From Agrobacterium tumefaciens (GTDB lineage: Bacteria; Pseudomonadota; Alphaproteobacteria; Rhizobiales; Rhizobiaceae), in contig JAGIAH010000014.1 of assembly GCA_017744915.1 (NCBI GenBank), positions 1 through 64,000 on the forward strand: DNA of 64,000 bases, written 5' to 3'. A program made the position numbers and the translations under genes. This document shows positions 1 through 64,000 of this stretch, piece after piece; within the stretch, counting starts at the first letter, position 1, and every line of letters starts with the position of its first letter. The notes beneath the pieces are model-generated. The model was not told where the DNA came from. It was given only the letters and a program-made list of their open reading frames with translations, and did no database searches.

Positions 1-116
1 CGCAGGTCGCGAACGGCCTCGGCATCACCATCCTTTCGACCCCGAAGGGCGTGATGGCCGATCACCAGGCTCGCGAACAGAACGTTGGTGGCGAGGTTCT
101 TTGCTCGGTCTTCTAA
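1..116 (+). CDS. rpsH: 30S ribosomal protein S8, C-terminal fragment
   Basis: Only the last 37 codons (reading from base 3) are in the window; the 5' part lies outside. The visible C-terminus contains the block [13 protein letters not shown] and ends EVLCSVF, typical of bacterial S8, a primary binder of 16S rRNA helix 21 and the spc-operon repressor in E. coli. It is followed 43 bases later by rplF on the same strand, which is the standard spc order and confirms the identity. Confidence 0.95.
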
Positions 117-159
117 GACCCGAGCAAGGATCTCCATAACGAACAGACAGGATTGAATA

Positions 160-693
160 ATGTCTCGTATCGGTAAAAAGCCCGTTCCGGTTCCCGCAGG
201 TGTGACGGCCAATGTTGACGGCCAGAAGGTCACTGCTAAGGGCCCGAAGGGTGAGCTGTTTTTCGTCGCTAACGACGACATCCAGCTGAAGCTCGAAGAT
301 AACGGCGTTTCCGTAACGCCGGCAAACGGCACCAAGGAAGCTCGTTCGAAGTGGGGGATGTCCCGCACGATGATCGAGAACATCTTCAAGGGTGTTAAGG
401 ACGGCTACGAGCGCAAGCTCGAAATCAACGGCGTTGGTTACCGTGCCGCCATGCAGGGCAAGAACCTGCAGCTGGCTCTCGGTTTCAGCCATGACGTTGT
501 TTACGAGCCGCCGGTCGGCATCACCATTGCCGTTCCGAAGCCGACGGAAATCATCGTTTCCGGCATCAACAAGCAGCAGGTTGGCCAGGTAGCCGCGGAA
601 ATCCGCGAATACCGCGGTCCCGAGCCCTACAAGGGCAAGGGCGTGAAATACGCTGAAGAGCGTATTGTCCGCAAAGAAGGCAAGAAGAAGTAA
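160..693 (+). CDS. rplF: 50S ribosomal protein L6
   Basis: This 177-residue protein starts [15 protein letters not shown] and carries the C-terminal L6 signature block (around residues 153-165, [13 protein letters not shown]) used to bind 23S rRNA near the factor-binding centre. The length matches the family. It sits in the spc operon between rpsH and rplR, 12 bases ahead of rplR. Codon use is typical of highly expressed genes, like its neighbours. Identification is from sequence and operon order together. Confidence 0.98.
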
Positions 694-705
694 GGATCAC
701 GCGAA

Positions 706-1068
706 ATGGCTAGCAGGAAAGAAGCACTTGCACGTCGCGCGAGCCGTGTGCGCCGCCAGATCAAGGCGGTTGCCAACGGCCGCCCGCGCCTGTCGGTTCA
801 TCGCTCGTCGAAGAACATCTACGCCCAGATCATCGATGATGTTGCTGGCAAGACGCTTGCGTCTGCCTCCACGCTCGAAGCCGATCTGCGCGGCTCGCTC
901 AAGACTGGCGCCGACGTTGCAGCAGCATCCGTTGTCGGCAAGCTGGTTGCCGAGCGTGGCGTCAAGGCTGGCGTCAAGGATGTCGTATTCGACCGTGGCG
1001 CGTTCATCTATCATGGCCGCATCAAGGCCCTGGCAGACGCTGCCCGCGAAGGCGGTCTGAACTTCTGA
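706..1068 (+). CDS. rplR: 50S ribosomal protein L18
   Basis: The 120-residue protein begins [17 protein letters not shown], a basic N-terminal tail as expected for L18, and ends with the conserved block [19 protein letters not shown]18 helps bring 5S rRNA into the large subunit. Start ATG at 706 follows AAGGAT. A gap of about 120 bases with a perfect hairpin (1074-1101) separates it from rpsE, a longer gap than usual in this operon. Confidence 0.98.
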
Positions 1069-1073
1069 TTTTT

Positions 1074-1104
1074 TTCCGCCCGGACAATGATCCGGGCGGA
1101 ATTT
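1074..1104 (+). terminator. hairpin in the rplR-rpsE gap, weak terminator or mRNA-processing element
   Basis: Perfect 11-bp inverted repeat (TTCCGCCCGGA / TCCGGGCGGAA) with a 6-base loop, just after the rplR stop codon. Only three T residues follow, and rpsE continues in the same operon, so full termination is unlikely; partial attenuation or an mRNA 3'-end stabiliser fits better. Confidence 0.55.
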
Positions 1105-1187
1105 CACCGGACCATGCGGATCTCTTCATTGAGGCCGCAGGTCTTTTCGTTTGCCGTTCCACCCGCAAAAGAAAAAGGACAAGGACA

Positions 1188-1757
1188 ATGGCACAGGATA
1201 AAAGAGGTTCCCGCGAAGAGCGTCAGAACCGCGAAGAGCGCGATAGCGAATTCGTCGACAAGCTGGTCGCGATCAACCGCGTTGCAAAGGTTGTTAAGGG
1301 TGGCCGTCGCTTCGGCTTTGCCGCTCTCGTCGTCGTTGGCGACCAGAAGGGCCGCGTCGGCTTCGGTCACGGCAAGGCTCGTGAAGTTCCGGAAGCTATC
1401 CGCAAGGCAACCGAGAGCGCAAAGCGCGATCTGATCTTCGTTCCGCTGCGCGATGGCCGCACTCTGCACCACGACGTCAATGGCCGTCACGGCGCAGGCA
1501 AGGTTCTGCTGCGTTCGGCCAAGGCCGGTACCGGTATCATCGCCGGTGGTCCGATGCGCGCCGTTTTCGAAACGCTCGGCGTTCATGACGTTGTTGCGAA
1601 GTCGACCGGTTCGTCGAACCCGTACAACATGGTTCGCGCCACGTTCGACGCTCTGAAGCATCAGGTTCATCCGAAGGACATCGCTGCACAGCGTGGCCTC
1701 AAGTATGCGACCCTTCAGGCTCGCCGTGCCGCTTCCGGCAACGCTTCTGAAGAATAA
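1188..1757 (+). CDS. rpsE: 30S ribosomal protein S5
   Basis: A 189-residue protein with an acidic/basic N-terminal extension followed by the S5 RNA-binding core ([17 protein letters not shown] from about residue 28) and the C-terminal block ending near [16 protein letters not shown]5 sits at the small-subunit mRNA entry and affects decoding accuracy. The start is chosen at ATG 1188 after AAGGACA. It is followed 11 bases later by rpmD. The length is slightly longer than the E. coli protein (167), as is usual in rhizobia. Confidence 0.98.
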
Positions 1758-1768
1758 GGAGCTGGATC

Positions 1769-1975
1769 ATGGCCAAGAAAACTACTGAAGCCAAGAAGAC
1801 TGTCACGGTCGAACAGATCGGCAGCCCTATTCGCCGCCCGGCAATCCAGCGTCAGACGCTGGTCGGTCTGGGTCTCAACAAGATGCATCGTCAGCGCACC
1901 CTGGAAGATACTCCTGCGGTTCGCGGCATGATCCGTGCGGTCCAGCATCTCGTTCGCGTCGTTGACGAGAAGTGA
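1769..1975 (+). CDS. rpmD: 50S ribosomal protein L30
   Basis: A 68-residue protein with the L30 core [21 protein letters not shown] and the conserved segment [19 protein letters not shown] short lysine-rich N-terminal extension (AKKTTEAKK) precedes the core. Its place between rpsE and rplO, 16 bases ahead of rplO, is the conserved spc order. Confidence 0.97.
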
Positions 1976-1991
1976 GACGGAGTAACCTATC

Positions 1992-2471
1992 ATGAAACTC
2001 AATGAAATCAGAGATAACGAAGGCGCCTCCAAGGATCGTATCCGCGTAGGTCGCGGTATCGGTTCCGGCAAGGGCAAGACCGGTGGTCGCGGTGTGAAGG
2101 GTCAGAAGGCTCGTTCGGGCGTCGCCATCAACGGCTTCGAAGGCGGTCAGATGCCCATCTACCGTCGTCTGCCGAAGCGCGGTTTCAACAACATCTTCGC
2201 TTCCGAATATGTTGTCGTATCGCTCGGCCGCATTCAGACCGCCATCGACGCCAAGAAGCTTGACGCTTCCGCAACGATCGATGCCGCTGCTCTCAAGGCT
2301 GCCGGCGTTATCCGCCGCGCCAAGGACGGCGTACGCATTCTCGCCGACGGCGAGCTGAAGGCCAAGGTCGCTTTCGAAGTTGCCGGTGCTTCCAAGCCCG
2401 CAATCGAAAAGATCGAAAAGGCTGGCGGTTCGATCAAGCTTCTCGCAGTTGCAGCAGAAGCCGCCGAGTAA
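1992..2471 (+). CDS. rplO: 50S ribosomal protein L15
   Basis: A 159-residue protein beginning [20 protein letters not shown] with the glycine/lysine/arginine-rich N-terminal half ([19 protein letters not shown]) that threads into 23S rRNA, and a globular C-terminal half. Length and composition match L15. The start at 1992 follows GGAG. After the stop comes an unusually long 330-base gap before secY. Confidence 0.98.
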
Positions 2472-2801
2472 TATATAGACTTCAGACGCCCGGTGCGCAT
2501 GTCGCTCCGGGCGTTTGCGCTCCCTGGCCACTGGTGCTTTCGATCTAAATCGATTTATAGAGCATCAGGGCAATCTCTTTGCGGTGTGCTTTCAAGGCCC
2601 CGCTTGCGGCAGAAAGTGCTGCAGGGAGAGCCTCACAGTTCTTGAACTTCCGTAGGGGAGGGGATAGGACATAAAAAACAGGGTGAGGCATGATGGCGGC
2701 CAAGAGCCGCATTCGTCCGAAGCCCGGTTTTGACCAGTATCTTTTAGACCTTTCCGCATTGGCCGGTGTTGCTGGCTGGCAAGGGTCATTCGGAGAAATT
2801 T
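2472..2801 (+). other. 330-base rplO-secY gap
   Basis: Apart from the hairpin at 2486-2516 the gap holds no convincing gene. A candidate promoter (TTGAAC, 17-base spacer, TAGGAC, near 2641-2669) could give secY-adk separate transcription, but both boxes are imperfect. Open frames here have no ribosome binding site and no family resemblance. Confidence 0.3.
2486..2516 (+). terminator. hairpin after rplO, possible weak terminator
   Basis: Stem ACGCCCGG / CCGGGCGT with a 13-base loop begins 14 bases after the rplO stop. It is followed only by TTGCG, so as an intrinsic terminator it would be weak. It may reduce transcription from the ribosomal protein genes into secY-adk. Confidence 0.5.
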
Positions 2802-4142
2802 ATGGCTTCAGCAGCGGAACAACTGGCTTCGAACCTGAATTTTTCGACCTTCGCTAAGGCGGAGGATCTGAAAAAGCGTCTCTGGTTTACTCTTGCCGCA
2901 CTTCTCGTCTACCGTCTCGGCACCCATATTCCGCTTCCGGGCCTGAACCCCGAAGCCTATGCGCAGGCCTTCCGTGGCCAGGCCAACGGTATTCTCGGTC
3001 TTTTCAACATGTTTGCGGGCGGCGCCGTCGAGCGCATGGCGATCTTCGCCCTCGGCATCATGCCTTACATCTCCGCTTCGATCATCGTGCAGCTCATGAC
3101 CTCGGTCGTGCCCTCGCTCGAAGCGTTGAAGAAGGAAGGCGAAGCCGGCCGCAAGATCATCAACCAGTACACCCGCTACGGCACGGTGCTGCTCGGCACG
3201 CTGCAGGCCTATGGCATTGCGGTCGGTCTTGAAAGCGGCAACGGTCTCGTGGTCGATCCGGGCATGTTCTTCCGCATTTCCACCGTCATCACGCTGCTCG
3301 GCGGCACGATGTTCCTGATGTGGCTTGGCGAACAGATCACCTCGCGCGGTATCGGCAACGGTATTTCGCTGATCATCTTCGCGGGCATCGCCGCCGGCCT
3401 GCCCAAGGCTCTGGCCGGAACGCTGGAACTTGGCCGCACCGGTGCGCTGTCGACCCCGCTCATCCTGATGGTTGTCATCGTCGCCATCGGCGTCATTGGC
3501 CTCATCGTCTTCGTGGAGCGCGCCCAGCGCCGCCTCCTGATACAATATCCGAAGCGACAGGTCGGCAACCGGATGTTCCAGGGCGATACCTCGCATCTGC
3601 CGCTGAAGCTCAACACGGCCGGTGTCATTCCTGCGATCTTCGCATCGTCGCTGCTGCTCCTGCCGGCAACGGCTGCGGGTTTTGCCGGCAACACCAACCT
3701 GCCGACCTGGGCGACCTCGATCATCGCGTCGCTGCAGCACGGCCAGCCGCTGTTCATGGCGCTCTACGGCCTGCTGATCGCGTTCTTCGCATTCTTCTAC
3801 ACGGCGATCGTGTTCAATCCGAAGGATACGGCTGACAATCTCAAGAAGCATGGCGGCTTCATTCCGGGCATCCGTCCGGGTGAGCGCACTGCGGAGTACA
3901 TCGATTACGTCCTGACCCGCATCACCGTGGTCGGCGCGATTTATCTGGTCTTCGTCTGTATCCTTCCTGAGACACTTATCGCACGTACGGGCATTCCATT
4001 AGCCCTTGGTGGTACTTCGCTTTTGATCGTCGTCAGTGTAACTCTGGATACGGTTGCGCAGATTCAGGGTCACCTGATCGCCCAGCAGTATGAAGGTCTG
4101 ATCAAGAAGTCGAAGTTGCGTGGAGGAAAGAGGGGACGATGA
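2802..4142 (+). CDS. secY: preprotein translocase subunit SecY
   Basis: SecY is the central channel of the Sec translocon in the inner membrane. The 446-residue protein has ten predicted hydrophobic segments, the plug-region block ([24 protein letters not shown], about residues 85-108) and the conserved cytoplasmic loops. I start at ATG 2802 because GGAGA lies 6-10 bases upstream and the protein then begins [14 protein letters not shown] as in relatives; an in-frame ATG at 2766 would add 12 residues. Its last four bases overlap the adk start (ATGA), indicating translational coupling. Confidence 0.97.
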
Positions 4143-4729
4143 GACTGATATTTTTGGGTCCGCCGGGTGCGGGCAAGGGAACCCAGGCCAAGCGGCTGAC
4201 GGACAAGTACGGGATCCCGCAGCTTTCCACCGGTGACATGCTGCGCGCTGCGGTCAGCGCGGGCACCGAAATCGGCAAGCGCGCCAAGGCCGTCATGGAT
4301 GCCGGCGGGCTCGTTTCCGACGATATCGTCAATCAGATCGTTTCCGAACGTATCGAAGCAGCTGACTGTGCCAAGGGCTTTATTCTCGACGGCTATCCGC
4401 GCACCGTTCCGCAGGCGAAGGCGCTTGCCGACAACATGCGCAAGAAGAATCTGGTCCTTGATGCCGTCATCGAGCTGAAGGTGGATGAGGAGGCGCTGAT
4501 TCGCCGAATCGAAAACCGCGTGGCTGAAACCATTGCCGCCGGCGGCACGGTTCGTTCGGATGACAATCCGGAAGCCTTCCGCAAGCGCCTGACGGAATAT
4601 CGCGAGAAGACCGCGCCGCTGTCGGCCTATTACAGCGAGCAGGGTGAGCTTGTGACGCTGGATGGCATGGCCGATGTCGATGCCGTCACCGAGGCCATCG
4701 AGCGCGTTCTCGAGAAAGCCTCCGCCTGA
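4139..4729 (+). CDS. adk: adenylate kinase, short-LID type
   Basis: Adenylate kinase interconverts ATP + AMP and 2 ADP in the cytoplasm. The 196-residue protein has the P-loop [10 protein letters not shown] (residues 7-16) and the AMP-binding block [10 protein letters not shown]. The region after residue 120 ([12 protein letters not shown]) is far shorter than the LID domain of the 214-residue E. coli enzyme, so this is the short form common in alphaproteobacteria. It overlaps secY by four bases, the usual secY-adk pairing. Confidence 0.97.
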
Positions 4730-5032
4730 TCGACGGAGCGGATGGGCAGGCGCTGTTGCGTTCTTGCCCATATCGCGCTTGCGCATGGCGGCAGATCCTC
4801 TGGATCGCAAAAGAATCTTGGCGGAGCCGGTTGCTTTTTTGCGCTGATTCCGTTAAACACCGCGCCAACTCGCGACATCCCAAGCGACTGGCGCGGATTT
4901 CCCTTAGGGAAGGGAGATCCGGGTTCGGTCGTTTTGACTTGTCACGGACACCAATTTGAACTGGCGGTCTTGTCGGCCGCTCAAATGGAATCACCACTTG
5001 CCGGATGGCAACTGGAACCAAGGAGAAAAGAC
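4730..5032 (+). other. 303-base adk-rpsM gap
   Basis: In many bacteria infA and rpmJ lie here; neither is present. A hairpin (ATGGGCA..TGCCCAT, about 4741-4773) lies just after adk without a T-run. A TTGACT box near 4938 with TGAACT 17 bases on might serve as an alpha-operon promoter, but the -10 is poor. The rpsM frame happens to be open through much of this gap; this is not an N-terminal extension. Confidence 0.35.
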
Positions 5033-5401
5033 GTGGCACGTATCGCTGGCGTCAACATCCCGACTGCGAAGCGCGTTGTTATTGCGCTGACCTACATTCA
5101 CGGGATTGGTCCGAAATTCGCGCAGGAAATCATGGACAAGGTCGGTCTTCCGGCTGACAAGCGCGTTCATCAGCTGACGGATGCTGAAGTTCTTCAGATC
5201 CGCGAAGCCATCGACCGCGACTACCAGGTCGAAGGTGACCTGCGTCGTGAGACCTCGATGAACATCAAGCGTCTGATGGACCTCGGTTGCTACCGCGGCC
5301 TGCGTCACCGTCGTGGCCTTCCGGTCCGCGGTCAGCGCACGCACACCAACGCCCGCACCCGCAAGGGTCCGGCGAAGGCTATCGCTGGTAAGAAGAAGTA
5401 A
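5033..5401 (+). CDS. rpsM: 30S ribosomal protein S13
   Basis: S13 lies in the head of the small subunit and contacts the P-site tRNA. The start is a GTG at 5033 preceded by AAGGAG, giving a 122-residue protein that begins [15 protein letters not shown] and ends in the basic tail [15 protein letters not shown], exactly the family length. Upstream in-frame sequence is not conserved and is rejected. This is the first gene of the alpha operon. Confidence 0.97.
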
Positions 5402-5539
5402 TTTTCCGGTTCTCCGGAAAGGGGAGGCTGGTGCAATCCGCGCCAGCCTTTCTGAGTTTGGCGAAAAGCTCGGTCACGGGCTGATTGCCGGTGTAGCCGC
5501 TGGTGTTACGGCGGTGAAGAGATCAATGAAAGGTATAAA

Positions 5540-5929
5540 ATGGCCAAGGAAGCCGCACGCGTCCGTCGTCGCGAACGCAAAAATATCACGTCTGGCGTCG
5601 CGCACGTCAACTCGACCTTCAACAACACGATGATCACCATCACCGACGCACAGGGCAATGCTATTGCCTGGTCGTCCGCTGGTGCCAAGGGCTTCAAGGG
5701 TTCGCGTAAGTCGACCCCGTTCGCTGCCCAGATCGCTGCTGAAGATTGCGCGAAGAAGGCTCAGGAACACGGCATGAAGTCGCTTGAAGTTGAAGTTTGC
5801 GGTCCGGGTTCCGGCCGTGAATCGGCACTTCGCGCTCTGCAGGCTGCCGGTTTCATGATCACTTCCATTCGCGACGTGACGCCGATCCCGCACAACGGTT
5901 GCCGTCCGCGCAAGAAGCGCCGCGTCTGA
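5540..5929 (+). CDS. rpsK: 30S ribosomal protein S11
   Basis: The 129-residue protein carries the S11 platform-domain core ([18 protein letters not shown], and [17 protein letters not shown]) and the C-terminal block [15 protein letters not shown]. The start at 5540 follows AAAGG with seven-base spacing. In E. coli rpsD would follow; here rpoA follows directly and rpsD is about 53 kb away (58649). The 138-base gap from rpsM holds a 7-bp hairpin (AGGCTGG / CCAGCCT). Confidence 0.98.
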
Positions 5930-5945
5930 CGCGACCGTGGTTCGG

Positions 5946-5979
5946 AAATTCCGCCTTACCTCAGGTCTGGCGGAATTTT
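5946..5979 (+). terminator. hairpin in the rpsK-rpoA gap, possible partial terminator
   Basis: Perfect 10-bp stem AAATTCCGCC / GGCGGAATTT with a 13-base loop, ending in four T residues. It lies 17 bases after rpsK and 144 bases before rpoA, so it could lower read-through into rpoA or protect the upstream mRNA end. Confidence 0.5.
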
Positions 5980-6122
5980 CGTGTATCTGGCGTGTGCGCG
6001 TCGATTTCGATCGACGGACTTGCGCTCAAGAACCCACCGATGAACCGGCTTAAGGTTCCTCTCGGTGTTTTCATGCTCGGTCCGTCACGATTGGATGGTG
6101 GCGGCGAACGGAAGGTTTAAAG

Positions 6123-7133
6123 ATGATTCAGAAGAACTGGCAGGAACTTATCAAGCCGAACAAGGTCGAGTTCACCTCGTCCAGCCGCACCAAGGCAACT
6201 CTGGTTGCCGAGCCGCTGGAACGTGGTTTCGGTCTTACCCTCGGCAACGCGCTGCGTCGCGTTCTGTTGTCTTCTCTGCGTGGTGCCGCTGTAACGGCCG
6301 TGCAGATCGACGGTGTCCTGCACGAATTCTCCTCCATCCCCGGCGTTCGGGAAGATGTGACGGATATCGTGCTCAACATCAAGGAAATCGCCATCAAGAT
6401 GGACGGCGATGATTCCAAGCGCATGGTCGTGCGCAAGCAGGGTCCGGGTGCCGTAACCGCTGGTGACATCCAGACGGTTGGCGACATCGAGATCCTGAAC
6501 CCCGACCACGTGCTCTGCACGCTGGACGATGGCGCTGAAATCCGCATGGAATTCACCGTCAACAACGGCAAGGGTTACGTACCGGCTGAGCGCAACCGCG
6601 CGGAAGATGCCCCGATCGGCCTCATTCCGGTGGACAGCCTCTATTCTCCGGTCAAGAAAGTGTCCTACAAGGTGGAAAACACCCGTGAAGGTCAGGTTCT
6701 TGACTATGACAAGCTGATCATGACGATCGAGACCAACGGTTCGGTTTCCGGCGAAGACGCCGTTGCCTTCGCCGCTCGCATTCTCCAGGACCAGCTGGGC
6801 GTCTTCGTCAACTTCGACGAGCCGCAGAAGGAAGCAGAAGAAGAATCGGTTACCGAACTCGCGTTCAACCCGGCGCTTCTCAAGAAGGTCGACGAGCTCG
6901 AACTGTCCGTTCGTTCGGCAAACTGCCTGAAGAACGACAACATCGTTTACATCGGCGACCTGATCCAGAAGACCGAAGCCGAAATGCTCCGCACGCCGAA
7001 CTTTGGTCGCAAGTCGCTGAACGAAATCAAGGAAGTTCTCGCTTCCATGGGTCTGCACCTCGGCATGGAAGTGCCGGCATGGCCGCCTGAGAACATCGAA
7101 GATCTCGCAAAGCGTTACGAAGACCAGTACTAA
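6123..7133 (+). CDS. rpoA: DNA-directed RNA polymerase subunit alpha
   Basis: The 336-residue protein has the N-terminal dimerisation domain ([20 protein letters not shown], residues about 37-56), an acidic linker, and the C-terminal domain with helix-hairpin-helix block ([22 protein letters not shown]) that contacts UP elements and activators. The start at 6123 follows GGAAGG. It lies in the alpha operon between rpsK and rplQ as expected. Confidence 0.98.
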
Positions 7134-7140
7134 CAATCAA

Positions 7141-7168
7141 AAAGGCAGACCCTTTAAAGACTGCCTTT
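7141..7168 (+). terminator. hairpin in the rpoA-rplQ gap
   Basis: Stem AAAGGCAG / CTGCCTTT (8 bp) begins 7 bases after the rpoA stop, followed by CCCC rather than T residues. It is therefore more likely an mRNA stabiliser or processing site than a terminator. Confidence 0.4.
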
Positions 7169-7253
7169 CCCCGTCAAACAGCAGATAAGTCATCTGCATG
7201 TGCCAGGAAACGGCAGGCCTTAAAGAAGGAACCTGCGTAGAAGGAGAATAGCA

Positions 7254-7679
7254 ATGCGCCACGGTAATTCAGGCCGCAAGCTCAATAGAACCGCCAGCCA
7301 CCGCAAGGCAATGTTTGCCAACATGGCTGCTTCGCTCATCACCCATGAGCAGATCGTCACCACGCTTCCGAAGGCGAAGGAAATTCGCCCGATCGTTGAG
7401 AAGCTCGTCACCCTCGGCAAGCGCGGCGACCTGCACGCTCGTCGTCAGGCGATTTCGCAGATCAAGGATCAGGATGCCGTTCGCAAGCTGTTCGACGCGA
7501 TCGCAGCCCGTTACGCAAACCGCAACGGCGGCTACCTGCGTATCATGAAGGCCGGCTTCCGCCAGGGCGACAATGCCGCTCTCGCCGTCATCGAATTCGT
7601 CGAGCGCGACGTTGACGCCAAGGGCGCAGCCGACAAGGCTCGCGTTGCCGCTGAAGCTGCTGCTGCCGAAGCCGCATAA
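7254..7679 (+). CDS. rplQ: 50S ribosomal protein L17
   Basis: The 141-residue protein begins [20 protein letters not shown], the invariant L17 N-terminus, and ends in an alanine-rich tail ([10 protein letters not shown]) seen in rhizobial L17. A strong AAGGAG precedes the ATG. It is the last gene of the alpha operon and is followed by a strong intrinsic terminator. Confidence 0.98.
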
Positions 7680-7710
7680 GGTCTGACGCCTTTTCCAGGC
7701 GTCGTGAATT

Positions 7711-7743
7711 AAAAAGCCGGGTGAGAGATCACCCGGCTTTTTT
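7711..7743 (+). terminator. intrinsic terminator of the alpha operon
   Basis: Stem AAAGCCGGGT / ACCCGGCTTT with a short loop, followed by six T residues, 32 bases after the rplQ stop. It closes the ribosomal protein cluster; the next gene is on the other strand. Confidence 0.9.
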
Positions 7744-7840
7744 GCGTTTGGGTTTTGGGAAATCGAGCAGGCGAGGGTGCTGCCTCTGCAAAGCCTTTGG
7801 CGCCTGCCAGATCAGATGCTCGGCTGAAGCTTTGCTTCTC

Positions 7841-8713
7841 TTACTCCGGAACGTGAATACGGGCCTTGATGTGCTTGAGTTGCGCGACGATTGTAAACGT
7901 CATGATGACCAGCAGCGACCATGAACTCCATTTCCCGATATGCACCACGGACCAGGCGCCGATCTGATCGGGATATTTCCAGATGCCGAAGAAGGTGGAG
8001 ATATTCTCCGCCAGCCAGACGAAAAAGCCGATCAGGATGAAGGAGAGGAGAAGCGGCATCTTCCGATCCCGATCGTAGGGGCGATACACCACCGTTGCGC
8101 GGGAATAGAGACCGATGGCGCAGGCGGCGATGTACCAGCGGTAATCACCGATGAAGTGGTGGGTGAAGAAGTTGGCATAGATGGCGATGCCGATCAGCGT
8201 CGCCATCCAATAGGTGGGATAGTGGCGAATGCGCACATCCAGCAAACGCCACGCCTGGATGATGTAGCTGCCGACGGCGGCATACATGAAGCCGGAAAAG
8301 AGCGGTACACCGAGGACCTTGCTATAGGCGAAGTCGGGATAGGACCATGACTGGATGGCGCCTGACGTCTTGAACACCTCCAGCGCGAAACCGACGATAT
8401 GGAACAGCAGGATGGCCTTGGCCTCATCCAGCGTTTCCAGCCTGCTCCAGATCATGAAGGACTGGATGCCGAGAGCGATGATCAGCAGCACGTCATAACG
8501 CGGAATGCCAAATAGTCCGGCATGTGGCACCACGAAGATGGAGATGAAGAACAGTCCCGCAAACAGGCAGGCACGAGCTTCCTTGATGCCGAAATAGAGA
8601 AATTCGACGATGAAGCGCCTGATGCCCTTGAGTTCGCCCCAGGGATAGGTATCGCACAGAAGATCGTCCAAAACCGAGAGGCGGGTTGCGGCTGTACCTG
8701 TTGCTGTGCTCAT
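7841..8713 (-). CDS. DUF817 family integral membrane protein
   Basis: A 290-residue protein with about eight hydrophobic segments, matching the DUF817 family (Bacillus YoaT type) of unknown function. Recognisable blocks are FLYFGIKEARACLFAGLF near residues 38-55, GIPRYDVLLIIALGIQ and the histidine-rich NFFTHHFIGDYRW. The start at 8713 follows GAGG. It is divergent from the DUF2809 gene 57 bases away, so the two probably share a regulatory region. No catalytic role can be read from the sequence. Confidence 0.8.
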   Translation of the reverse strand: MSTATGTAATRLSVLDDLLCDTYPWGELKGIRRFIVEFLYFGIKEARACLFAGLFFISIFVVPHAGLFGIPRYDVLLIIALGIQSFMIWSRLETLDEAKAILLFHIVGFALEVFKTSGAIQSWSYPDFAYSKVLGVPLFSGFMYAAVGSYIIQAWRLLDVRIRHYPTYWMATLIGIAIYANFFTHHFIGDYRWYIAACAIGLYSRATVVYRPYDRDRKMPLLLSFILIGFFVWLAENISTFFGIWKYPDQIGAWSVVHIGKWSSWSLLVIMTFTIVAQLKHIKARIHVPE

Positions 8714-8770
8714 GTTCGCGCCTCGATTTGCATCCGTTAGATTTTCATACGAAAACCGGAAGGAACTCGC

Positions 8771-9199
8771 ATGGGTCCGTCACGCCTTTCCCCGCCTTAT
8801 TTTGCCCGCATCCGGCTTTTGGCGGCGGCCGTGACGGTGATCATTGGCGGCCTTTGCCTGCGGGCGTTCGGCTACGAGGTGGGATTGCCGTTCGTGGCGG
8901 TAAAATACGGCGGATCCGTGCTCTGGGGGGCGATGGTCTATCTGCTGCTGGCGGCCATTCTTCCGTCCCGCTGGCACGGCTATGAGGTTCACATCGCCGT
9001 CATTGTCGTTGTCGTCGTGGAATTGATCCGGCTCGTTCATTTCCCGGCGCTGGATGCGTTTCGCGCAACGGCGTCCGGAGCTTTGCTGCTCGGCCGCGTT
9101 TTTTCCGTGTGGAATATCGTCTGTTATATCGGCGGGATCGCGGTGGCGTCCTTTACGTCCGGACGGGCCTTGCGCGCTTATTCCTCTTCATCGTCATGA
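8771..9199 (+). CDS. DUF2809 family small membrane protein
   Basis: A 142-residue protein with four hydrophobic segments. The block GLPFVAVKYGGSVLWGAMVYLLL fits DUF2809, a family of unknown function with an R..G..(L/V)....Y.G..LW pattern. The start at 8771 follows AAGGA. Its last 47 bases overlap the 3' end of msrQ on the opposite strand (9153-9199), so the two genes converge and overlap; the C-terminus ends in a run of five serines encoded in this overlap. Confidence 0.7.
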   Translation: MGPSRLSPPYFARIRLLAAAVTVIIGGLCLRAFGYEVGLPFVAVKYGGSVLWGAMVYLLLAAILPSRWHGYEVHIAVIVVVVVELIRLVHFPALDAFRATASGALLLGRVFSVWNIVCYIGGIAVASFTSGRALRAYSSSSS

Positions 9200-9806
9200 T
9201 CGTCGGCCGCACCAGCCGATAGCCCAGCAAGACAACCATGGTGCTGATATAAAACACCGGCTCCAGCGTGATCGATTTCCGGGCCAGCACGAAATGCAGC
9301 ACGCCGACGATGAGGACGAGATAAACGAGCTTGTGCAGTGTGTTCCAGCGACTACCGAGCTTGCGGATGGACCAGCGGTTAGAGGTAAGCGCCAGCGGAA
9401 TGAGCATGAGAAGGCCCGCCATGCCGAACATGATATAGGGGCGCTTCAGAATATCGCCGGCGATGGAGCCCAGCATCAGGCCGCGATCCAGCACCAGATA
9501 GACGGTGAAATGGGCGAGCACATAATAAAAGGCGATCAGCCCCAGCGCCCGGCGATAGGCGATGAGGTTGATGTTGAGGAGATCGCGCAGCGGCGTTACC
9601 AGCAGTCCGAGGCACAGGAAGCGCAGGGCCCAGATGCCGAGCAGGTGCTCGAAATCCTTGACCGGGTTGAAGCCGAGGCCACCGGTTGCGGCGAGGTAGA
9701 AATACCAGACGCCCGGACAGAGGCCGAGCACATAAAGCGACCAGATGGCTGTCGGCTGGTAACGCTTCGGCAGCGTGGGAAGGGGCAGGGCAAAGGCCAT
9801 GGTCAA
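9153..9806 (-). CDS. msrQ: methionine-sulfoxide reductase haem-binding membrane subunit MsrQ
   Basis: MsrQ is the b-type haem quinol-oxidising membrane partner that feeds electrons to MsrP for repair of oxidised periplasmic proteins. This 217-residue protein has six hydrophobic segments with conserved histidines ([10 protein letters not shown] and [18 protein letters not shown]). The start at 9806 overlaps the msrP stop by four bases, so the two are one operon, msrP first. Formerly YedZ. Confidence 0.93.
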
Positions 9807-10744
9807 TAATTCGCCTTCAGATCCATGCCGGCATAAAGGCTCGCCACCTCGTCATAACCGTTGAACATCAGGGTAGGGCGGTTCTCCGTGCCGAAAAAGC
9901 CGCCTTCGCCGATACGCTGTTCCGTCGCCTGGCTCCAGCGCGGATGGTCCACATGCGGATTGACGTTGGAATAGAAGCCATATTCGCGGGCATTGGAGTT
10001 TTTCCAGGTCGTTTCCGGTTGTTTTTCGGTGAGCGCAATGCGGACGATGGATTTGATGCCCTTAAAACCGTATTTCCACGGCACGACAAGCCGGATCGGC
10101 GCGCCGTTCTGGTTTGGCAGGGTCTCGCCATAAAGCCCGACGGCGAGGATGGTGAGCGGATGACGTGCTTCATCAAGACGCAGGCCTTCGACATAGGGCC
10201 ATGACAGAGGCTGGAAAAGGCCGCTCTGGCCCGGCATTTCGTCCGGCCGCACCACCGTCTCGAAGGAAACGTATTTTGCGCTGCCCAGCGGCTCCACCTT
10301 GTCGAGCAGTGTGGCGAGCGGAAAACCGATCCACGGAATGACCATCGACCAGCCTTCGACGCAGCGCATGCGATAGGTGCGTTCCTCCAGCGGATATTTC
10401 ATCAGTTCTTCGATGCCGAATTCCTGCGGTTTGGAAACGAGACCATCCACCTTCACCGTCCACGGCGTCGGTTTGAACTTGCCGGAGTACTCCTTCGGAT
10501 CGGATTTTCCGACGCCGAATTCGTAGAAATTATTGTAGCTGGTGACGGCATCGAGCGGGGTGAGCTTGTCATCCAGCTTATAGGCACCGGCCTTGGCGGA
10601 GAGCGGCGCGGCAATGGCCTCGCGTCCTGCCAGTCCTATGGCAGCAAGGCCTGCCGCCGTTCCGAGGAAGTTGCGTCGGGACAGATAAAAGGATTTGGGC
10701 GTTATCTCTGAAGACGCGATATGGGGCGGACGATAGGCGGGCAT
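9803..10744 (-). CDS. msrP: periplasmic methionine-sulfoxide reductase catalytic subunit MsrP
   Basis: MsrP is a molybdopterin enzyme that reduces both stereoisomers of methionine sulfoxide in the periplasm. From ATG 10744, preceded by GGAGG, the 313-residue protein has a twin-arginine signal ([16 protein letters not shown], residues 22-37) and the Mo-ligand cysteine in [10 protein letters not shown] (Cys128). A longer open frame upstream is rejected because it lacks a ribosome site and would bury the Tat signal. Formerly YedY. Confidence 0.95.
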
Positions 10745-11054
10745 AAAAACCTCCACAAAAGCCGGGTGCATCGGCGATAAATCGATTATGATAGCCAATA
10801 CGGTCGCTGCACAGATATGTTTCAGCGCTCTGCGGAAAAACAACGCTGAACAGGTGGTAATCGCGCATTTGTGATGGCGTGTCCTCTGCCGATGGTGCCG
10901 AATAGAAAGCGTACCGTACCGAACCGTACTGTTTTGCCCCAAGGTGACAGTGACAGGGCTTGCGGTTTGCGCTAGAAAAACCGCAAAATAGGGCAGGAGC
11001 TATTTTTACCGCGTTTGCGGAATGCGCTCTTCGCCAGAGATCGAGGAAAACACC
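10745..11054. promoter_or_regulatory. divergent msrP-ilvD intergenic region with an inverted repeat
   Basis: The 310 bases must hold promoters for msrP (minus) and ilvD (plus). At 10960-10986 there is a perfect 9-bp dyad (TTGCGGTTT / AAACCGCAA) with a 9-base spacer, 69 bases before the ilvD start, which could be an operator or an mRNA hairpin. Around 10911-10930 a direct repeat of ACCGT/ACCGA units is seen. No leader peptide rich in branched-chain amino acids is visible. Confidence 0.4.
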
Positions 11055-12890
11055 ATGCCAGCCTATCGCTCCAGAACGACAACCCACGGCCGCAACATGG
11101 CGGGCGCGCGCGGCCTTTGGCGCGCCACCGGCATGAAGGACAGCGATTTCGGCAAGCCGATCATCGCGGTGGTCAATTCCTTCACGCAGTTCGTGCCGGG
11201 CCATGTGCACCTGAAAGATCTCGGCCAGCTGGTCGCTCGCGAAATCGAGGCGGCCGGCGGTGTTGCCAAGGAATTCAACACCATCGCGGTTGATGACGGT
11301 ATCGCCATGGGCCATGACGGCATGCTTTATTCGCTGCCGTCGCGCGAGATCATCGCGGATTCGGTGGAATATATGGTCAATGCCCATTGCGCCGATGCGA
11401 TGGTTTGCATTTCCAACTGCGACAAGATCACGCCCGGCATGCTGAATGCGGCCATGCGCCTCAACATTCCCGCGGTCTTCGTATCCGGTGGTCCGATGGA
11501 AGCGGGCAAGGTCGTTCTGCATGGCAAGACGGTCGCGCTCGATCTGGTCGACGCGATGGTGGCTGCCGCTGACGACAAGATTTCCGACGAGGACGTCAAG
11601 GTCATCGAGCGCTCTGCCTGCCCGACCTGTGGTTCCTGTTCCGGCATGTTCACCGCCAATTCCATGAACTGTCTGACCGAGGCGCTTGGCCTGTCCTTGC
11701 CCGGCAACGGCTCGACGCTTGCCACCCACTCGGATCGCAAGCGCCTGTTCGTTGAAGCCGGTCACCTGATCGTCGATCTCGCTCGCCGTTATTACGAGCA
11801 GGATGACGAAACCGTTCTGCCGCGCACCATCGCCAACAAGGCGGCGTTCGAAAACGCCATGTCGCTGGATATCGCCATGGGCGGCTCCACCAACACGGTT
11901 CTGCATATTCTGGCGGCAGCCCATGAGGGCGGCGTCGATTTCGGCATGGAAGACATCGACCGTCTTTCCCGCAAGGTTCCCTGCCTTTCCAAGGTCGCGC
12001 CTGCCAAGCAGGATGTGCATATGGAAGACGTTCACCGCGCCGGCGGCATCATGCGCATTCTGGGTGAGCTTGAGCGCGGTGGCCTCATCAACCGCGATAC
12101 CTATACGGTGCACGAAGCGACGCTGGGCGACGCCATCGACCGTTGGGACATCACCCGCACCAACAGCGAAACGGTGCGGCAGTTCTTCAAGGCTGCTCCC
12201 GGCGGCGTGCCGACGCAGGTGGCCTTCAGCCAGTCCTCGCGCTGGGACGATCTCGATACGGACGGCGAAAACGGCGTTATCCGCTCGGTCGAAAAGCCTT
12301 TCTCCAAGGATGGTGGTCTGGCCGTGCTTTACGGTAACATCGCGCTCGACGGCTGCATCGTGAAGACTGCGGGTGTCGATGAATCCATCCTGAAATTCAC
12401 CGGTCCGGCGGTTGTTTACGAAAGCCAGGACGCGGCCGTGAAGGGCATTCTCGGCAACGAGGTCAAGGCGGGCGACGTCGTCGTCATCCGTTATGAAGGG
12501 CCGAAGGGCGGACCGGGCATGCAGGAAATGCTCTATCCGACCAGCTACCTCAAGTCCAAGGGCCTCGGCAAAGCCTGCGCGCTGATCACCGACGGTCGCT
12601 TCTCCGGTGGCACATCAGGCCTCTCCATCGGTCACGCCTCGCCGGAAGCGGCACAGGGCGGTGCCATCGGCCTCGTGCGTCAGGGTGACCTGATCGAGAT
12701 CGACATTCCGAACCGCACCATCAACCTGAAGGTCTCCGATGCGGAACTGGCGTCGCGCCGCGCCGAGCAGGAAGAGCTGGGCTGGAAGCCGGAAGCACCG
12801 CGCAAGCGCAATGTCACGACGGCACTGAAGGCCTATGCGGCCTTTGCGTCCAGCGCCGACAAGGGTGCTGTGCGGATTCTGCCGGAGTAA
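11055..12890 (+). CDS. ilvD: dihydroxy-acid dehydratase
   Basis: IlvD dehydrates 2,3-dihydroxy acids in valine, isoleucine and pantothenate synthesis with an Fe-S cluster. From ATG 11055 (after GAGGAAA) the protein is 611 residues and begins [19 protein letters not shown], as in E. coli IlvD. Cluster-ligand cysteines appear in [12 protein letters not shown] and [17 protein letters not shown]. It stands alone here, with a palindromic repeat and terminator downstream. Confidence 0.97.
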
Positions 12891-12971
12891 TCCTGTCGCA
12901 GAATGGGGTGGGGTTGCCCCAGGTGGGCAGCTTTCTTCTCGAAGTGTCGCAGAGCGACAACAAGCACGCCT

Positions 12972-13084
12972 CGTCACCCCGGACTTGATCCGGGGTCTAG
13001 CGCGATCAAGTCTTTGATCGCATGAGACTCCTCTCACGGCGCAGACGCGCCGTGGCTGGTTGCCGGATCAGTCCGGCAGGACGG
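12972..13084. repeat. palindromic intergenic repeat, family A copy 1
   Basis: About 113 bases made of imperfect palindromes: CACCCCGGACTTGATCCGGGGT, a central CGCGATCAAG..CTTTGATCGC arm, ACGGCG..CGCCGT and a closing GCCGGATCAGTCCGGC. The same module order, sometimes reversed, recurs at 20168, 57008 and 62987. It resembles rhizobial intergenic mosaic (RIME-type) elements. Confidence 0.8.
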
Positions 13085-13116
13085 AGGAGAGAGCTTCGCA
13101 CCTCGTCTTCAACTTG

Positions 13117-13140
13117 AGCCGCCCTCTGGGGCGGCTTTTT
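13117..13140 (+). terminator. intrinsic terminator
   Basis: Perfect stem AGCCGCCC / GGGCGGCT with a 4-base loop and five T residues. It lies 227 bases after ilvD, beyond the repeat element, and is the likely end of the ilvD transcript. Confidence 0.8.
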
Positions 13141-13343
13141 GCTGTCTGCACCAGATGATGCAACTCAGCTCACAAACAGATTCAATTGCCTCACAGGATG
13201 ATTCTTCGACTGCCTTCAACATTTTGTTTTTCCATCGTAAATGCGAATCTACTTGCAGGCTGTTTCCTATCCCGCAGTCACATTGGAGTGATGTTCGTCC
13301 AGTGGCTCTTTTCCAGAACGCTGGGATGTCTAACTTCATCAAC

Positions 13344-14345
13344 ATGAAAAGACGAACCGCACTCGCCCTCATCGCGTCGCTGCCTCTTGCCCGGCTTGCC
13401 CAGGCGCAGAGCGCCGGCAACAATATCCGTTTTGATCCGTTGCTAAGGCAGGCGGATGCGCTTTCCAGCCTCAAGGCGGTGATTGTCAGCATCGATGGCG
13501 AAGAGGTCGCGAGCCGCGCCTATCATGGCGCCAGCCTCAATGGCTCCACCAATATCAAGTCGGCCTCGAAATCGGTCATTTCGGCGCTGGTGGGCATGGC
13601 GATCGATCGCAGGATCATTACTGGTGCAGACCAGCCGATCGCCACTATTCTGCGCAGTGATTTTCCGCCAAATCCCGATCCTCGGCTGGAGCGGATCACC
13701 ATCGGCAATCTCTTGTCCATGCAATCCGGTCTGGAGCGCATGTCCGGCCCGAATTATGGACGCTGGGTTGCCAGCCGCAACTGGGTGAGAATGGCGCTGG
13801 ATTCCGGTTTTGCCGGAGAGCCCGGCGGCGGCATGCTCTATTCCACGGCATCTACACATCTGCTCTCGGCGATATTGACCAAGGCATCGGGCCGCTCGAC
13901 GCTTTCTCTCGCCCGAGACTGGTTCCGCCCGCTCGAGGGATTTTCCATCGGCGGCTGGGAGCGCGATCCGCAGGGTATCTATCTCGGTGGCAACCAGATG
14001 GCGATGACGGCGCGTTCCCTGCTGGCCTTTGGCGAGCTTTATCGTCTTGGCGGCGTAACGCCTGAGGGTGAGCGGCTGATCTCACAGGAATGGATCAGCC
14101 AGTCCTGGCAGCAGCGCACCAATTCCGTCTTTAATGGCGACGGTTACGGTTATTGCTGGTTCATCAAGGAAATGGCGGGTGAAACGGTCTATTACGCTTG
14201 GGGTTATGGCGGGCAGATGCTCTATATTGTTCCCGCCAGACGGCTTTCCGTGGTCATGACCTCCCGCGAGGATGCGCCTTCGGCCAGAACCGGTTATCGC
14301 GACCAGCTGCATGGGCTTATGGAAAACATCATCCGTGCGGTGTGA
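13344..14345 (+). CDS. secreted serine hydrolase of the class C beta-lactamase family
   Basis: The 333-residue protein begins MKRRTALALIASLPLARLAQA, an export signal with a double arginine, so it is probably periplasmic. The catalytic SxxK motif is in KSASKSVISALVG and the class C-like tyrosine region is around GGGMLYSTASTHLLSAIL. C-terminal GYGGQMLYIVP may supply the third motif. This family includes esterases, peptidases and 6-aminohexanoate-dimer hydrolases, so the substrate is unknown. No strong ribosome site is seen; ATG 13326 is an alternative start. Confidence 0.75.
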   Translation: MKRRTALALIASLPLARLAQAQSAGNNIRFDPLLRQADALSSLKAVIVSIDGEEVASRAYHGASLNGSTNIKSASKSVISALVGMAIDRRIITGADQPIATILRSDFPPNPDPRLERITIGNLLSMQSGLERMSGPNYGRWVASRNWVRMALDSGFAGEPGGGMLYSTASTHLLSAILTKASGRSTLSLARDWFRPLEGFSIGGWERDPQGIYLGGNQMAMTARSLLAFGELYRLGGVTPEGERLISQEWISQSWQQRTNSVFNGDGYGYCWFIKEMAGETVYYAWGYGGQMLYIVPARRLSVVMTSREDAPSARTGYRDQLHGLMENIIRAV

Positions 14346-14361
14346 GGGCAGGCGGTAGAGA

Positions 14362-14712
14362 TCAGAGCGGGCGGTTGATGCTCTGGAAGGCTTCGCCGAG
14401 TTTCTTCATCCGTTCCTCATAGGCACCCGTCAGGCAGGCCACGTCGGCTGTGCATTCCTGGCGTTTCTTCAGCCACCGGCTCTGTTCGTCGCGCAGCGTA
14501 TCGCGCGCACCCATGGCCATCAACTGGGTGAGGATGTCGAAGGTGGTGGCCATCTTCACATCCTGGTCATTCAGCGCGCGGTTGTCGCAGATCGCCTTTT
14601 CGTCGGCCGCCAGATCGGGTTTGCTGCAATCGAAGCTTGCCGCGCTGGCCGGTGTAACGAAGGAGGAGGCGAGGAGGGTGGCTGCGGCGAGGAGGCTTGG
14701 TTTCAGATGCAT
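14362..14712 (-). CDS. secreted LprI/DUF1311-like protein
   Basis: A 116-residue protein with a signal peptide (cleavage likely after ASA, residue 24) and a mature domain beginning SFDCSKPDLAADEKAICDNRAL. The pattern, with LRDEQSRWLKKRQECTADVACL following, fits PF07007, which includes the mycobacterial lysozyme inhibitor LprI. Four cysteines probably form two disulfides in the periplasm. Inhibitor function here is not shown. It converges with the serine hydrolase gene, 16 bases away. Confidence 0.75.
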   Translation of the reverse strand: MHLKPSLLAAATLLASSFVTPASAASFDCSKPDLAADEKAICDNRALNDQDVKMATTFDILTQLMAMGARDTLRDEQSRWLKKRQECTADVACLTGAYEERMKKLGEAFQSINRPL

Positions 14713-14885
14713 GGATCGTCTCTTTTAAGGACAGTCGGATGCCGGTGAAACCAGAAAGGGGCGCTGTTGGTTCCAATTGCGTGAACCGATCCCCGCCTGG
14801 AAAAGCTTGGCCATCATCTTGCCGCTCTTTGCTTTACAGGCTTTGGCGTTATAACTCCATCATACTGATGACGATGAGGAATCAC

Positions 14886-16288
<1,403 letters not shown>

Positions 16289-16292
<4 letters not shown>

Positions 16293-17605
16293 GCGACGAT
16301 CTCTTCGCCCCGCAAGTGCCCGTGGAGGTCGCCAACCGGCGGCCTCTCGCCGATCGCCTGCGTCCGAAGACGCTTGCCGAGGTGAGCGGGCAGCCGCATC
16401 TGACGGGCGAAGAGGGCGTTCTGCGCCGCATGATCGATAGCGGCTCCCTGGGGTCGATGATCTTCTGGGGCCCGCCCGGCACCGGCAAGACCACGGTTGC
16501 CCGCCTGCTTTCCGGCGAGGCGGGGCTGGCCTTCGAACAGATTTCGGCGATCTTTTCAGGTGTCGCCGATCTCAAGAAAGTCTTTGAAGCGGCGCGCACG
16601 CGCCGGATGAATGGCCGGCAGACGCTGCTTTTCGTCGATGAGATTCATCGCTTCAACCGCGCCCAGCAGGATAGCTTCCTGCCGGTCATGGAAGACGGCA
16701 CCATCATTCTCGTTGGTGCCACCACCGAAAACCCGTCCTTCGAACTCAATGCCGCTCTTCTGTCGCGGGCGCGTGTGCTGACCTTCCGCTCGCATGACGA
16801 GGAGAGCCTGAGCGAACTTCTGAAACGTGCCGAGGAAGCCGAGCAGAAACCGCTGCCCTTGACGGAGGATGCGCGGGCAAGCCTCATCCGTATGGCCGAT
16901 GGCGATGGCCGCGCGGTGCTGACGCTTGCCGAAGAGGTCTGGCGCGCGGCGCGCAGGGATGAGACCTTCGATACCGAAGGGTTGACCCGCATCGTGCAGC
17001 GCCGCGCCCCGGTCTATGACAAGAGCCAGGACGGCCATTACAATCTCATTTCCGCGCTGCATAAGTCCGTGCGCGGTTCGGATCCGGATGCTGCACTTTA
17101 TTATCTCGCCCGCATGTTCGATGCCGGCGAAGACCCGCTCTATATCGGCCGTCGGCTGGTGCGCATGGCGGTGGAGGATATCGGCCTTGCCGATCCGCAG
17201 GCGCTTGCCGTCTGCAACGCCGCCAAGGATGCCTATGATTATCTCGGCTCACCGGAAGGGGAGCTCGCGCTGGCGCAGGCCTGCGTCTACCTCGCCACCG
17301 CCCCGAAATCGAACGCCGTCTATACCGCCTTCAAGGCGGCGATGCGGGCGGCCAAGGAAAACGGCTCGCTGGTGCCGCCGAAACATATTCTGAACGCCCC
17401 GACCAAGCTCATGAAGGGTGAGGGTTACGGTGACGGTTATCGTTATGACCATGACGAGCCGGACGCCTTTTCCGGGCAGGATTATTTCCCGGAGAAAATG
17501 GGGCGCACGACCTTTTACGATCCCCCGGACCGGGGCTTCGAGCGGGAAATCCGCAAGCGTCTCGACTGGTGGGCGAAGCTGCGCCGGGAGCGTGGCGCGC
17601 GCTGA
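16289..17605 (+). CDS. rarA: replication-associated recombination protein A (RarA/MgsA AAA ATPase)
   Basis: RarA is a clamp-loader-like AAA+ ATPase acting at stalled replication forks. The 438-residue protein has Walker A GPPGTGKTT at residues 61-69, Walker B LLFVDEIHRFN from 113, and sensor 1 GATTENPSFELN. The C-terminal half matches the MgsA tetramerisation domain (YLARMFDAGEDPLYIGRRL). It starts at an ATGA overlap with the protease gene and is probably co-translated. Confidence 0.95.
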
Positions 17606-17719
17606 CCTCGTCACGCGGTTTGGCCGAAGCCCATATCGCGCATCGATCTTCATAAACAGAATCAAGCCGCTGGCAAAAAGAGTCGCGAAGTCGCGACAAC
17701 TGGCTGTTTTTAAAGGAAA

Positions 17720-18034
17720 TCAGGATGCCTTGCGATGCGGCGCGGCCTGCGGCTGGGCGGGCAGCATCTTGACCGAGGATTCCGCCAGACCGCTATGACC
17801 TTCGGCATCGATTACCAGATGCCAGTGCATCGTTTCGGGAATGGCGATGCGGATCGGCGATTTTTTCGCGACGCCGCCGAGATATTTGAAATCCAGCAAT
17901 TCGGTAAAGCGCTGGAAGTTCGCACCCGTCATCAGCCGAACATTGTTGATGGATGACAGGGATACTTCGATGACCGTGCCGGCCCGCAGTTCCTTCAGGT
18001 CATAATGTGTGTAGCGAAAATTCGGCCGGGCCAT
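17720..18034 (-). CDS. DUF1883 domain protein
   Basis: A 104-residue protein starting MARPNFRYTHYDLKELRAGT, with GGAGG upstream of ATG 18034. The body (VIEVSLSSINNVRLMTGANF..) matches DUF1883, a small family of unknown function, sometimes found fused to TIR domains. Here it is a single domain and cytosolic. It is divergent from the chemoreceptor gene. A longer open frame upstream lacks support. Confidence 0.75.
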   Translation of the reverse strand: MARPNFRYTHYDLKELRAGTVIEVSLSSINNVRLMTGANFQRFTELLDFKYLGGVAKKSPIRIAIPETMHWHLVIDAEGHSGLAESSVKMLPAQPQAAPHRKAS

Positions 18035-18277
18035 CGCGCGCCTCCGTGTAACGTAATTTTGGTCAAAGAGGATAGGGGCCGCACGGTTAACGCTGTCTTT
18101 AAATGCCGTGGATCGGCCTCGAAATTCGCGCGTGCCGCCGCCGTCTGGAATGAAGGTGTGAACATCTATGGGTGCAAAGGAATAATACCAACGTATAATA
18201 TGTGTATTTAATAATAATAAATTTTTTGCCTTTAACATTGCCCGGTCGAAGTGCAATCGGCGATGTTGAGGGGGAAC

Positions 18278-20092
18278 ATGAAAAACGTAACGATATCTAT
18301 GCGCCTTTATGCGCTCGTCGCATTGTTTCTGGCAATACTGGCTGCGGCCCTGACATTCAGCCTGTTCGAGAGCTACCATGAAATGGAGCGCGAGCGCAAA
18401 GCCGGCCTTGCGGCGATGAACGAAACGGCGGTTGCCATTCTCGACCAATATTACCGGCTGGAACAGGCTGGAAGCCTGACGCGCGAGGCGGCGCAGCAGC
18501 AGGCCAAGACAACCATTGCGGCGATGCGCTATGGCAAGGGCAGCGGTTATTTCTGGATCAACGACATGCATCCCAAAATGGTGATGCATCCGATCAAGCC
18601 CGAGATGAACGGCACGGACCTTACCGCCAACAAGGACCCGAATGGCAAGGCGCTGTTCGTCGAGTTCGTGAATACGGTGAAGGCCGGCGGGCAGGGCTTT
18701 GTCGATTATTACTGGCCGAAACCCGGTGCGCCGGAGCCGGTCGAGAAATTTTCCCATGTCGCCGGTTTCGCCCCCTGGGGATGGATCGTCGGCACCGGCG
18801 TTTATGTCGATGACCTGGAAGCAGTGTTCTGGCGCGACGTCTATTTTAATGGCGGTGTCTGTCTCCTAGCGGGCCTTCTTGTGGTCGGTGTGGCTGCCGC
18901 CGTCGTGCGCAGCGTGACACGGCCGATCGATCTCATTCGCCAGAGCATGCGGCGGATTGCCGACGGTGACGGCGAGGCCGAAATCCAGTTTGCCGACCGC
19001 CGCAATGAAATCGGCGCGATTGCCAAGACGCTGCTGGTGTTGCGCGACAGCGTCAATGAGCGCAGCGCGCTGCAGGCTCGCGAGGCGGACCAGCAACGGG
19101 CGCTGGAGGAGGCGCGGCATGGCAACGAGATGGTTCTACGCTCCGCATCCGAGCGGCAGGCCCATGCCATGGAGCGGCTGGGCAATGCGCTCGAGACACT
19201 TGCCAATGGCGATCTGACCGTCGAACTGTCGGATATCGGCGCGGATTACGAAAAACTGCGCGTGGATTTCAATCGTGCCGTCGGCGCGCTGCATGGCGCG
19301 ATCGAGGCGATTGCCAGAACCGGCCATGTCGTCAATGACAGCGCTTCCGACATCAGCGGCGCGACCGGCAATCTTTCCCGCCGGACCGAACAGCAGGCGG
19401 CGGCGCTGGAAGAGACGGCGGCCGCTCTGGACGAGATCACCGCCACCGTGCGCACCGCCTCCGAACGGGCCAATGAAGCCCGGCAGATGGTGCAGGACAC
19501 GAAAACCAGCGCAGGCCGTTCGGGCGAGATCGTCCGCAATGCCGTTGAAGCCATGGGCCGCATCGAGGACTCCTCGAAGCGCATCGGGCAGATCATCTCC
19601 GTCATCGATGAAATCGCCTTCCAGACCAACCTTCTGGCACTGAATGCCGGCGTCGAGGCGGCGCGGGCGGGCGAGGCGGGGCGCGGTTTTGCCGTGGTGG
19701 CGCAGGAAGTGCGTGAACTGGCGCAACGCTCCGCCAATGCCGCCAAGGAGATCAAGACGCTCATCAACCGCTCGGCGGAAGAGGTGGGCGGCGGCGTCGC
19801 ACTCGTGCGCTCCACCGGCGATGCGCTCGACGAGATCGTGGCACTGGTCAACCGCGTCGAAGGCCATGTGAATTCCATCGCCACGGCGGCGCGGGAACAG
19901 GCGACCGGCCTGCAGGAGATCAATACCTCCGTCAACCACATGGACCAGATGACCCAGCAGAACGCCGCCATGGTGGAAGAGACGACCGCAGCCAGCCAGA
20001 CACTGGCCGAAGAAAGCCAGCAGCTGCGGGCGCTGCTTTCGCGTTTCGAACTGGGGCAGGGTGCGGCGCGCGCGGTTTCGCGGGCGGCGTGA
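18278..20092 (+). CDS. methyl-accepting chemotaxis protein with a single-Cache sensor
   Basis: The 604-residue chemoreceptor has a first membrane segment at about residues 10-30, a periplasmic single-Cache (sCache_2) domain with the block [20 protein letters not shown], a second membrane segment near 190-212, HAMP regions, and the methyl-accepting signalling domain with the hairpin-tip block [23 protein letters not shown] split across it. It should feed CheA/CheW. Ligand unknown; related Cache domains bind small carboxylates. The start at 18278 follows a G-rich site. Confidence 0.92.
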
Positions 20093-20113
20093 TTTGATTT
20101 ACAGGGATGAGTG

Positions 20114-20140
20114 AAGGGCGCGGCTGCCGCTGCGCCCTTT
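20114..20140 (+). terminator. terminator-like hairpin after the chemoreceptor gene
   Basis: Stem AAGGGCGC / GCGCCCTT with a 10-base loop and three T residues, 21 bases after the stop codon. The T tract is short, so efficiency is uncertain. Confidence 0.6.
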
Positions 20141-20167
20141 GCCATTGGCGAGATGCAAACCGTTCTT

Positions 20168-20285
20168 CCGTCATGCCGGACTTGATCCGGCCGCCCCCAG
20201 TCTCGGTGCGTCTGCTCCGTGAGAAGACTCTCTTGCGATCAAGGACTTGATCGCGCTGGACCCCGGATCAACTCCGGGGTGACGG
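20168..20285. repeat. palindromic intergenic repeat, family A copy 2
   Basis: About 118 bases with the arms CCGGACTTGATCCGG, a central GCGATCAAGGACTTGATCGC palindrome and ACCCCGGATCAACTCCGGGGT, bounded by CCGTCA and TGACGG ends. It shares module order with the copies at 57008 and 62987. The rest of the gap to 20493 holds nothing I can identify except upstream signals of the next gene. Confidence 0.85.
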
Positions 20286-20493
20286 AGTGCGGACGTTGCG
20301 GTTTCGCCGGAAATCCTCGTTTGGCGGACATCACCAAAGCCTTTGCGAGTTTCGGTTCGGCTTCTCCGTCTGCAGTGTCGCGCGACAGGCCATTTCGTTA
20401 TTTCCCGCAACCAATAAGGTTTCGTTTACCTCATTTCTTTAAAATTTGTCCTGTATTGCCGCGATAGCGGCCGCTGAAGGTACAGGTTCTCGT

Positions 20494-21807
20494 ATGGCGT
20501 ATGTTTCCCTTCCGCGTCGTCTTGTGACGTTGCTGATGATTTCCACGGTCATGGTGTCGTGTTCGGCGGAGGGTCTCGTGCCTCCGGCGGAGGTGGATGG
20601 CACCACGCGCGTCAGCGCCATTCGCTCGTCGCGGCAGCAGGGTTACAGTGCACCGGCCGGGGCCGTCTATCAGGCCGAGCGGGCCGGACAGAGCGCCGAT
20701 TATCCTTCCGCCATATCGCAGCCGATGCCGGAACCCTACGCCTCTCAGGATCCGCTGCTGCGGTCGCCGCAGGGCGGGCAGGGTTATTCCACGCTCGACG
20801 CGCAGCACCAGGCGCGCATGGCGGCCAGCGGCCATGCCAATATGCCTTCCCAGACGATGCAAAGCCAAACCATGCAGAATGAGGCCATGCAAGGCCAGAC
20901 CATGCCCGCGCAGCAGATGGCCGGTAACCAGATCGCCGAAGGCGAGGGCGGCGTGAACATGGATTCCATGCTGGGTGTGGAACCGGTTCGCGGCCTTGCC
21001 GAAGAACAGGATGCGCAGATCGCCGAGGGCGCTTCGACGCAGCCGGTGGTGGATGGCATCGGTACGGACAATCCGGTGGCCATGTCTCCCGCGCGCCGGC
21101 AACCGGCCTCCAGCCAGTCACGCCTGATACCGCCGCCACCGCCCGGTTCCTCTTCCCGCCGCCAGCCCGTGGAGGAAGTGGCCATGCTCATGCCGAACGA
21201 TCCGATGGCGGGTGGCGGGATGCAGAGCAACCGGCAGATGCCGCCCGGCGTCATGCCGTCCTCCGAAGTTGCCTGCCGCAGCGAATTGCGCCGTCTCGGC
21301 GTCGCCTTCCGCGACGTCGCCCGTATTGCCGACGGCCCGACCTGCGGCATCGATTATCCGATCGAACTCAGCGGTCTTGCCAGCGGTGTCGCCATTCGCC
21401 CGGCGGTGAAGCTCAATTGCCAGGTCACGCTTGCCTTCGCCAAATGGGTGAAGTTCGAACTCGTGCCGTCCTCGCGCTTCCGCTATCTCTCGGGCGTCGG
21501 TCGCATCACGCCGATGGGCGGTTATTCCTGCCGCAAGATGAACTCCCGTTCCAGCAATCCCTGGTCCGAACATGCGCGCGGCAATGCCATCGATATCGGC
21601 ACCATTACGCTGAAGAACGGTAAGGAGATCGACGTCCGCAAGAAGAGCTTCTTCGCCTTCCGCGAAAAGGCGCTGCTGAAGGCGGTGAGGTCCGACAGCT
21701 GCAAATATTTTTCGACCGTTCTCGGGCCGGGCAGCGATCCCAATCACTGGAACCATTTCCACTTCGACCTGCGCACGCGCAAATCCGGTTACAGGCATTG
21801 CGATTAG
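20494..21807 (+). CDS. extensin-like domain lipoprotein
   Basis: The 437-residue protein begins MAYVSLPRRLVTLLMIST and has a lipobox-like VMVSC at about residue 25, so it is probably a lipoprotein. A low-complexity, Gln/Met/Pro-rich middle (short repeats of the type QTMQSQTMQNEAMQGQ) links to a C-terminal extensin-like domain (from CRSELRRLGVAF; NPWSEHARGNAIDIG; DPNHWNHFHFD). The His/Asp pattern resembles LAS/DD-peptidase metal sites, so a cell-wall role is plausible but unproven. Confidence 0.8.
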   Translation: MAYVSLPRRLVTLLMISTVMVSCSAEGLVPPAEVDGTTRVSAIRSSRQQGYSAPAGAVYQAERAGQSADYPSAISQPMPEPYASQDPLLRSPQGGQGYSTLDAQHQARMAASGHANMPSQTMQSQTMQNEAMQGQTMPAQQMAGNQIAEGEGGVNMDSMLGVEPVRGLAEEQDAQIAEGASTQPVVDGIGTDNPVAMSPARRQPASSQSRLIPPPPPGSSSRRQPVEEVAMLMPNDPMAGGGMQSNRQMPPGVMPSSEVACRSELRRLGVAFRDVARIADGPTCGIDYPIELSGLASGVAIRPAVKLNCQVTLAFAKWVKFELVPSSRFRYLSGVGRITPMGGYSCRKMNSRSSNPWSEHARGNAIDIGTITLKNGKEIDVRKKSFFAFREKALLKAVRSDSCKYFSTVLGPGSDPNHWNHFHFDLRTRKSGYRHCD

Positions 21808-21872
21808 GGTGTGCAAGGACAGTGTGTGAGTGGGCGACGAGAGTTGTGGGGTGTGGTCACTCCCTCAGTTTT

Positions 21873-21903
21873 CCGTCATTCCGGCTCGAGGCCAGTATGA
21901 CGG
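21873..21903. repeat. short palindromic remnant with CCGTCAT/ATGACGG ends
   Basis: A 31-base imperfect palindrome bounded by CCGTCAT and ATGACGG, with CCGGC/GGCC inner arms. The ends match those of the longer repeat families in this window, so it looks like a shortened derivative. Confidence 0.5.
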
Positions 21904-21965
21904 AGGTGAGGAATGGCGTCAGAATCGAGGACCCAACCTTGTCATTCACCTGTTCCCATGCCCAC

Positions 21966-22140
21966 AAAAAAAGACCGGCCCGAAGGCCGGTGAAGAAGAC
22001 AGCCATATCGGGGGGATATCGGCGTCTTTGCAAGGGCATGCAATGGGAAAACGATCCCACGGAGTGGTCTATCCGGCGCGGATATGCGGCAAAAGACATC
22101 GCGCCGTACTGACCTGCGGCCAACATGGCTTGCCGCGCCT
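21966..22140 (-). ncRNA. candidate trans-acting small RNA gene
   Basis: Read on the minus strand, about 175 bases fold into consecutive hairpins: GCGGC/GCCGC (22136-22116); CGGCGCG/CGCGCCG (22106-22074); a long bulged stem of about 13 bp (22028-21996) with an all-C loop (CCCCC); then a textbook terminator ACCGGCC-TTCG-GGCCGGT followed by seven T residues (21991-21966). A possible promoter is TTGTCA (22176-22171), 17 bases, TAGCGT (22153-22148), with a weak -10. No conserved protein frame covers it. The C-rich loop could pair with G-rich ribosome sites. Function is inferred only. Confidence 0.65.
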
Positions 22141-22198
22141 TTCTGATACGCTATGAGCGTCACATGTTTGTGACAACGGCCCCCTGGAGCCTGCTTTC

Positions 22199-23020
22199 AT
22201 GCCCCCTGTTTCGGAGATAATGGTCTTTGCCGCCGCGCTCGCGGCCGCGGGTGTGGTGGCCGGACTTCTGGCGGGATTGTTCGGCATTGGCGGCGGCGCG
22301 GTGCTGGTGCCGGTCTTCTACCATGTCTTCGGCCTTCTGGATGTGCCGGAGGCTGTGCGCATGCATCTTTCACTCGGCACGTCGCTCGCCATCATCGTGC
22401 CGACCTCCATCCGTTCGTTCCTGACGCATCGTCAGAAGGGTGCCGTCGATATCGATCTTCTGAAGGGCTGGATCATTGCCGTGCCGCTCGGCACCATCCT
22501 CGCATCGGTGGTGGCCGCTCATGCCTCCAGCATTGCCCTGCGGCTGATCTTCGCCTTCATCGCACTGGCGCTCGCCTTCCGGATGATCTTCAACCGGGCG
22601 AGCTGGCATCTTGGTTCCGACCTGCCGAAAAATCCGGGCCGTTTTCTGGTGGGAACCGGCATCGGGCTTTTTTCCGGCCTGATGGGCGTGGGCGGCGGGG
22701 TGATGAATAACACCTTCATGACGCTTTACGGACGCACCATCCATCAGGCGGTCGCCACCTCTTCCGGCGTCGGCGTGCTGATTTCGCTGCCGGGTCTCCT
22801 TGGCTATATCTGGGCCGGCTGGGGTGATGCGGGCCTGCCGCCGTTCTCGACCGGCTTCATCAACTGGATTGCCGTGGTGCTCCTGATCCCCATCACGCTT
22901 TTCGTCGCGCCTTATGGGGCGCGGCTCGCGCATGCGCTCAGCAGGAAGCAGCTTGAGCGGGCTTTCGGGCTGTTTCTCGTCTTCGTCGCAGCGCAGTTTT
23001 TCTATAGCGTCTACGGCTGA
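22199..23020 (+). CDS. TauE/SafE family sulfite/organosulfur exporter
   Basis: A 273-residue inner-membrane protein with about eight hydrophobic segments and the two duplicated family motifs: [19 protein letters not shown] near residue 20 and [18 protein letters not shown] near 155. TauE/SafE proteins export small sulfur compounds such as sulfite or sulfoacetate; the substrate here is unknown. Start 22199 follows GGAG. It is divergent from the candidate small RNA. Confidence 0.85.
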
Positions 23021-23124
23021 TTTTCCCTTTTTGCCGAACGCTGTGTTCAGGCTGCCGGGCTGGCAATCGCGCCTTTCCCGGCCTATATGGCGTGCATCTT
23101 ACTCGGTTTTTCGAAAGATTCGTC

Positions 23125-24051
23125 ATGAATGCCATTGTTTCGATACGGAATCTGACAAAATCCTACGCAAATGGCTTTCAGGCGCTCAAAGGTGTCAGCC
23201 TCGATATCAGGCAGGGGGAAATCCTCGCGCTTCTGGGGCCGAACGGCGCCGGCAAGACGACGCTGATCTCGATTGTCTGCGGTCTCGTCAATCCGGGCGA
23301 AGGTTCTGTGCTTGTCGGCGGGCATGACGTGGTCAAGGATTTCCGCCAGACGCGGGCGCTCATCGGCCTCGTGCCGCAGGAACTGACGACGGATATGTTT
23401 GAGACCGTGTGGAACACGGTCAGCTTTTCGCGCGGCCTGCACGGGCAGAAGAAGAACCCGGCGCTGATCGAGAGCGTTCTCAAGTCCCTGTCGCTGTGGG
23501 ACAAGAAGGACAATATGCTGCGGGAACTTTCCGGCGGCATGAAGCGGCGTGTGCTGATTGCCAAGGCGCTGGCGCACGAGCCGAAGGTTCTGTTCCTCGA
23601 CGAGCCGACCGCGGGCGTGGATGTGGCGCTGCGTCGTGACATGTGGAACGTCGTTTCCGATCTGCGCGCCCGGGGCGTCACCATCATTCTCACCACACAT
23701 TACATCGAGGAGGCGGAAGAAATCGCCGACCGGGTGGGCGTCATCAATGGCGGCGAATTGCTGTTGGTGGAAGAAAAAACGGCGCTGATGAAAAAGCTCG
23801 GCCGCAAGCAGCTTTTCCTCGAGCTGGCGCAGCCGGTGGAGCAATTGCCGGAAAGCCTTGCGTCCTTCGGCCTGACATTTTCGGATGATCGCTGCACGCT
23901 CACCTATGAAATCGAGGACAACGGCGAGCAGGGGCGCATCGCCGATCTCCTGGGAGCCCTTTCCGCCGCCAACATCCATTTCAAGGATATTTCAACGCGG
24001 CAGAGTTCGCTTGAGGATATCTTCGTTTCGCTGGTCGGAGGCCAGAAATGA
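23125..24051 (+). CDS. ABC-2 type exporter, ATP-binding subunit
   Basis: The 308-residue ATPase has Walker [10 protein letters not shown] at residues 38-46, signature [15 protein letters not shown] and Walker [13 protein letters not shown], the DrrA/CcmA-like pattern of ABC-2 exporters. A C-terminal extension of about 80 residues follows the ATPase core, as in NodI/DrrA relatives. ATG 23125 gives the usual N-terminus [14 protein letters not shown]. It overlaps the permease gene by four bases. Confidence 0.9.
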
Positions 24052-24809
24052 ATTTCGAAGCCATCAAGTCCATCTATCTGTTCGAAATGGCGCGCACGCG
24101 GCGCACCCTGCTGCAGAGCGTGGTGTCGCCGGTCATTTCCACCTCCCTTTATTTCATCGTGTTCGGAACCGCGATCGGTTCGCGGATTCAGGAAGTTGGC
24201 GGGGTTTCCTATGGCGCTTTCATAACGCCCGGCCTGATCATGCTGACGCTTCTGACCCAATGTATCGGCAACGGTTCCTTCGGTATCTATTTCCCGAAAT
24301 TCACCGGCACGGTCTATGAAATCCTCTCTGCCCCGGTGTCGATGACGGAAATTCTGGCCGGTTATGTCGGGGCGGCGGCGACCAAGGGGCTGATGATCGG
24401 CACGATCATCCTGATAACCGCCACCTTCTTCGTGGATATCACCATTGCCCATCCGTTCATGATGATCCTGTTTTTCGTGCTGACGGCGGTAAGCTTCAGC
24501 CTGTTCGGTTTCATCATCGGCATATGGGCGACGAATTTCGAGCAGCTGAACCTCATCCCCATGCTGGTGGTGCCGCCGCTGACCTTCCTTGGCGGCAGCT
24601 TCTATTCCATCGACATGCTGCCACCCTTCTGGCAGACGGTCAGCCACTTCAATCCGGTGCTTTATCTCATCAGCGGTTTCCGCTGGAGTTTTTATGAGAT
24701 CGCCGACGTCAACCCCGTCATCAGCCTGGCGATGATCACGCTGTTCCTGGCGCTCTGTCTTGGCGTTGTCGGCTGGATGTTCAAGACGGGTTACCGGCTG
24801 CGCAACTGA
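24048..24809 (+). CDS. ABC-2 type exporter, permease subunit
   Basis: A 253-residue membrane protein with six hydrophobic segments and the ABC-2 permease block [23 protein letters not shown] with [16 protein letters not shown] following. It is coupled (ATGA overlap) to the ATPase gene and followed by a strong terminator, so the two form a complete exporter operon. Substrate unknown; the family exports drugs, polysaccharides or lipo-oligosaccharides. Confidence 0.9.
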
Positions 24810-24845
24810 CGGCGGGCTGGTTTCGGACCTGATTTGATCAGATTG

Positions 24846-24871
24846 ACGCCCGGCTCTCGCCGGGCGTTTTT
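24846..24871 (+). terminator. intrinsic terminator of the ABC exporter operon
   Basis: Perfect 9-bp stem ACGCCCGGC / GCCGGGCGT with a TCTC loop and five T residues, 36 bases after the permease stop. It lies between convergent genes. Confidence 0.9.
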
Positions 24872-24896
24872 GTATTCACGACACAGGGTGTGCAGA

Positions 24897-25538
24897 TCAG
24901 GCGACCTGCTTCTGCACCACGTCCTCAAGCTCCTCGCCCTTCAGATAGGCAACGAGGTCCTTGATGGTGACGATCAGCAGGCCGTGGCGTTCGGCGAAGA
25001 CCCTGAGCTGGGGCAGGCGGGCCATGGTACCGTCATCATTGGCGATTTCGCAGATGGTGCCGCAGGGGAATTTCCCGGCAAGACGGCAGAGATCAACGGC
25101 CGCTTCGGTATGGCCGGTGCGGCCGAGAACACCTTCCGGGTTGGCGCGCAGCGGGAAGATATGGCCGGGGCGGGCGAAATCGTCCGGGCGTGAGCTCTCC
25201 GATACCAAAGCGCGCACCGTGTTTGCCCGGTCGGCGGCAGAAATGCCTGTCGTGGTGCCGGGAATATAATCCACGGAGACGGTGAAGGCCGTTTTCATGG
25301 ATTCGGTGTTGCGCGGCACCATCAGCGGAATATCGAGCGCATCGAGGCGCTCGCCCGGAATGGCGACGCAGATCAGGCCGCGCGCATGGTTCATCATGAA
25401 GGCGATCTGCTGCGGCGTGATGCTGTCGGAAGCGGCGATGATATCGCCTTCGTTTTCGCGATCCTCGTCGTCGACGACAATCACCATCTCGCCACGGGAA
25501 ATGGCTTCGATGGCATCTTCAATTCTGGCAATGGTCAT
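24897..25538 (-). CDS. ribB: 3,4-dihydroxy-2-butanone 4-phosphate synthase
   Basis: RibB makes the four-carbon precursor of riboflavin from ribulose 5-phosphate. The 213-residue protein has the acidic metal-binding loop VDDEDRENEGDI (residues 22-33) and the block RTGHTEAAVDLCRLAG. It is the monofunctional form, without a GTP cyclohydrolase II domain. The gene lies behind an FMN riboswitch (25657-25803), so expression should fall when FMN is plentiful. Confidence 0.95.
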   Translation of the reverse strand: MTIARIEDAIEAISRGEMVIVVDDEDRENEGDIIAASDSITPQQIAFMMNHARGLICVAIPGERLDALDIPLMVPRNTESMKTAFTVSVDYIPGTTTGISAADRANTVRALVSESSRPDDFARPGHIFPLRANPEGVLGRTGHTEAAVDLCRLAGKFPCGTICEIANDDGTMARLPQLRVFAERHGLLIVTIKDLVAYLKGEELEDVVQKQVA

Positions 25539-25656
25539 TTTCTTTCAAGCCTTTCAAGGGTTATGCCGTTTTGCGGCATTTTCGCGCTTCACGAAGCGCC
25601 AAATATCCCTTGGGCGAACAATGCAATGCGAGCCCGCTACGCGCGGGCGTCTTATG

Positions 25657-25803
25657 CCTTGTCCTCTTCCATCCGGACTATACCGTCGGCTCCGGCCTCT
25701 CACCGGATCTGCTGACCTTCCGGCTTTGGAGACCGGAAGCGCTCGCGGGCTCCGGGAAAATCCCGATACCGCCGGTGGGGAATTGCACCCCGCCCTGAGA
25801 ACG
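25657..25803 (-). promoter_or_regulatory. FMN riboswitch (RFN element) of ribB
   Basis: On the minus strand the region shows the conserved RFN blocks in order: TTCTCAGGGCGGGGTGCAAT, CCCCACCGGCGGTA, AGCCCGCGAGCG, GGTCAGCAGATCCGGTGAGA and GCCGACGGTATAGTCCGGATG ending in GAAGAGGAC. It lies 119 bases before the ribB start. A GC hairpin (GCCCGC / GCGGGC, around 25632-25649) between it and the gene has no T-run, so control may act at translation or through a second structure. Confidence 0.93.
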
Positions 25804-25956
25804 GAACCAACATAAATTATCAAATGAGGGGGAATCAAGGGGCAATGGTTTGCCGGATTCTCAATAGGCGAAAAGAACGTCCCAAATATATTCGAAACGG
25901 GGCATTTCCTTTCCGGACTCATGGCGGCCCGGAGATCGGTCTGTCGGTGGTTGGCG

Positions 25957-26664
25957 TTACCGGTCGCGCAGCCGCAATTCGTCGGTCTGCATCTGTAGCG
26001 AGCCGAGTGTGGACAGGAAGCTCATGCCGAGCAGGCTCTGGCCCAATTGCCCGTCCTGCGCGACGAGGGCAGGGATGTTGCGCCGTACGATCGGGCCTAT
26101 GCCGATCTCGGACAGGGTGACGGGCGCCGCCGACGTGCGGCCGTTCGCGGTCATGACGGGTACGGTGTAGCGCAGGCCCGTCGTGTCGATGCCGATTGCG
26201 GCTGCATCGGCATTGGCGAGCACCACCGAGCTTGCGCCGGTATCGACCAGCATATGAATGGTCTTGCCTTCGATGACGACATTCGCCTCAAAATGGCCGC
26301 TCATCGACTTGTGCAGCACGATTTCCTGCTCGCCGCCGGCCGTTGTCACCACCACGGCGCGGCCGGGCATCAGGCCGCCCAGCAGCCGGTCGGCGAAGGA
26401 TTGCAGGTCGTAGCGATAGAGGTAAAGCGAGACGAGGCCGAGGATGATGACGAGCCAGACCGCAAGCTGGCGGATGACGGTGCCGAAGCTGCCGCGCCTT
26501 CCCGCCAATATGCCAGCGGAAAGGAGGCCGGCGATGGGCAGAAGATAAAGGACCTGCGCGAATTGATCATTGTCGATGCCGAGCGTCCGTCCGCCGTCAT
26601 GATTGATGAGCAGCAGGCCAAGGCCGACGGCCAGCAGAAGGAGAACGATGGTCAGTCTGTTCAT
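25957..26664 (-). CDS. membrane-anchored retropepsin-like aspartic protease (TIGR02281 type)
   Basis: The 235-residue protein has a hydrophobic N-terminus (residues 1-20) and two more membrane segments to about residue 90, then a single retropepsin-like domain with the catalytic motif [11 protein letters not shown] and the flap/second region [15 protein letters not shown] and [10 protein letters not shown]. As a single lobe it would need to dimerise to form the active site. It starts in a four-base overlap with the DUF1289 gene. Natural substrates are unknown. Confidence 0.85.
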
Positions 26665-26852
26665 GCGGTATGTGTCTCCCTGGCGCTCTCGCTCAAATTT
26701 TCCAGTCTCTGCGGCAGCGCCCGCATGATCGTGCGGCGCTTCTCGTCGCTATACCCTGCCCAGCTGCCGATTTCATCCAGCGTGCGGCCGCAGCCGATGC
26801 AGAAACTATTGGTCGCGTCGAGGCGGCAGATATGGATGCAGGGTGTTTCCAT
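26661..26852 (-). CDS. DUF1289 small cysteine-rich protein
   Basis: A 63-residue protein with four cysteines in the DUF1289 pattern ([20 protein letters not shown]) followed by E.GSW..YSDEKRR. The cysteines suggest a metal site. It lies between cobS (20 bases upstream) and the aspartic protease (4-base overlap), so all three are probably one transcript. Function unknown. Confidence 0.85.
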
Positions 26853-26871
26853 GGCGTTCTATATCAGGCCG

Positions 26872-27657
26872 TCATGTCGCAAGGGCAAGGGCGACGAGAG
26901 TAACGATCTCCGTGATCTGCTGGCAGGCACCGATGGTGTCACCGGTATGGCCGCCGATCTTCCTGTCACAGAGCCTGCCGAACAGCACCGCTGTAAGGAC
27001 GGCTGCGGCCAGCACACATGCTATGGCGATAAGCGGCAGGGCGTGCAGCGTGAAGAGTATGAAGAGCAGCAAACCGCTCACCAGTGCGATGTTGCGTTCG
27101 CTTTCGCCCGGCTGGCCCGCATTTGCGGCAATGCCGGAGGTCTTGGCGGCGGCCAGGGCCTGCCAGTGCCACACCATCAGGGCGCGGCTGAGGACAAGGG
27201 CGGCGATCAGGCAGGCAGCGGCGGTTTTTCCGGGCAGGGTCTCGATCAGCGACGCAAGCGCTGTGGCACGCAGTGCAAAGGACAGAACCATGGCGATGGT
27301 GCCATAGCTGCCGATGCGGCTGTCCTTCATTATCTCCAGCATGCGGGCCTTGTCCTTGCCGCTGCCGAAACCGTCGGCCATGTCGGCCAGCCCGTCCTCA
27401 TGCAATGCGCCGGTGATGAGCGCCGTCAGGCCGATGGCGAGCCAGCCCGTGAGCTGCGGCGAGGCATCGAAGCCGGCGAAAATCACCACCAGGAAAGCGG
27501 CGGGCAGGGCGATCAGCAGGCCGGCGGCGGGAAAGGTCCGTGCAGTGCGACGCATGGAGGTGCCGTCGGTATCTTCGAAAAACCGGGAAGGAACCGGCAG
27601 GCGGCTGAGAAAGGCAACGGAATGCATGACATCTGTTATAAAATCCCCGGCCTTCAT
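26872..27657 (-). CDS. cobS: adenosylcobinamide-GDP ribazoletransferase (cobalamin synthase)
   Basis: CobS (CobV in Pseudomonas naming) joins alpha-ribazole to adenosylcobinamide-GDP in the last step of B12 synthesis, in the inner membrane. From ATG 27657 the 261-residue protein has the block FLSRLPVP near residue 20 and the acidic LHEDGLADMADGFGSGKDKARML motif that binds the nucleotide. It is divergent from cobT, the gene for the preceding lower-ligand step. No cobalamin riboswitch is visible in the 152-base gap. Confidence 0.93.
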   Translation of the reverse strand: MKAGDFITDVMHSVAFLSRLPVPSRFFEDTDGTSMRRTARTFPAAGLLIALPAAFLVVIFAGFDASPQLTGWLAIGLTALITGALHEDGLADMADGFGSGKDKARMLEIMKDSRIGSYGTIAMVLSFALRATALASLIETLPGKTAAACLIAALVLSRALMVWHWQALAAAKTSGIAANAGQPGESERNIALVSGLLLFILFTLHALPLIAIACVLAAAVLTAVLFGRLCDRKIGGHTGDTIGACQQITEIVTLVALALAT

Positions 27658-27809
27658 GCTCTCTCCGTTGCAGTCGCTGCATTTCCGGTTGTTCCGCGGC
27701 GCATCCGCGATTATGAGAGGCGCAACAAAGACCGATTTGCCGGAAAACACAAGTTCCGGACGCATGAGCCGATGCGAAAGCCAACCCGGCGATGAGAGAG
27801 ACAGATATC

Positions 27810-28844
27810 ATGAGCATGAGCGGATTGCCCTTCGATGATTTCCGCGCGCTGTTGCGCGAGCTTCCCGGCCCGGACACGCACGCGCTTGTGGCGGCCAAGG
27901 AGCGCAATGCGCAGCTGACCAAGCCTGCCGGCTCGCTCGGTCGTCTCGAGGAAATCGCCATGTGGCTGGCCGCCTGGTCCGGCCGTTCGCCCGCCGTCAC
28001 CCGTCCGCTGGTGGCGATCTTCGCCGGCAATCACGGCGTCACCCGCCATGGCGTCACGCCTTATCCGACGTCGGTTACCCAGCAGATGGTAGAGAATTTT
28101 GCAGCTGGCGGCGCGGCGATCAACCAGATCTGCGTTGCCAATGATCTCGGCCTGAAAATCTTCGACCTGGCGCTCGATTATCCGACCGGCGACATCACCT
28201 GTGAGCCGGCCCTTTCGGAGCGTGACTGCGCCGCCACCATGGCCTTTGGCATGGAGGCGATTGCCGGCGGTACCGATCTTCTCTGCGTTGGTGAAATGGG
28301 CATTGGCAACACCACGATTGCCGCCGCGATCAATCTGGCGCTCTATGGCGGCACGGCGGAAGAATGGACCGGTCCCGGCACGGGTTCGGAAGGTGAGGTC
28401 ATGGCCCGCAAGATCGCGGCGGTTAAGGCTGCGGTGGAATTCCACAAGGACCACCTGTCCGATCCGCTGGAAATCATGCGCCGTCTCGGCGGGCGTGAGA
28501 TTGCGGCAATTGCCGGCGCCATTCTGGCCGCCCGCGTGCAGCGCATCCCCGTTCTGATTGACGGTTATGTGGCAACGGCCGCTGCCGCTCTCCTGAAGGC
28601 CGCCAATTCTTCGGCGCTGGACCATTGCCTCATCGGCCATGTCTCGGGTGAGCCGGGTCATCTTGCCGCCATCGAAAAGCTCGGCAAGACACCACTTCTG
28701 GCGCTTGGCATGCGGCTCGGTGAAGGCACCGGTGCAGCACTTGCCGCCGGCATCGTCAAGGCCGCTGCCGCCTGCCATTCCGGCATGGCGACCTTCGAAG
28801 CGGCGGGTGTGGACACCCGCATCAGCTCCCGCACCGACCATTGA
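27810..28844 (+). CDS. cobT: nicotinate-nucleotide--dimethylbenzimidazole phosphoribosyltransferase
   Basis: CobT (CobU in Pseudomonas naming) activates the lower ligand 5,6-dimethylbenzimidazole for B12. The protein has the family blocks KPAGSLGRLEEIAMWLAAW, IFAGNHGVT, GEMGIGNTT and EPGHLAAIEKLGK. I start at ATG 27810 (344 residues); ATG 27792 and 27816 are possible. It faces cobS across a short divergent region, and dgkA follows 8 bases after its stop. Confidence 0.93.
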   Translation: MSMSGLPFDDFRALLRELPGPDTHALVAAKERNAQLTKPAGSLGRLEEIAMWLAAWSGRSPAVTRPLVAIFAGNHGVTRHGVTPYPTSVTQQMVENFAAGGAAINQICVANDLGLKIFDLALDYPTGDITCEPALSERDCAATMAFGMEAIAGGTDLLCVGEMGIGNTTIAAAINLALYGGTAEEWTGPGTGSEGEVMARKIAAVKAAVEFHKDHLSDPLEIMRRLGGREIAAIAGAILAARVQRIPVLIDGYVATAAAALLKAANSSALDHCLIGHVSGEPGHLAAIEKLGKTPLLALGMRLGEGTGAALAAGIVKAAAACHSGMATFEAAGVDTRISSRTDH

Positions 28845-28852
28845 GGCCGAAG

Positions 28853-29257
28853 ATGGACGTGACGCCGCAAAAGAAGCAACCGGAACCCGCCTTTCGCAAG
28901 GAAAAAGGCTGGCGGCATCTTTTTGCCGCCGCCCGTTATTCCGTGCAGGGGCTTGGCCGGTTGTGGCAGGAAGCGGCGTTCCGCCACGAAGTTTTGGCCT
29001 TTGGCGTCGGGCTCGCCCTGCTTCTGGTGATCGGCGCGCCCTTTGCGCATCTTCTCACCTTCACGGTATTGATGCTGCTTCTGTTTTCGGTCGAGGCACT
29101 GAATACGGCGATCGAGGAGCTGGTGGACCGCATTTCGCCGGAAATCTCCTCCGTCGGGCGGCATGCCAAGGACCTCGGCTCCTTCGCCGTCTTCTGCCTT
29201 TTGTTGGCCAACGGATTTTTCGTGCTCTATTCGCTGGTGGCGACGCTGTTCTTCTGA
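28853..29257 (+). CDS. dgkA: diacylglycerol kinase
   Basis: DgkA phosphorylates diacylglycerol in the inner membrane, recycling lipid from osmoregulated glucan modification. The 134-residue protein has three membrane segments and the signature EALNTAIEELVDRI with an upstream EAAFRHEV. ATG 28853 is preceded by GAGG; a TTG at 28841 overlapping cobT is the alternative. It converges with the pdhS2 gene one base after its stop, so the two transcripts must terminate within each other's coding DNA. Confidence 0.93.
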   Translation: MDVTPQKKQPEPAFRKEKGWRHLFAAARYSVQGLGRLWQEAAFRHEVLAFGVGLALLLVIGAPFAHLLTFTVLMLLLFSVEALNTAIEELVDRISPEISSVGRHAKDLGSFAVFCLLLANGFFVLYSLVATLFF

Positions 29258-29258
29258 T

Positions 29259-30794
29259 TTACGCGAAGGACCGGCGGCGCGGCTGGACGGCGTGGGTTTC
29301 TTCCACCGCCGGCAGGCTTTGCAGCACGCGCTTTGCCGGCAGGATGGCGATGCCTTCGGTGCCTTCACGCAGTTTCGATTTCAGGATGAACTGGCCATCA
29401 TGCTTGGCGAGGATGGCTTGAACGATGGGCAGGCCAAGGCCCGTTCCCTGTTCCGCGCTTTTGATCGCGATCGATCCCTGGCCGAAGGCCGAGAGCACCA
29501 CGGGGATTTCGTCCTCGGGAATGCCGGGGCCATTATCCCTGATCGACACATATTGCCCGCCGCCCGCAGTCCAGCCCGCCTTCACCAGAATCTCGCCGCC
29601 CTGCGGGGTGAATTTCACGGCATTGGAAAGCAGGTTGAGAATGACCTGACGGATGGATTTTTCATCGGCCCAGACCTGCGGCAGGCTGGTTTCGAACTGT
29701 TGGGAAATCCTGATGTTCTTGGCGCGGGCGCGCAGCTGGATCATGCCGATGCAATCCTCGGCGATTTCCAGCATGGAGATGGATTCCTCGTTGAGATCGT
29801 AGCGACCGGCCTCAATACGCGACAGGTCGAGGATTTCGTTGATGAGATCGAGCAGATGCTGGCCGGAGCGATGGATATCGCCGGAATATTCCTTGTAGAG
29901 CGGATTGTTGAGCGGGCCGAGCACCTCTGACGACATGACCTCGGAAAAGCCGAGAATAGCGTTGAGCGGGGTTCTGAGTTCATGCGACATGGAAGCGAGA
30001 AAACGTGATTTCGCCAGATTGGCCTCTTCGGCGCGCCGCCGCGCTTCGTCGGAAACGGAATTGGCGACTTCGAGTTCGGCGATCAGGTCGTCCTTCTCCG
30101 TCTGCGAGGAGAGGAGCTTGACGCTGGTCTGGTAAAGCCGGCTGGTGATGCGATGACAGAAAAGGATCGCCATGCCGAACATCAGCGCAAGACCGACATC
30201 GAAGGGATCGCGCGAGATGGCCGAGGTCATGCACAGCGCCGCCAGAACTGGCAGGAAGGTCACGAAGGTTGCGCGCCGCAGCATGAAACCGGCCATGGCG
30301 GTCAGCGAAAGCGCGATCAGCAGCGTCGAGCCCTTGAAGAAAAGCACGAGTGTCGGGTCGTTGCGCACCGGCTCGACCAGTGCGAACATGGCCCAGGCGC
30401 AGCCGATGAGGATCTGAACGCCGAGAAAGAGGTTTTTCCAATGCTGGAGATTTTCGGCCGTGATCTCCTGTTTCGCCGCCCGCTTGGCCAGCAGCAGGGA
30501 TATGGCATGGAAGCTCAGCGCGATCAGCGACCAGAGGATCAAACCGATGTCGCGGGTGATATAGAGGCCGATGATGGAGGCAAGCACGATAAAAAGCGGC
30601 ATGATCATCGCGCCCTGAAGGGTCTCGGCGATGTGCATGGTCAGCATTTCGCGTTCATAGGCGTCGCTAGCGCCGGCCCCCTGCTGCAGGCGTTCACGCG
30701 TCGTCTTCACCGTGTCGAAAACCGCCTTGTTACGGTGTTTTCTCGACCGGTCGACGATGATCTTGTCGGTGGACGTGCTGACGCTTTTACTCAT
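29259..30794 (-). CDS. pdhS2: PleC/DivJ-type membrane sensor histidine kinase, probably PdhS2
   Basis: The 511-residue kinase has about six hydrophobic segments between residues 63 and 215, no evident PAS domain, then a HisKA domain with phospho-acceptor His271 in SHELRTPLNAILGFSE, and an ATPase domain with N box NLLSNAVKFTP, G1 DNGPGIP and G2 GTGLGLPI. The H-box is the type seen in DivK-controlling kinases. In A. tumefaciens PdhS2 is, as I recall, studied with His271 and Thr275 changes, which match here exactly. It then controls motility versus attachment. Confidence 0.82.
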   Translation of the reverse strand: MSKSVSTSTDKIIVDRSRKHRNKAVFDTVKTTRERLQQGAGASDAYEREMLTMHIAETLQGAMIMPLFIVLASIIGLYITRDIGLILWSLIALSFHAISLLLAKRAAKQEITAENLQHWKNLFLGVQILIGCAWAMFALVEPVRNDPTLVLFFKGSTLLIALSLTAMAGFMLRRATFVTFLPVLAALCMTSAISRDPFDVGLALMFGMAILFCHRITSRLYQTSVKLLSSQTEKDDLIAELEVANSVSDEARRRAEEANLAKSRFLASMSHELRTPLNAILGFSEVMSSEVLGPLNNPLYKEYSGDIHRSGQHLLDLINEILDLSRIEAGRYDLNEESISMLEIAEDCIGMIQLRARAKNIRISQQFETSLPQVWADEKSIRQVILNLLSNAVKFTPQGGEILVKAGWTAGGGQYVSIRDNGPGIPEDEIPVVLSAFGQGSIAIKSAEQGTGLGLPIVQAILAKHDGQFILKSKLREGTEGIAILPAKRVLQSLPAVEETHAVQPRRRSFA

Positions 30795-30901
30795 TGTTAC
30801 AACGCGAGTGACATGAACCCTTGCAGGCTACGCCCAAAATCTTAAGAAGATGCTGCCGTGAAAGGATTTGTTTGCCATTTCTGACAAGGGTTTGTTGTGA
30901 C

Positions 30902-31495
30902 ATGAGACGAAATGGAGGCAGGCGCGGGCGTTTTTCGGCCTTTCGCGATGGCGGGCTTTTTCTCGCCACGGTTTTTCTCGGTATTCTCATCGCCGCCAAG
31001 CTGGACCAGATCAACAGCGAAACCTATGTCGGCCGTTTCTTCGTGATCGATGGCGACACGCTGTCAAAGGGCGAAGACCGGTTCCGGCTGCTCGGCATCG
31101 ATGCGCCGGAGCTTGCGCAGACGTGCCTGCGCGGCGGTGGGAGCTGGCCTTGTGGTGAAGAGGCGCGCCGTGTGCTGCAACGGCTGGCCGGCGCTCGGGA
31201 TTTTTCCTGTTCCGGCAGCTCGAGGGACCGTTACGGACGGCTGCTGGTTTATTGTTCCGCGGGCGGCAGGGATGTTTCCTCGGAAATGGTGTCGGCGGGT
31301 TTTGCCGTTGCCTCCGGTTATTTCCAGTTTTCAAGCGAACAGGCGGCGGCCCGCCGGCAGGCGCGGGGCATCTGGGCGGGCGAATTCGAAAAGCCGTCGC
31401 AATGGCGGCGCGAGCATCGGGCGGCGGATATCGAGACGCCGGCAGCGGGTTTCCTGACCATCATTCGCCATCTTCTGGGGTGGAACCATGGCTGA
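30902..31495 (+). CDS. thermonuclease (SNase-like) family protein
   Basis: A 197-residue protein with an N-terminal signal anchor (GGLFLATVFLGILIAAKLD) followed by an SNase-like OB-fold: VIDGDTL, FRLLGIDAPELAQTC and SSRDRYGRLLVYC, with the catalytic Arg/Glu/Asp positions recognisable. It is probably exported or membrane-tethered in the periplasm. The start at 30902 is chosen for the signal; the upstream ribosome site is weak. It overlaps the next gene by eight bases. Confidence 0.8.
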   Translation: MRRNGGRRGRFSAFRDGGLFLATVFLGILIAAKLDQINSETYVGRFFVIDGDTLSKGEDRFRLLGIDAPELAQTCLRGGGSWPCGEEARRVLQRLAGARDFSCSGSSRDRYGRLLVYCSAGGRDVSSEMVSAGFAVASGYFQFSSEQAAARRQARGIWAGEFEKPSQWRREHRAADIETPAAGFLTIIRHLLGWNHG

Positions 31496-32129
31496 GCCGG
31501 ATCTGCTAGATGACGGGCTGGATGGGCTGCGCGGCGAGATCGCCCGCTGCCGTCTCTGTCGTGACAAGCCGCTCAAGGGAATGGCCGATCGCCTGCCGCA
31601 CGAACCGCGGCCGGTGGTCGTCATGTCGAAGAAGGCCCGCATCCTGATTGCCGGGCAGGCGCCGGGGTTGCGCGTGCACGAAACCGGGCTGCCCTTCAAC
31701 GATGCTTCCGGCGACAGGTTGCGGCAGTGGCTGAATGTCGACCGGGAGACATTTTACGATCGCGATCGTTTTGCCATCGTGCCAATGGGGTTCTGTTTTC
31801 CCGGTTATGACGAAAGTGGCAGCGACCTGCCGCCACGACGTGAATGTGCGCCGCACTGGCGGGAGCGGGTGATGGTGGCGATGCCGCAGGTGGAGCTGAT
31901 CCTCGCCGTAGGCCAATATGCGCAGGCTTTTCACCTGGGCGAAAAACGACGCAAAACCATGACCGAAACCGTGCATGACTGGCGCAGCTACCTCCATGCC
32001 AATTCCGGCCCCGGCATTTTTCCCCTGCCGCATCCAAGCTGGCGCAACACCGGCTGGCTGAAAAAGAACCCGTGGTTCACCGAGGAATTGCTTCCGGTTC
32101 TGTGGCAACATGTGGAAATGCGGATTTAG
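31488..32129 (+). CDS. uracil-DNA glycosylase superfamily protein
   Basis: A 213-residue protein of the UDG-like superfamily: ILIAGQAPGLRVHETGLPF holds motif 1, and LPHPSWRNTGWLKKNPWF near the C-terminus holds motif 2. An N-terminal CRLC pair recalls family 4 Fe-S enzymes but the other two cysteines are not obvious, so cluster binding is uncertain. It overlaps the SNase-like gene by eight bases. Glycosylase activity is inferred from the fold only. Confidence 0.75.
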   Translation: MAEPDLLDDGLDGLRGEIARCRLCRDKPLKGMADRLPHEPRPVVVMSKKARILIAGQAPGLRVHETGLPFNDASGDRLRQWLNVDRETFYDRDRFAIVPMGFCFPGYDESGSDLPPRRECAPHWRERVMVAMPQVELILAVGQYAQAFHLGEKRRKTMTETVHDWRSYLHANSGPGIFPLPHPSWRNTGWLKKNPWFTEELLPVLWQHVEMRI

Positions 32130-32199
32130 TGAAACAATTTTCTGTTTTTCTGCAAAAATTAGTGTATTGAAAGGAAATTAATTCAGGAGGATAGACGCA

Positions 32200-32688
32200 T
32201 TGGATCGCCTTGACCGTAAGATTTTGCGCATTTTGCAAGAGGATTCCACACTGGCCGTCGCTGACCTTGCGAAGAAGGTCGGCCTTTCCACAACGCCCTG
32301 TTGGCGGCGCATCCAGAAGATGGAAGAGGATGGCGTCATCCGCCGGCGTGTGGCGCTGCTCGATCCGGGCAAGGTCAACACCAAGGTCACGGTTTTCGTC
32401 TCCATCCGCACTGCTTCCCATTCCATCGAATGGCTGAAGCGTTTCTCCGAGGTGGTGTCCGAGTTTCCTGAAGTCGTGGAATTTTATCGCATGAGCGGCG
32501 ATGTCGATTATCTGCTGCGCGTCGTCGTGCCGGATATTGCCGCCTATGACGCCTTCTACAAGCGGATGATCGCCAAGATCGAAATCCGCGACGTCTCGTC
32601 CGCCTTCGCGATGGAACAGATCAAATATACGACGGAACTGCCGCTCGACTATATGCTGCTGGATAACCCGAAATCCGGCGAAGAGTGA
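32200..32688 (+). CDS. Lrp/AsnC family transcriptional regulator
   Basis: A 162-residue regulator with an N-terminal winged helix-turn-helix (LDRKILRILQEDSTLAVADL..VGLSTTPCWRRIQKME) and a RAM ligand-binding domain (VVEFYRMSGDVDYLLRVVVPD). It starts at TTG 32200, set by a perfect AGGAGG nine bases upstream; no ATG is available at this position. Lrp-type proteins sense amino acids; the target genes are not evident. A terminator follows. Confidence 0.92.
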   Translation: MDRLDRKILRILQEDSTLAVADLAKKVGLSTTPCWRRIQKMEEDGVIRRRVALLDPGKVNTKVTVFVSIRTASHSIEWLKRFSEVVSEFPEVVEFYRMSGDVDYLLRVVVPDIAAYDAFYKRMIAKIEIRDVSSAFAMEQIKYTTELPLDYMLLDNPKSGEE

Positions 32689-32713
32689 TCCGCTGCCAAT
32701 CCGGTTTTTGAGC

Positions 32714-32746
32714 AATGCCCTTTCCGGTCGTCGGGAAGGGCATTTT
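32714..32746 (+). terminator. intrinsic terminator of the Lrp-family gene
   Basis: Stem AATGCCCTT / AAGGGCATT closed around a GC inner part, ending in five T residues, 25 bases after the stop codon. Confidence 0.85.
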
Positions 32747-32854
32747 TCGTTTTGTGGGTTTCGGTGACGGAAAGTCGAATCTCTTCAAGCCGCTGGGCGG
32801 AGTTGATGAGATATTGATTCAGCAAAGCGGGTTCGTCGCATTGAAACGAGCCTC

Positions 32855-32899
32855 CGCGGCATCTTTCTTCTCCCCGGCGGGGAGAAGAAAGATGCCGCG
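32855..32899. repeat. perfect 21-bp inverted repeat with a 3-base loop
   Basis: Arms CGCGGCATCTTTCTTCTCCCC and its exact complement flank GGC. It ends 9 bases from the methyltransferase stop codon (minus strand). No T-run follows on either strand, so it is not a standard intrinsic terminator, though it would form a very stable RNA hairpin at the methyltransferase mRNA end. Confidence 0.85.
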
Positions 32900-32907
32900 A
32901 CGCCGCC

Positions 32908-33732
32908 TCAGCCCTTGAGCTTGGCGATAATCAGATGGCCCGGCGTGGGGTTGCCGTCCTGCATGCGCACATTGATGTCGGTGACCTCGACGACCTCGAA
33001 ACCGGTCGCGGCCAGTCTTTCCCGGACATAGGTTTCCGCATGGGCGAAACGCTGGTGCGGGCCGACCATATAGGGGCGGCCGGCCATGATGTCTTCGGGC
33101 AGGGTTTCCGAAGAGAAGATCAAGAGACCGCCGGCATTGAGGTTTTCGGCGGCGCCGAAAAACAGCGGCTCCAGTGCGCCGAGATAGGGCAACACATCAG
33201 TGGCGGTGATGATGTCGAAGGGCTCGTCGTCGTTGTCCTCGAGGAAGTCCTCGGCTTCGGCGACATAGAGCGTCTCGTAGAGATCCTTCTCATGGGCGAT
33301 CTCGACCATGTTTTCGGAAATGTCGATGCCGGTGATGTCGTCAGCCATATCGCGCAGCGCCTCACCGGTGAGGCCGGTGCCGCAACCGAGATCGAGCAGG
33401 CGCTTGAAGGGGCCGAGGTTCAGTGTCTGCAGCCGCTGGCGCACCATCATCGGCACGGCGTAACCGAGCTGTTCGACAAGAATATCCTCGAAGGCTTCGG
33501 CGTGCTGGTCGAACAGGGTTTCGACGTAAGCGTCGGGCGCTTTCGACGGCTGTTCGCCCCGGCCCATGGCGGCGATGCGCACGGCCGCGCCGCCGTGGTC
33601 TTCCGGATCGATGGCCAGAACTTCCTCGTAGGCCTTCACCGCCGCGTCCACATCGCCGGCTTTTTCGAGCGCGAGTGCACGGTTATACGCCTCGGCAAGC
33701 GCCTCTTCGTCGATCTTCTGGTTCTTCGTCAT
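32908..33732 (-). CDS. class I SAM-dependent methyltransferase with N-terminal TPR-like segment
   Basis: The 274-residue protein has an N-terminal TPR-like helical hairpin (AYNRALALEKAGDVDAAVKA..VLAIDPED, residues 14-45), then a Rossmann methyltransferase domain with the SAM motif LLDLGCGTGLTGEAL (about 113-127) and IDISENMVEIA. The TPR-methyltransferase arrangement is common in rhizobia; the substrate is unknown. It probably forms a single-gene unit with the large hairpin just downstream. Confidence 0.82.
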   Translation of the reverse strand: MTKNQKIDEEALAEAYNRALALEKAGDVDAAVKAYEEVLAIDPEDHGGAAVRIAAMGRGEQPSKAPDAYVETLFDQHAEAFEDILVEQLGYAVPMMVRQRLQTLNLGPFKRLLDLGCGTGLTGEALRDMADDITGIDISENMVEIAHEKDLYETLYVAEAEDFLEDNDDEPFDIITATDVLPYLGALEPLFFGAAENLNAGGLLIFSSETLPEDIMAGRPYMVGPHQRFAHAETYVRERLAATGFEVVEVTDINVRMQDGNPTPGHLIIAKLKG

Positions 33733-33816
33733 CGTGCCTTATCCGTCAGCATCTTCAGTTGAGGTTTGCTGTAAGCCGCATCGGGGACGGGCGCAATGTT
33801 TATGTGGCGCGACGCA

Positions 33817-34083
33817 TCAGTGGATGATGAACTCCCCTTTGAGCGCACGCCATTCCTGCGCCGAGATCACCTGCCGGTGCACGTAGCGGACGGAGTGCAA
33901 AGGCCCGTCGAGCTTTTCCTGCCAGAATTTGAGGAAGCCGTGCATTTCGGGGAAGTCCGGGGCGAGATCATAGTCCTGCCAGACATAGGTCTGGAGAACC
34001 AGCGGATGGTCCGGCAGGCGGTAAAATATCTGGGCGGTGGTGAGGCCGTAGCCTCTCAGCATCATTTCCATGTCCTTGTTCAT
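33817..34083 (-). CDS. Usg family protein
   Basis: An 88-residue protein with MMLRGYGLTTAQIFYRLPDH and the later block LDGPLHSVRYVHRQ, which fit the small Usg-like family found in alphaproteobacteria and often placed near tryptophan genes. Function unknown. Of several in-frame ATG codons I chose 34083; 34104 would add seven residues and no clear ribosome site decides. Confidence 0.7.
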   Translation of the reverse strand: MNKDMEMMLRGYGLTTAQIFYRLPDHPLVLQTYVWQDYDLAPDFPEMHGFLKFWQEKLDGPLHSVRYVHRQVISAQEWRALKGEFIIH

Positions 34084-34204
34084 GACGGCGGTTCCCGTAT
34101 CCATGATTGCCGATCACAGCATTGCCGCTGTATCGAATATGGGAACACGACAGGGTTAATCCAAGCTTGCCAAAGGCGTGGACTGTCACAAAATATTTAT
34201 ATTT

Positions 34205-34243
34205 TTCAAAATGTTGGCAGCCGCTCTTGATGAGTGCTGCCAA
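34205..34243 (-). terminator. intrinsic terminator of the amino-acid permease genes
   Basis: On the minus strand, stem TTGGCAG / CTGCCAA extends through a bulged C into CACTC/GAGCG pairing (about 12 bp, loop of five), followed by the T-rich CATTTTGAAAAAT. It lies just after the permease stop at 34252. Confidence 0.7.
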
Positions 34244-34251
34244 TGTTTCGC

Positions 34252-35082
34252 CTAGCGTTTGAGGTGGCGCGTCAGGCGGGCCTCAAGCCATGCCCAGACA
34301 TGCCGCAGCGTTTCGACGATCGTCAGATAGAAGATCGCGGCCCAGAGATAGGCCTGATAATCGAAGGTGCGGGAAAAGGCGTAACGGGTCTGCCCCATCA
34401 GATCGAAGACCGTGACGATGGAGACCACCGCCGAACCCTTGATCATCAGGATGATCTCGTTGCCATAGGGACGCAGCGCCACGATGAGCGCCTGCGGCAG
34501 GATGATCTTGCGGAAGGTGACGAGTTTCGACAGGCCGAGCGAGGCCGCACCCTCATGCTGGCCGCGCGGCACGCTGCGGATGGCGCCGCGCAGGATTTCC
34601 GCCTGATAGGCCGCCGTGTTGAGGGTGAGCGACAGCAGGCCGCAATACCAGGCCTCGCGGAAGAACCACCACAGGCCAACGGTCTCCAGCCCCTGGCGGA
34701 AGCTGCCGAGGCCGTAATAGATCAGGAAAAGCTGCGCCAGAAGCGGCGTGCTGCGGAAGACATAGACATAGGCATAGGCCAGCGCGCCGAGGACGCGATT
34801 TTCCGACATGCGGGCAAAGGCGATCGGCACGGAAAGAATGGCGCCGAGAATGATCGAACTGCCGACGAGGGTGATGGTGGTGATGAGACCATCGATATAG
34901 CGCGGCCCGTAACGCTCGAACTTGTCCCAGTCCCAGCCTTCGATCATGGCGAAGATCAGCCCTGCGGCGAGCAGCGCCCAGAGCGCGATGACGGCCATGC
35001 CGACGATGCGCGAAATATTGAGCGGCTTGTCCGCAACGACGGGCGCGGGGCGTGGCGGAATGAGTTCCTGAATATGGCTCAT
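34252..35082 (-). CDS. polar amino-acid ABC transporter permease (HisM/OccM type)
   Basis: A 276-residue inner-membrane permease with about five hydrophobic segments and the EAA loop YQAEILRGAIRSVPRGQHEG with ASLGLSKL after it, typical of the HisM/ArtM class. It overlaps the other permease gene by four bases and is transcribed after it. No ATPase gene follows, which is unusual for this transporter type. Confidence 0.88.
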   Translation of the reverse strand: MSHIQELIPPRPAPVVADKPLNISRIVGMAVIALWALLAAGLIFAMIEGWDWDKFERYGPRYIDGLITTITLVGSSIILGAILSVPIAFARMSENRVLGALAYAYVYVFRSTPLLAQLFLIYYGLGSFRQGLETVGLWWFFREAWYCGLLSLTLNTAAYQAEILRGAIRSVPRGQHEGAASLGLSKLVTFRKIILPQALIVALRPYGNEIILMIKGSAVVSIVTVFDLMGQTRYAFSRTFDYQAYLWAAIFYLTIVETLRHVWAWLEARLTRHLKR

Positions 35083-35882
35083 CGGCTCACCTCCGACTTG
35101 CGTGACCAGCGGTCGATGAAACCGATGCCGATGGACGAAAGCAGCGCGAGGATGAGATAGAGCAGGCAGGCGATGCTGTAGAAGAAGAAGGCTTCCTTGC
35201 TGACGCGGGCGGCGATGCCGGTCTGGCGGATGATGTCGGCAAGGCCGATGATCGAGACGTAGGAGGTGTCCTTCAGCAGGATGACCCAGAGATTGGTCAT
35301 GCCGGGCAGGGCGATCCGCACGAGCTGCGGGATGATGATGAGCACCATGGTGCGGCCGCGCGACAGGCCGAGCGCGTGGCCGGCCTCATATTGTCCCTTC
35401 GGTATGGCCTTGAAGGCGGAAAGCAGCACTTCAGACGCATAGGACGAGAACACCACGGAGAGTGCCACCATGCCCGCCACGAAGGCGTTGATTTCGACGG
35501 GCCCGGTGATGCCCACATAACCGGCCACCGATTGCAGCAGCATCTGGATGCCGTAATAGACGATGAAGAGCGTCAGGAGTTCCGGCAGGCCGCGGAAAAT
35601 GGTGGTGTAGATGCCGGTCGCCAGCCGCAGCGATTTTTCTTCCGATTGTGCGGCAAGCGCGATGAGGAAACCGATCAGCAGCCCGACGGGCAGGGTGGCG
35701 AGCGCCAGCGAGATGGTGACCTTGACGCCGAAGGCGATTTCATCGCCCCAGCCCGCATCGCCGCAGGCGACGAGGGTGCCGTTTCCGAAAAGCGAGAAGA
35801 GACCGACCGGTCCGCAAAAAGGATCGAGAAGTGTCGAGACATAGGTCCAGAACGCACCTATGGCGGAAAATGCTCCGCTCAT
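35079..35882 (-). CDS. polar amino-acid ABC transporter permease (HisQ/OccQ type)
   Basis: A 267-residue permease with about five hydrophobic segments and the EAA loop YASEVLLSAFKAIPKGQYEA with GHALGLSRGR after it. With the neighbouring permease it would form the heterodimeric channel. It lies 112 bases after the binding-protein gene, separated by a terminator (35940-35969). Confidence 0.88.
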   Translation of the reverse strand: MSGAFSAIGAFWTYVSTLLDPFCGPVGLFSLFGNGTLVACGDAGWGDEIAFGVKVTISLALATLPVGLLIGFLIALAAQSEEKSLRLATGIYTTIFRGLPELLTLFIVYYGIQMLLQSVAGYVGITGPVEINAFVAGMVALSVVFSSYASEVLLSAFKAIPKGQYEAGHALGLSRGRTMVLIIIPQLVRIALPGMTNLWVILLKDTSYVSIIGLADIIRQTGIAARVSKEAFFFYSIACLLYLILALLSSIGIGFIDRWSRKSEVSR

Positions 35883-35939
35883 GCCAGTTTTCCCCCGCGG
35901 TCTTAAGCCGCCGTGATTGTTATGCTGACGTTTTCAAAC

Positions 35940-35969
35940 AAAAATGGCGGAAGGGCAAGCCTTCCGCCA
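35940..35969 (-). terminator. terminator/attenuator between binding-protein and permease genes
   Basis: On the minus strand a perfect 10-bp stem TGGCGGAAGG / CCTTCCGCCA is followed by five T residues, 26 bases after the binding-protein stop. It should let the binding protein be made in excess over the permeases. Confidence 0.85.
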
Positions 35970-35994
35970 CCAGATTTCAACAGATCGAACAGGC

Positions 35995-36768
35995 TCACTC
36001 GCCGTAAACGTCGAAATCGAAGTATTTTTTGTTGATCTCCTGATACTTGCCGCTGGCGCGAATACCGGCGATGGCGGCCGTGAACTTGTCGGCCAGCGCC
36101 GTGTCACCCTTGCGAACGGCGACGCCCGCGCCATTGCCGTTGATCTCGACGTCGACCTTGAGCGGCGTCAGGATCTTGCAGCAGGCGCCGGCATCCGTCT
36201 TCAGCCATTCCGAAAGCACGACGATATCGTCGATGACGGCGTCGATGCGGCCATTGGCAATGTCGAGCTTATATTCGTCAGCGGTCGGATACATCTTCAC
36301 GTTGGCATCCGGAAAATGCTTTTCGGCATAGTTGGAGTGGGTGGTGGAACCCTGCGCACCGAGCGACTTGCCCTTGAGATCGTCGAGGGACTTGATCGGC
36401 GAATCCTTCGGCACGGCGATGGCCGGCGGGGTGTTGTAGTACTTCTTGGAGAAGTCGACCTTCTGGAGGCGTTCCGGCGTGATCGACATGGACGCGATGA
36501 TGGCGTCGAACTTCTTGGCCTGCAGGGCGGGAATGATGCCGTCCCAGTCATTGGTGACGAAGGTGCATTCGGCCTTCATTTGTTCGCACAGCGCCTTGGC
36601 GATGTCGATGTCGAAGCCGGTCAGCGTGCCGTCGGCTTCGAGATTGTTGAAGGGCGGGTAGGCGCCTTCGGTGCCGATGACGATCTTGTCCTGCGCGAGG
36701 GCAGCGCCGGAAAACAGCGAGATGGCGGCAATCGATGCGGCTGCGAGCAGACGGGTGGAAATAGGCAT
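35995..36768 (-). CDS. periplasmic polar amino-acid binding protein of an ABC importer
   Basis: A 257-residue protein with a signal peptide (cleaved near SGAALAQD, residue 25) and an SBP type 3 fold: IVIGTEGAYPPFN, GFDIDIAKALCEQMK and DWDGIIPALQAKKFDAII. The pattern is of the lysine/arginine/ornithine or histidine binding class (ArgT/HisJ, OccT-like); the exact ligand cannot be read. GAGAGG precedes ATG 36768. It is first in the transport operon. Confidence 0.9.
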   Translation of the reverse strand: MPISTRLLAAASIAAISLFSGAALAQDKIVIGTEGAYPPFNNLEADGTLTGFDIDIAKALCEQMKAECTFVTNDWDGIIPALQAKKFDAIIASMSITPERLQKVDFSKKYYNTPPAIAVPKDSPIKSLDDLKGKSLGAQGSTTHSNYAEKHFPDANVKMYPTADEYKLDIANGRIDAVIDDIVVLSEWLKTDAGACCKILTPLKVDVEINGNGAGVAVRKGDTALADKFTAAIAGIRASGKYQEINKKYFDFDVYGE

Positions 36769-37112
36769 TTCGATCCTCTCTTTTGGTCGTTCATCCGCAG
36801 TCTGTTGTTGTTTTCAGTGCGGACGCCAGGGGCGCTGGGCGCGGCAGAACGGATTATACCGCCTGTGGCCTTCAGCGCGGATCAGATTATTCGTCCGGTT
36901 GGTCAAAAAATGCAACTGCAATATTAGCGACCGCGTTTGTGCCGCAGAGCTTCCACGAAAACGCCTTGATCTGTTCATTTCCGGTACAGAAGGCTTTGTT
37001 CATCATGGGAACCGAAGCGTGTGCCGGGCGTTGACCAGCGCCTGCACGCGCAGCCGGATTCACGATGTTGCGGCACACGCGACGTAAAACGATGGCAGAT
37101 GAGGAAGCACTG
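36769..37112. promoter_or_regulatory. divergent gap between the amino-acid transporter and the OmpA protein
   Basis: The 344 bases must carry promoters for both directions. I see a ribosome site for each flanking gene but no strong sigma-70 pair, no operator and no convincing small gene. Several open frames here lack ribosome sites. Confidence 0.3.
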
Positions 37113-39410
37113 ATGCTGAAGAAGAACACATTGCTGACGGGGGTGGTTTTCCCCCTCATGTCGCTGGCGATTGCGGTGGAGCCGGCAGCCGCCGGTTTTG
37201 CCGGCGCCGCGCGGGCGCAGACACAGATGCCCCATTCGCAGAGCCCGCTGATCCTGGCGCAGGCACAGCCGGAAGCGGAGAACCCGGAAGAGGAACTGCG
37301 CAAGAAGCACAAGCAGGCCGAGGAGGCGCAGCCGCAGGCCGAGCCTCAGAAACACGAACGCGCGCCGGAAGCCCCGCGTGAACGGCCGCCCGAACCGAAG
37401 GCCGAAGCACCCGCCGAACCACGCCCCGAACCCCAGCGGGAGCCCCAAAGGGAGCCCCAGCGCGAAGCGCAGCCCGAACCGCAGCGGGAACCCCAGCAGC
37501 GCGAGGCCCGCCCGGAACCCGCGCCGGCACCTGCCGAACAGCCGCAGGAGCGCCCGCGTAAACCCGAACGTGCGCAGGAGCCGCAGGGCGAGGGTGAACA
37601 GCGCCCGGCACGCCAGCGGGAGGCAGCGCCCGAAGCCGCACCGGCCGAACAGCAGCCGCAGGAACGTCCGCGCAAGCCTCAACGGGCGGAACAACCCGCC
37701 GGCGAAGGCGAGCAACGCCCGGAACGTCCCCGCAAGGAGAAGGAACCCACGAAGGAGCCTGCGAAGGAACCCGCTGCCGAACAGCAGCCCGCCGCGCGCC
37801 CGGAAAGCTCCGAGCAGCCCGCCAAGCCCCGCGAACCGGCACCCGCGAAAAAACCGCAGGTAGAGGAAAAGGCCCCGGAACAGAAAGCCGAGCCGGCTGA
37901 AAAACCCGTTCCCGAGAAAAAGCCGGCAGCCCCCGAGCCCGCCGTGAAGGAAGCGCCGGTCCCGACCGAAGCGCCAACACCTGCGCGCCCACCGGCACCT
38001 GAGGTGCAACCCAACCCCGCACCCGGCCGCCAGCCTTCCGAGCAGCCGGCCGAAGGCCAGGGCAGGACGGAGCCCGCAGCGCCGCTGCCGGGTGCCCCGA
38101 CACCTCCGCCGCCGAGCGGTGCGACGACCGGACAGGCGCCGGCCAGTGAGCCCGTGCCCAATCAGGTCGCCGTGCCGCAGACGGAAGCGCCGCCGATGAC
38201 GAAGGAGGAACTGGACAAGGCCAAGGCAATCGCCAAGGATCCGTCCAAGACCGCTGACACCGTCATCCTGCCGGTAGACAAGGGCGCGGCCGTTCTTGAC
38301 AGCGACAAAGAAGTGGAACGCTCGGGCAACCGCCAGACCCGCGAGGAACGTCGCCGCGAGCGCGAACAGGCCGGTGACGTCAAGGTTCCGACCTCCGACG
38401 CCGAAGCACAGCGCGCCGGTGCCGCCGAAGGCAAGGCCCCGCCGCCGCCCGTGAAGATGGAGGCGATTACCTCCCAGCAGGGCGAGCGCATCGACCGTCG
38501 TCCGCAATATGAGCGGCCGGAAGGCGTGCGTGAATGGCAGCCACGCGAAGGCCGTCCGCGTGACCGGGATCGTGACGCGCCGATCATCCTGCAGTTCGGC
38601 GACCGTGTCGTGGTGCGCGGTGACGACAACCAGCGCTTCATCCGTGATGGCGGCGAGCCCTATTACGAACGCCTGCCGGGCGGCCGTGTGCGCGAAACCG
38701 TCGAGCGCCGTGACGGCACGCAGGTGGTGACGATCCGCAACCGCTACGGCGACGTCATCCAGCGTTCGCGCATCGATGATCGCGGCCGGGAATATGTGCT
38801 GTTTTATGCACCGGAACTGATGGACGATCCCGACCGCGATTATGTCTATCGCGACCCGGGCCTTGACCTGCCGCCGATGCGCCTGCGCATTCCCGTGACC
38901 GACTACATCATCGACACCTCGAGCGATCCGGACCGCGATTATTACCGCTTCCTGGAGCAGCCGCCCGTCGAGCCTGTTGAGCGTGTCTATTCGCTGGACG
39001 AAGTGCGTTATTCGGCCCGTATCCGCGACAAGGTGCGCCGTATCGACCTCGATACCATCACCTTTGCCACCGGCAGCGCCGAAATTCCGATGACGCAGGC
39101 CCGCTCGCTGCGCAAGGTTGCGGATGCGATCAACAAGGCGCTGAACAAGAACCCGGCGGAAACCTTCCTGATCGAAGGCCATACCGATGCCGTCGGTTCG
39201 GATGAAAGCAACCTCGTCCTTTCCGACGAGCGCGCCGCCTCCGTCGCCAATGTGTTGACCGACGTTTACGGCATTCCGCCGGAAAACCTCGCGACGCAGG
39301 GTTATGGCGAGCGTTACCTGAAGGTGCAGACGCTCGGCCCGGAACAGCAGAACCGCCGCGTCACCATCCGCCGCGTGACGCCGCTGGTGAAGCCCGTCGC
39401 GCAGAACTGA
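37113..39410 (+). CDS. OmpA-domain protein with a long Pro/Glu/Arg-rich spacer
   Basis: The 765-residue protein has a signal peptide (MLKKNTLLTGVVFPLMSLAI..AAA), then about 330 residues of low complexity built from short units such as PQREPQRE, ERPRKPERAQ and PAEKPVPEKKPAAPEP, then a YRDPGLDL-type middle region and a C-terminal OmpA domain (about 640-765) with FATGSAEI, EGHTDAVGS and NRRVTIRR, the peptidoglycan-binding signature. The start at 37113 follows GAGGAAG; 37065 and 37092 are alternatives. It probably links outer membrane and wall across the periplasm. Confidence 0.85.
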   Translation: MLKKNTLLTGVVFPLMSLAIAVEPAAAGFAGAARAQTQMPHSQSPLILAQAQPEAENPEEELRKKHKQAEEAQPQAEPQKHERAPEAPRERPPEPKAEAPAEPRPEPQREPQREPQREAQPEPQREPQQREARPEPAPAPAEQPQERPRKPERAQEPQGEGEQRPARQREAAPEAAPAEQQPQERPRKPQRAEQPAGEGEQRPERPRKEKEPTKEPAKEPAAEQQPAARPESSEQPAKPREPAPAKKPQVEEKAPEQKAEPAEKPVPEKKPAAPEPAVKEAPVPTEAPTPARPPAPEVQPNPAPGRQPSEQPAEGQGRTEPAAPLPGAPTPPPPSGATTGQAPASEPVPNQVAVPQTEAPPMTKEELDKAKAIAKDPSKTADTVILPVDKGAAVLDSDKEVERSGNRQTREERRREREQAGDVKVPTSDAEAQRAGAAEGKAPPPPVKMEAITSQQGERIDRRPQYERPEGVREWQPREGRPRDRDRDAPIILQFGDRVVVRGDDNQRFIRDGGEPYYERLPGGRVRETVERRDGTQVVTIRNRYGDVIQRSRIDDRGREYVLFYAPELMDDPDRDYVYRDPGLDLPPMRLRIPVTDYIIDTSSDPDRDYYRFLEQPPVEPVERVYSLDEVRYSARIRDKVRRIDLDTITFATGSAEIPMTQARSLRKVADAINKALNKNPAETFLIEGHTDAVGSDESNLVLSDERAASVANVLTDVYGIPPENLATQGYGERYLKVQTLGPEQQNRRVTIRRVTPLVKPVAQN

Positions 39411-39430
39411 TCGGGTTCGGGAAGAAAAAC

Positions 39431-39466
39431 AAAGGCCCGGAAAGCGCAAGCTTTCCGGGCCTTTTT
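39431..39466 (+). terminator. intrinsic terminator of the OmpA-domain gene
   Basis: Perfect 15-bp stem AAAGGCCCGGAAAGC / GCTTTCCGGGCCTTT with a GCAA loop and five T residues, 20 bases after the stop. One of the strongest terminators in the window. Confidence 0.95.
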
Positions 39467-39498
39467 GTTGTTGGCGACAGGTCTTTCCAGCAACTCGA

Positions 39499-39585
39499 CG
39501 TCATCCTCGGGCTCGTCCCGAGGATCCAATCACGTCTCACCGGGTGAGGCGTCGCAGATGCTCGGGACAGGCCCGAGCATGACGG
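39499..39585. repeat. palindromic intergenic repeat, family B copy 1
   Basis: About 87 bases with two palindromes: ATCCTCGGGCTCGTCCCGAGGAT and ATGCTCGGGACAGGCCCGAGCAT, separated by about 32 bases and bounded by CGTC and GACGG. The second copy is at 51113. The remainder of the gap to 39699 holds nothing identifiable. Confidence 0.8.
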
Positions 39586-39699
39586 ATGGGACGTTTGCGA
39601 TGACCTCCCATGTCCGGGAAGTCAAAAGCTCCCCGGCTCATCTCTATTTTGACGAAGACTCTCTGCTGTCGAACGGAACAGAAGAGGGGAGGCATGGCC

Positions 39700-40623
39700 T
39701 CAGTTCAGCGCCACGGCGATTTCAGCCGCAAGCTGCGCATTGTTGCGCACCAGCGCAATATTGGTCTCGAGGCTGCGCCCATCCGTCAGGCGGAAGATAT
39801 CGCCGAGCAGGTAAGGCGTGACCGCCTTGCCGGTGACTTCATCACGCTCGGCGTGGGAGATGGCGCGGTTGATGTAGATTTCCATCTCCTCGCGCGGAAT
39901 TTCGTCGGCTTCCGGCACGGGATTGGCCACCAGCATGCCGCCATCGATGCCGAGCTGTTCGCGGGTCGCCTGGAAATTGGCGATTGCCGCCGGGCTGTTC
40001 AGCGAGAGCGGGCTCGCCAGGCCGGAGGAGCGCGACCAGAAGGCCGGGAATTCTTCAGACCCGAAGGTGACGACCGGCACGCCGTTGGTTTCGAGAACTT
40101 CCAGCGTCTTCGGAATATCGAGGATTGCCTTGGCGCCGGCGCAGACGACGATCACGCCGGTTCTGGCAAGCTCGGTCAGGTCTGCGGAAATATCGAAGGT
40201 TTCTTCCGCGCCCTTGTGCACGCCGCCAATGCCGCCGGTGGCGAAAACGCGGATGCCGGCGCGGGCGGCGGCGATCATGGTGGCGGCAACCGTGGTGGCG
40301 CCGGTGCGGCGTTCGGCGATCGCAAAGGCGATATCGGCGCGCGAGACCTTCATGGCGTCGGTGGTCTGCGCAAGCGCCTCGAGCTGGTCTTTCTCAAGGC
40401 CGATATGCAAATTGCCGTGAATGACGGCGATGGTGGCCGGAACCGCACCCTGATCACGGATGATCTGTTCGACGCTTTCCGCCATCTCGATATTGCCGGG
40501 ATAGGGCATACCATGGGTGATGATGGTCGATTCGAGCGCGACGATCGGCGCACCGCGCTGCTTGGCGGCGGCGACTTCCTGAGAATAGACGATGGGCAGG
40601 AGCGGGGAGATGGGGCGGGTCAT
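39700..40623 (-). CDS. psuG: pseudouridine-5'-phosphate glycosidase
   Basis: PsuG cleaves pseudouridine 5'-phosphate to uracil and ribose 5-phosphate. The 307-residue protein has the family blocks ALESTIITHGMPYPGN, VPATIAVIHGNLHIGL, FATGGIGGVHKGAE and VCAGAKAILDIP. I start at ATG 40623; a TTG 15 bases upstream is possible. It lies 30 bases after a PfkB-family kinase gene, the usual psuK-psuG pairing. Confidence 0.94.
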   Translation of the reverse strand: MTRPISPLLPIVYSQEVAAAKQRGAPIVALESTIITHGMPYPGNIEMAESVEQIIRDQGAVPATIAVIHGNLHIGLEKDQLEALAQTTDAMKVSRADIAFAIAERRTGATTVAATMIAAARAGIRVFATGGIGGVHKGAEETFDISADLTELARTGVIVVCAGAKAILDIPKTLEVLETNGVPVVTFGSEEFPAFWSRSSGLASPLSLNSPAAIANFQATREQLGIDGGMLVANPVPEADEIPREEMEIYINRAISHAERDEVTGKAVTPYLLGDIFRLTDGRSLETNIALVRNNAQLAAEIAVALN

Positions 40624-40653
40624 TTTAGTTTGTTCCAATTTTCAAAAGCGGGT

Positions 40654-41595
40654 TCATGCCAGTATTTCAGCCTGGGGAACAAGCCCCAACATGGCGTCGA
40701 CACTGTCTTTTGATAGTTCCTGGGCCGTGGCGAAGGGCGATTGCACGGTGATGGCGGCCGCGGCCGCCCCCTGTCTCAATGCTTCTGCAATCGTCTTTCC
40801 CTCGGCAATGGCGGCGAGATAACCCGACGCCATGGCATCACCGGCGCCGGTGACGTCTTTCACCTCACGGATGAGGGGCGGGTGGAGGATTGCTTTTTCC
40901 GTTCCGTTGAAGGCCACCACTTCGCTTGCGCCACGGGTGACGACGCCGCCGGAAAGCCCGGCCTTGCGCAGAATATCCGGCCAGTCACGGACATTCTGTG
41001 CCGTCTCGCCGGTCAGTGCGCGGGCTTCCGCCTCGTTCATGAAGAGAATGCCGATATCACCGAGCGCCGCTTTCAGCTTCACCGCCTTGGCGGGCGAAAT
41101 GGCGATGGCCGCAAGCGGCTTTTCGCAGGCCCGGGCGATGAGGCCGAGCGCCGTCAGCGTGTCTTCGGGCAGATTGGCGTCGCAGAGCAGGATATCGCTG
41201 GCGGTGATCGCCTCGCGCACGCCGCGCACCTTCAGGCGGCGCGGGGTGAAGAGCTTGTAGAGGTCCATGTCGGCAAGCGCGATGACCAGATTGCCGTCAC
41301 GCTCCAGAATGGCGGTGTAGCTCGGCGTGCGGCGGTCGAGGAAGACGAAGGGCGTGTCCTCCACCCCGGCCTGCCTTGCTGCCTCCGCCACGGCTTCTCC
41401 TGTCACATCGCCGCCGCGCGGGGCGATGATGCGGACCTTAAAACCGAGGCGGGAAAGATTGCGCGCGGCGTTAAAACCGCCGCCGCCGGCCTCTTCCATC
41501 CACGAGCCGGGATTGCTGGCGCCGGGCGCCGTCTCGGTCTCGATCATGCCGCGCCGGTCGATATGCGCGCCGCCCAGAACGAGTATTTTCTTCAC
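40654..41595 (-). CDS. psuK: PfkB-family carbohydrate kinase, probably pseudouridine kinase
   Basis: A 313-residue ribokinase-fold kinase with the N-terminal GGGGFNAARNLSRLG motif and the C-terminal PfkB signature DVTGAGDAMASGYLAAIAEG, whose Asp is the catalytic base. The direct upstream linkage to psuG suggests it phosphorylates pseudouridine to the PsuG substrate. The assignment of substrate is from context; the family also includes ribokinase and adenosine kinase. Confidence 0.8.
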   Translation of the reverse strand: MKKILVLGGAHIDRRGMIETETAPGASNPGSWMEEAGGGGFNAARNLSRLGFKVRIIAPRGGDVTGEAVAEAARQAGVEDTPFVFLDRRTPSYTAILERDGNLVIALADMDLYKLFTPRRLKVRGVREAITASDILLCDANLPEDTLTALGLIARACEKPLAAIAISPAKAVKLKAALGDIGILFMNEAEARALTGETAQNVRDWPDILRKAGLSGGVVTRGASEVVAFNGTEKAILHPPLIREVKDVTGAGDAMASGYLAAIAEGKTIAEALRQGAAAAAITVQSPFATAQELSKDSVDAMLGLVPQAEILA

Positions 41596-41756
41596 GCTTG
41601 CGTTTCCCTCTTTGGCGGATGGAAAGACCGGACGATTCGGCCTAAACTGATGTCTTCCTGACCTCGCATCCGGTTTGCGGCGATGGGCCGGGCACGGAAA
41701 AACGAAAGCAGAACAAACTACTTATCGCTATTTGTTTTCAATATGCTGGCTCAGCC

Positions 41757-41785
41757 TTGCGAAATGAGAACAAATAGAGTACATA
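41757..41785 (+). promoter_or_regulatory. recA promoter with overlapping LexA (SOS) operator
   Basis: A -35 box TTGCGA (41757-41762) and -10 box TACATA (41780-41785) are spaced by 17 bases, 57 bases before the recA start. The operator TTG-N11-CAA known from Rhizobium recA fits at 41757-41773, and GAAC-N7-GTAC, close to the alphaproteobacterial GAAC-N7-GAAC LexA box, fits at 41768-41782. Either would block RNA polymerase. Confidence 0.8.
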
Positions 41786-41841
41786 CCGTTTCCATACTGC
41801 TTCATTGCCTGTGCGGCTTCAATAACCTAAAGGTGGTTCGG

Positions 41842-42933
41842 ATGGCACAAAATTCTTTGCGTCTCGTAGAGGATAAATCGGTGGATAAAAGCAAGGCACT
41901 GGAAGCGGCGCTCTCCCAGATCGAACGGTCGTTCGGCAAGGGATCGATCATGAAGCTCGGTTCCAATGAAAACGTGGTTGAGGTGGAGACCGTTTCGACG
42001 GGTTCGCTCAGCCTGGATATCGCGCTCGGCATCGGCGGTCTGCCGAAGGGGCGCATCATTGAAATTTATGGTCCGGAAAGCTCCGGTAAAACGACGCTGG
42101 CATTGCAGACGATTGCGGAAGCCCAGAAGAAGGGCGGCATCTGCGCCTTCGTGGACGCCGAACATGCGCTCGATCCGGTCTATGCCCGCAAGCTAGGTGT
42201 GGATCTGCAGGGCCTTCTGATCTCGCAGCCGGATACGGGTGAGCAGGCTCTGGAAATCACCGATACGCTGGTGCGCTCCGGCGCGGTGGACGTGCTCGTG
42301 GTCGACTCCGTTGCGGCACTGACGCCGCGGGCGGAAATCGAGGGCGAAATGGGCGACAGCCTGCCGGGTCTTCAGGCCCGTCTGATGAGCCAGGCGCTGC
42401 GCAAGCTCACCGCTTCGATCTCCAAGTCGAAGTGCATGGTGATCTTCATCAACCAGATCCGCATGAAGATCGGCGTCATGTTCGGTTCGCCGGAAACGAC
42501 GACGGGCGGTAACGCTCTCAAGTTCTACGCCTCCGTGCGCCTCGACATTCGCCGTATCGGCGCCGTCAAGGAGCGTGAAGAGGTTGTCGGCAACCAGACA
42601 CGCGTCAAGGTCGTCAAGAACAAGATGGCACCGCCCTTCAAGCAGGTGGAATTCGACATCATGTATGGCGAAGGCGTTTCCAAGACCGGTGAGCTGGTCG
42701 ATCTCGGCGTGAAGGCCGGTATCGTCGAGAAATCCGGTGCCTGGTTCTCCTATAACAGCCAGCGTCTGGGGCAGGGGCGTGAAAACGCCAAGACCTTCCT
42801 GCGCGACAATCCGGACACGGCCAATGAGATCGAACTGGCGCTGCGCCAGAATGCCGGTCTGATCGCCGACCGCTTCCTGCAGAATGGTGGGCCGGACGCC
42901 GGCGAAGGCGACGACGGCAGCGACGAGGGCTGA
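41842..42933 (+). CDS. recA: recombinase RecA
   Basis: RecA forms the strand-exchange filament and stimulates LexA self-cleavage. From ATG 41842 the protein is 363 residues, beginning [20 protein letters not shown], with Walker A GPESSGKT at 77-84, and the loop blocks [23 protein letters not shown] and [17 protein letters not shown]. The acidic C-terminal tail ends [10 protein letters not shown] longer upstream frame overlaps the promoter and is rejected. Confidence 0.98.
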
Positions 42934-42993
42934 TACGGTCCGCGAAGGTCCGGGTATCGCAGCCGGGAGACTTTGCCGAACTGATATGGATTA

Positions 42994-43031
42994 AAAGGGT
43001 CGTGCGATTTTTCTTCGCGCGGCCCTTTTTC
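42994..43031 (+). terminator. intrinsic terminator of recA
   Basis: Stem AAGGGTCGTGCG / CGCGCGGCCCTT (12 bp with two G-U pairs) and a T-rich loop, followed by five T residues, about 60 bases after the recA stop. Confidence 0.85.
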
Positions 43032-43162
43032 CTTGCCTATATGTCTTGCTTCGCCTCCATGGCTGGACAGGGCAGGATGCGGACGATAAAAGCCAGTGAT
43101 TTTGCAATATAGCCATCTTCGGGATGGCGGTGATGGACTCCAGCTGTGAGCGGTGTGTGGGC

Positions 43163-45826
43163 ATGAGCGGTGTGAATGAAATTCGGTCGACCTTTCTCGA
43201 CTACTTCAAGAAGAACGGACACGAGATCGTGCCTTCCAGCCCGCTGGTGCCGCGCAACGATCCGACACTGATGTTCACCAATGCCGGCATGGTGCAGTTC
43301 AAGAACGTCTTCACCGGTCTTGAAAGCCGTCCTTATTCCACGGCCGCTTCGGCGCAGAAATGCGTGCGCGCCGGTGGCAAGCATAACGACCTCGACAATG
43401 TCGGTTATACCGCCCGTCACCACACCTTCTTCGAAATGCTCGGCAATTTCTCCTTCGGCGATTATTTCAAGGAAGAGGCGATCACCCATGCCTGGAACCT
43501 GATCACCAAAGAGTTCGGCATTGACCGCAACCGTCTGCTGGTCACGGTCTATCACACCGATGACGAGGCCTTTAACCTCTGGAAGAAGATCGCCGGTTTC
43601 TCCGACGACCGTATCATCCGCATTCCGACCAGCGACAATTTCTGGGCGATGGGCGATACCGGTCCCTGCGGTCCCTGTTCGGAAATCTTCTACGATCACG
43701 GCGACCATATCTGGGGCGGCCCGCCCGGTTCGCCGGAAGAGGATGGCGACCGTTTCATCGAAATCTGGAACCTCGTCTTCATGCAATATGAGCAGCTGAC
43801 GAAGGAAGAGCGCATCGACCTGCCGCGCCCGTCGATCGATACCGGCATGGGCCTGGAGCGCATTTCCGCGCTGCTGCAGGGCAAGCATGACAATTACGAC
43901 ACGGACCTGTTCCGTGCGTTGATCTCCGCTTCCGTGGAAGCGACCGGCGTTCCGGCCGAAGGCGAAAAGCGCGCCAGCCACCGGGTCATCGCCGACCATC
44001 TGCGCTCGTCCGCCTTCCTGATCGCCGATGGCGTCCTGCCTTCAAACGAAGGCCGTGGTTACGTTCTGCGTCGCATCATGCGCCGCGCCATGCGCCATGC
44101 CGAGCTTCTCGGCGCGCGCGAGCCGCTGATCTACAAGCTGCTTCCGGCACTGGTGCAGCAGATGGGCCGTGCCTATCCGGAACTCGTGCGCGCCGAAGCG
44201 CTGATTTCCGAGACGCTGAAGCTTGAGGAAACCCGTTTCCGCAAGACGCTGGAACGCGGCCTGTCGCTGCTCTCCGACGCTACCTCGACCCTGCACAAGG
44301 GCGATATGCTGGATGGCGAAACCGCATTCAAGCTTTACGATACCTATGGTTTCCCGCTCGACCTGACGCAGGATGCGCTGCGCGCCCGCGAAATCGGCGT
44401 CGATATTTCCGGTTTCACTGATGCCATGGAGCGCCAGAAGGCGGAAGCCCGCTCGCATTGGGCCGGCTCCGGCGACAAGGCAACCGAGACAATCTGGTTC
44501 GAGCTCAAGGAAAAGCTCGGCGCGACCGAGTTCCTCGGTTACGACACCGAAACCGCCGAAGGCGTCGTGCTGGCGATCGTCAAGGACGGCAAGGCCGTCG
44601 AGAGCGCTGCCGATGGCGAGACCGTGCAGGTCGTCGTCAACCAGACGCCGTTCTACGGCGAGTCCGGCGGCCAGATGGGCGATACCGGTGTGATCTCCGG
44701 CGACAACGGCACCTTTGCCGTTTCCGATACCCAGAAGAGGGGCGAAGGCCTGTTCGTGCATATGGGCACCGTCTCCAAGGGCGGCCTGAAAGTGGGCGAT
44801 GCCGTTCAGCTGACGGTCGATCACGACCGCCGCTCGCGCCTGCGTGCCAACCACTCCGCCACCCACCTTCTGCACGAGGCGCTGCGCGAAGTGCTCGGCA
44901 CCCATGTGGCCCAGAAGGGTTCGCTGGTTGCGCCCGAGCGCCTGCGCTTCGACGTTTCGCATCCGAAGCCGATGTCGGCCGAGGAGCTGAAGGTTGTCGA
45001 AGAGATGGCCAACGAAATCGTGCTGCAGAACTCGCCGGTCGTCACCCGCCTGATGAGCGTTGACGACGCCATTGCCGAAGGCGCCATGGCGCTGTTTGGT
45101 GAAAAATACGGCGATGAGGTTCGTGTTGTCTCCATGGGCACCGGCCTGCATGGCGCAAAAGCCAATCGTCCCTATTCCGTCGAGCTTTGCGGCGGCACGC
45201 ATGTGGGCGCCACCGGCCAGATCGGCCTCATCCGCATTCTCGGCGAAAGCGCCGTTGGTGCGGGCGTGCGTCGTCTCGAAGCGGTCACCGGTCAGGGTGC
45301 GCTTGCCTATCTTTCCGAACAGGATGAGCGGGTGAAGGCGCTTGCGTCGTCGCTGAAGGTACAGCCGGGCGACGTTCTCTCGCGCGTTGAAGGGCTGCTG
45401 GACGAGCGCAAAAAGCTGGAGCGTGAACTTGCCGATGCGCGTCGGAAACTCGCCATGGGCGGCGGTTCTGCCGATGCCGGCGCAAGCGACGTCAAGCAGG
45501 TTGCCGGCGTTAATTTCCTGGCGAAGTCCATGTCCGGCATCGATGCCAAGGACCTCAAGGGTCTTGCCGACGAAGCCAAGGCCAACCTCGGCTCCGGCGT
45601 CGTGCTGCTGATCGCGGTTTCCGAAGACGGCAAGGCAAGCGCTGTTGCGGCCGTGACCGAAGACCTGACCGCGCGCTTCAGCGCCGTGGACATTGTTCGT
45701 ACTGCTTCCGCCGCACTTGGCGGCAAGGGTGGCGGCGGTCGCCCTGACATGGCGCAGGCCGGTGGCCCGGATGGCGCCAAGGCGCAGGAGGCCATCGAAG
45801 CGGTGGCCGCGGCACTGGCGGCCTGA
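43163..45826 (+). CDS. alaS: alanyl-tRNA synthetase
   Basis: AlaS charges tRNA-Ala and edits Ser/Gly errors. The 887-residue protein begins [20 protein letters not shown] and has the class II core ([30 protein letters not shown]), the editing-domain zinc motif HSATHLLH with a downstream [11 protein letters not shown], and a C-terminal C-Ala domain ending in a glycine-rich [16 protein letters not shown]. The start is taken at 43163 from family alignment; the ribosome site is weak and ATG 43124 or 43133 are possible. Confidence 0.97.
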
Positions 45827-45840
45827 TCCTAAAACCACAG

Positions 45841-45866
45841 GGTTGGTCCGGTTTTCCGGGCCAACC
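45841..45866 (+). terminator. hairpin after alaS
   Basis: Stem GGTTGGTCCGG / CCGGGCCAACC (11 bp, one G-U) with a TTTT loop, 14 bases after the alaS stop. No T-run follows, so it is only a possible terminator or a 3'-end stabiliser. Confidence 0.45.
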
Positions 45867-45994
45867 ACTTCCGTTTTCACCAATGAGGTGAGGACTGTCG
45901 GCTGCCGGCCTCGTTTGCCGGGCACCCAACTGAGCAGGATTTGTCAAATCGAGTTATGGTTCTATTGGCCATCGGATTTGCAAAGAGGCTCGAT

Positions 45995-46846
45995 ATGAAC
46001 GGTGACACGGCTTGGGCAATCTATGAAACGCGTCTGAGGCGGGTTTCAGCCTATATTCACGACCATCTTGACGAGGAACTGGATATGGGCCGGCTGGCGG
46101 AAATCGCCTGCATGTCAAGCTATCACTGGCACAGAATTTATCGGGCAATCCATGGCGAAACGGCGGCCATGACTGTCAAGAGGCTGCGGTTGCACCGCGC
46201 GGCGGGCGAGATCGTCCGCGGCGATCTAGCCATCGGCGACATTGCAAAACGATCGGGCTACCCGAACCTCCAGTCCTTCAACCGCATTTTCAAAACGGCC
46301 TACGGCATGCCGCCGGCGCGTTACCGGAAAGAGGGGAGCCACAGTCTGTTCAACGCAGTTCCTTTGGAAAAGGCGACCGATATGTTTGATATTGCTGTGA
46401 AAACCGTTTCTCCCATGACGCTGACCGGGGTTCCGCATCGCGGCTCCTACATGCTGATCAGCAAGGCGTTCGAAACCCTGTTCGGGACGCTGTATGCGCG
46501 TGGACTGGCCGGACCGGACATGCGCATGATCGGGGTTTATTTCGACGATCCCGATATCGTGCCTGCCGACAAGCTTCGTTCCATCGCCTGCGTTACCGGT
46601 GTTGTGACACCGATGGAGAGCGAGCCGTTGCAGCGGCAACCCATCGCAGGCGGTGAATATGCCGTGCTGCATCACAAAGGTCCCTATGCGGATATGCACC
46701 GGGCTTATCGATGGCTTTACGCTGAGTGGCTTCCCGCCTCCGGACGACAGATCGGCGATGGCGCGATGTTCGAGGAATATCTGAATAGTCCCAGGGACAC
46801 ACCGCCAACCGAACTGCTGACGGATATTTACCTGCCGCTGGCGTGA
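45995..46846 (+). CDS. AraC-family regulator with GyrI-like effector domain
   Basis: A 283-residue protein with an N-terminal AraC/XylS double helix-turn-helix (YIHDHLDEELDMGRLAEIACMS.. and IGDIAKRSGYPNLQSFNRIFK, up to residue about 115) and a C-terminal GyrI-like ligand-binding domain (residues 135-283, GEYAVLHHKGPYADM..). This is the Rob/BmrR-like layout, used to sense amphipathic drugs. The start at ATG 45995 is chosen from the domain edge. Target unknown. Confidence 0.88.
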   Translation: MNGDTAWAIYETRLRRVSAYIHDHLDEELDMGRLAEIACMSSYHWHRIYRAIHGETAAMTVKRLRLHRAAGEIVRGDLAIGDIAKRSGYPNLQSFNRIFKTAYGMPPARYRKEGSHSLFNAVPLEKATDMFDIAVKTVSPMTLTGVPHRGSYMLISKAFETLFGTLYARGLAGPDMRMIGVYFDDPDIVPADKLRSIACVTGVVTPMESEPLQRQPIAGGEYAVLHHKGPYADMHRAYRWLYAEWLPASGRQIGDGAMFEEYLNSPRDTPPTELLTDIYLPLA

Positions 46847-46867
46847 CCATGGGAGCCGGCAGGCCGG

Positions 46868-47497
46868 TCAGCTTGCCGCCGCCTGCAAATCCTTTGCCGC
46901 TTCTTCATCGAGTTGGGCGGCGCGCTTGAAGGCCGGGCGGTCGGTGAGATGCGCCATGTAATCGAGAAAGGCCGGGCGTTTTTCGATGGTGCCGAAATGC
47001 AGCCCCCAGCCGATATGGGCGCCGACATAGACGTCCGCCGCGGTGAAGAGATCGCCGGCGATGAAGCGGTTTTCGCTGACGGCCCGTTCAAGCGTGTTCA
47101 TCACATCCGCGTAGCTGCCGCAGCCGGCCATGCGCAGCTTTTCCTTCGGCACTTCGAAACCCATCGCCTTCATGCTCACTGCCATTTCCAGCGGGCCTGC
47201 GGCAAAGAACATCCAGCGGTAATAGAGCCCGCGTGCCTTCGGTGTGGGCGCAAGGTTCGCGCCGGGAAAGGCATCGGCGAGATAGGCGCAGATCGCGGCC
47301 GCTTCGGTGACGATGGTATCGCCATGTTTGATGGCCGGCACCTTGGCCATCGGGTTGATCAGCCGGTAGGCGGGCGATTTCATCGAAGTCTCGAAGCCCA
47401 GTATTTCCGTGCGGTACGGAACGCCCACTTCCTCGAGCATCCATCGCGCGATGCGTCCGCGCGACATGGGGTTGGTGTAAAAGATCAATTCACTCAT
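46868..47497 (-). CDS. glutathione S-transferase family protein
   Basis: A 209-residue cytosolic protein with an N-terminal thioredoxin-like domain (ELIFYTNPMSRGRIARWMLEEV, with Ser/Arg at the usual GSH-site region, and KVPAIKHGDTIVTEAAAICAYLAD) and an all-helical C-terminal domain. The class resembles bacterial beta/theta-like GSTs. It converges with the AraC-type gene 21 bases away. Substrate unknown. Confidence 0.88.
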   Translation of the reverse strand: MSELIFYTNPMSRGRIARWMLEEVGVPYRTEILGFETSMKSPAYRLINPMAKVPAIKHGDTIVTEAAAICAYLADAFPGANLAPTPKARGLYYRWMFFAAGPLEMAVSMKAMGFEVPKEKLRMAGCGSYADVMNTLERAVSENRFIAGDLFTAADVYVGAHIGWGLHFGTIEKRPAFLDYMAHLTDRPAFKRAAQLDEEAAKDLQAAAS

Positions 47498-47761
47498 GCT
47501 TTTGCCTCCCCAAGCAAAATCGTCGAAGCATCACGGGAAAACCGGTAGGGATTTCGCACTCGTGCTTCGCTCTTTAACAATCCGCAGCGTCATTCGCGTA
47601 TTCCCTAAAGATCGCGCCGATGCTCCGATGAACGTTTGACTGTGCCTGGCAAGTTATGTGCAAGTAGATGCTGTTTCAGCTTTGTCTTATTGTTGTACTG
47701 GCCGTGGCACGCGGAATCGAAGTCTGCGCCTAGTGTCACGGCTAATCAAGATACTGTGAAC
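47498..47761. other. intergenic region upstream of the GST gene
   Basis: About 260 bases carrying the GST promoter region. I see no gene, no tRNA cloverleaf and no repeat here. With the terminator at 47762-47792 it makes up the 352-base gap to the DUF1772 gene. Confidence 0.4.
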
Positions 47762-47792
47762 AAAAAAGAAAACCCGGCGTTACGGCCGGGTT
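47762..47792 (-). terminator. intrinsic terminator of the DUF1772 gene
   Basis: On the minus strand the stem AACCCGG / CCGGGTT is followed by a T-rich run (TTTTCTTTTTTG), about 58 bases after the DUF1772 stop. Confidence 0.8.
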
Positions 47793-47849
47793 CCGTTCCC
47801 TGATGGCGCATGAAGCTAGCCGGCTATCGTTGTCGTCGGATTCCGCGGC

Positions 47850-48386
47850 CTAATCGTCTGTTTTCTTTCCCGCCTGCCGCGTTGCGGCCAGCAGTGCGAG
47901 GAAAAAGGCAATGCTGGTCAGCACGGTGCGGATGAGATTGGAAAGCGCCCAGTGATCGCGCAACTCCTGCCAGTTTGACGGTATTTCGGTTGAAACGGTT
48001 TTGAAGAACTCGTTGATGGGAACATTGACCATTCGGGTCTGGATCACGACAACAGCGTAGATGACCAAAGCGGACAACCATATCAGGCGGTTGTGCCTGT
48101 CGGCCAGTGCGGCGCCGAAAAGGATCGCCAGCGGGGAGAAGAAGGCGGCATAAAATACGCCATTTCGGATGCTGAAATTTATGCTGTTGAATGCTGCAAT
48201 AAAAATTTCCGCATCAAGCTGCGGGAAAGCCATCATCACGGGATTGCCGAAGGCAAAAAAGAAGCCGGCCATGAGGCCGAGGCTCAGGGGCGCGGCGATG
48301 CGCAGGGCCGATGCTGCCGGTTCTCTCACAAGGGTCTTCGCAGGAAATTGCCTTGTTCTTATCGCGTGCAGAAATGAGCTGGACAT
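47850..48386 (-). CDS. DUF1772 (anthrone oxygenase-like) membrane protein
   Basis: A 178-residue protein with four hydrophobic segments. FNSINFSIRNGVFYAAFFSPLA, then VNVPINEFFKTV with WQELRDHWALSNLIRT following, is the DUF1772 pattern, a family that includes fungal anthrone oxygenases and many uncharacterised bacterial proteins. ATG 48386 is preceded by GGAG. It is divergent from a TetR regulator across a 51-base dyad, so it is probably repressed by that regulator. Confidence 0.82.
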   Translation of the reverse strand: MSSSFLHAIRTRQFPAKTLVREPAASALRIAAPLSLGLMAGFFFAFGNPVMMAFPQLDAEIFIAAFNSINFSIRNGVFYAAFFSPLAILFGAALADRHNRLIWLSALVIYAVVVIQTRMVNVPINEFFKTVSTEIPSNWQELRDHWALSNLIRTVLTSIAFFLALLAATRQAGKKTDD

Positions 48387-48400
48387 GAAAATCTCCATCG

Positions 48401-48451
48401 AATAACCGTACATATGCGTACAGATAATCCGTACGCATATGTACGGTTATT
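48401..48451. promoter_or_regulatory. perfect 21-bp inverted repeat, probable TetR operator
   Basis: AATAACCGTACATATGCGTAC and its exact complement flank a 9-base centre AGATAATCC. It fills most of the 80 bases between the divergent DUF1772 and TetR genes. Each arm itself holds a GTAC..GTAC near-palindrome (CGTACATATGCGTACG-like), so two repressor dimers could bind. A GATAAT in the centre may be a -10 box. Confidence 0.85.
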
Positions 48452-48466
48452 GTCAAGGAAATGCGG

Positions 48467-49090
48467 ATGCGTAACGAGAGCAGGGAATTGCGCCGGCGCG
48501 AGATTGTCGAACATGCCTTCGCCATGCTCGCGCAGGAGGGATATGCCGCCTTTTCCATGCAGGCGCTGGCGAAGGTGAGCAGGTCATCGAAGGAGACGCT
48601 CTATGGCTGGTTCGGCGGCAAGACCGGGCTCTACGAAGCCATGGTGGCAGAAAATGCCGCAAGGCTGGTATTGCCGTCGGCGGAGGTGGCCGATGGGGTG
48701 AATGAGCTTTCCCGTTTCGGGGCTGAATTATTGTCGATGCTCCTGGGGGAGCGGGCAGTCCTGCTCAATCGTGTCGCGGCGGCGGAGGCCGGCGGTGACG
48801 CTGCACTCGGTGCGTTTCTGGCGGAAAAGGGTCGTGACCGGGTGATGCCGAAGCTTGCGGCATATTTTCAGGCATTGGAAAAACAGGGTGTCCTGTGCAT
48901 GGCGGCATCGGAAGAGCCTGCGGAACTCTGGCTGTCGCTTCTGGTCGGGGATTTGCAGATCAGGCGTGCGACGGGGGCGATTGGCCTGCCGACGCAGGAG
49001 GAGATGGCGGCACGCTCGGCCCGCGCCGCGGAGCTGATATTCCGTCTTTACGGCACAAATGAAAAACCCGGCACTGAGGCCGGGTTCTGA
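48467..49090 (+). CDS. TetR family transcriptional repressor
   Basis: A 207-residue regulator with an N-terminal TetR helix-turn-helix (RREIVEHAFAMLAQEGYAAF, then ALAKVSRSSKETLYGWFGGK) and a divergent helical ligand domain. ATG 48467 is preceded by AAGGAA with six-base spacing. It should repress itself and the DUF1772 gene through the dyad at 48401-48451. Its last eight or so codons coincide with the icd terminator hairpin on the other strand. Confidence 0.9.
   Translation: MRNESRELRRREIVEHAFAMLAQEGYAAFSMQALAKVSRSSKETLYGWFGGKTGLYEAMVAENAARLVLPSAEVADGVNELSRFGAELLSMLLGERAVLLNRVAAAEAGGDAALGAFLAEKGRDRVMPKLAAYFQALEKQGVLCMAASEEPAELWLSLLVGDLQIRRATGAIGLPTQEEMAARSARAAELIFRLYGTNEKPGTEAGF
49061..49086 (-). 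terminator. icd terminator lying inside the TetR coding sequence
   Basis: On the minus strand the stem AACCCGGC / GCCGGGTT with a 6-base loop is followed by five T residues, 24 bases after the icd stop. It overlaps the last codons of the convergent TetR gene, which ends at 49090. Confidence 0.85.
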
Positions 49091-49109
49091 AGTCGCTGAG
49101 AAGGCAGGC

Positions 49110-50324
49110 TTAGGCGGCCATGGCCTTCTTGAGGTTTTCGTCGATCTTGTCGAGGAAGGCGGTGGTGGAGAGCCAGGGCTGGTCCGGTCCGATGAGGAGC
49201 GCGAGGTCCTTGGTCATGTAGCCGCTTTCGACGGTATCGACGCAGACGGTTTCGAGCGTTGCCGCGAACTTGGCCAGATCGGCATTGTCGTCCAGCTTGG
49301 CGCGGTGGGCGAGGCCACGGGTCCAGGCGAAGATCGAGGCGATCGAGTTGGTCGAGGTTTCCTGACCCTTCTGGTGCTGGCGGTAGTGGCGCGTCACCGT
49401 GCCGTGTGCAGCTTCGGCTTCGACCGTGCGGCCATCCGGCGAAAGAAGAACCGAGGTCATCAGGCCGAGCGAACCGAAGCCCTGCGCAACCGTGTCGGAC
49501 TGCACGTCGCCGTCGTAGTTCTTGCAGGCCCAGACATAGCCGCCGGACCACTTCAGCGCGGAAGCGACCATGTCGTCGATCAGACGGTGCTCATAGGTGA
49601 TGCCGGCCTCATCGAACTGCTTCTTGAATTCGGTCTGGTAGACTTCTTCGAAGATATCCTTGAAGCGGCCGTCATAGGCCTTGAGGATGGTGTTCTTCGT
49701 GGAGAGGTAAACCGGCCACTTGCGCATCAGGCCATAGTTCATGGAGGCGCGGGCGAATTCGCGGATGGATTCGTCGAGGTTGTACATGGCCAGTGCTACG
49801 CCGGCGCTCGGGGCGTCGAAGACGTCCTTTTCGATGACCTGGCCGTCTTCACCGACGAACTTGATGGTCAGCTTGCCCTTGCCGGGGAACTTGAAATCGG
49901 TTGCCTTGTACTGGTCGCCAAAAGCGTGACGGCCGACGACGATCGGCTTGGTCCAGCCGGGAACGAGGCGCGGAACGTTCTTGCAGATGATCGGCTCGCG
50001 GAAGATGACGCCGCCCAGAATGTTGCGGATCGTGCCGTTCGGGCTCTTCCACATCTGCTTCAGGCCGAATTCCTCGACGCGGGCTTCATCCGGGGTGATG
50101 GTGGCGCACTTGATGCCGACGCCGTGCTTCTTGATGGCGTGTGCCGCGTCGACCGTGACCTGGTCATTGGTGGCGTCGCGGTTTTCAACCGAGAGGTCGT
50201 AATATTCGATATCAAGATCGAGGTAAGGCAGGATCAGCTTGTCCTTGATGAGCTGCCAGATGATACGGGTCATTTCGTCGCCGTCGAGATCGACGACCGG
50301 ATTGGCTACCTTGATCTTTGCCAT
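49110..50324 (-). CDS. icd: NADP-dependent isocitrate dehydrogenase, eukaryotic/mitochondrial type
   Basis: Icd oxidises isocitrate to 2-oxoglutarate in the TCA cycle. From ATG 50324 (after GAGG) the 404-residue protein begins [20 protein letters not shown] and has [20 protein letters not shown] and the C-terminal [19 protein letters not shown]. This is the homodimeric subfamily of mitochondrial IDH2 and alphaproteobacteria, unlike the E. coli form. A longer upstream frame lacks support. Confidence 0.97.
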
Positions 50325-50539
50325 GAATTCCTCACCTTCGAAGCTGTGGCGCCGGGTGACGCCAATAGTCGGAAAAATATCCGGTGCGGCTATAGCATCG
50401 CACGCGCCTGAGGCAAAGCCATGGGGGGCGCTTTTTTGGCGCAGCGCAATAACGCTTTGCGCATTGCCAAACCACAATGCCGGAATACAGTCAGGCGAAT
50501 CGCTTCGCCCGCTTGTCGGGCCTATCCCGGGATCACATC

Positions 50540-51070
50540 ATGCGGAATATTCTGCTTCTGACTGCCGCCGTCCTCTTTTCCCACAGCGCCCTTGCGGCCT
50601 CACCTGCCGATCCCGTTCAGAAGGTGATGGATATCACCGTCAAGAACTGGTCCGGTGATGCGGAGAACTGGAAGTATATTTTCGATGAGGACATGCTGAC
50701 CAGCCTCTTCAGCAAGGACTTCGTGACGCAATATCGCGAAGCCTCCAAGAAGCCCGCTTACGAGGCTGAAAGCGGGGAGAAGGGTGATCCTTTCGGTTAC
50801 GATGTCGTGACCAACTCCCAGGATGGTTGCCCGCTGGCCGATGTTTCCGTGACGCCCGGTGCGGTGAAGGACGGCGTGACGGATGTGACGGCGAAATTCA
50901 AGCTCTGGGCCTGCATGGACGAGGCGGAGATGAAGGCGACCGTCGACGAAGTGCATTTCGATGTTGTCGAGGAGGATGGCCGGCCGGTCATCAGCGATAT
51001 TCACCGGGTGGGGGACGAGGGCCGGGATTCGCTGCGCGAAGAGATGGCGGCGATCATCAAGGGCGAGTGA
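50540..51070 (+). CDS. uncharacterised exported protein
   Basis: A 176-residue protein with a clear signal peptide (MRNILLLTAAVLFSHSALAA). The mature part is acidic, with two cysteines (DGCPLAD and KLWACMD) that could form a disulfide, and the blocks FSKDFVTQYREASKK and GRPVISDIHRVG. It recalls DUF3828-type periplasmic proteins but I do not recognise it with confidence. ATG 50540 is chosen for the signal peptide. It is divergent from icd. Confidence 0.65.
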   Translation: MRNILLLTAAVLFSHSALAASPADPVQKVMDITVKNWSGDAENWKYIFDEDMLTSLFSKDFVTQYREASKKPAYEAESGEKGDPFGYDVVTNSQDGCPLADVSVTPGAVKDGVTDVTAKFKLWACMDEAEMKATVDEVHFDVVEEDGRPVISDIHRVGDEGRDSLREEMAAIIKGE

Positions 51071-51112
51071 GGGTGGCGATACGGAGGTTCGCCGCACTTG
51101 AAAACCGCTCCT

Positions 51113-51199
51113 CCGTTATGCTCGGGCTTGTCCCGAGCATCTGCAACAGATTGATTTTACGAGACGTGCGTGGATCCTCGGGACAGGCCCGAGCATGAA
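51113..51199. repeat. palindromic intergenic repeat, family B copy 2
   Basis: Two palindromes, ATGCTCGGGCTTGTCCCGAGCAT and GGATCCTCGGGACAGGCCCGAGCAT (imperfect), separated by about 30 bases and bounded by CCGT and ATGAAG. It matches the copy at 39499 in layout and in most palindrome bases; the right-hand end has drifted. Confidence 0.78.
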
Positions 51200-51348
51200 G
51201 TAGGGTGTGGGGTGGAGCTTCTGTCCCACTCGAAGGCCGCCATTCGCCCGCTCCGCCTTTGATTTTGGTGCCGATCTGTGCCAGTGAAGCGCGCTTTAGC
51301 GCATCGGATGCAAAATCGACGCGCAGCTTTAAAAACGGACAAATGACG

Positions 51349-52182
51349 ATGGCAGGCACAAATAGCGAGCTTGAACTTCTGGCGGAAGGCCCGGCGATCA
51401 TTCTGGTCGAACCGCAGCTCGGTGAAAATATCGGCATGGTGGCGCGGGCCATGGCCAATTTCGGCCTTGCCGAATTGCGCCTCGTCAACCCGCGGGATGG
51501 CTGGCCGAGCGAAAAGGCGCGCTCCGCCGCCTCCAAGGCCGACCACGTCATCGATGGAACGAAGGTGTTCGACACGCTGGAAGAGGCGATCAAGGACCTC
51601 AATTTCGTCTATGCCACGACTGCGCGCGAGCGTTATGGTTTCAAGCCGGTGCGTGCGCCCGTCACCGCCGCCGATACGCTTCGCGCAAAATTCAAGGCGG
51701 GCGAAAAGACCGGTATCCTGTTCGGGCGCGAGCGTTGGGGGCTGACGAACGAGGAAGTGGCGCTGGCCGACGAGATCGTGACCTTCCCGGTCAATCCCGC
51801 CTTTGCCTCGCTCAACATCGCCCAGGCCGTGCTTCTGATGTCCTATGAATGGATGAAATCCGGCATGGACGATCTGGGGGAGACGCTTTTCCAGTCCGTC
51901 GAGCAGCGGCCTTCGACCAAGGAACAGGTTTTCGGCCTGTTCGAACATATTGAAGAAGCGCTGGATGCGCGCGGTTATTTCCATCCGGCTGAAAAAAAGC
52001 CGAAAATGGTCGACAATCTGCGCGCGGTGCTGTCGAGACGCGGTTTTTCCGAGCAGGAAATCAGCGTTTTCCGCGGCGTGATCAATTCGCTTGACCGTTT
52101 TCCCCGGCAATGGCCGAAGCAGGCGGGCAGGGCAGCGGGGCCGTCGGCCGAGGGAGCAGGGGAGAATGCTGAAGACGAGTGA
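51349..52182 (+). CDS. trmJ: tRNA 2'-O-methyltransferase TrmJ (SPOUT family)
   Basis: TrmJ methylates the 2'-O of tRNA position 32. The 277-residue protein has the SPOUT motifs [33 protein letters not shown] and the knot block [22 protein letters not shown] 51349 is preferred over ATG 51343 for spacing from GGA. A C-terminal helical extension follows. The last 17 bases overlap murI. Confidence 0.88.
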
Positions 52183-52987
52183 GGCGGCCGCTGATGTGCT
52201 GAAACCGGTGCTGGTGTTTGATTCCGGCATTGGCGGGCTAACCGTGCTGCGCGAGGCGCGAGTGCTGATGCCCGAACGCGGTTTCATCTATGTCGCCGAC
52301 GATGCGGGTTTTCCCTATGGCGGCTGGGAGGAAGAGGCGCTGAGGGCGCGTATTCTCTCGCTTTTCGAGAAGCTGCTGCAGGAATACAGCCCGGAAGTCT
52401 GCATCATCGCCTGCAACACCGCCTTCACGCTGGCCGGGGCCGATCTTCGCGCCCGGTTTCCGCAGATGACCTTCGTCGGCACTGTACCCGCCATCAAGCC
52501 GGCAGCGGAGCGCACACGCTCCGGCCTCGTCTCGGTTCTGGCGACGCCCGGCACCGTCAAGCGGGCCTATACGCGCGATCTCATCCAGTCCTTTGCCACC
52601 CAATGTCATGTACGTTTGGTTGGCTCGGAAAATCTGGCGCGCATGGCGGAAAGCTGGATCAGGGGCGAGCCGGTCCCTGACGATGCGGTGCTGGCCGAAA
52701 TCGAACCCTGTTTCATCGAAAGTGACGGCAAGCGCACGGACATCGTCGTTCTTGCCTGCACGCACTATCCTTTCATGGCCAATCTGTTCCGCAGGCTCGC
52801 CCCCTGGCCGGTGGACTGGCTCGACCCCGCCGAGGCGATTGCCCGGCGTGCGCGCCATCTGGTGCCGCTGCCGCAGGATGCGGAACATCCCGATGGTTTC
52901 GATTTCGCCGTATTCACCTCCGGCAGGCCGGATTTCGCCACACGGCGGCTGATGCAGGGTTTTGGCCTCAGCGTTGCGGCAGCTTGA
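52166..52987 (+). CDS. murI: glutamate racemase
   Basis: MurI makes D-glutamate for peptidoglycan. The 273-residue protein has the racemase pattern [14 protein letters not shown] near the N-terminus and the two catalytic cysteines Cys83 (IIACNTAFT) and Cys198 (VLACTHYPF). ATG 52166 is preceded by GGGGAG and lies inside the end of trmJ (17-base overlap), so the two are probably co-translated. Confidence 0.95.
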
Positions 52988-53112
52988 GCTGCTGTTGTAT
53001 TTTTGCATCGCCCTTGCCTGTCTTTTGCAATTCGAGATTGCGGCCTCTTGTCGCGCCGGTTTTCTCGTGTAAGGTAATTCTCGTCTGTAACCGCACTAGA
53101 TGGAGGCGTGAA

Positions 53113-53208
53113 ATGACTAATGACATGAATATGCGCCTTAACGGCATGTCTGGCCTTTCCGGCATGATTATCGGCGGTTATGTGACCCGAGGCGTGACCC
53201 TCCGATAA
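53113..53208 (+). CDS. possible 31-residue small protein
   Basis: A 31-codon frame (begins MTNDMNMRLNGMSGLSG, ends YVTRGVTLR) with a perfect GGAGG six bases before ATG 53113. The product has a Gly/Met-rich centre (SGLSGMIIGGYV) that could be a short membrane segment. Upstream, TTGTCG and TAAGGT spaced 16 bases might be a promoter. I do not recognise the protein; the ribosome site is the main support. Confidence 0.4.
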   Translation: MTNDMNMRLNGMSGLSGMIIGGYVTRGVTLR

Positions 53209-53365
53209 GGCTTATGGCCTGATTTCCTTGCCGTTTGGCATTTTCACTTCGCTCGACATGTAACTTGCGCCTTTGCGTGGCATGACTGCTGCGTCCGTCG
53301 TTTCGGCATGTCGTTTTCCATCGATAAAGGACCTGGCCGCTTTGCCGCGCCGGGATGGATTCCCC

Positions 53366-53602
53366 ATGCAAAATGATCAACCATTGGTAGCATATGCGCT
53401 GCCGGATGCGGTGGACCGTCTGTTCGTCACATTCGGCGTCTGGAAAACCCTGAAAGCGGTTCTTTTGGCCGCACTGGTGCCGCGCGCACCTCCGACCGAT
53501 CCCGCCGATCTGCCGGACCGTCTGCTGGTCGATATCGGCCTTGAGCCTCGGCAATTGAAGCGGCGGCGAGACTGGTCGGTGCCGTGGGCGCCGCGGTTTT
53601 GA
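53366..53602 (+). CDS. DUF1127-like small protein
   Basis: A 78-residue protein with a C-terminal block LPDRLLVDIGLEPRQLKRR that resembles the DUF1127 (YjiS-like) family, small arginine-rich proteins of alphaproteobacteria linked in some species to RNA turnover and phosphate metabolism. The middle (RLFVTFGVWKTLKAVLL) is amphipathic. ATG 53366 is chosen by the domain; ATG 53282 is an alternative. Family assignment is moderate. Confidence 0.5.
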   Translation: MQNDQPLVAYALPDAVDRLFVTFGVWKTLKAVLLAALVPRAPPTDPADLPDRLLVDIGLEPRQLKRRRDWSVPWAPRF

Positions 53603-53766
53603 TGATGGCGGCCTCTTCGGCAAAGAAATGTCGAGGAGGTCGTATCTCTACGAGCAGCCGCCCGTTCCTCCGCCGGATGACAGGGCGGCTTAATCTTCGA
53701 AGATTGAGCTTGATACCTCCTGATTTTGGTGGCTTGCTCGACAAATTGGACAAGGGAGACTCAATC

Positions 53767-54405
53767 ATGCCGCTGGAGAACTGGCTGGCCTTCGTGGCCG
53801 CATCTGCCATCATGCTCGCCATTCCGGGACCGACGATCCTGCTGGTGATTTCTTATGCGCTGGGCCATGGCCGCAAGGCGAGCACGGCAACGGTGACGGG
53901 GGTGGCGCTCGGGGATTTTACCGCCATGACGGCTTCCATGCTGGGTCTCGGGGCGCTGTTGGCCACATCGGCTGCACTTTTCACCGGCCTGAAATGGATC
54001 GGTGCCGCCTATCTTATCTATCTCGGCATCAAGCTCTGGCGTTCACCGGTCAGCGGCGAAGGAGCGGAAGGGGCGGGGGTAACCGGTCGGGAGCGGCCGC
54101 TCAAAATCTTCCTGCATGCCTATATCGTCACGGCACTGAACCCCAAAAGCATCGTGTTCTTCGTGGCCTTCCTGCCGCAGTTTCTGGTGCCGACATTGCC
54201 CTTCTGGCCGCAGGTGCTGATTTTCGAGGTGACGTTCCTGGTGCTTGCCACCGTGAATGCGGCCCTTTATGGACTTCTGGCAAGTGCCGCCCGCAACACG
54301 ATCCGCAAACCCAAGGTTCAGCGCATCGTCAATCGCACGGGCGGCGGTCTCCTGATCGGCGCCGGTCTCATTGCCTTTGGCTGGAAAAGGGCGGTTGCGC
54401 CGTGA
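53767..54405 (+). CDS. LysE/RhtB family amino-acid exporter
   Basis: A 212-residue inner-membrane protein with about six hydrophobic segments and the LysE/RhtB N-terminal signature (IPGPTILLVISYALGHGRKA) and KWIGAAYLIYLGIKLWRSP. Members export lysine, threonine, homoserine lactone or related compounds; the substrate is unknown here. AAGGGAG precedes ATG 53767. The EamA transporter gene follows after 37 bases on the same strand. Confidence 0.88.
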   Translation: MPLENWLAFVAASAIMLAIPGPTILLVISYALGHGRKASTATVTGVALGDFTAMTASMLGLGALLATSAALFTGLKWIGAAYLIYLGIKLWRSPVSGEGAEGAGVTGRERPLKIFLHAYIVTALNPKSIVFFVAFLPQFLVPTLPFWPQVLIFEVTFLVLATVNAALYGLLASAARNTIRKPKVQRIVNRTGGGLLIGAGLIAFGWKRAVAP

Positions 54406-54442
54406 GGCACCTCTCGATCTCCTGAAATTCGGACATAACAAA

Positions 54443-55336
54443 ATGGCATTGCCGCATATTCTCCTTGCCCTGATCACCGTGTTTTTGTGGGGCTTCAACT
54501 TCGTCGTCATCAAGGTCGGCGTCGCGGATATGCCACCCCTGTTTCTGACGGGGGTGCGTTATCTTTTTGCGGCGGTGCCTCTCGTCTTCTTCCTGCCGAA
54601 ACCCAATGTGCCGTGGCGGCATATGATCGTTTACGGCATGGCGATGGGCTTCGTGCAGTTCGGCCTGCTTTATCCCGCCATCAAGCTCGGGCTGCCGGCC
54701 GGGCTTGCCTCGCTGGTCATGCAGTCGCAGGCTTTCTTCACGCTCGCCCTTGCCGTGGTGTTTCTCGGCGAACGGCCGTTGCCTTCGCAGATCCTCGGCG
54801 CACTCATCGCTTTTGGCGGGCTCGCCGTCATCGGCGTGGAGCGCATGACGGCGGCAGCGCTGGTGCCGCTTCTGATGGGCGTCGGTTCCGCGATTGCCTG
54901 GGCCTGCGGTAACATCGTCAATCGCCGCATCGGCCAGGTAAACGCGGTCTCTTTCGTTGCCTGGACAAGCCTTGTGCCCGTTCTGCCGTTGATCCTGCTC
55001 TCGCTTGTGGTGGAAGGGCCGCAGGCGATTGCCGAAGGTGTGGCGAATGCCACGCCGACCATGGCTTTCGTGGTGATCTACATGGCCTATGGCGCAACCG
55101 TCGTCGGTGCCGGCATCTGGAGTTATCTGCTTCTGCGTTATCCCGCCGGAACGGTAGCGCCGTTTTCACTGCTGGTGCCGATTGTCGGGTTCATCAGCGC
55201 CTATCTGGCTTTTGCCGAACATATCACCGTCTTCGAGATCGTTGGTGCGACGCTGGTCATTCTCGGGCTGGCGCTCAACGTCTTCGGCCGGCGCAGCGGC
55301 ATTTCACGCTTCCGGCTAGGGTCGGCACAGGGTTGA
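54443..55336 (+). CDS. EamA/DMT family transporter
   Basis: A 297-residue protein with ten hydrophobic segments in two repeated EamA halves (FLWGFNFVVIKVG; then LMGVGSAIAWACGNIVNRRIG), the layout of drug/metabolite exporters. The start at ATG 54443 has only a weak ribosome site. With the upstream LysE-type gene it may form a small export operon. Substrate unknown. Confidence 0.85.
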   Translation: MALPHILLALITVFLWGFNFVVIKVGVADMPPLFLTGVRYLFAAVPLVFFLPKPNVPWRHMIVYGMAMGFVQFGLLYPAIKLGLPAGLASLVMQSQAFFTLALAVVFLGERPLPSQILGALIAFGGLAVIGVERMTAAALVPLLMGVGSAIAWACGNIVNRRIGQVNAVSFVAWTSLVPVLPLILLSLVVEGPQAIAEGVANATPTMAFVVIYMAYGATVVGAGIWSYLLLRYPAGTVAPFSLLVPIVGFISAYLAFAEHITVFEIVGATLVILGLALNVFGRRSGISRFRLGSAQG

Positions 55337-55431
55337 GGCCGAATTGCCTGTGCATTATCGGCACGGGGCAGACGCAACCGGCGATTTTTTGGTAAAGAGC
55401 ATGTTCGTCCGCGCCTAAGAGAATCGGCCGG

Positions 55432-56976
55432 ATGACATGCAGCACGAGGAACGGAACATTGCAGGTCGGTATCGACATGGGAACCCTATCGGGCGGGCAG
55501 CAGGCCAAGCTCGATATCGAGGAATTGCTTGCGACGCGTTTGCTGGTGCAGGGCAATTCCGGTTCCGGCAAGTCGCATCTGCTGCGCCGGCTGCTGGAAC
55601 AATCGGCGCAATGGGTGCAGCAGGTCATCATCGATCCCGAGGGTGATTTCGTCACGCTGTCCGACAAGTTCGGCCATGTGGTGGTGGATGGCGAGCGCAC
55701 GGAAGCCGAGCTTGCCGGCATTGCCAACCGCATTCGCCAGCACCGCGTTTCCTGCGTGCTGACGCTGGAAGGGTTGGATATCGAGCAGCAGATGCGGGCC
55801 GCAGCCGCTTTCCTGAACGGCATGTTCGATGCCGATCGCGAATATTGGTATCCGGTGCTCGTCGTGGTGGATGAGGCGCAGATGTTTGCGCCCTCCGTCG
55901 GCGGCGAGGTGACGGAAGATGCGCGCAAGGCGTCGCTTGGCGCCATGACCAACCTGATGTGTCGTGGGCGTAAACGTGGACTTGCGGGCGTCATCGCCAC
56001 GCAGCGCCTGGCCAAGCTTGCCAAGAACGTGGCGGCGGAAGCCTCGAACTTCCTGATGGGCCGGACCTTCCTCGATATCGACATGGCGCGCGCTGCTGAC
56101 CTACTCGGCATGGACCGCCGGCAGGCGGAAATGTTCCGCGATCTGCAGCGCGGCAATTTCGTGGCGCTCGGCCCGGCGCTCTCGCGCCGTCCGCTTCCCA
56201 TCGTCATCGGGGCGGTGGAAACCTCGGCGCGCTCGTCCTCGCCGAAGCTGATGCCGCTGCCGGATGCGCCTCAGGATGTGGAAGACCTGATCTTCACGCC
56301 GGACCCGGAAGAATTCACGCGGCCCGCCGTGCGTCGCACGCCGCCAGCACCGCGTCCGACCACGGATATTCTGGCAGAGCTCTCCCGTTCTACCCCTGCC
56401 GCCGTCGGTCCTTCACCCGAGCAATCGCCGCGTGCAGGTCAGCCGGAGATGACGCCGGAGGAGCGCGAGGAGAAGATCGGTGCGGTTCTGGTCGAAATCC
56501 TCGATGATCCGCAATCGGCCTATCGCACCGATGCCGTGCTCTATCAGGATTTTCTGGTGCGTGCCCGCATGCGCCGTATTCCCGGCACGCCGATGTCGCT
56601 TCCCGAATTCCGTCGGCAGGTGGCGATTGCCCGCTCCGGCGTGGATGCCACGATGGCCGCCAGCGAGGGCTGGCAGAAGGCGCTGGAACTCTCGACCTCG
56701 GTTTCCGATGATCTGCAGGGCGTTTTCCTGCTGCTGGTCAAGGCCGCACTCGGTGAGGAGCCTTGCCCGTCAGATGCCCGCATTGCCCGGGCCTATGGCA
56801 CTCATTCCGCCCGCCGCGCCCGCCGGCTGCTCGGTTATTTCGAGGAGAAGGAGCTTGTGGTGGTGCATGCCGATTTCTCGGGCAAGCGCATCGTGGCGTT
56901 CCCCGATCTCGACGCAAAAACCGCACCCGGCGATGCGGATGCGGCTGAAGATGATGCCAGACTGGCGGCGGAGTGA
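55432..56976 (+). CDS. HerA-like P-loop ATPase
   Basis: A 514-residue ATPase with Walker A GNSGSGKSHLLRRLLE (residues 41-56), Walker B VLVVVDEAQMFAP and the HerA-like region NLMCRGRKRGLAGVIATQRLAKL. After a Pro-rich linker (residues about 300-345) a C-terminal part ends in a winged-helix-like segment (ARIARAYGTHSARRARRLL). HerA proteins translocate DNA with a NurA nuclease; no nurA gene is near. ATG 55432 is used; a TTG at 55459 with GAGGAACGG upstream is a real alternative. Confidence 0.75.
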   Translation: MTCSTRNGTLQVGIDMGTLSGGQQAKLDIEELLATRLLVQGNSGSGKSHLLRRLLEQSAQWVQQVIIDPEGDFVTLSDKFGHVVVDGERTEAELAGIANRIRQHRVSCVLTLEGLDIEQQMRAAAAFLNGMFDADREYWYPVLVVVDEAQMFAPSVGGEVTEDARKASLGAMTNLMCRGRKRGLAGVIATQRLAKLAKNVAAEASNFLMGRTFLDIDMARAADLLGMDRRQAEMFRDLQRGNFVALGPALSRRPLPIVIGAVETSARSSSPKLMPLPDAPQDVEDLIFTPDPEEFTRPAVRRTPPAPRPTTDILAELSRSTPAAVGPSPEQSPRAGQPEMTPEEREEKIGAVLVEILDDPQSAYRTDAVLYQDFLVRARMRRIPGTPMSLPEFRRQVAIARSGVDATMAASEGWQKALELSTSVSDDLQGVFLLLVKAALGEEPCPSDARIARAYGTHSARRARRLLGYFEEKELVVVHADFSGKRIVAFPDLDAKTAPGDADAAEDDARLAAE

Positions 56977-57007
56977 GGTCTGGCAGGCTGCTTGCTAGAC
57001 ATACCCT

Positions 57008-57121
57008 CGGTCAGCCGGACTTGATCCGGCATCCAGCCACGGCGCGTCTGCGCCGTGAGAAGAGTCTGTTGCGATCAAGGACTTGATCGCGCTGGACCCC
57101 AGATCAAGTCCGGGGTGACGG
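57008..57121. repeat. palindromic intergenic repeat, family A copy 3
   Basis: About 114 bases: GCCGGACTTGATCCGGC, ACGGCGCGTCTGCGCCGT, the central GCGATCAAGGACTTGATCGC palindrome, then ACCCCAGATCAAGTCCGGGGT, bounded by CGGTCA and TGACGG. It lies just after the HerA-like gene. Confidence 0.85.
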
Positions 57122-57213
57122 CGCGTGTATTACGTAGCGTTGGCAAACTCACCCATAAGCGGAAACTCTGAGAGAGGTGAAGGCGGCACAATCGCCGCCT
57201 CCGTTGCTCATCA

Positions 57214-58197
57214 TTACTCGACGGCCTTCACTTCCTTACGCGTCGCAATCAGCGAACCGATGATGCCGGTTGCGAGGATGGTGACGGTGACGCCGAGCGA
57301 GACGACCGGCGGGATCTTGGCGATGCCCAGCATATCGGCGACGAAAATCTTAGAGCCCACGAAGACCAGAACCGCAGCCAGCGCGTATTTGAGGTAAGCG
57401 AAGCGGTGGATCAGGGCGGCAAGTGCGAAGTAGAGCGCGCGCAGGCCGAGGATCGCGAAGATGTTCGAGGTATAGACGATGAACGGATCGGTGGTGATCG
57501 CGAAGATCGCCGGGATCGAATCGACCGCGAAGATCAGGTCGGCGATTTCGACCATGATGAGCGCCAGGAAGAGCGGCGTCACGAAGGTCTTCAGCTTGCC
57601 GGTGGCCTCATCCGTTTCCTTGATGAAGAATTTCTCGCCATGCAGACGATCTGTCACCGGCAAGTGACTGCGCAGGAATTTCAGGATGCGGTTATTACCG
57701 ATATCCGACTCATCATGGTCGGACGAGAACAGCATCTTGAGGCCGGTGAAAACGAGGAAGGCCGCGAAGAGATAAAGCACCCAGTGGAAGTTTTCGACGA
57801 TGGCAGCGCCGCCGGCGATCATGATGCCGCGCAGGACGATGACGCCGAGGATACCCCAGAGCAGCACGCGATGCTGATATTGGCGGGGAATGGCGAAATA
57901 GGAGAAGATCATGGCGATGATGAAGATATTGTCCATCGCCAGGCTTTTTTCGACCACGAAGCCGGTGACGTATTCCATCGCCGACTGCTGGCCGGACTGG
58001 TACCAAATCCAGCCGCCGAAGGCTAAACCGATGGCGATGTAGAAGCCCGACATCAGCAGGCTTTCGCGAATGCCGATTTCCTTGGAATTCTTGTGCAACA
58101 CGCCGAGATCGAGCGCCAGAAGGCCAAGGACGAGAGAAATGAAGACCGCCCACATCCAGGTGGGGGTACCGAGAAAATCGTTGAGGAGGAAGTCCAT
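57214..58197 (-). CDS. TerC family membrane protein
   Basis: A 327-residue protein with nine hydrophobic segments and the TerC pattern, including acidic residues in membrane segments (FVVEKSLAMDNIFIIAMIF and DLIFAVDSIPAIFAITTDPF). TerC/Alx proteins are linked to tellurite resistance and, in recent work, to manganese export. AAAGG precedes ATG 58197. No ter cluster neighbours are present, so a manganese role is as likely as tellurite resistance. Confidence 0.9.
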   Translation of the reverse strand: MDFLLNDFLGTPTWMWAVFISLVLGLLALDLGVLHKNSKEIGIRESLLMSGFYIAIGLAFGGWIWYQSGQQSAMEYVTGFVVEKSLAMDNIFIIAMIFSYFAIPRQYQHRVLLWGILGVIVLRGIMIAGGAAIVENFHWVLYLFAAFLVFTGLKMLFSSDHDESDIGNNRILKFLRSHLPVTDRLHGEKFFIKETDEATGKLKTFVTPLFLALIMVEIADLIFAVDSIPAIFAITTDPFIVYTSNIFAILGLRALYFALAALIHRFAYLKYALAAVLVFVGSKIFVADMLGIAKIPPVVSLGVTVTILATGIIGSLIATRKEVKAVE

Positions 58198-58648
58198 CAG
58201 TCAACCTTTAGCCGGACGAGGTTGGCTTTGCGGATGGGGAACGTGTGTCAAGAATATACGTGGGCCCCAACCTTAAGAAACTCGACATCGCGTATTGTCC
58301 GGTAATACGCCAGAGGGGCCCGAGTTCTGATCACGATCGAAAGATGGGAGGGCCTGCAGGCTTTTCAAGGGGCGGCCCGCGAAAAAAGCGGCGGGCGTTG
58401 TTTGACAAATTTGTAAAACGTGTTTAGAAGCCGCCCCAACGCCGGGCAGTGATGTCCGGTGTGTTTTGTTGACTGCCTTGCAGTTTAAAGGCTGACGTTC
58501 GGCGGTCAATATCACCGACATGTCCCGTGGTTTCTCCATTTGCATGTGAGAAGCCTGTCAGAGGCCCTGAAACGGGCTTCAGAGGAGGGCGTGTTTCCTT
58601 GAACCGGTTTGGTAACAAACCGGCACAACCTTTTGAGAAGGAAATACG
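58198..58648 (+). promoter_or_regulatory. rpsD promoter region and long structured leader
   Basis: A consensus -35 TTGACA (58402-58407) and TAGAAG (58425-58430) with a 17-base spacer give a predicted start near 58437 and a leader of about 210 bases. The leader contains hairpins ACTGC/GCAGT (near 58471-58483) and a perfect CCGGTTTG-GTAA-CAAACCGG (58604-58623), just before the ribosome site. The rest (58198-58400) is the divergent TerC upstream region. No leader protein is evident. Confidence 0.7.
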
Positions 58649-59266
58649 ATGAGCAAGCGCGAATCGGCTAAGTACAAAATTGACCGCCGTATGGGCGAAA
58701 ACATCTGGGGCCGTCCGAAGTCCCCGGTAAACCGCCGCGAATACGGCCCGGGCCAGCACGGCCAGCGCCGCAAGGGCAAGATGAGCGACTTCGGCACGCA
58801 GCTGCGCGCCAAGCAGAAGCTCAAGGGCTACTACGGCGAACTGCGCGAAAAGCAGTTCCGCGCAACCTTCGACGAAGCAAACCGTCGCAAGGGTGACACC
58901 TCTGAAAACCTGATCGGCCTGCTCGAGTCGCGTCTGGACGCCATCGTCTACCGCGCCAAGTTCGTTCCGACCGTTTTCGCTTCGCGCCAGTTCATCAACC
59001 ATGGCCACGTCACGGTTAACGGCGTTCGCGTTAACATCGGTTCTTACCGTTGCAAGGCCGGCGACGTTATCGAAGTTCGTCAGAAGTCCAAGCAGCTGGT
59101 TACGGTTCTCGAAGCCGTTCAGCTCGCAGAGCGTGACGTTCCGGACTACATCGAAGTTGACCACAACAAGATGGTTGCGACCTACGCTCGCGTTCCGTCG
59201 CTCTCCGACGTTCCGTACCCGGTCGTCATGGAACCGCATCTGGTCGTCGAATTCTACTCGCGTTAA
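58649..59266 (+). CDS. rpsD: 30S ribosomal protein S4
   Basis: S4 starts assembly of the 5' domain of 16S rRNA. The 205-residue protein begins [20 protein letters not shown] and has the S4 RNA-binding block [19 protein letters not shown] with [15 protein letters not shown]. It is a single gene here, about 51 kb from the alpha operon, with its own promoter and leader. GAAGGA precedes the ATG. Confidence 0.98.
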
Positions 59267-59288
59267 TCGACGCGTTTCAGTATTCAGG

Positions 59289-59314
59289 AAGCCGCCCTTC
59301 GGGGCGGCTTTTTT
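59289..59314 (+). terminator. intrinsic terminator of rpsD
   Basis: Perfect 9-bp stem AAGCCGCCC / GGGCGGCTT with a TTCG loop and six T residues, 22 bases after the stop; it ends 21 bases before the glsA start. Confidence 0.93.
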
Positions 59315-59335
59315 GTTTGCTGGGGAAGGCATTGC

Positions 59336-60265
59336 ATGCAGGACATTCAGGCGATCGTCGATTCCATCTATGACAGCATGGTGCCCAGGCTCGGCGAGGG
59401 TAAGGTCGCGGATTACATTCCCGAACTCGCCAAGGTCGATCCCAACCAGTTCGGCATCGCCATCACCACTGTCGATGGAACCACCTATACGGCCGGCAAT
59501 GCGCTTGTGCCGTTTTCGATCCAGAGCATCTCCAAGGTCTTCATGCTGACGCTGGCACTCGGCAAGGCGGGGGAAACAGTGTGGAACCGGGTAGGGCGCG
59601 AACCTTCAGGTTCTTCCTTTAACTCCATCGTTCAGCTGGAGCACGAGCACGGCATCCCGCGCAATCCCTTCGTGAACGCCGGCGCGATCGTGGTGACCGA
59701 TATCGTTCTTTCCGGCCACCAGCCGCGCGAGGCGATCGGCGAGCTTCTGCGCTTCGTGCGTTATCTCGCGGACGATGATACGATCAGCATCGATGACACG
59801 GTGGCGAAATCCGAGCAGGCGACCGGTTTCCGCAATTTCGCGCTTGCCAATTTCATGCGTTCCTTCAGCAATCTGCATCATCCGGTGGAACACACCCTCG
59901 GCGTTTATTTCCATCAGTGCGCGCTTTCCATGACCTGCGCCCAGCTTTCCCGCGCGGGCCTCTTCCTCGCCAATCGCGGCCGCAATCCGCTGACGGGTCA
60001 CACCGTCGTCTCCGACCGTCGGGCGCGGCGTATCAATGCGCTGATGCTGACCTGCGGCCATTATGACGGATCGGGCGATTTCGCCTATCATGTCGGCCTG
60101 CCGGGCAAGAGCGGCGTCGGTGGTGGCATCATGGCGGTGGCGCCGGGCAAGGCGTCGATTGCGGTCTGGTCGCCGGGTCTCAACAAGGTCGGCAATTCGG
60201 CACTCGGGTCACAGGCGCTGGAAATGCTGGCGACGAAAACCGGCTGGTCCGTATTCGGGGCTTGA
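59336..60265 (+). CDS. glsA: glutaminase A
   Basis: GlsA hydrolyses glutamine to glutamate and ammonia. The 309-residue protein has the serine-dependent beta-lactamase-like fold motif SISK (Ser64-Lys67 in [14 protein letters not shown]) and family blocks [15 protein letters not shown] and [13 protein letters not shown]. It starts 21 bases after the rpsD terminator, so its promoter must lie in or before that hairpin, or it depends on read-through. Length matches the family. Confidence 0.95.
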
Positions 60266-60329
60266 TCTTGCCGGCGTATGGGGGCATTGCCTGCATCGAG
60301 AACGGCAGTCGTGCCGGAGCGAGCTGATT

Positions 60330-61250
60330 ATGAACATTCTCACCAAGATCGATGACATGGCTGACCAGATCGGGGCAGATCAGGATCCGTCCGAAGAAAA
60401 CGGCAGCTCGCATCCCCTGTTCGACAATGCACCGCGCTCGGTCTCCTTCAACAAGCTGCGCAAGCGGCTGTTGCGCAATGTGCGTCAGGCCTTTGAAGAT
60501 TTCGGCATGCTGAAAGGCCAGAAGCGCTGGCTGGTCGGTCTTTCCGGCGGCAAGGACAGCTATGGCCTGCTGGCGCTGCTGCTTGACCTCAAATGGCGCG
60601 GCCTCCTGCCGGTGGAGCTCATCGCCTGCAATCTCGATCAGGGCCAGCCGAATTTTCCCAAACATGTGCTGCCGGAGTATCTGGCGAAGATCGGCGTTGC
60701 CCATCGCATCGAATATCGCGACACCTATTCCGTGGTGAAAGAGAAGGTGCCGTCGGGTGGCACCTACTGTTCGCTCTGTTCGCGGCTTCGGCGCGGCAAT
60801 CTCTACCGCATCGCGCGGGAGGAGGGCTGCGACGCGCTGCTGCTCGGCCATCACCGCGAGGATATTCTCGAAACCTTCTTCATGAATTTTTTCCATGGCG
60901 GCCGGCTGGCCGGCATGCCGGCGAAGCTGATGAATGACGAGGGCGACCTGATGGTCTTGCGCCCGCTCGCCTATTGCGCCGAGGAAGACATGGCGAAATT
61001 CGCGGCGGCGATGGAATTCCCGATCATTCCCTGCGACCTCTGCGGCTCGCAGGACGGGCTTCAGCGCAACGCCATGAAGGAGATGCTGGCCGATATCGAA
61101 CGGCGCATGCCGGGCCGCAAGGATGTAATGCTGCGGGCGCTTGCGCATGTGAACCCTTCGCATCTGCTCGATCCCAGGCTTTTTGATTTTTCGGCGCTTT
61201 CTGTCACCGAAGCGTCATCTGAAGAGCGTAGGGAGGCCAGCCCTCCCTGA
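60330..61250 (+). CDS. ttcA: tRNA 2-thiocytidine synthetase TtcA
   Basis: TtcA thiolates cytidine 32 of tRNAs using ATP and a 4Fe-4S cluster. The 306-residue protein has the PP-loop SGGKDS (72-77) and the cluster cysteines Cys147 and Cys150 ([12 protein letters not shown]), with a third in the IPCDLCGSQ block (235-238). ATG 60330 is chosen at the family N-terminus. It follows glsA by 64 bases. Confidence 0.95.
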
Positions 61251-61269
61251 TGAAGAAGTGCCCCGCGCC

Positions 61270-62097
61270 ATGAGCCTTTCTGACAAAGATATCGAATTCC
61301 TCGTTTCCACCGTCGCCGCTGCCGGCCGACAGGAAATCATGCCCCGCTTCAGAAACCTGAGTGCCGGCGCCATCTCCGAAAAGACCTCCGCCGTCGATCT
61401 CGTCACCGAGGCAGACATTCTGGCGGAAAAGGCGATCACCACCGCACTGCTTGAGCGGTTTCCGAAGGCCCATATCGTCGGCGAAGAGACGTATGAGGCG
61501 GACCCATCAGTCATTCCAGCCCTTGCCGATGCGCCGCTTGCCTTCGTGATCGATCCCATCGACGGCACTTTCAACTATGCTTCCGGCTTTCCTGCTTTTG
61601 GCACATTGCTTGCGGTCACCGTCAAGGGTGAGACGGTGGCGGGCATCATCCACGATCCCGTCATGGGCGATACCATCGTTGCACTCAAGGGTGAGGGGGC
61701 CTATCTCCACCGCAAGAACGGTTCGCAGGCGAAACTCAAGGTCGCCGATCCTGTGCCACTATCCGACATGGTCGGCATTTTTTCCTGGGGCCACAGCCAT
61801 GAGGATCGCCGCCCGGTGATCGCCGCCAATATGGCCAAGATCAAGATGGCGCTTTCAATCAATTGTTCGGCACATGAATATTGGCTTGCCTCGGCCGGCA
61901 AGCTGCATTTCATCGGCCATGAAAAGCTGATGCCCTGGGATCATCTCGCCGGTGTTCTCGTTCATCAGGAGGCCGGCGGTTACACGGCCCGTTTCGACAA
62001 TACGCCTTACCGGCCCGGCCAGACGACGGGCGGCATCCTGTCGGCTCCCGACAAGGAAAGCTGGAAGATGCTGCGGCGGGAAATCGTCGCCTTATAA
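61270..62097 (+). CDS. inositol monophosphatase family protein (first of a tandem pair)
   Basis: A 275-residue metal-dependent phosphatase of the IMPase/FBPase fold with GEE (71-73), DPIDGTFN (95-102) and the WDHLAG metal block near the C-terminus. Substrates in the family include inositol phosphate, histidinol phosphate and PAP. ATG 61270 lies 19 bases after ttcA. The next gene is a paralogue, 30 bases on. Confidence 0.9.
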   Translation: MSLSDKDIEFLVSTVAAAGRQEIMPRFRNLSAGAISEKTSAVDLVTEADILAEKAITTALLERFPKAHIVGEETYEADPSVIPALADAPLAFVIDPIDGTFNYASGFPAFGTLLAVTVKGETVAGIIHDPVMGDTIVALKGEGAYLHRKNGSQAKLKVADPVPLSDMVGIFSWGHSHEDRRPVIAANMAKIKMALSINCSAHEYWLASAGKLHFIGHEKLMPWDHLAGVLVHQEAGGYTARFDNTPYRPGQTTGGILSAPDKESWKMLRREIVAL

Positions 62098-62127
62098 AGT
62101 TTACGCTCAGAAAGAAGGATATCGCCC

Positions 62128-62952
62128 ATGGCTCTCGAACTCGACATCGCCTCTCTTGCCAATGCGCTTCAGGAGGCGGCGGCAGTGGAAATCCTGCCGC
62201 GGTTCCGCAATCTGGGCGAGGGCGATGTGCGGATGAAGACCGAGGCGATCGACCTCGTGACGGAGGCCGACGAGGCTGCCGAGCGCCTGATCCGCGCCCG
62301 GGTGGAGGACATCATGCCCGAAGCGCTGTTCATCGGCGAAGAGGCGGTGGCGGCGGATGCCTCGCTGCTTGGCAAGCTTGCCGATGCCGATCTGGCGGTC
62401 GTGGTCGATCCTATCGACGGCACCTACAACTTCGCCTCCGGCCTGCCGCTGTTCGGCGTGATGATGAGCGTTATCTCGAAGGGGGAGACCGTTGCCGGCC
62501 TGATCTTCGATCCGATGGGCAATGACTGGGCAATCGCCGAGAAAGGCTCCGGCGCATGGCTTTGCAGCGCCGATGGCGCGCAGACGCAGATGTCGGTGGT
62601 ACCGGCGCCGGAACTGTCGCAGATGATCGGCATCGCCAATACCGGTTATTTCGATATTGAGACCCGCCGCAAGGTGCTGCTCAATCTTGCGGATGTGCGG
62701 CTCTTCACCAGCTATCGTTGTGCTGCGCATGAATATCGCCTGTTCTGCGGCGGCCACATGCATTTCCTGATGTATAACAAGCTGATGCCCTGGGACCATC
62801 TGGCCGGCACGCTGATCTCGCAGGAAGCGGGCGCCTATGCCGCGCGCCTCGATGGCTCGCCTTATCTGCCGAGCCATGTGGATGGTGGGTTGCTGCTGGC
62901 GCCTGATCAGCAGACGTGGGAACTGCTGCGCGAGAAGATTTTCACGGTTTGA
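62128..62952 (+). CDS. inositol monophosphatase family protein (second of a tandem pair)
   Basis: A 274-residue paralogue of the preceding gene with the same motifs (GEE 70-72, DPIDGTYN 94-101, WDHLAG). The two share layout along their whole length but differ at many positions, so the duplication is not recent. AAGGA precedes ATG 62128. One of the pair may act on PAP or histidinol phosphate; the sequence does not decide. Confidence 0.9.
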   Translation: MALELDIASLANALQEAAAVEILPRFRNLGEGDVRMKTEAIDLVTEADEAAERLIRARVEDIMPEALFIGEEAVAADASLLGKLADADLAVVVDPIDGTYNFASGLPLFGVMMSVISKGETVAGLIFDPMGNDWAIAEKGSGAWLCSADGAQTQMSVVPAPELSQMIGIANTGYFDIETRRKVLLNLADVRLFTSYRCAAHEYRLFCGGHMHFLMYNKLMPWDHLAGTLISQEAGAYAARLDGSPYLPSHVDGGLLLAPDQQTWELLREKIFTV

Positions 62953-62986
62953 GGTGGCTGACTGGGCAGGCCGGCAAGGCTTTCTC

Positions 62987-63101
62987 CCGTCATGCCGGAC
63001 TAGATCCGGCATCCAGTAGCCGCGCGTCTGCGCGGCGGAAAGACTCTTCTCAGCCCAAAGACTTGGGCTGACTGGACCCCGGATCGGGTCCGGGGTGACG
63101 G
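62987..63101. repeat. palindromic intergenic repeat, family A copy 4
   Basis: About 115 bases: ATGCCGGACTAGATCCGGCAT, GCCGCGCG..CGCGGC, a changed central palindrome CAGCCCAAAGACTTGGGCTG, then ACCCCGGATCGGGTCCGGGGT, bounded by CCGTCA and TGACGG. The central arm keeps its pairing although both sides differ from other copies, which shows compensatory change. Confidence 0.85.
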
Positions 63102-63136
63102 AATGTGTATGACGTGAACCGTCAACCAATAAATAA

Positions 63137-63173
63137 AAAGGGCGCGGAACAGAATTCCGCGCCCTTTCTTTTT
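63137..63173. terminator. bidirectional terminator between convergent genes
   Basis: Perfect 13-bp stem AAAGGGCGCGGAA / TTCCGCGCCCTTT with a 5-base loop, T-rich on the plus strand (TTTCTTTTT) and on the minus strand (CCCTTTTTATTT). It serves both the phosphatase pair and the MFS gene. Confidence 0.9.
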
Positions 63174-63185
63174 GTCCGCCTGAAC

Positions 63186-64000
63186 TTACCGTGTCGGCTT
63201 GTTGTGAGCCTGAAACAACACACCCTTTTCACCGATCAGCACGAAGACCAGGCCGATGATTGAGACGATGAAGAAGCCTGCCACCATGGGCAGCGCCGTG
63301 CCGTCGAAGGCCTGGCCGATGGCGGCGCCGATCAGCGATCCGCCAACCGTTCCCATGAAGCCCATGACGGAAGAGGCGGTGCCGGCGACATGGCCAAGCG
63401 GTTCCATGGCGAGCGAGTTGAAGTTCGAGCCGATCCAGCCGAACTGGAACATGGCCAGCGCGAAGAACACGATGAAGACGGCAAAGGGCATGGGTTCCGG
63501 TCCAAGCATCTGCACCACCAGCCACAGGAAGGTGATGGCGATGAAGCCGAGCAGCGAGCCGTGCGACAGCTTGCGCATGCCGATCCGGCCGACAAGCCTT
63601 GCATTGATGAAGGACGAGAAGGCCATGAACAGGGCAACGCCGGCAAAGGCCGCCGCAAACCATGCGCCAAGGCCATAAATGCCCTTGTAGACCTGTTCAG
63701 CCGAGTTGATGAAGCCGAACAGCGCCCCGAAGATGAAGGTGCTGGAAAGCGTGTAACAGAGCGCGATACGGTCGGTGAGCACGATCTTGAAGCCGCCGAG
63801 GACCGAGCGAACCGTGAAGGGCCGCACATCATCGGGATGCAGGGTTTCCGGCAGGCGGAAATACATCCAGGCTGTCACCACGGCGGCAATGCCGGCCATG
63901 AAGGCGAAGATCAGGTGCCAGTTGCCGAAGAAGAGCACGATCTGGCCGGTACCGGGCGCGATGACCGGAACGACCATGAAGACCATCATGATCAGCGACA
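63186..64000 (-). CDS. Bcr/CflA-type MFS multidrug exporter, C-terminal part
   Basis: The frame is open to the window edge, so the N-terminal part is outside; 271 codons are visible. It shows motif C of drug-exporting MFS proteins (FMVVPVIAPGTGQIV) and about eight hydrophobic segments, with GHVAGTASSVMGFMGTVGG near the end, typical of Bcr/CflA. Substrates may be bicyclomycin, sulfonamides or other compounds. Confidence 0.88.
   Translation of the reverse strand, partial: SLIMMVFMVVPVIAPGTGQIVLFFGNWHLIFAFMAGIAAVVTAWMYFRLPETLHPDDVRPFTVRSVLGGFKIVLTDRIALCYTLSSTFIFGALFGFINSAEQVYKGIYGLGAWFAAAFAGVALFMAFSSFINARLVGRIGMRKLSHGSLLGFIAITFLWLVVQMLGPEPMPFAVFIVFFALAMFQFGWIGSNFNSLAMEPLGHVAGTASSVMGFMGTVGGSLIGAAIGQAFDGTALPMVAGFFIVSIIGLVFVLIGEKGVLFQAHNKPTR

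Follow-up and report, generated by a model that had tools for sequence, protein, structure and literature searches.

Rhizobial small RNAs (sRNAs) of the anti-Shine-Dalgarno type are marked by CCUCC or UCCU. Another pairing device is described for the Agrobacterium sRNA PmaR (formerly C10, from A. tumefaciens C58): in the accessible part of the report, its authors state that the pairing region is not anti-Shine-Dalgarno, that a C-rich loop is required for regulation, that targets are mostly raised and that predicted sites lie in 5′ regions and in coding sequences (PMC6234868). ChvR of Caulobacter crescentus is an alphaproteobacterial sRNA activated by a two-component response regulator, ChvI (accessible text of PMC9731502). 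Predicted PhoB sites stand before the rhizobial sRNA candidates sm14, sm25, sm30 and smrC16 of S. meliloti; for the phosphate-induced sRNA candidates that were detected in this species, the accessible text of the same study reports no conserved PhoB site evident before them (PMC2573895). Rfam holds further intergenic alphaproteobacterial sRNAs with intrinsic terminators, among them ar9, ar15/AbcR, Atu_C7 and Atu_C9.

The locus analysed here lies in a 64,000-nucleotide stretch of A. tumefaciens DNA (the window) and is very probably the gene for a small non-coding RNA on the minus strand. It shares with PmaR the genus and an exposed, C-rich loop that is not anti-Shine-Dalgarno, but identity with PmaR was rejected: the published nucleotides (G18, G19, G47, G81 and CCCAG at 58–62, that is, C58–C60, A61 and G62) are not found at the locus, and the PmaR loop is larger (PMC6234868, accessible part). 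In 10 kb of the C58 locus (L025), the only matches to the PmaR pattern with at least four of the five G residues are at offsets 9883 (+) and 8660 (−), away from the sRNA. With ChvR the locus would share activation by a two-component response regulator, although the regulator motif differs from the box found here (PMC9731502, accessible text). The S. meliloti candidates are a precedent for predicted PhoB sites before rhizobial sRNA genes, but their flanking genes differ from those of this locus (PMC2573895, accessible text). The four Rfam sRNAs are found at their own C58 loci and not at this one.

The original prediction had the loop acting as a Shine-Dalgarno decoy, in the manner usual among rhizobial sRNAs. 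This part is unsupported: CCUCC and UCCU are both missing from the 171 nt, which have only a C-run and a single CUCC at 22064. The same prediction had found no named family, and this stands. Identity with the 4227 Rfam families was rejected, none of them matching the sRNA at the curated cut-off; within the window only an FMN riboswitch (RF00050; 25657–25806, minus strand; 113.6 bits) and a terC RNA element (RF03067; 58273–58331, minus strand; 47.2 bits) were found. Three further matches were weak and far below cut-off, none of them at the window-type locus L036. The sRNA is absent from the 24 Northern-validated ncRNAs in Table 4, within the accessible part of PMC3738593; two RNAs validated there, C1_2087200F and C1_1275443R, correspond to the Rfam families Atu_C9 and ar9, respectively (L026, C58 C1:2087200–2087379, and L027). 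No name for the sRNA was found in the article texts searched, and it may already be an unnamed C58 RNA-seq entry. Genome G006 agrees in its coordinates with A. fabrum C58, with AbcR1 (ar15) and Atu_C7 at the positions published for C58, and the C58 copy of the gene lies at approximately 1886294–1886464 of the circular chromosome, a span whose length is taken from the 171-nt estimate.

The probable RNA gene, its fold and its close homologues

The gene occupies 21966..22136 (minus strand) and is conserved in 20 genomes of the genus. Its 3′ end is set by the terminator and its 5′ end is placed 7 bases past the presumed −10 hexamer, giving a predicted transcript of 171 nt. It is read away from the divergent TauE/SafE permease gene (22199..23020, plus strand; PF01925), which lies outside the sRNA, and toward the end of the convergent extensin-like protein gene (20446..21807, plus strand, putative start codon; PF06904). 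The earlier proposal of an independent sRNA gene on the minus strand, about 175 nt long and transcribed away from TauE/SafE, is supported, with 171 nt as the length derived from the promoter and with no Rfam match. The interval originally given, 21966–22200, does contain the RNA gene, but also takes in its promoter region and, at 22199, the start codon of TauE. The locus appears to have the marks of an intergenic sRNA, namely an independent gene, an intrinsic terminator, non-coding sequence and a promoter, the last recognized by comparison only.

Against 200 dinucleotide-preserving shuffles, minus-strand positions 21966–22130 have a minimum free energy (MFE) of −65.2 kcal/mol (z −3.87); the shuffles average −50.1, and none of them is as low. 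The shorter stretch 21966–22090 (z −3.49) and the longer one 21966–22200 (z −3.15) are each equalled by 1 of 200 shuffles. The RNA ends in an intrinsic terminator at 21991–21966 (minus strand), ACCGGCC-UUCG-GGCCGGU-C-UUUUUUU, the perfect UUCG-loop terminator with seven U residues that had been noticed before. It fits the minus strand only, with U7 there and A7 on the plus strand, and has the most G–C pairs among four terminator-like sites in 3 kb, a number of sites not above the shuffled mean of 3.1 (s.d. 1.8). The structure is established, as is the strand on the basis of the terminator.

Towards its 5′ end the RNA forms a hairpin GCGGC...GCCGC (22116..22136, minus strand), followed on the same strand by AUCCG-CGC-CGGAU (22071..22083; 98.9% of cells paired, with a longer pairing competing in the MFE fold of the window RNA itself) and UGGGA...UCCCA (22044..22059; 100% of cells paired, no variation). 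The C-loop hairpin AAGACGCCgAUAUCCCCCCGAUAUGGCuGUCUU (21996..22028, minus strand) comes next, its C-run at 22010–22015 being unpaired with a probability of 0.80–0.84 in the 20 close homologues. The stem of about 13 bp with a CCCCC loop described earlier is indeed there in the fold: it has 13 pairs, interrupted by two bulges of one base each, and a loop of five C. The earlier observation of a highly structured RNA with consecutive hairpins is confirmed, the minus strand folding better than its shuffles. Not every hairpin is conserved: among 18 distinct rows of homologues, only 3 have one A–U pair in the upper part of the C-loop stem, just above a one-base bulge, and 3 lack an intact small UGCA hairpin.

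A DNA search across 151 genomes found matches in 24: in 20, all in the genus, at near-full length, and in 4 over 24–33 bases at the terminator end only. One of these short matches, L022 in genome G022, belongs to the terminator of one of the divergent orthologues described below. A covariance model, built on a shorter 125-nt version of the RNA, finds a single copy in each of those same 20 of 39 genus genomes. No homologue was found outside the genus: under stricter filters the model matches 2 of 297 family genomes, both in the genus. Across the 20 genomes, mean identity per 20-base block is 0.87–0.99 from the TauE start through the terminator and falls beyond it to 0.745 and then to 0.56 in the next two blocks, a sharp boundary that is established. 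The TauE coding part has an identity of 0.89–0.97, and the RNA region is no more conserved than this.

Pairing is kept among the close homologues but is unproven by covariation. The five helices hold in 98.9, 100, 95.8, 92.1 (the C-loop helix) and 100% of cells over 18 distinct rows, and 0 of 34 pairs show a two-sided change because the stems of close homologues hardly vary. Compensatory change, suggested with the original prediction as a test of the stems, did not materialize in these genomes; structural support comes instead from the divergent same-slot elements. Changes do avoid stems: with columns assigned by the window RNA's MFE structure, variation is seen in 21 of 106 that are paired and in 24 of 65 that are unpaired (Fisher P = 0.012). 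The corresponding figures for five hand-chosen stems, 3 of 60 and 42 of 111, give P = 6 × 10−7, a biased value because these stems were chosen after the alignment had been seen.

One stretch of 28 bases, AUGCCCUUGCAAAGACGCCGAUAUCCCC (22012..22039, minus strand), is a single string in 20 of 20 close homologues, and we propose it as a pairing region along with the loop. Parts of its 3′ partner strand change, and length varies only in the loop-side base after AUGCCCUUGCAAAGACGCCGAUAUCCCC; fixation of one strand while its partner varies is as expected if AUGCCCUUGCAAAGACGCCGAUAUCCCC also pairs with something else. The 28-mer occurs in 11 named records, filed as Agrobacterium tumefaciens (3), pusense, salinitolerans, genomosp. 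13, leguminum and arsenijevicii, with the rest under Rhizobium (Rhizobium rhizogenes (2) and Rhizobium nepotum).

The upstream repeat and its candidate regulator

A Pho-box-like direct repeat, TTGTCAC-AAAC-ATGTGAC (22159..22176, minus strand), precedes the gene, and 10 bases past it stands the presumed −10 hexamer TATCAG (22143..22148, minus strand). This promoter was absent from the original account, which had the RNA but not the box. The arrangement, an 11-base direct repeat TGTCAY-N5-TGTGAY, then 10 bases, then a hexamer beginning with TA, recurs in 27 of 27 homologous elements, the divergent ones included, so that a repeat of this length appears to take the place of a −35 element at a fixed distance from the −10 in all of them, as in a Pho box. 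A simple sigma-70 scan detected no promoter for the sRNA. An internal promoter at 22124, which would give a 125-nt RNA, was entertained and demoted once the divergent orthologues had been seen. We infer instead that the RNA starts near 22136, is 171 nt long and begins with the GCGGC/GCCGC hairpin.

In the accessible text of the respective sources, the PhoB box is defined by two 11-base direct repeat units (PMC4415409), PhoB boxes that overlap the −35 lie 22–25 nt before the start (PMC3616915) and the S. meliloti consensus is CTGTCAT-N4-CTGTCAT (PMC2573895). Against this consensus the window box scores 9 of 14, the four divergent orthologues scored reach 11–12 of 14 and a remnant in genome G018 scores 5; the 64-kb window has 188 sites with a score of 9 and 34 with a higher one, and no site at 12. 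A search of 201 genomes with the stricter pattern TGTCAYNAANNTGTGAYG gives matches in 18, compared with 0 for the reversed control, and 17 of the 18 matches are at the sRNA locus. A single base keeps ten of the 20 close homologues outside the pattern, in nine cases the last base of the pattern. The sole match elsewhere, in another genus, ends 55 bases before a gene for a phosphate/phosphite/phosphonate-binding protein (TIGR01098).

The window's own genome contains 12 sites of the looser pattern TGTCAYNNNNNTGTSAY (control, 0). Eight neighbours were scanned, with three further sites left out: four encode phosphate-ester-type enzymes, namely a phytase-like domain (28.0 bits at a cut-off of 27.6), two metallophosphoesterases and a NUDIX protein, and four do not. 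The promoter of the PstS-type gene in this genome, a gene with no match by TIGR00975 and found by PF12849, begins with TTGTCACAAA, as does the sRNA box. On these comparisons, control of the predicted sRNA by PhoB is fairly likely. As a side observation, the Pho-box-like sites before the NUDIX gene (L141, C23) and the metallophosphoesterase/5′-nucleotidase gene (L144, C26) mark these genes as candidate members of the Pho regulon.

The strongest competing explanation, although clearly the less probable, accepts the sRNA and its exposed C-run but holds that the repeat is no PhoB site and serves another direct-repeat regulator of the OmpR family, or an ordinary promoter. The window box with its 9 of 14 speaks for this, as do the half of the scanned box neighbours that are not phosphate genes and the phnD-type gene of the same genome, which has no such box (best score 8 of 14); ChvR, activated by ChvI, provides a precedent (PMC9731502, accessible text). 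However, the divergent orthologues reach scores of 11–12 whereas the 64-kb window has no site of 12, and the off-locus match stands before a phosphonate-type transporter gene. ChvI itself was rejected as the regulator, as its motifs (TTGC-N3-GCAA, and N-GCC-N8-GCC in S. meliloti) are unlike the repeat (PMC9731502, accessible text).

Divergent elements in the same slot

The extensin-like gene is present in 39 of 39 genus genomes, and we inspected the slot downstream of it in all 19 without a match to the covariance model. Seven of these slots hold an element of like arrangement, with the upstream repeat, a body of variable length, a C-run-loop hairpin and a terminator, and 12 hold none. In the seven, the C-run sits in a loop beside or within the terminator hairpin, on stems that differ from the window type: GGGACAGC/GCUGUCCC in G028 and G037, GCAGCGAC/GUCACUGC with one mismatch in G014, and GGGCAGAG/CUCUGCCC in G022, G029, G001 and G010, the C-loop hairpin itself being the terminator in three of these last four. 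The C-run is predicted to be unpaired in 27 of 27 elements, with a mean probability of 0.80–1.0 compared with 0.36–0.48 over the whole RNA. Retention of the box and of an exposed C-run in the divergent orthologues is established.

A tree of the extensin-like protein places the seven divergent genomes on both sides of the genus. With three states mapped on it, 3 changes are required (minimum 2; shuffled mean 16.3; 0 of 200 shuffles as low); 2 of its 33 inner branches are well supported. In G018, a distance of about 13 kb separates TauE from the extensin-like gene. Presence of the gene is probably ancestral in the genus, and the mapping suggests, as the simplest account, that it was lost once in a clade of 11 genomes and once in G018.

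Alternatively, the seven divergent elements might have no relation to the window-type sRNA, their C-loops being coincidental and the window holding a younger sRNA restricted to the 20 close genomes. The hairpin sequences cannot be aligned, and most branches of the tree are weak (2 of 33 starred). C-loop hairpins also arise by chance: a scan that disallows bulges, and misses the window's own hairpin, detects them in 1 to 33 out of 300 shuffles for the seven and in 53 out of 300 for the window RNA. The 12 slots free of the element are no fair control here because they are largely coding. We nevertheless regard a lack of kinship as improbable: the same slot and the same upstream box, at equal spacing to the −10, are found in 7 of 7, and the tree sets the divergent elements on both sides of the genus. 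The weight of the link rests on slot, box and tree together, not on the C-loop alone.

That the conserved region is mainly a plus-strand promoter or leader of TauE/SafE, the minus-strand fold being incidental, is very improbable. The region does lie upstream of TauE, is conserved like the TauE coding part and contains a plus-strand promoter-like pair, CTTGCC-N16-CTATGA. However, the terminator works for the minus strand only and conservation stops exactly there, 225 bases from TauE. Moreover, 15 of the 39 genus genomes lack a TauE/SafE match at E = 1e-60, and 4 of these 15 retain an sRNA-type element with the box and C-loop, which argues that the box serves the sRNA. A role of the box as a palindromic TauE operator was likewise demoted, given these four genomes and the direct repeat kept in the divergent types. 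Coding for a small protein, in place of a non-coding RNA or besides one, is hardly credible: an ATG at 22126 opens an 89-codon minus-strand frame in the window, but this overruns the terminator, ranges from 5 to 159 codons across the 20 homologues (one of which has no ATG) and is shifted between them by one-base indels. Minus-strand frames exist mechanically, and the region, as originally described, has no conserved protein.

Proposed action and meaning

Returning to the sRNA gene with its PhoB-type box, we lean towards a trans-acting sRNA of about 171 nt that would be activated by PhoB, with the box replacing the −35 element and the C-run pairing with targets. Under phosphate shortage, phosphorylated PhoB would recruit polymerase at the box standing in for the −35. 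The RNA would terminate at the UUCG hairpin and U7, with a U tail that Hfq could bind. Using both the C-run, which the penultimate hairpin exposes in its loop, and the invariant stretch that precedes this run, the RNA may then pair with G-rich sites in mRNAs and so change their translation or stability. Taken by itself, the role of the C-run as a putative pairing site has a reasonable likelihood.

More tentatively, and with slightly less than an even chance of being right, the elements may represent an undescribed sRNA family ancestral to Agrobacterium and forming a non-coding arm of the Pho regulon, in which nearly all of the molecule, including its stems, has been replaced while the box and the loop C-run were kept, the inherited feature being a 'C-finger' and not a fixed sequence. 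Phosphate starvation in Agrobacterium would then have an RNA branch that is directly testable in C58, and the genus would offer a natural series showing which part of an sRNA evolution preserves, the box and C-loop staying and the rest being exchanged. A second C-loop sRNA besides PmaR would also make pairing through C-rich loops look like a general device of the genus.

Separately, the sequence between the terminator and the extensin-like gene (21870–21910), as well as the flanks of L004–L006, contains a repeat-like stretch resembling CCGTCATTCCGGC...GCCGGAATGACGG; other genomes, too, have stretches of this kind next to the sRNA.
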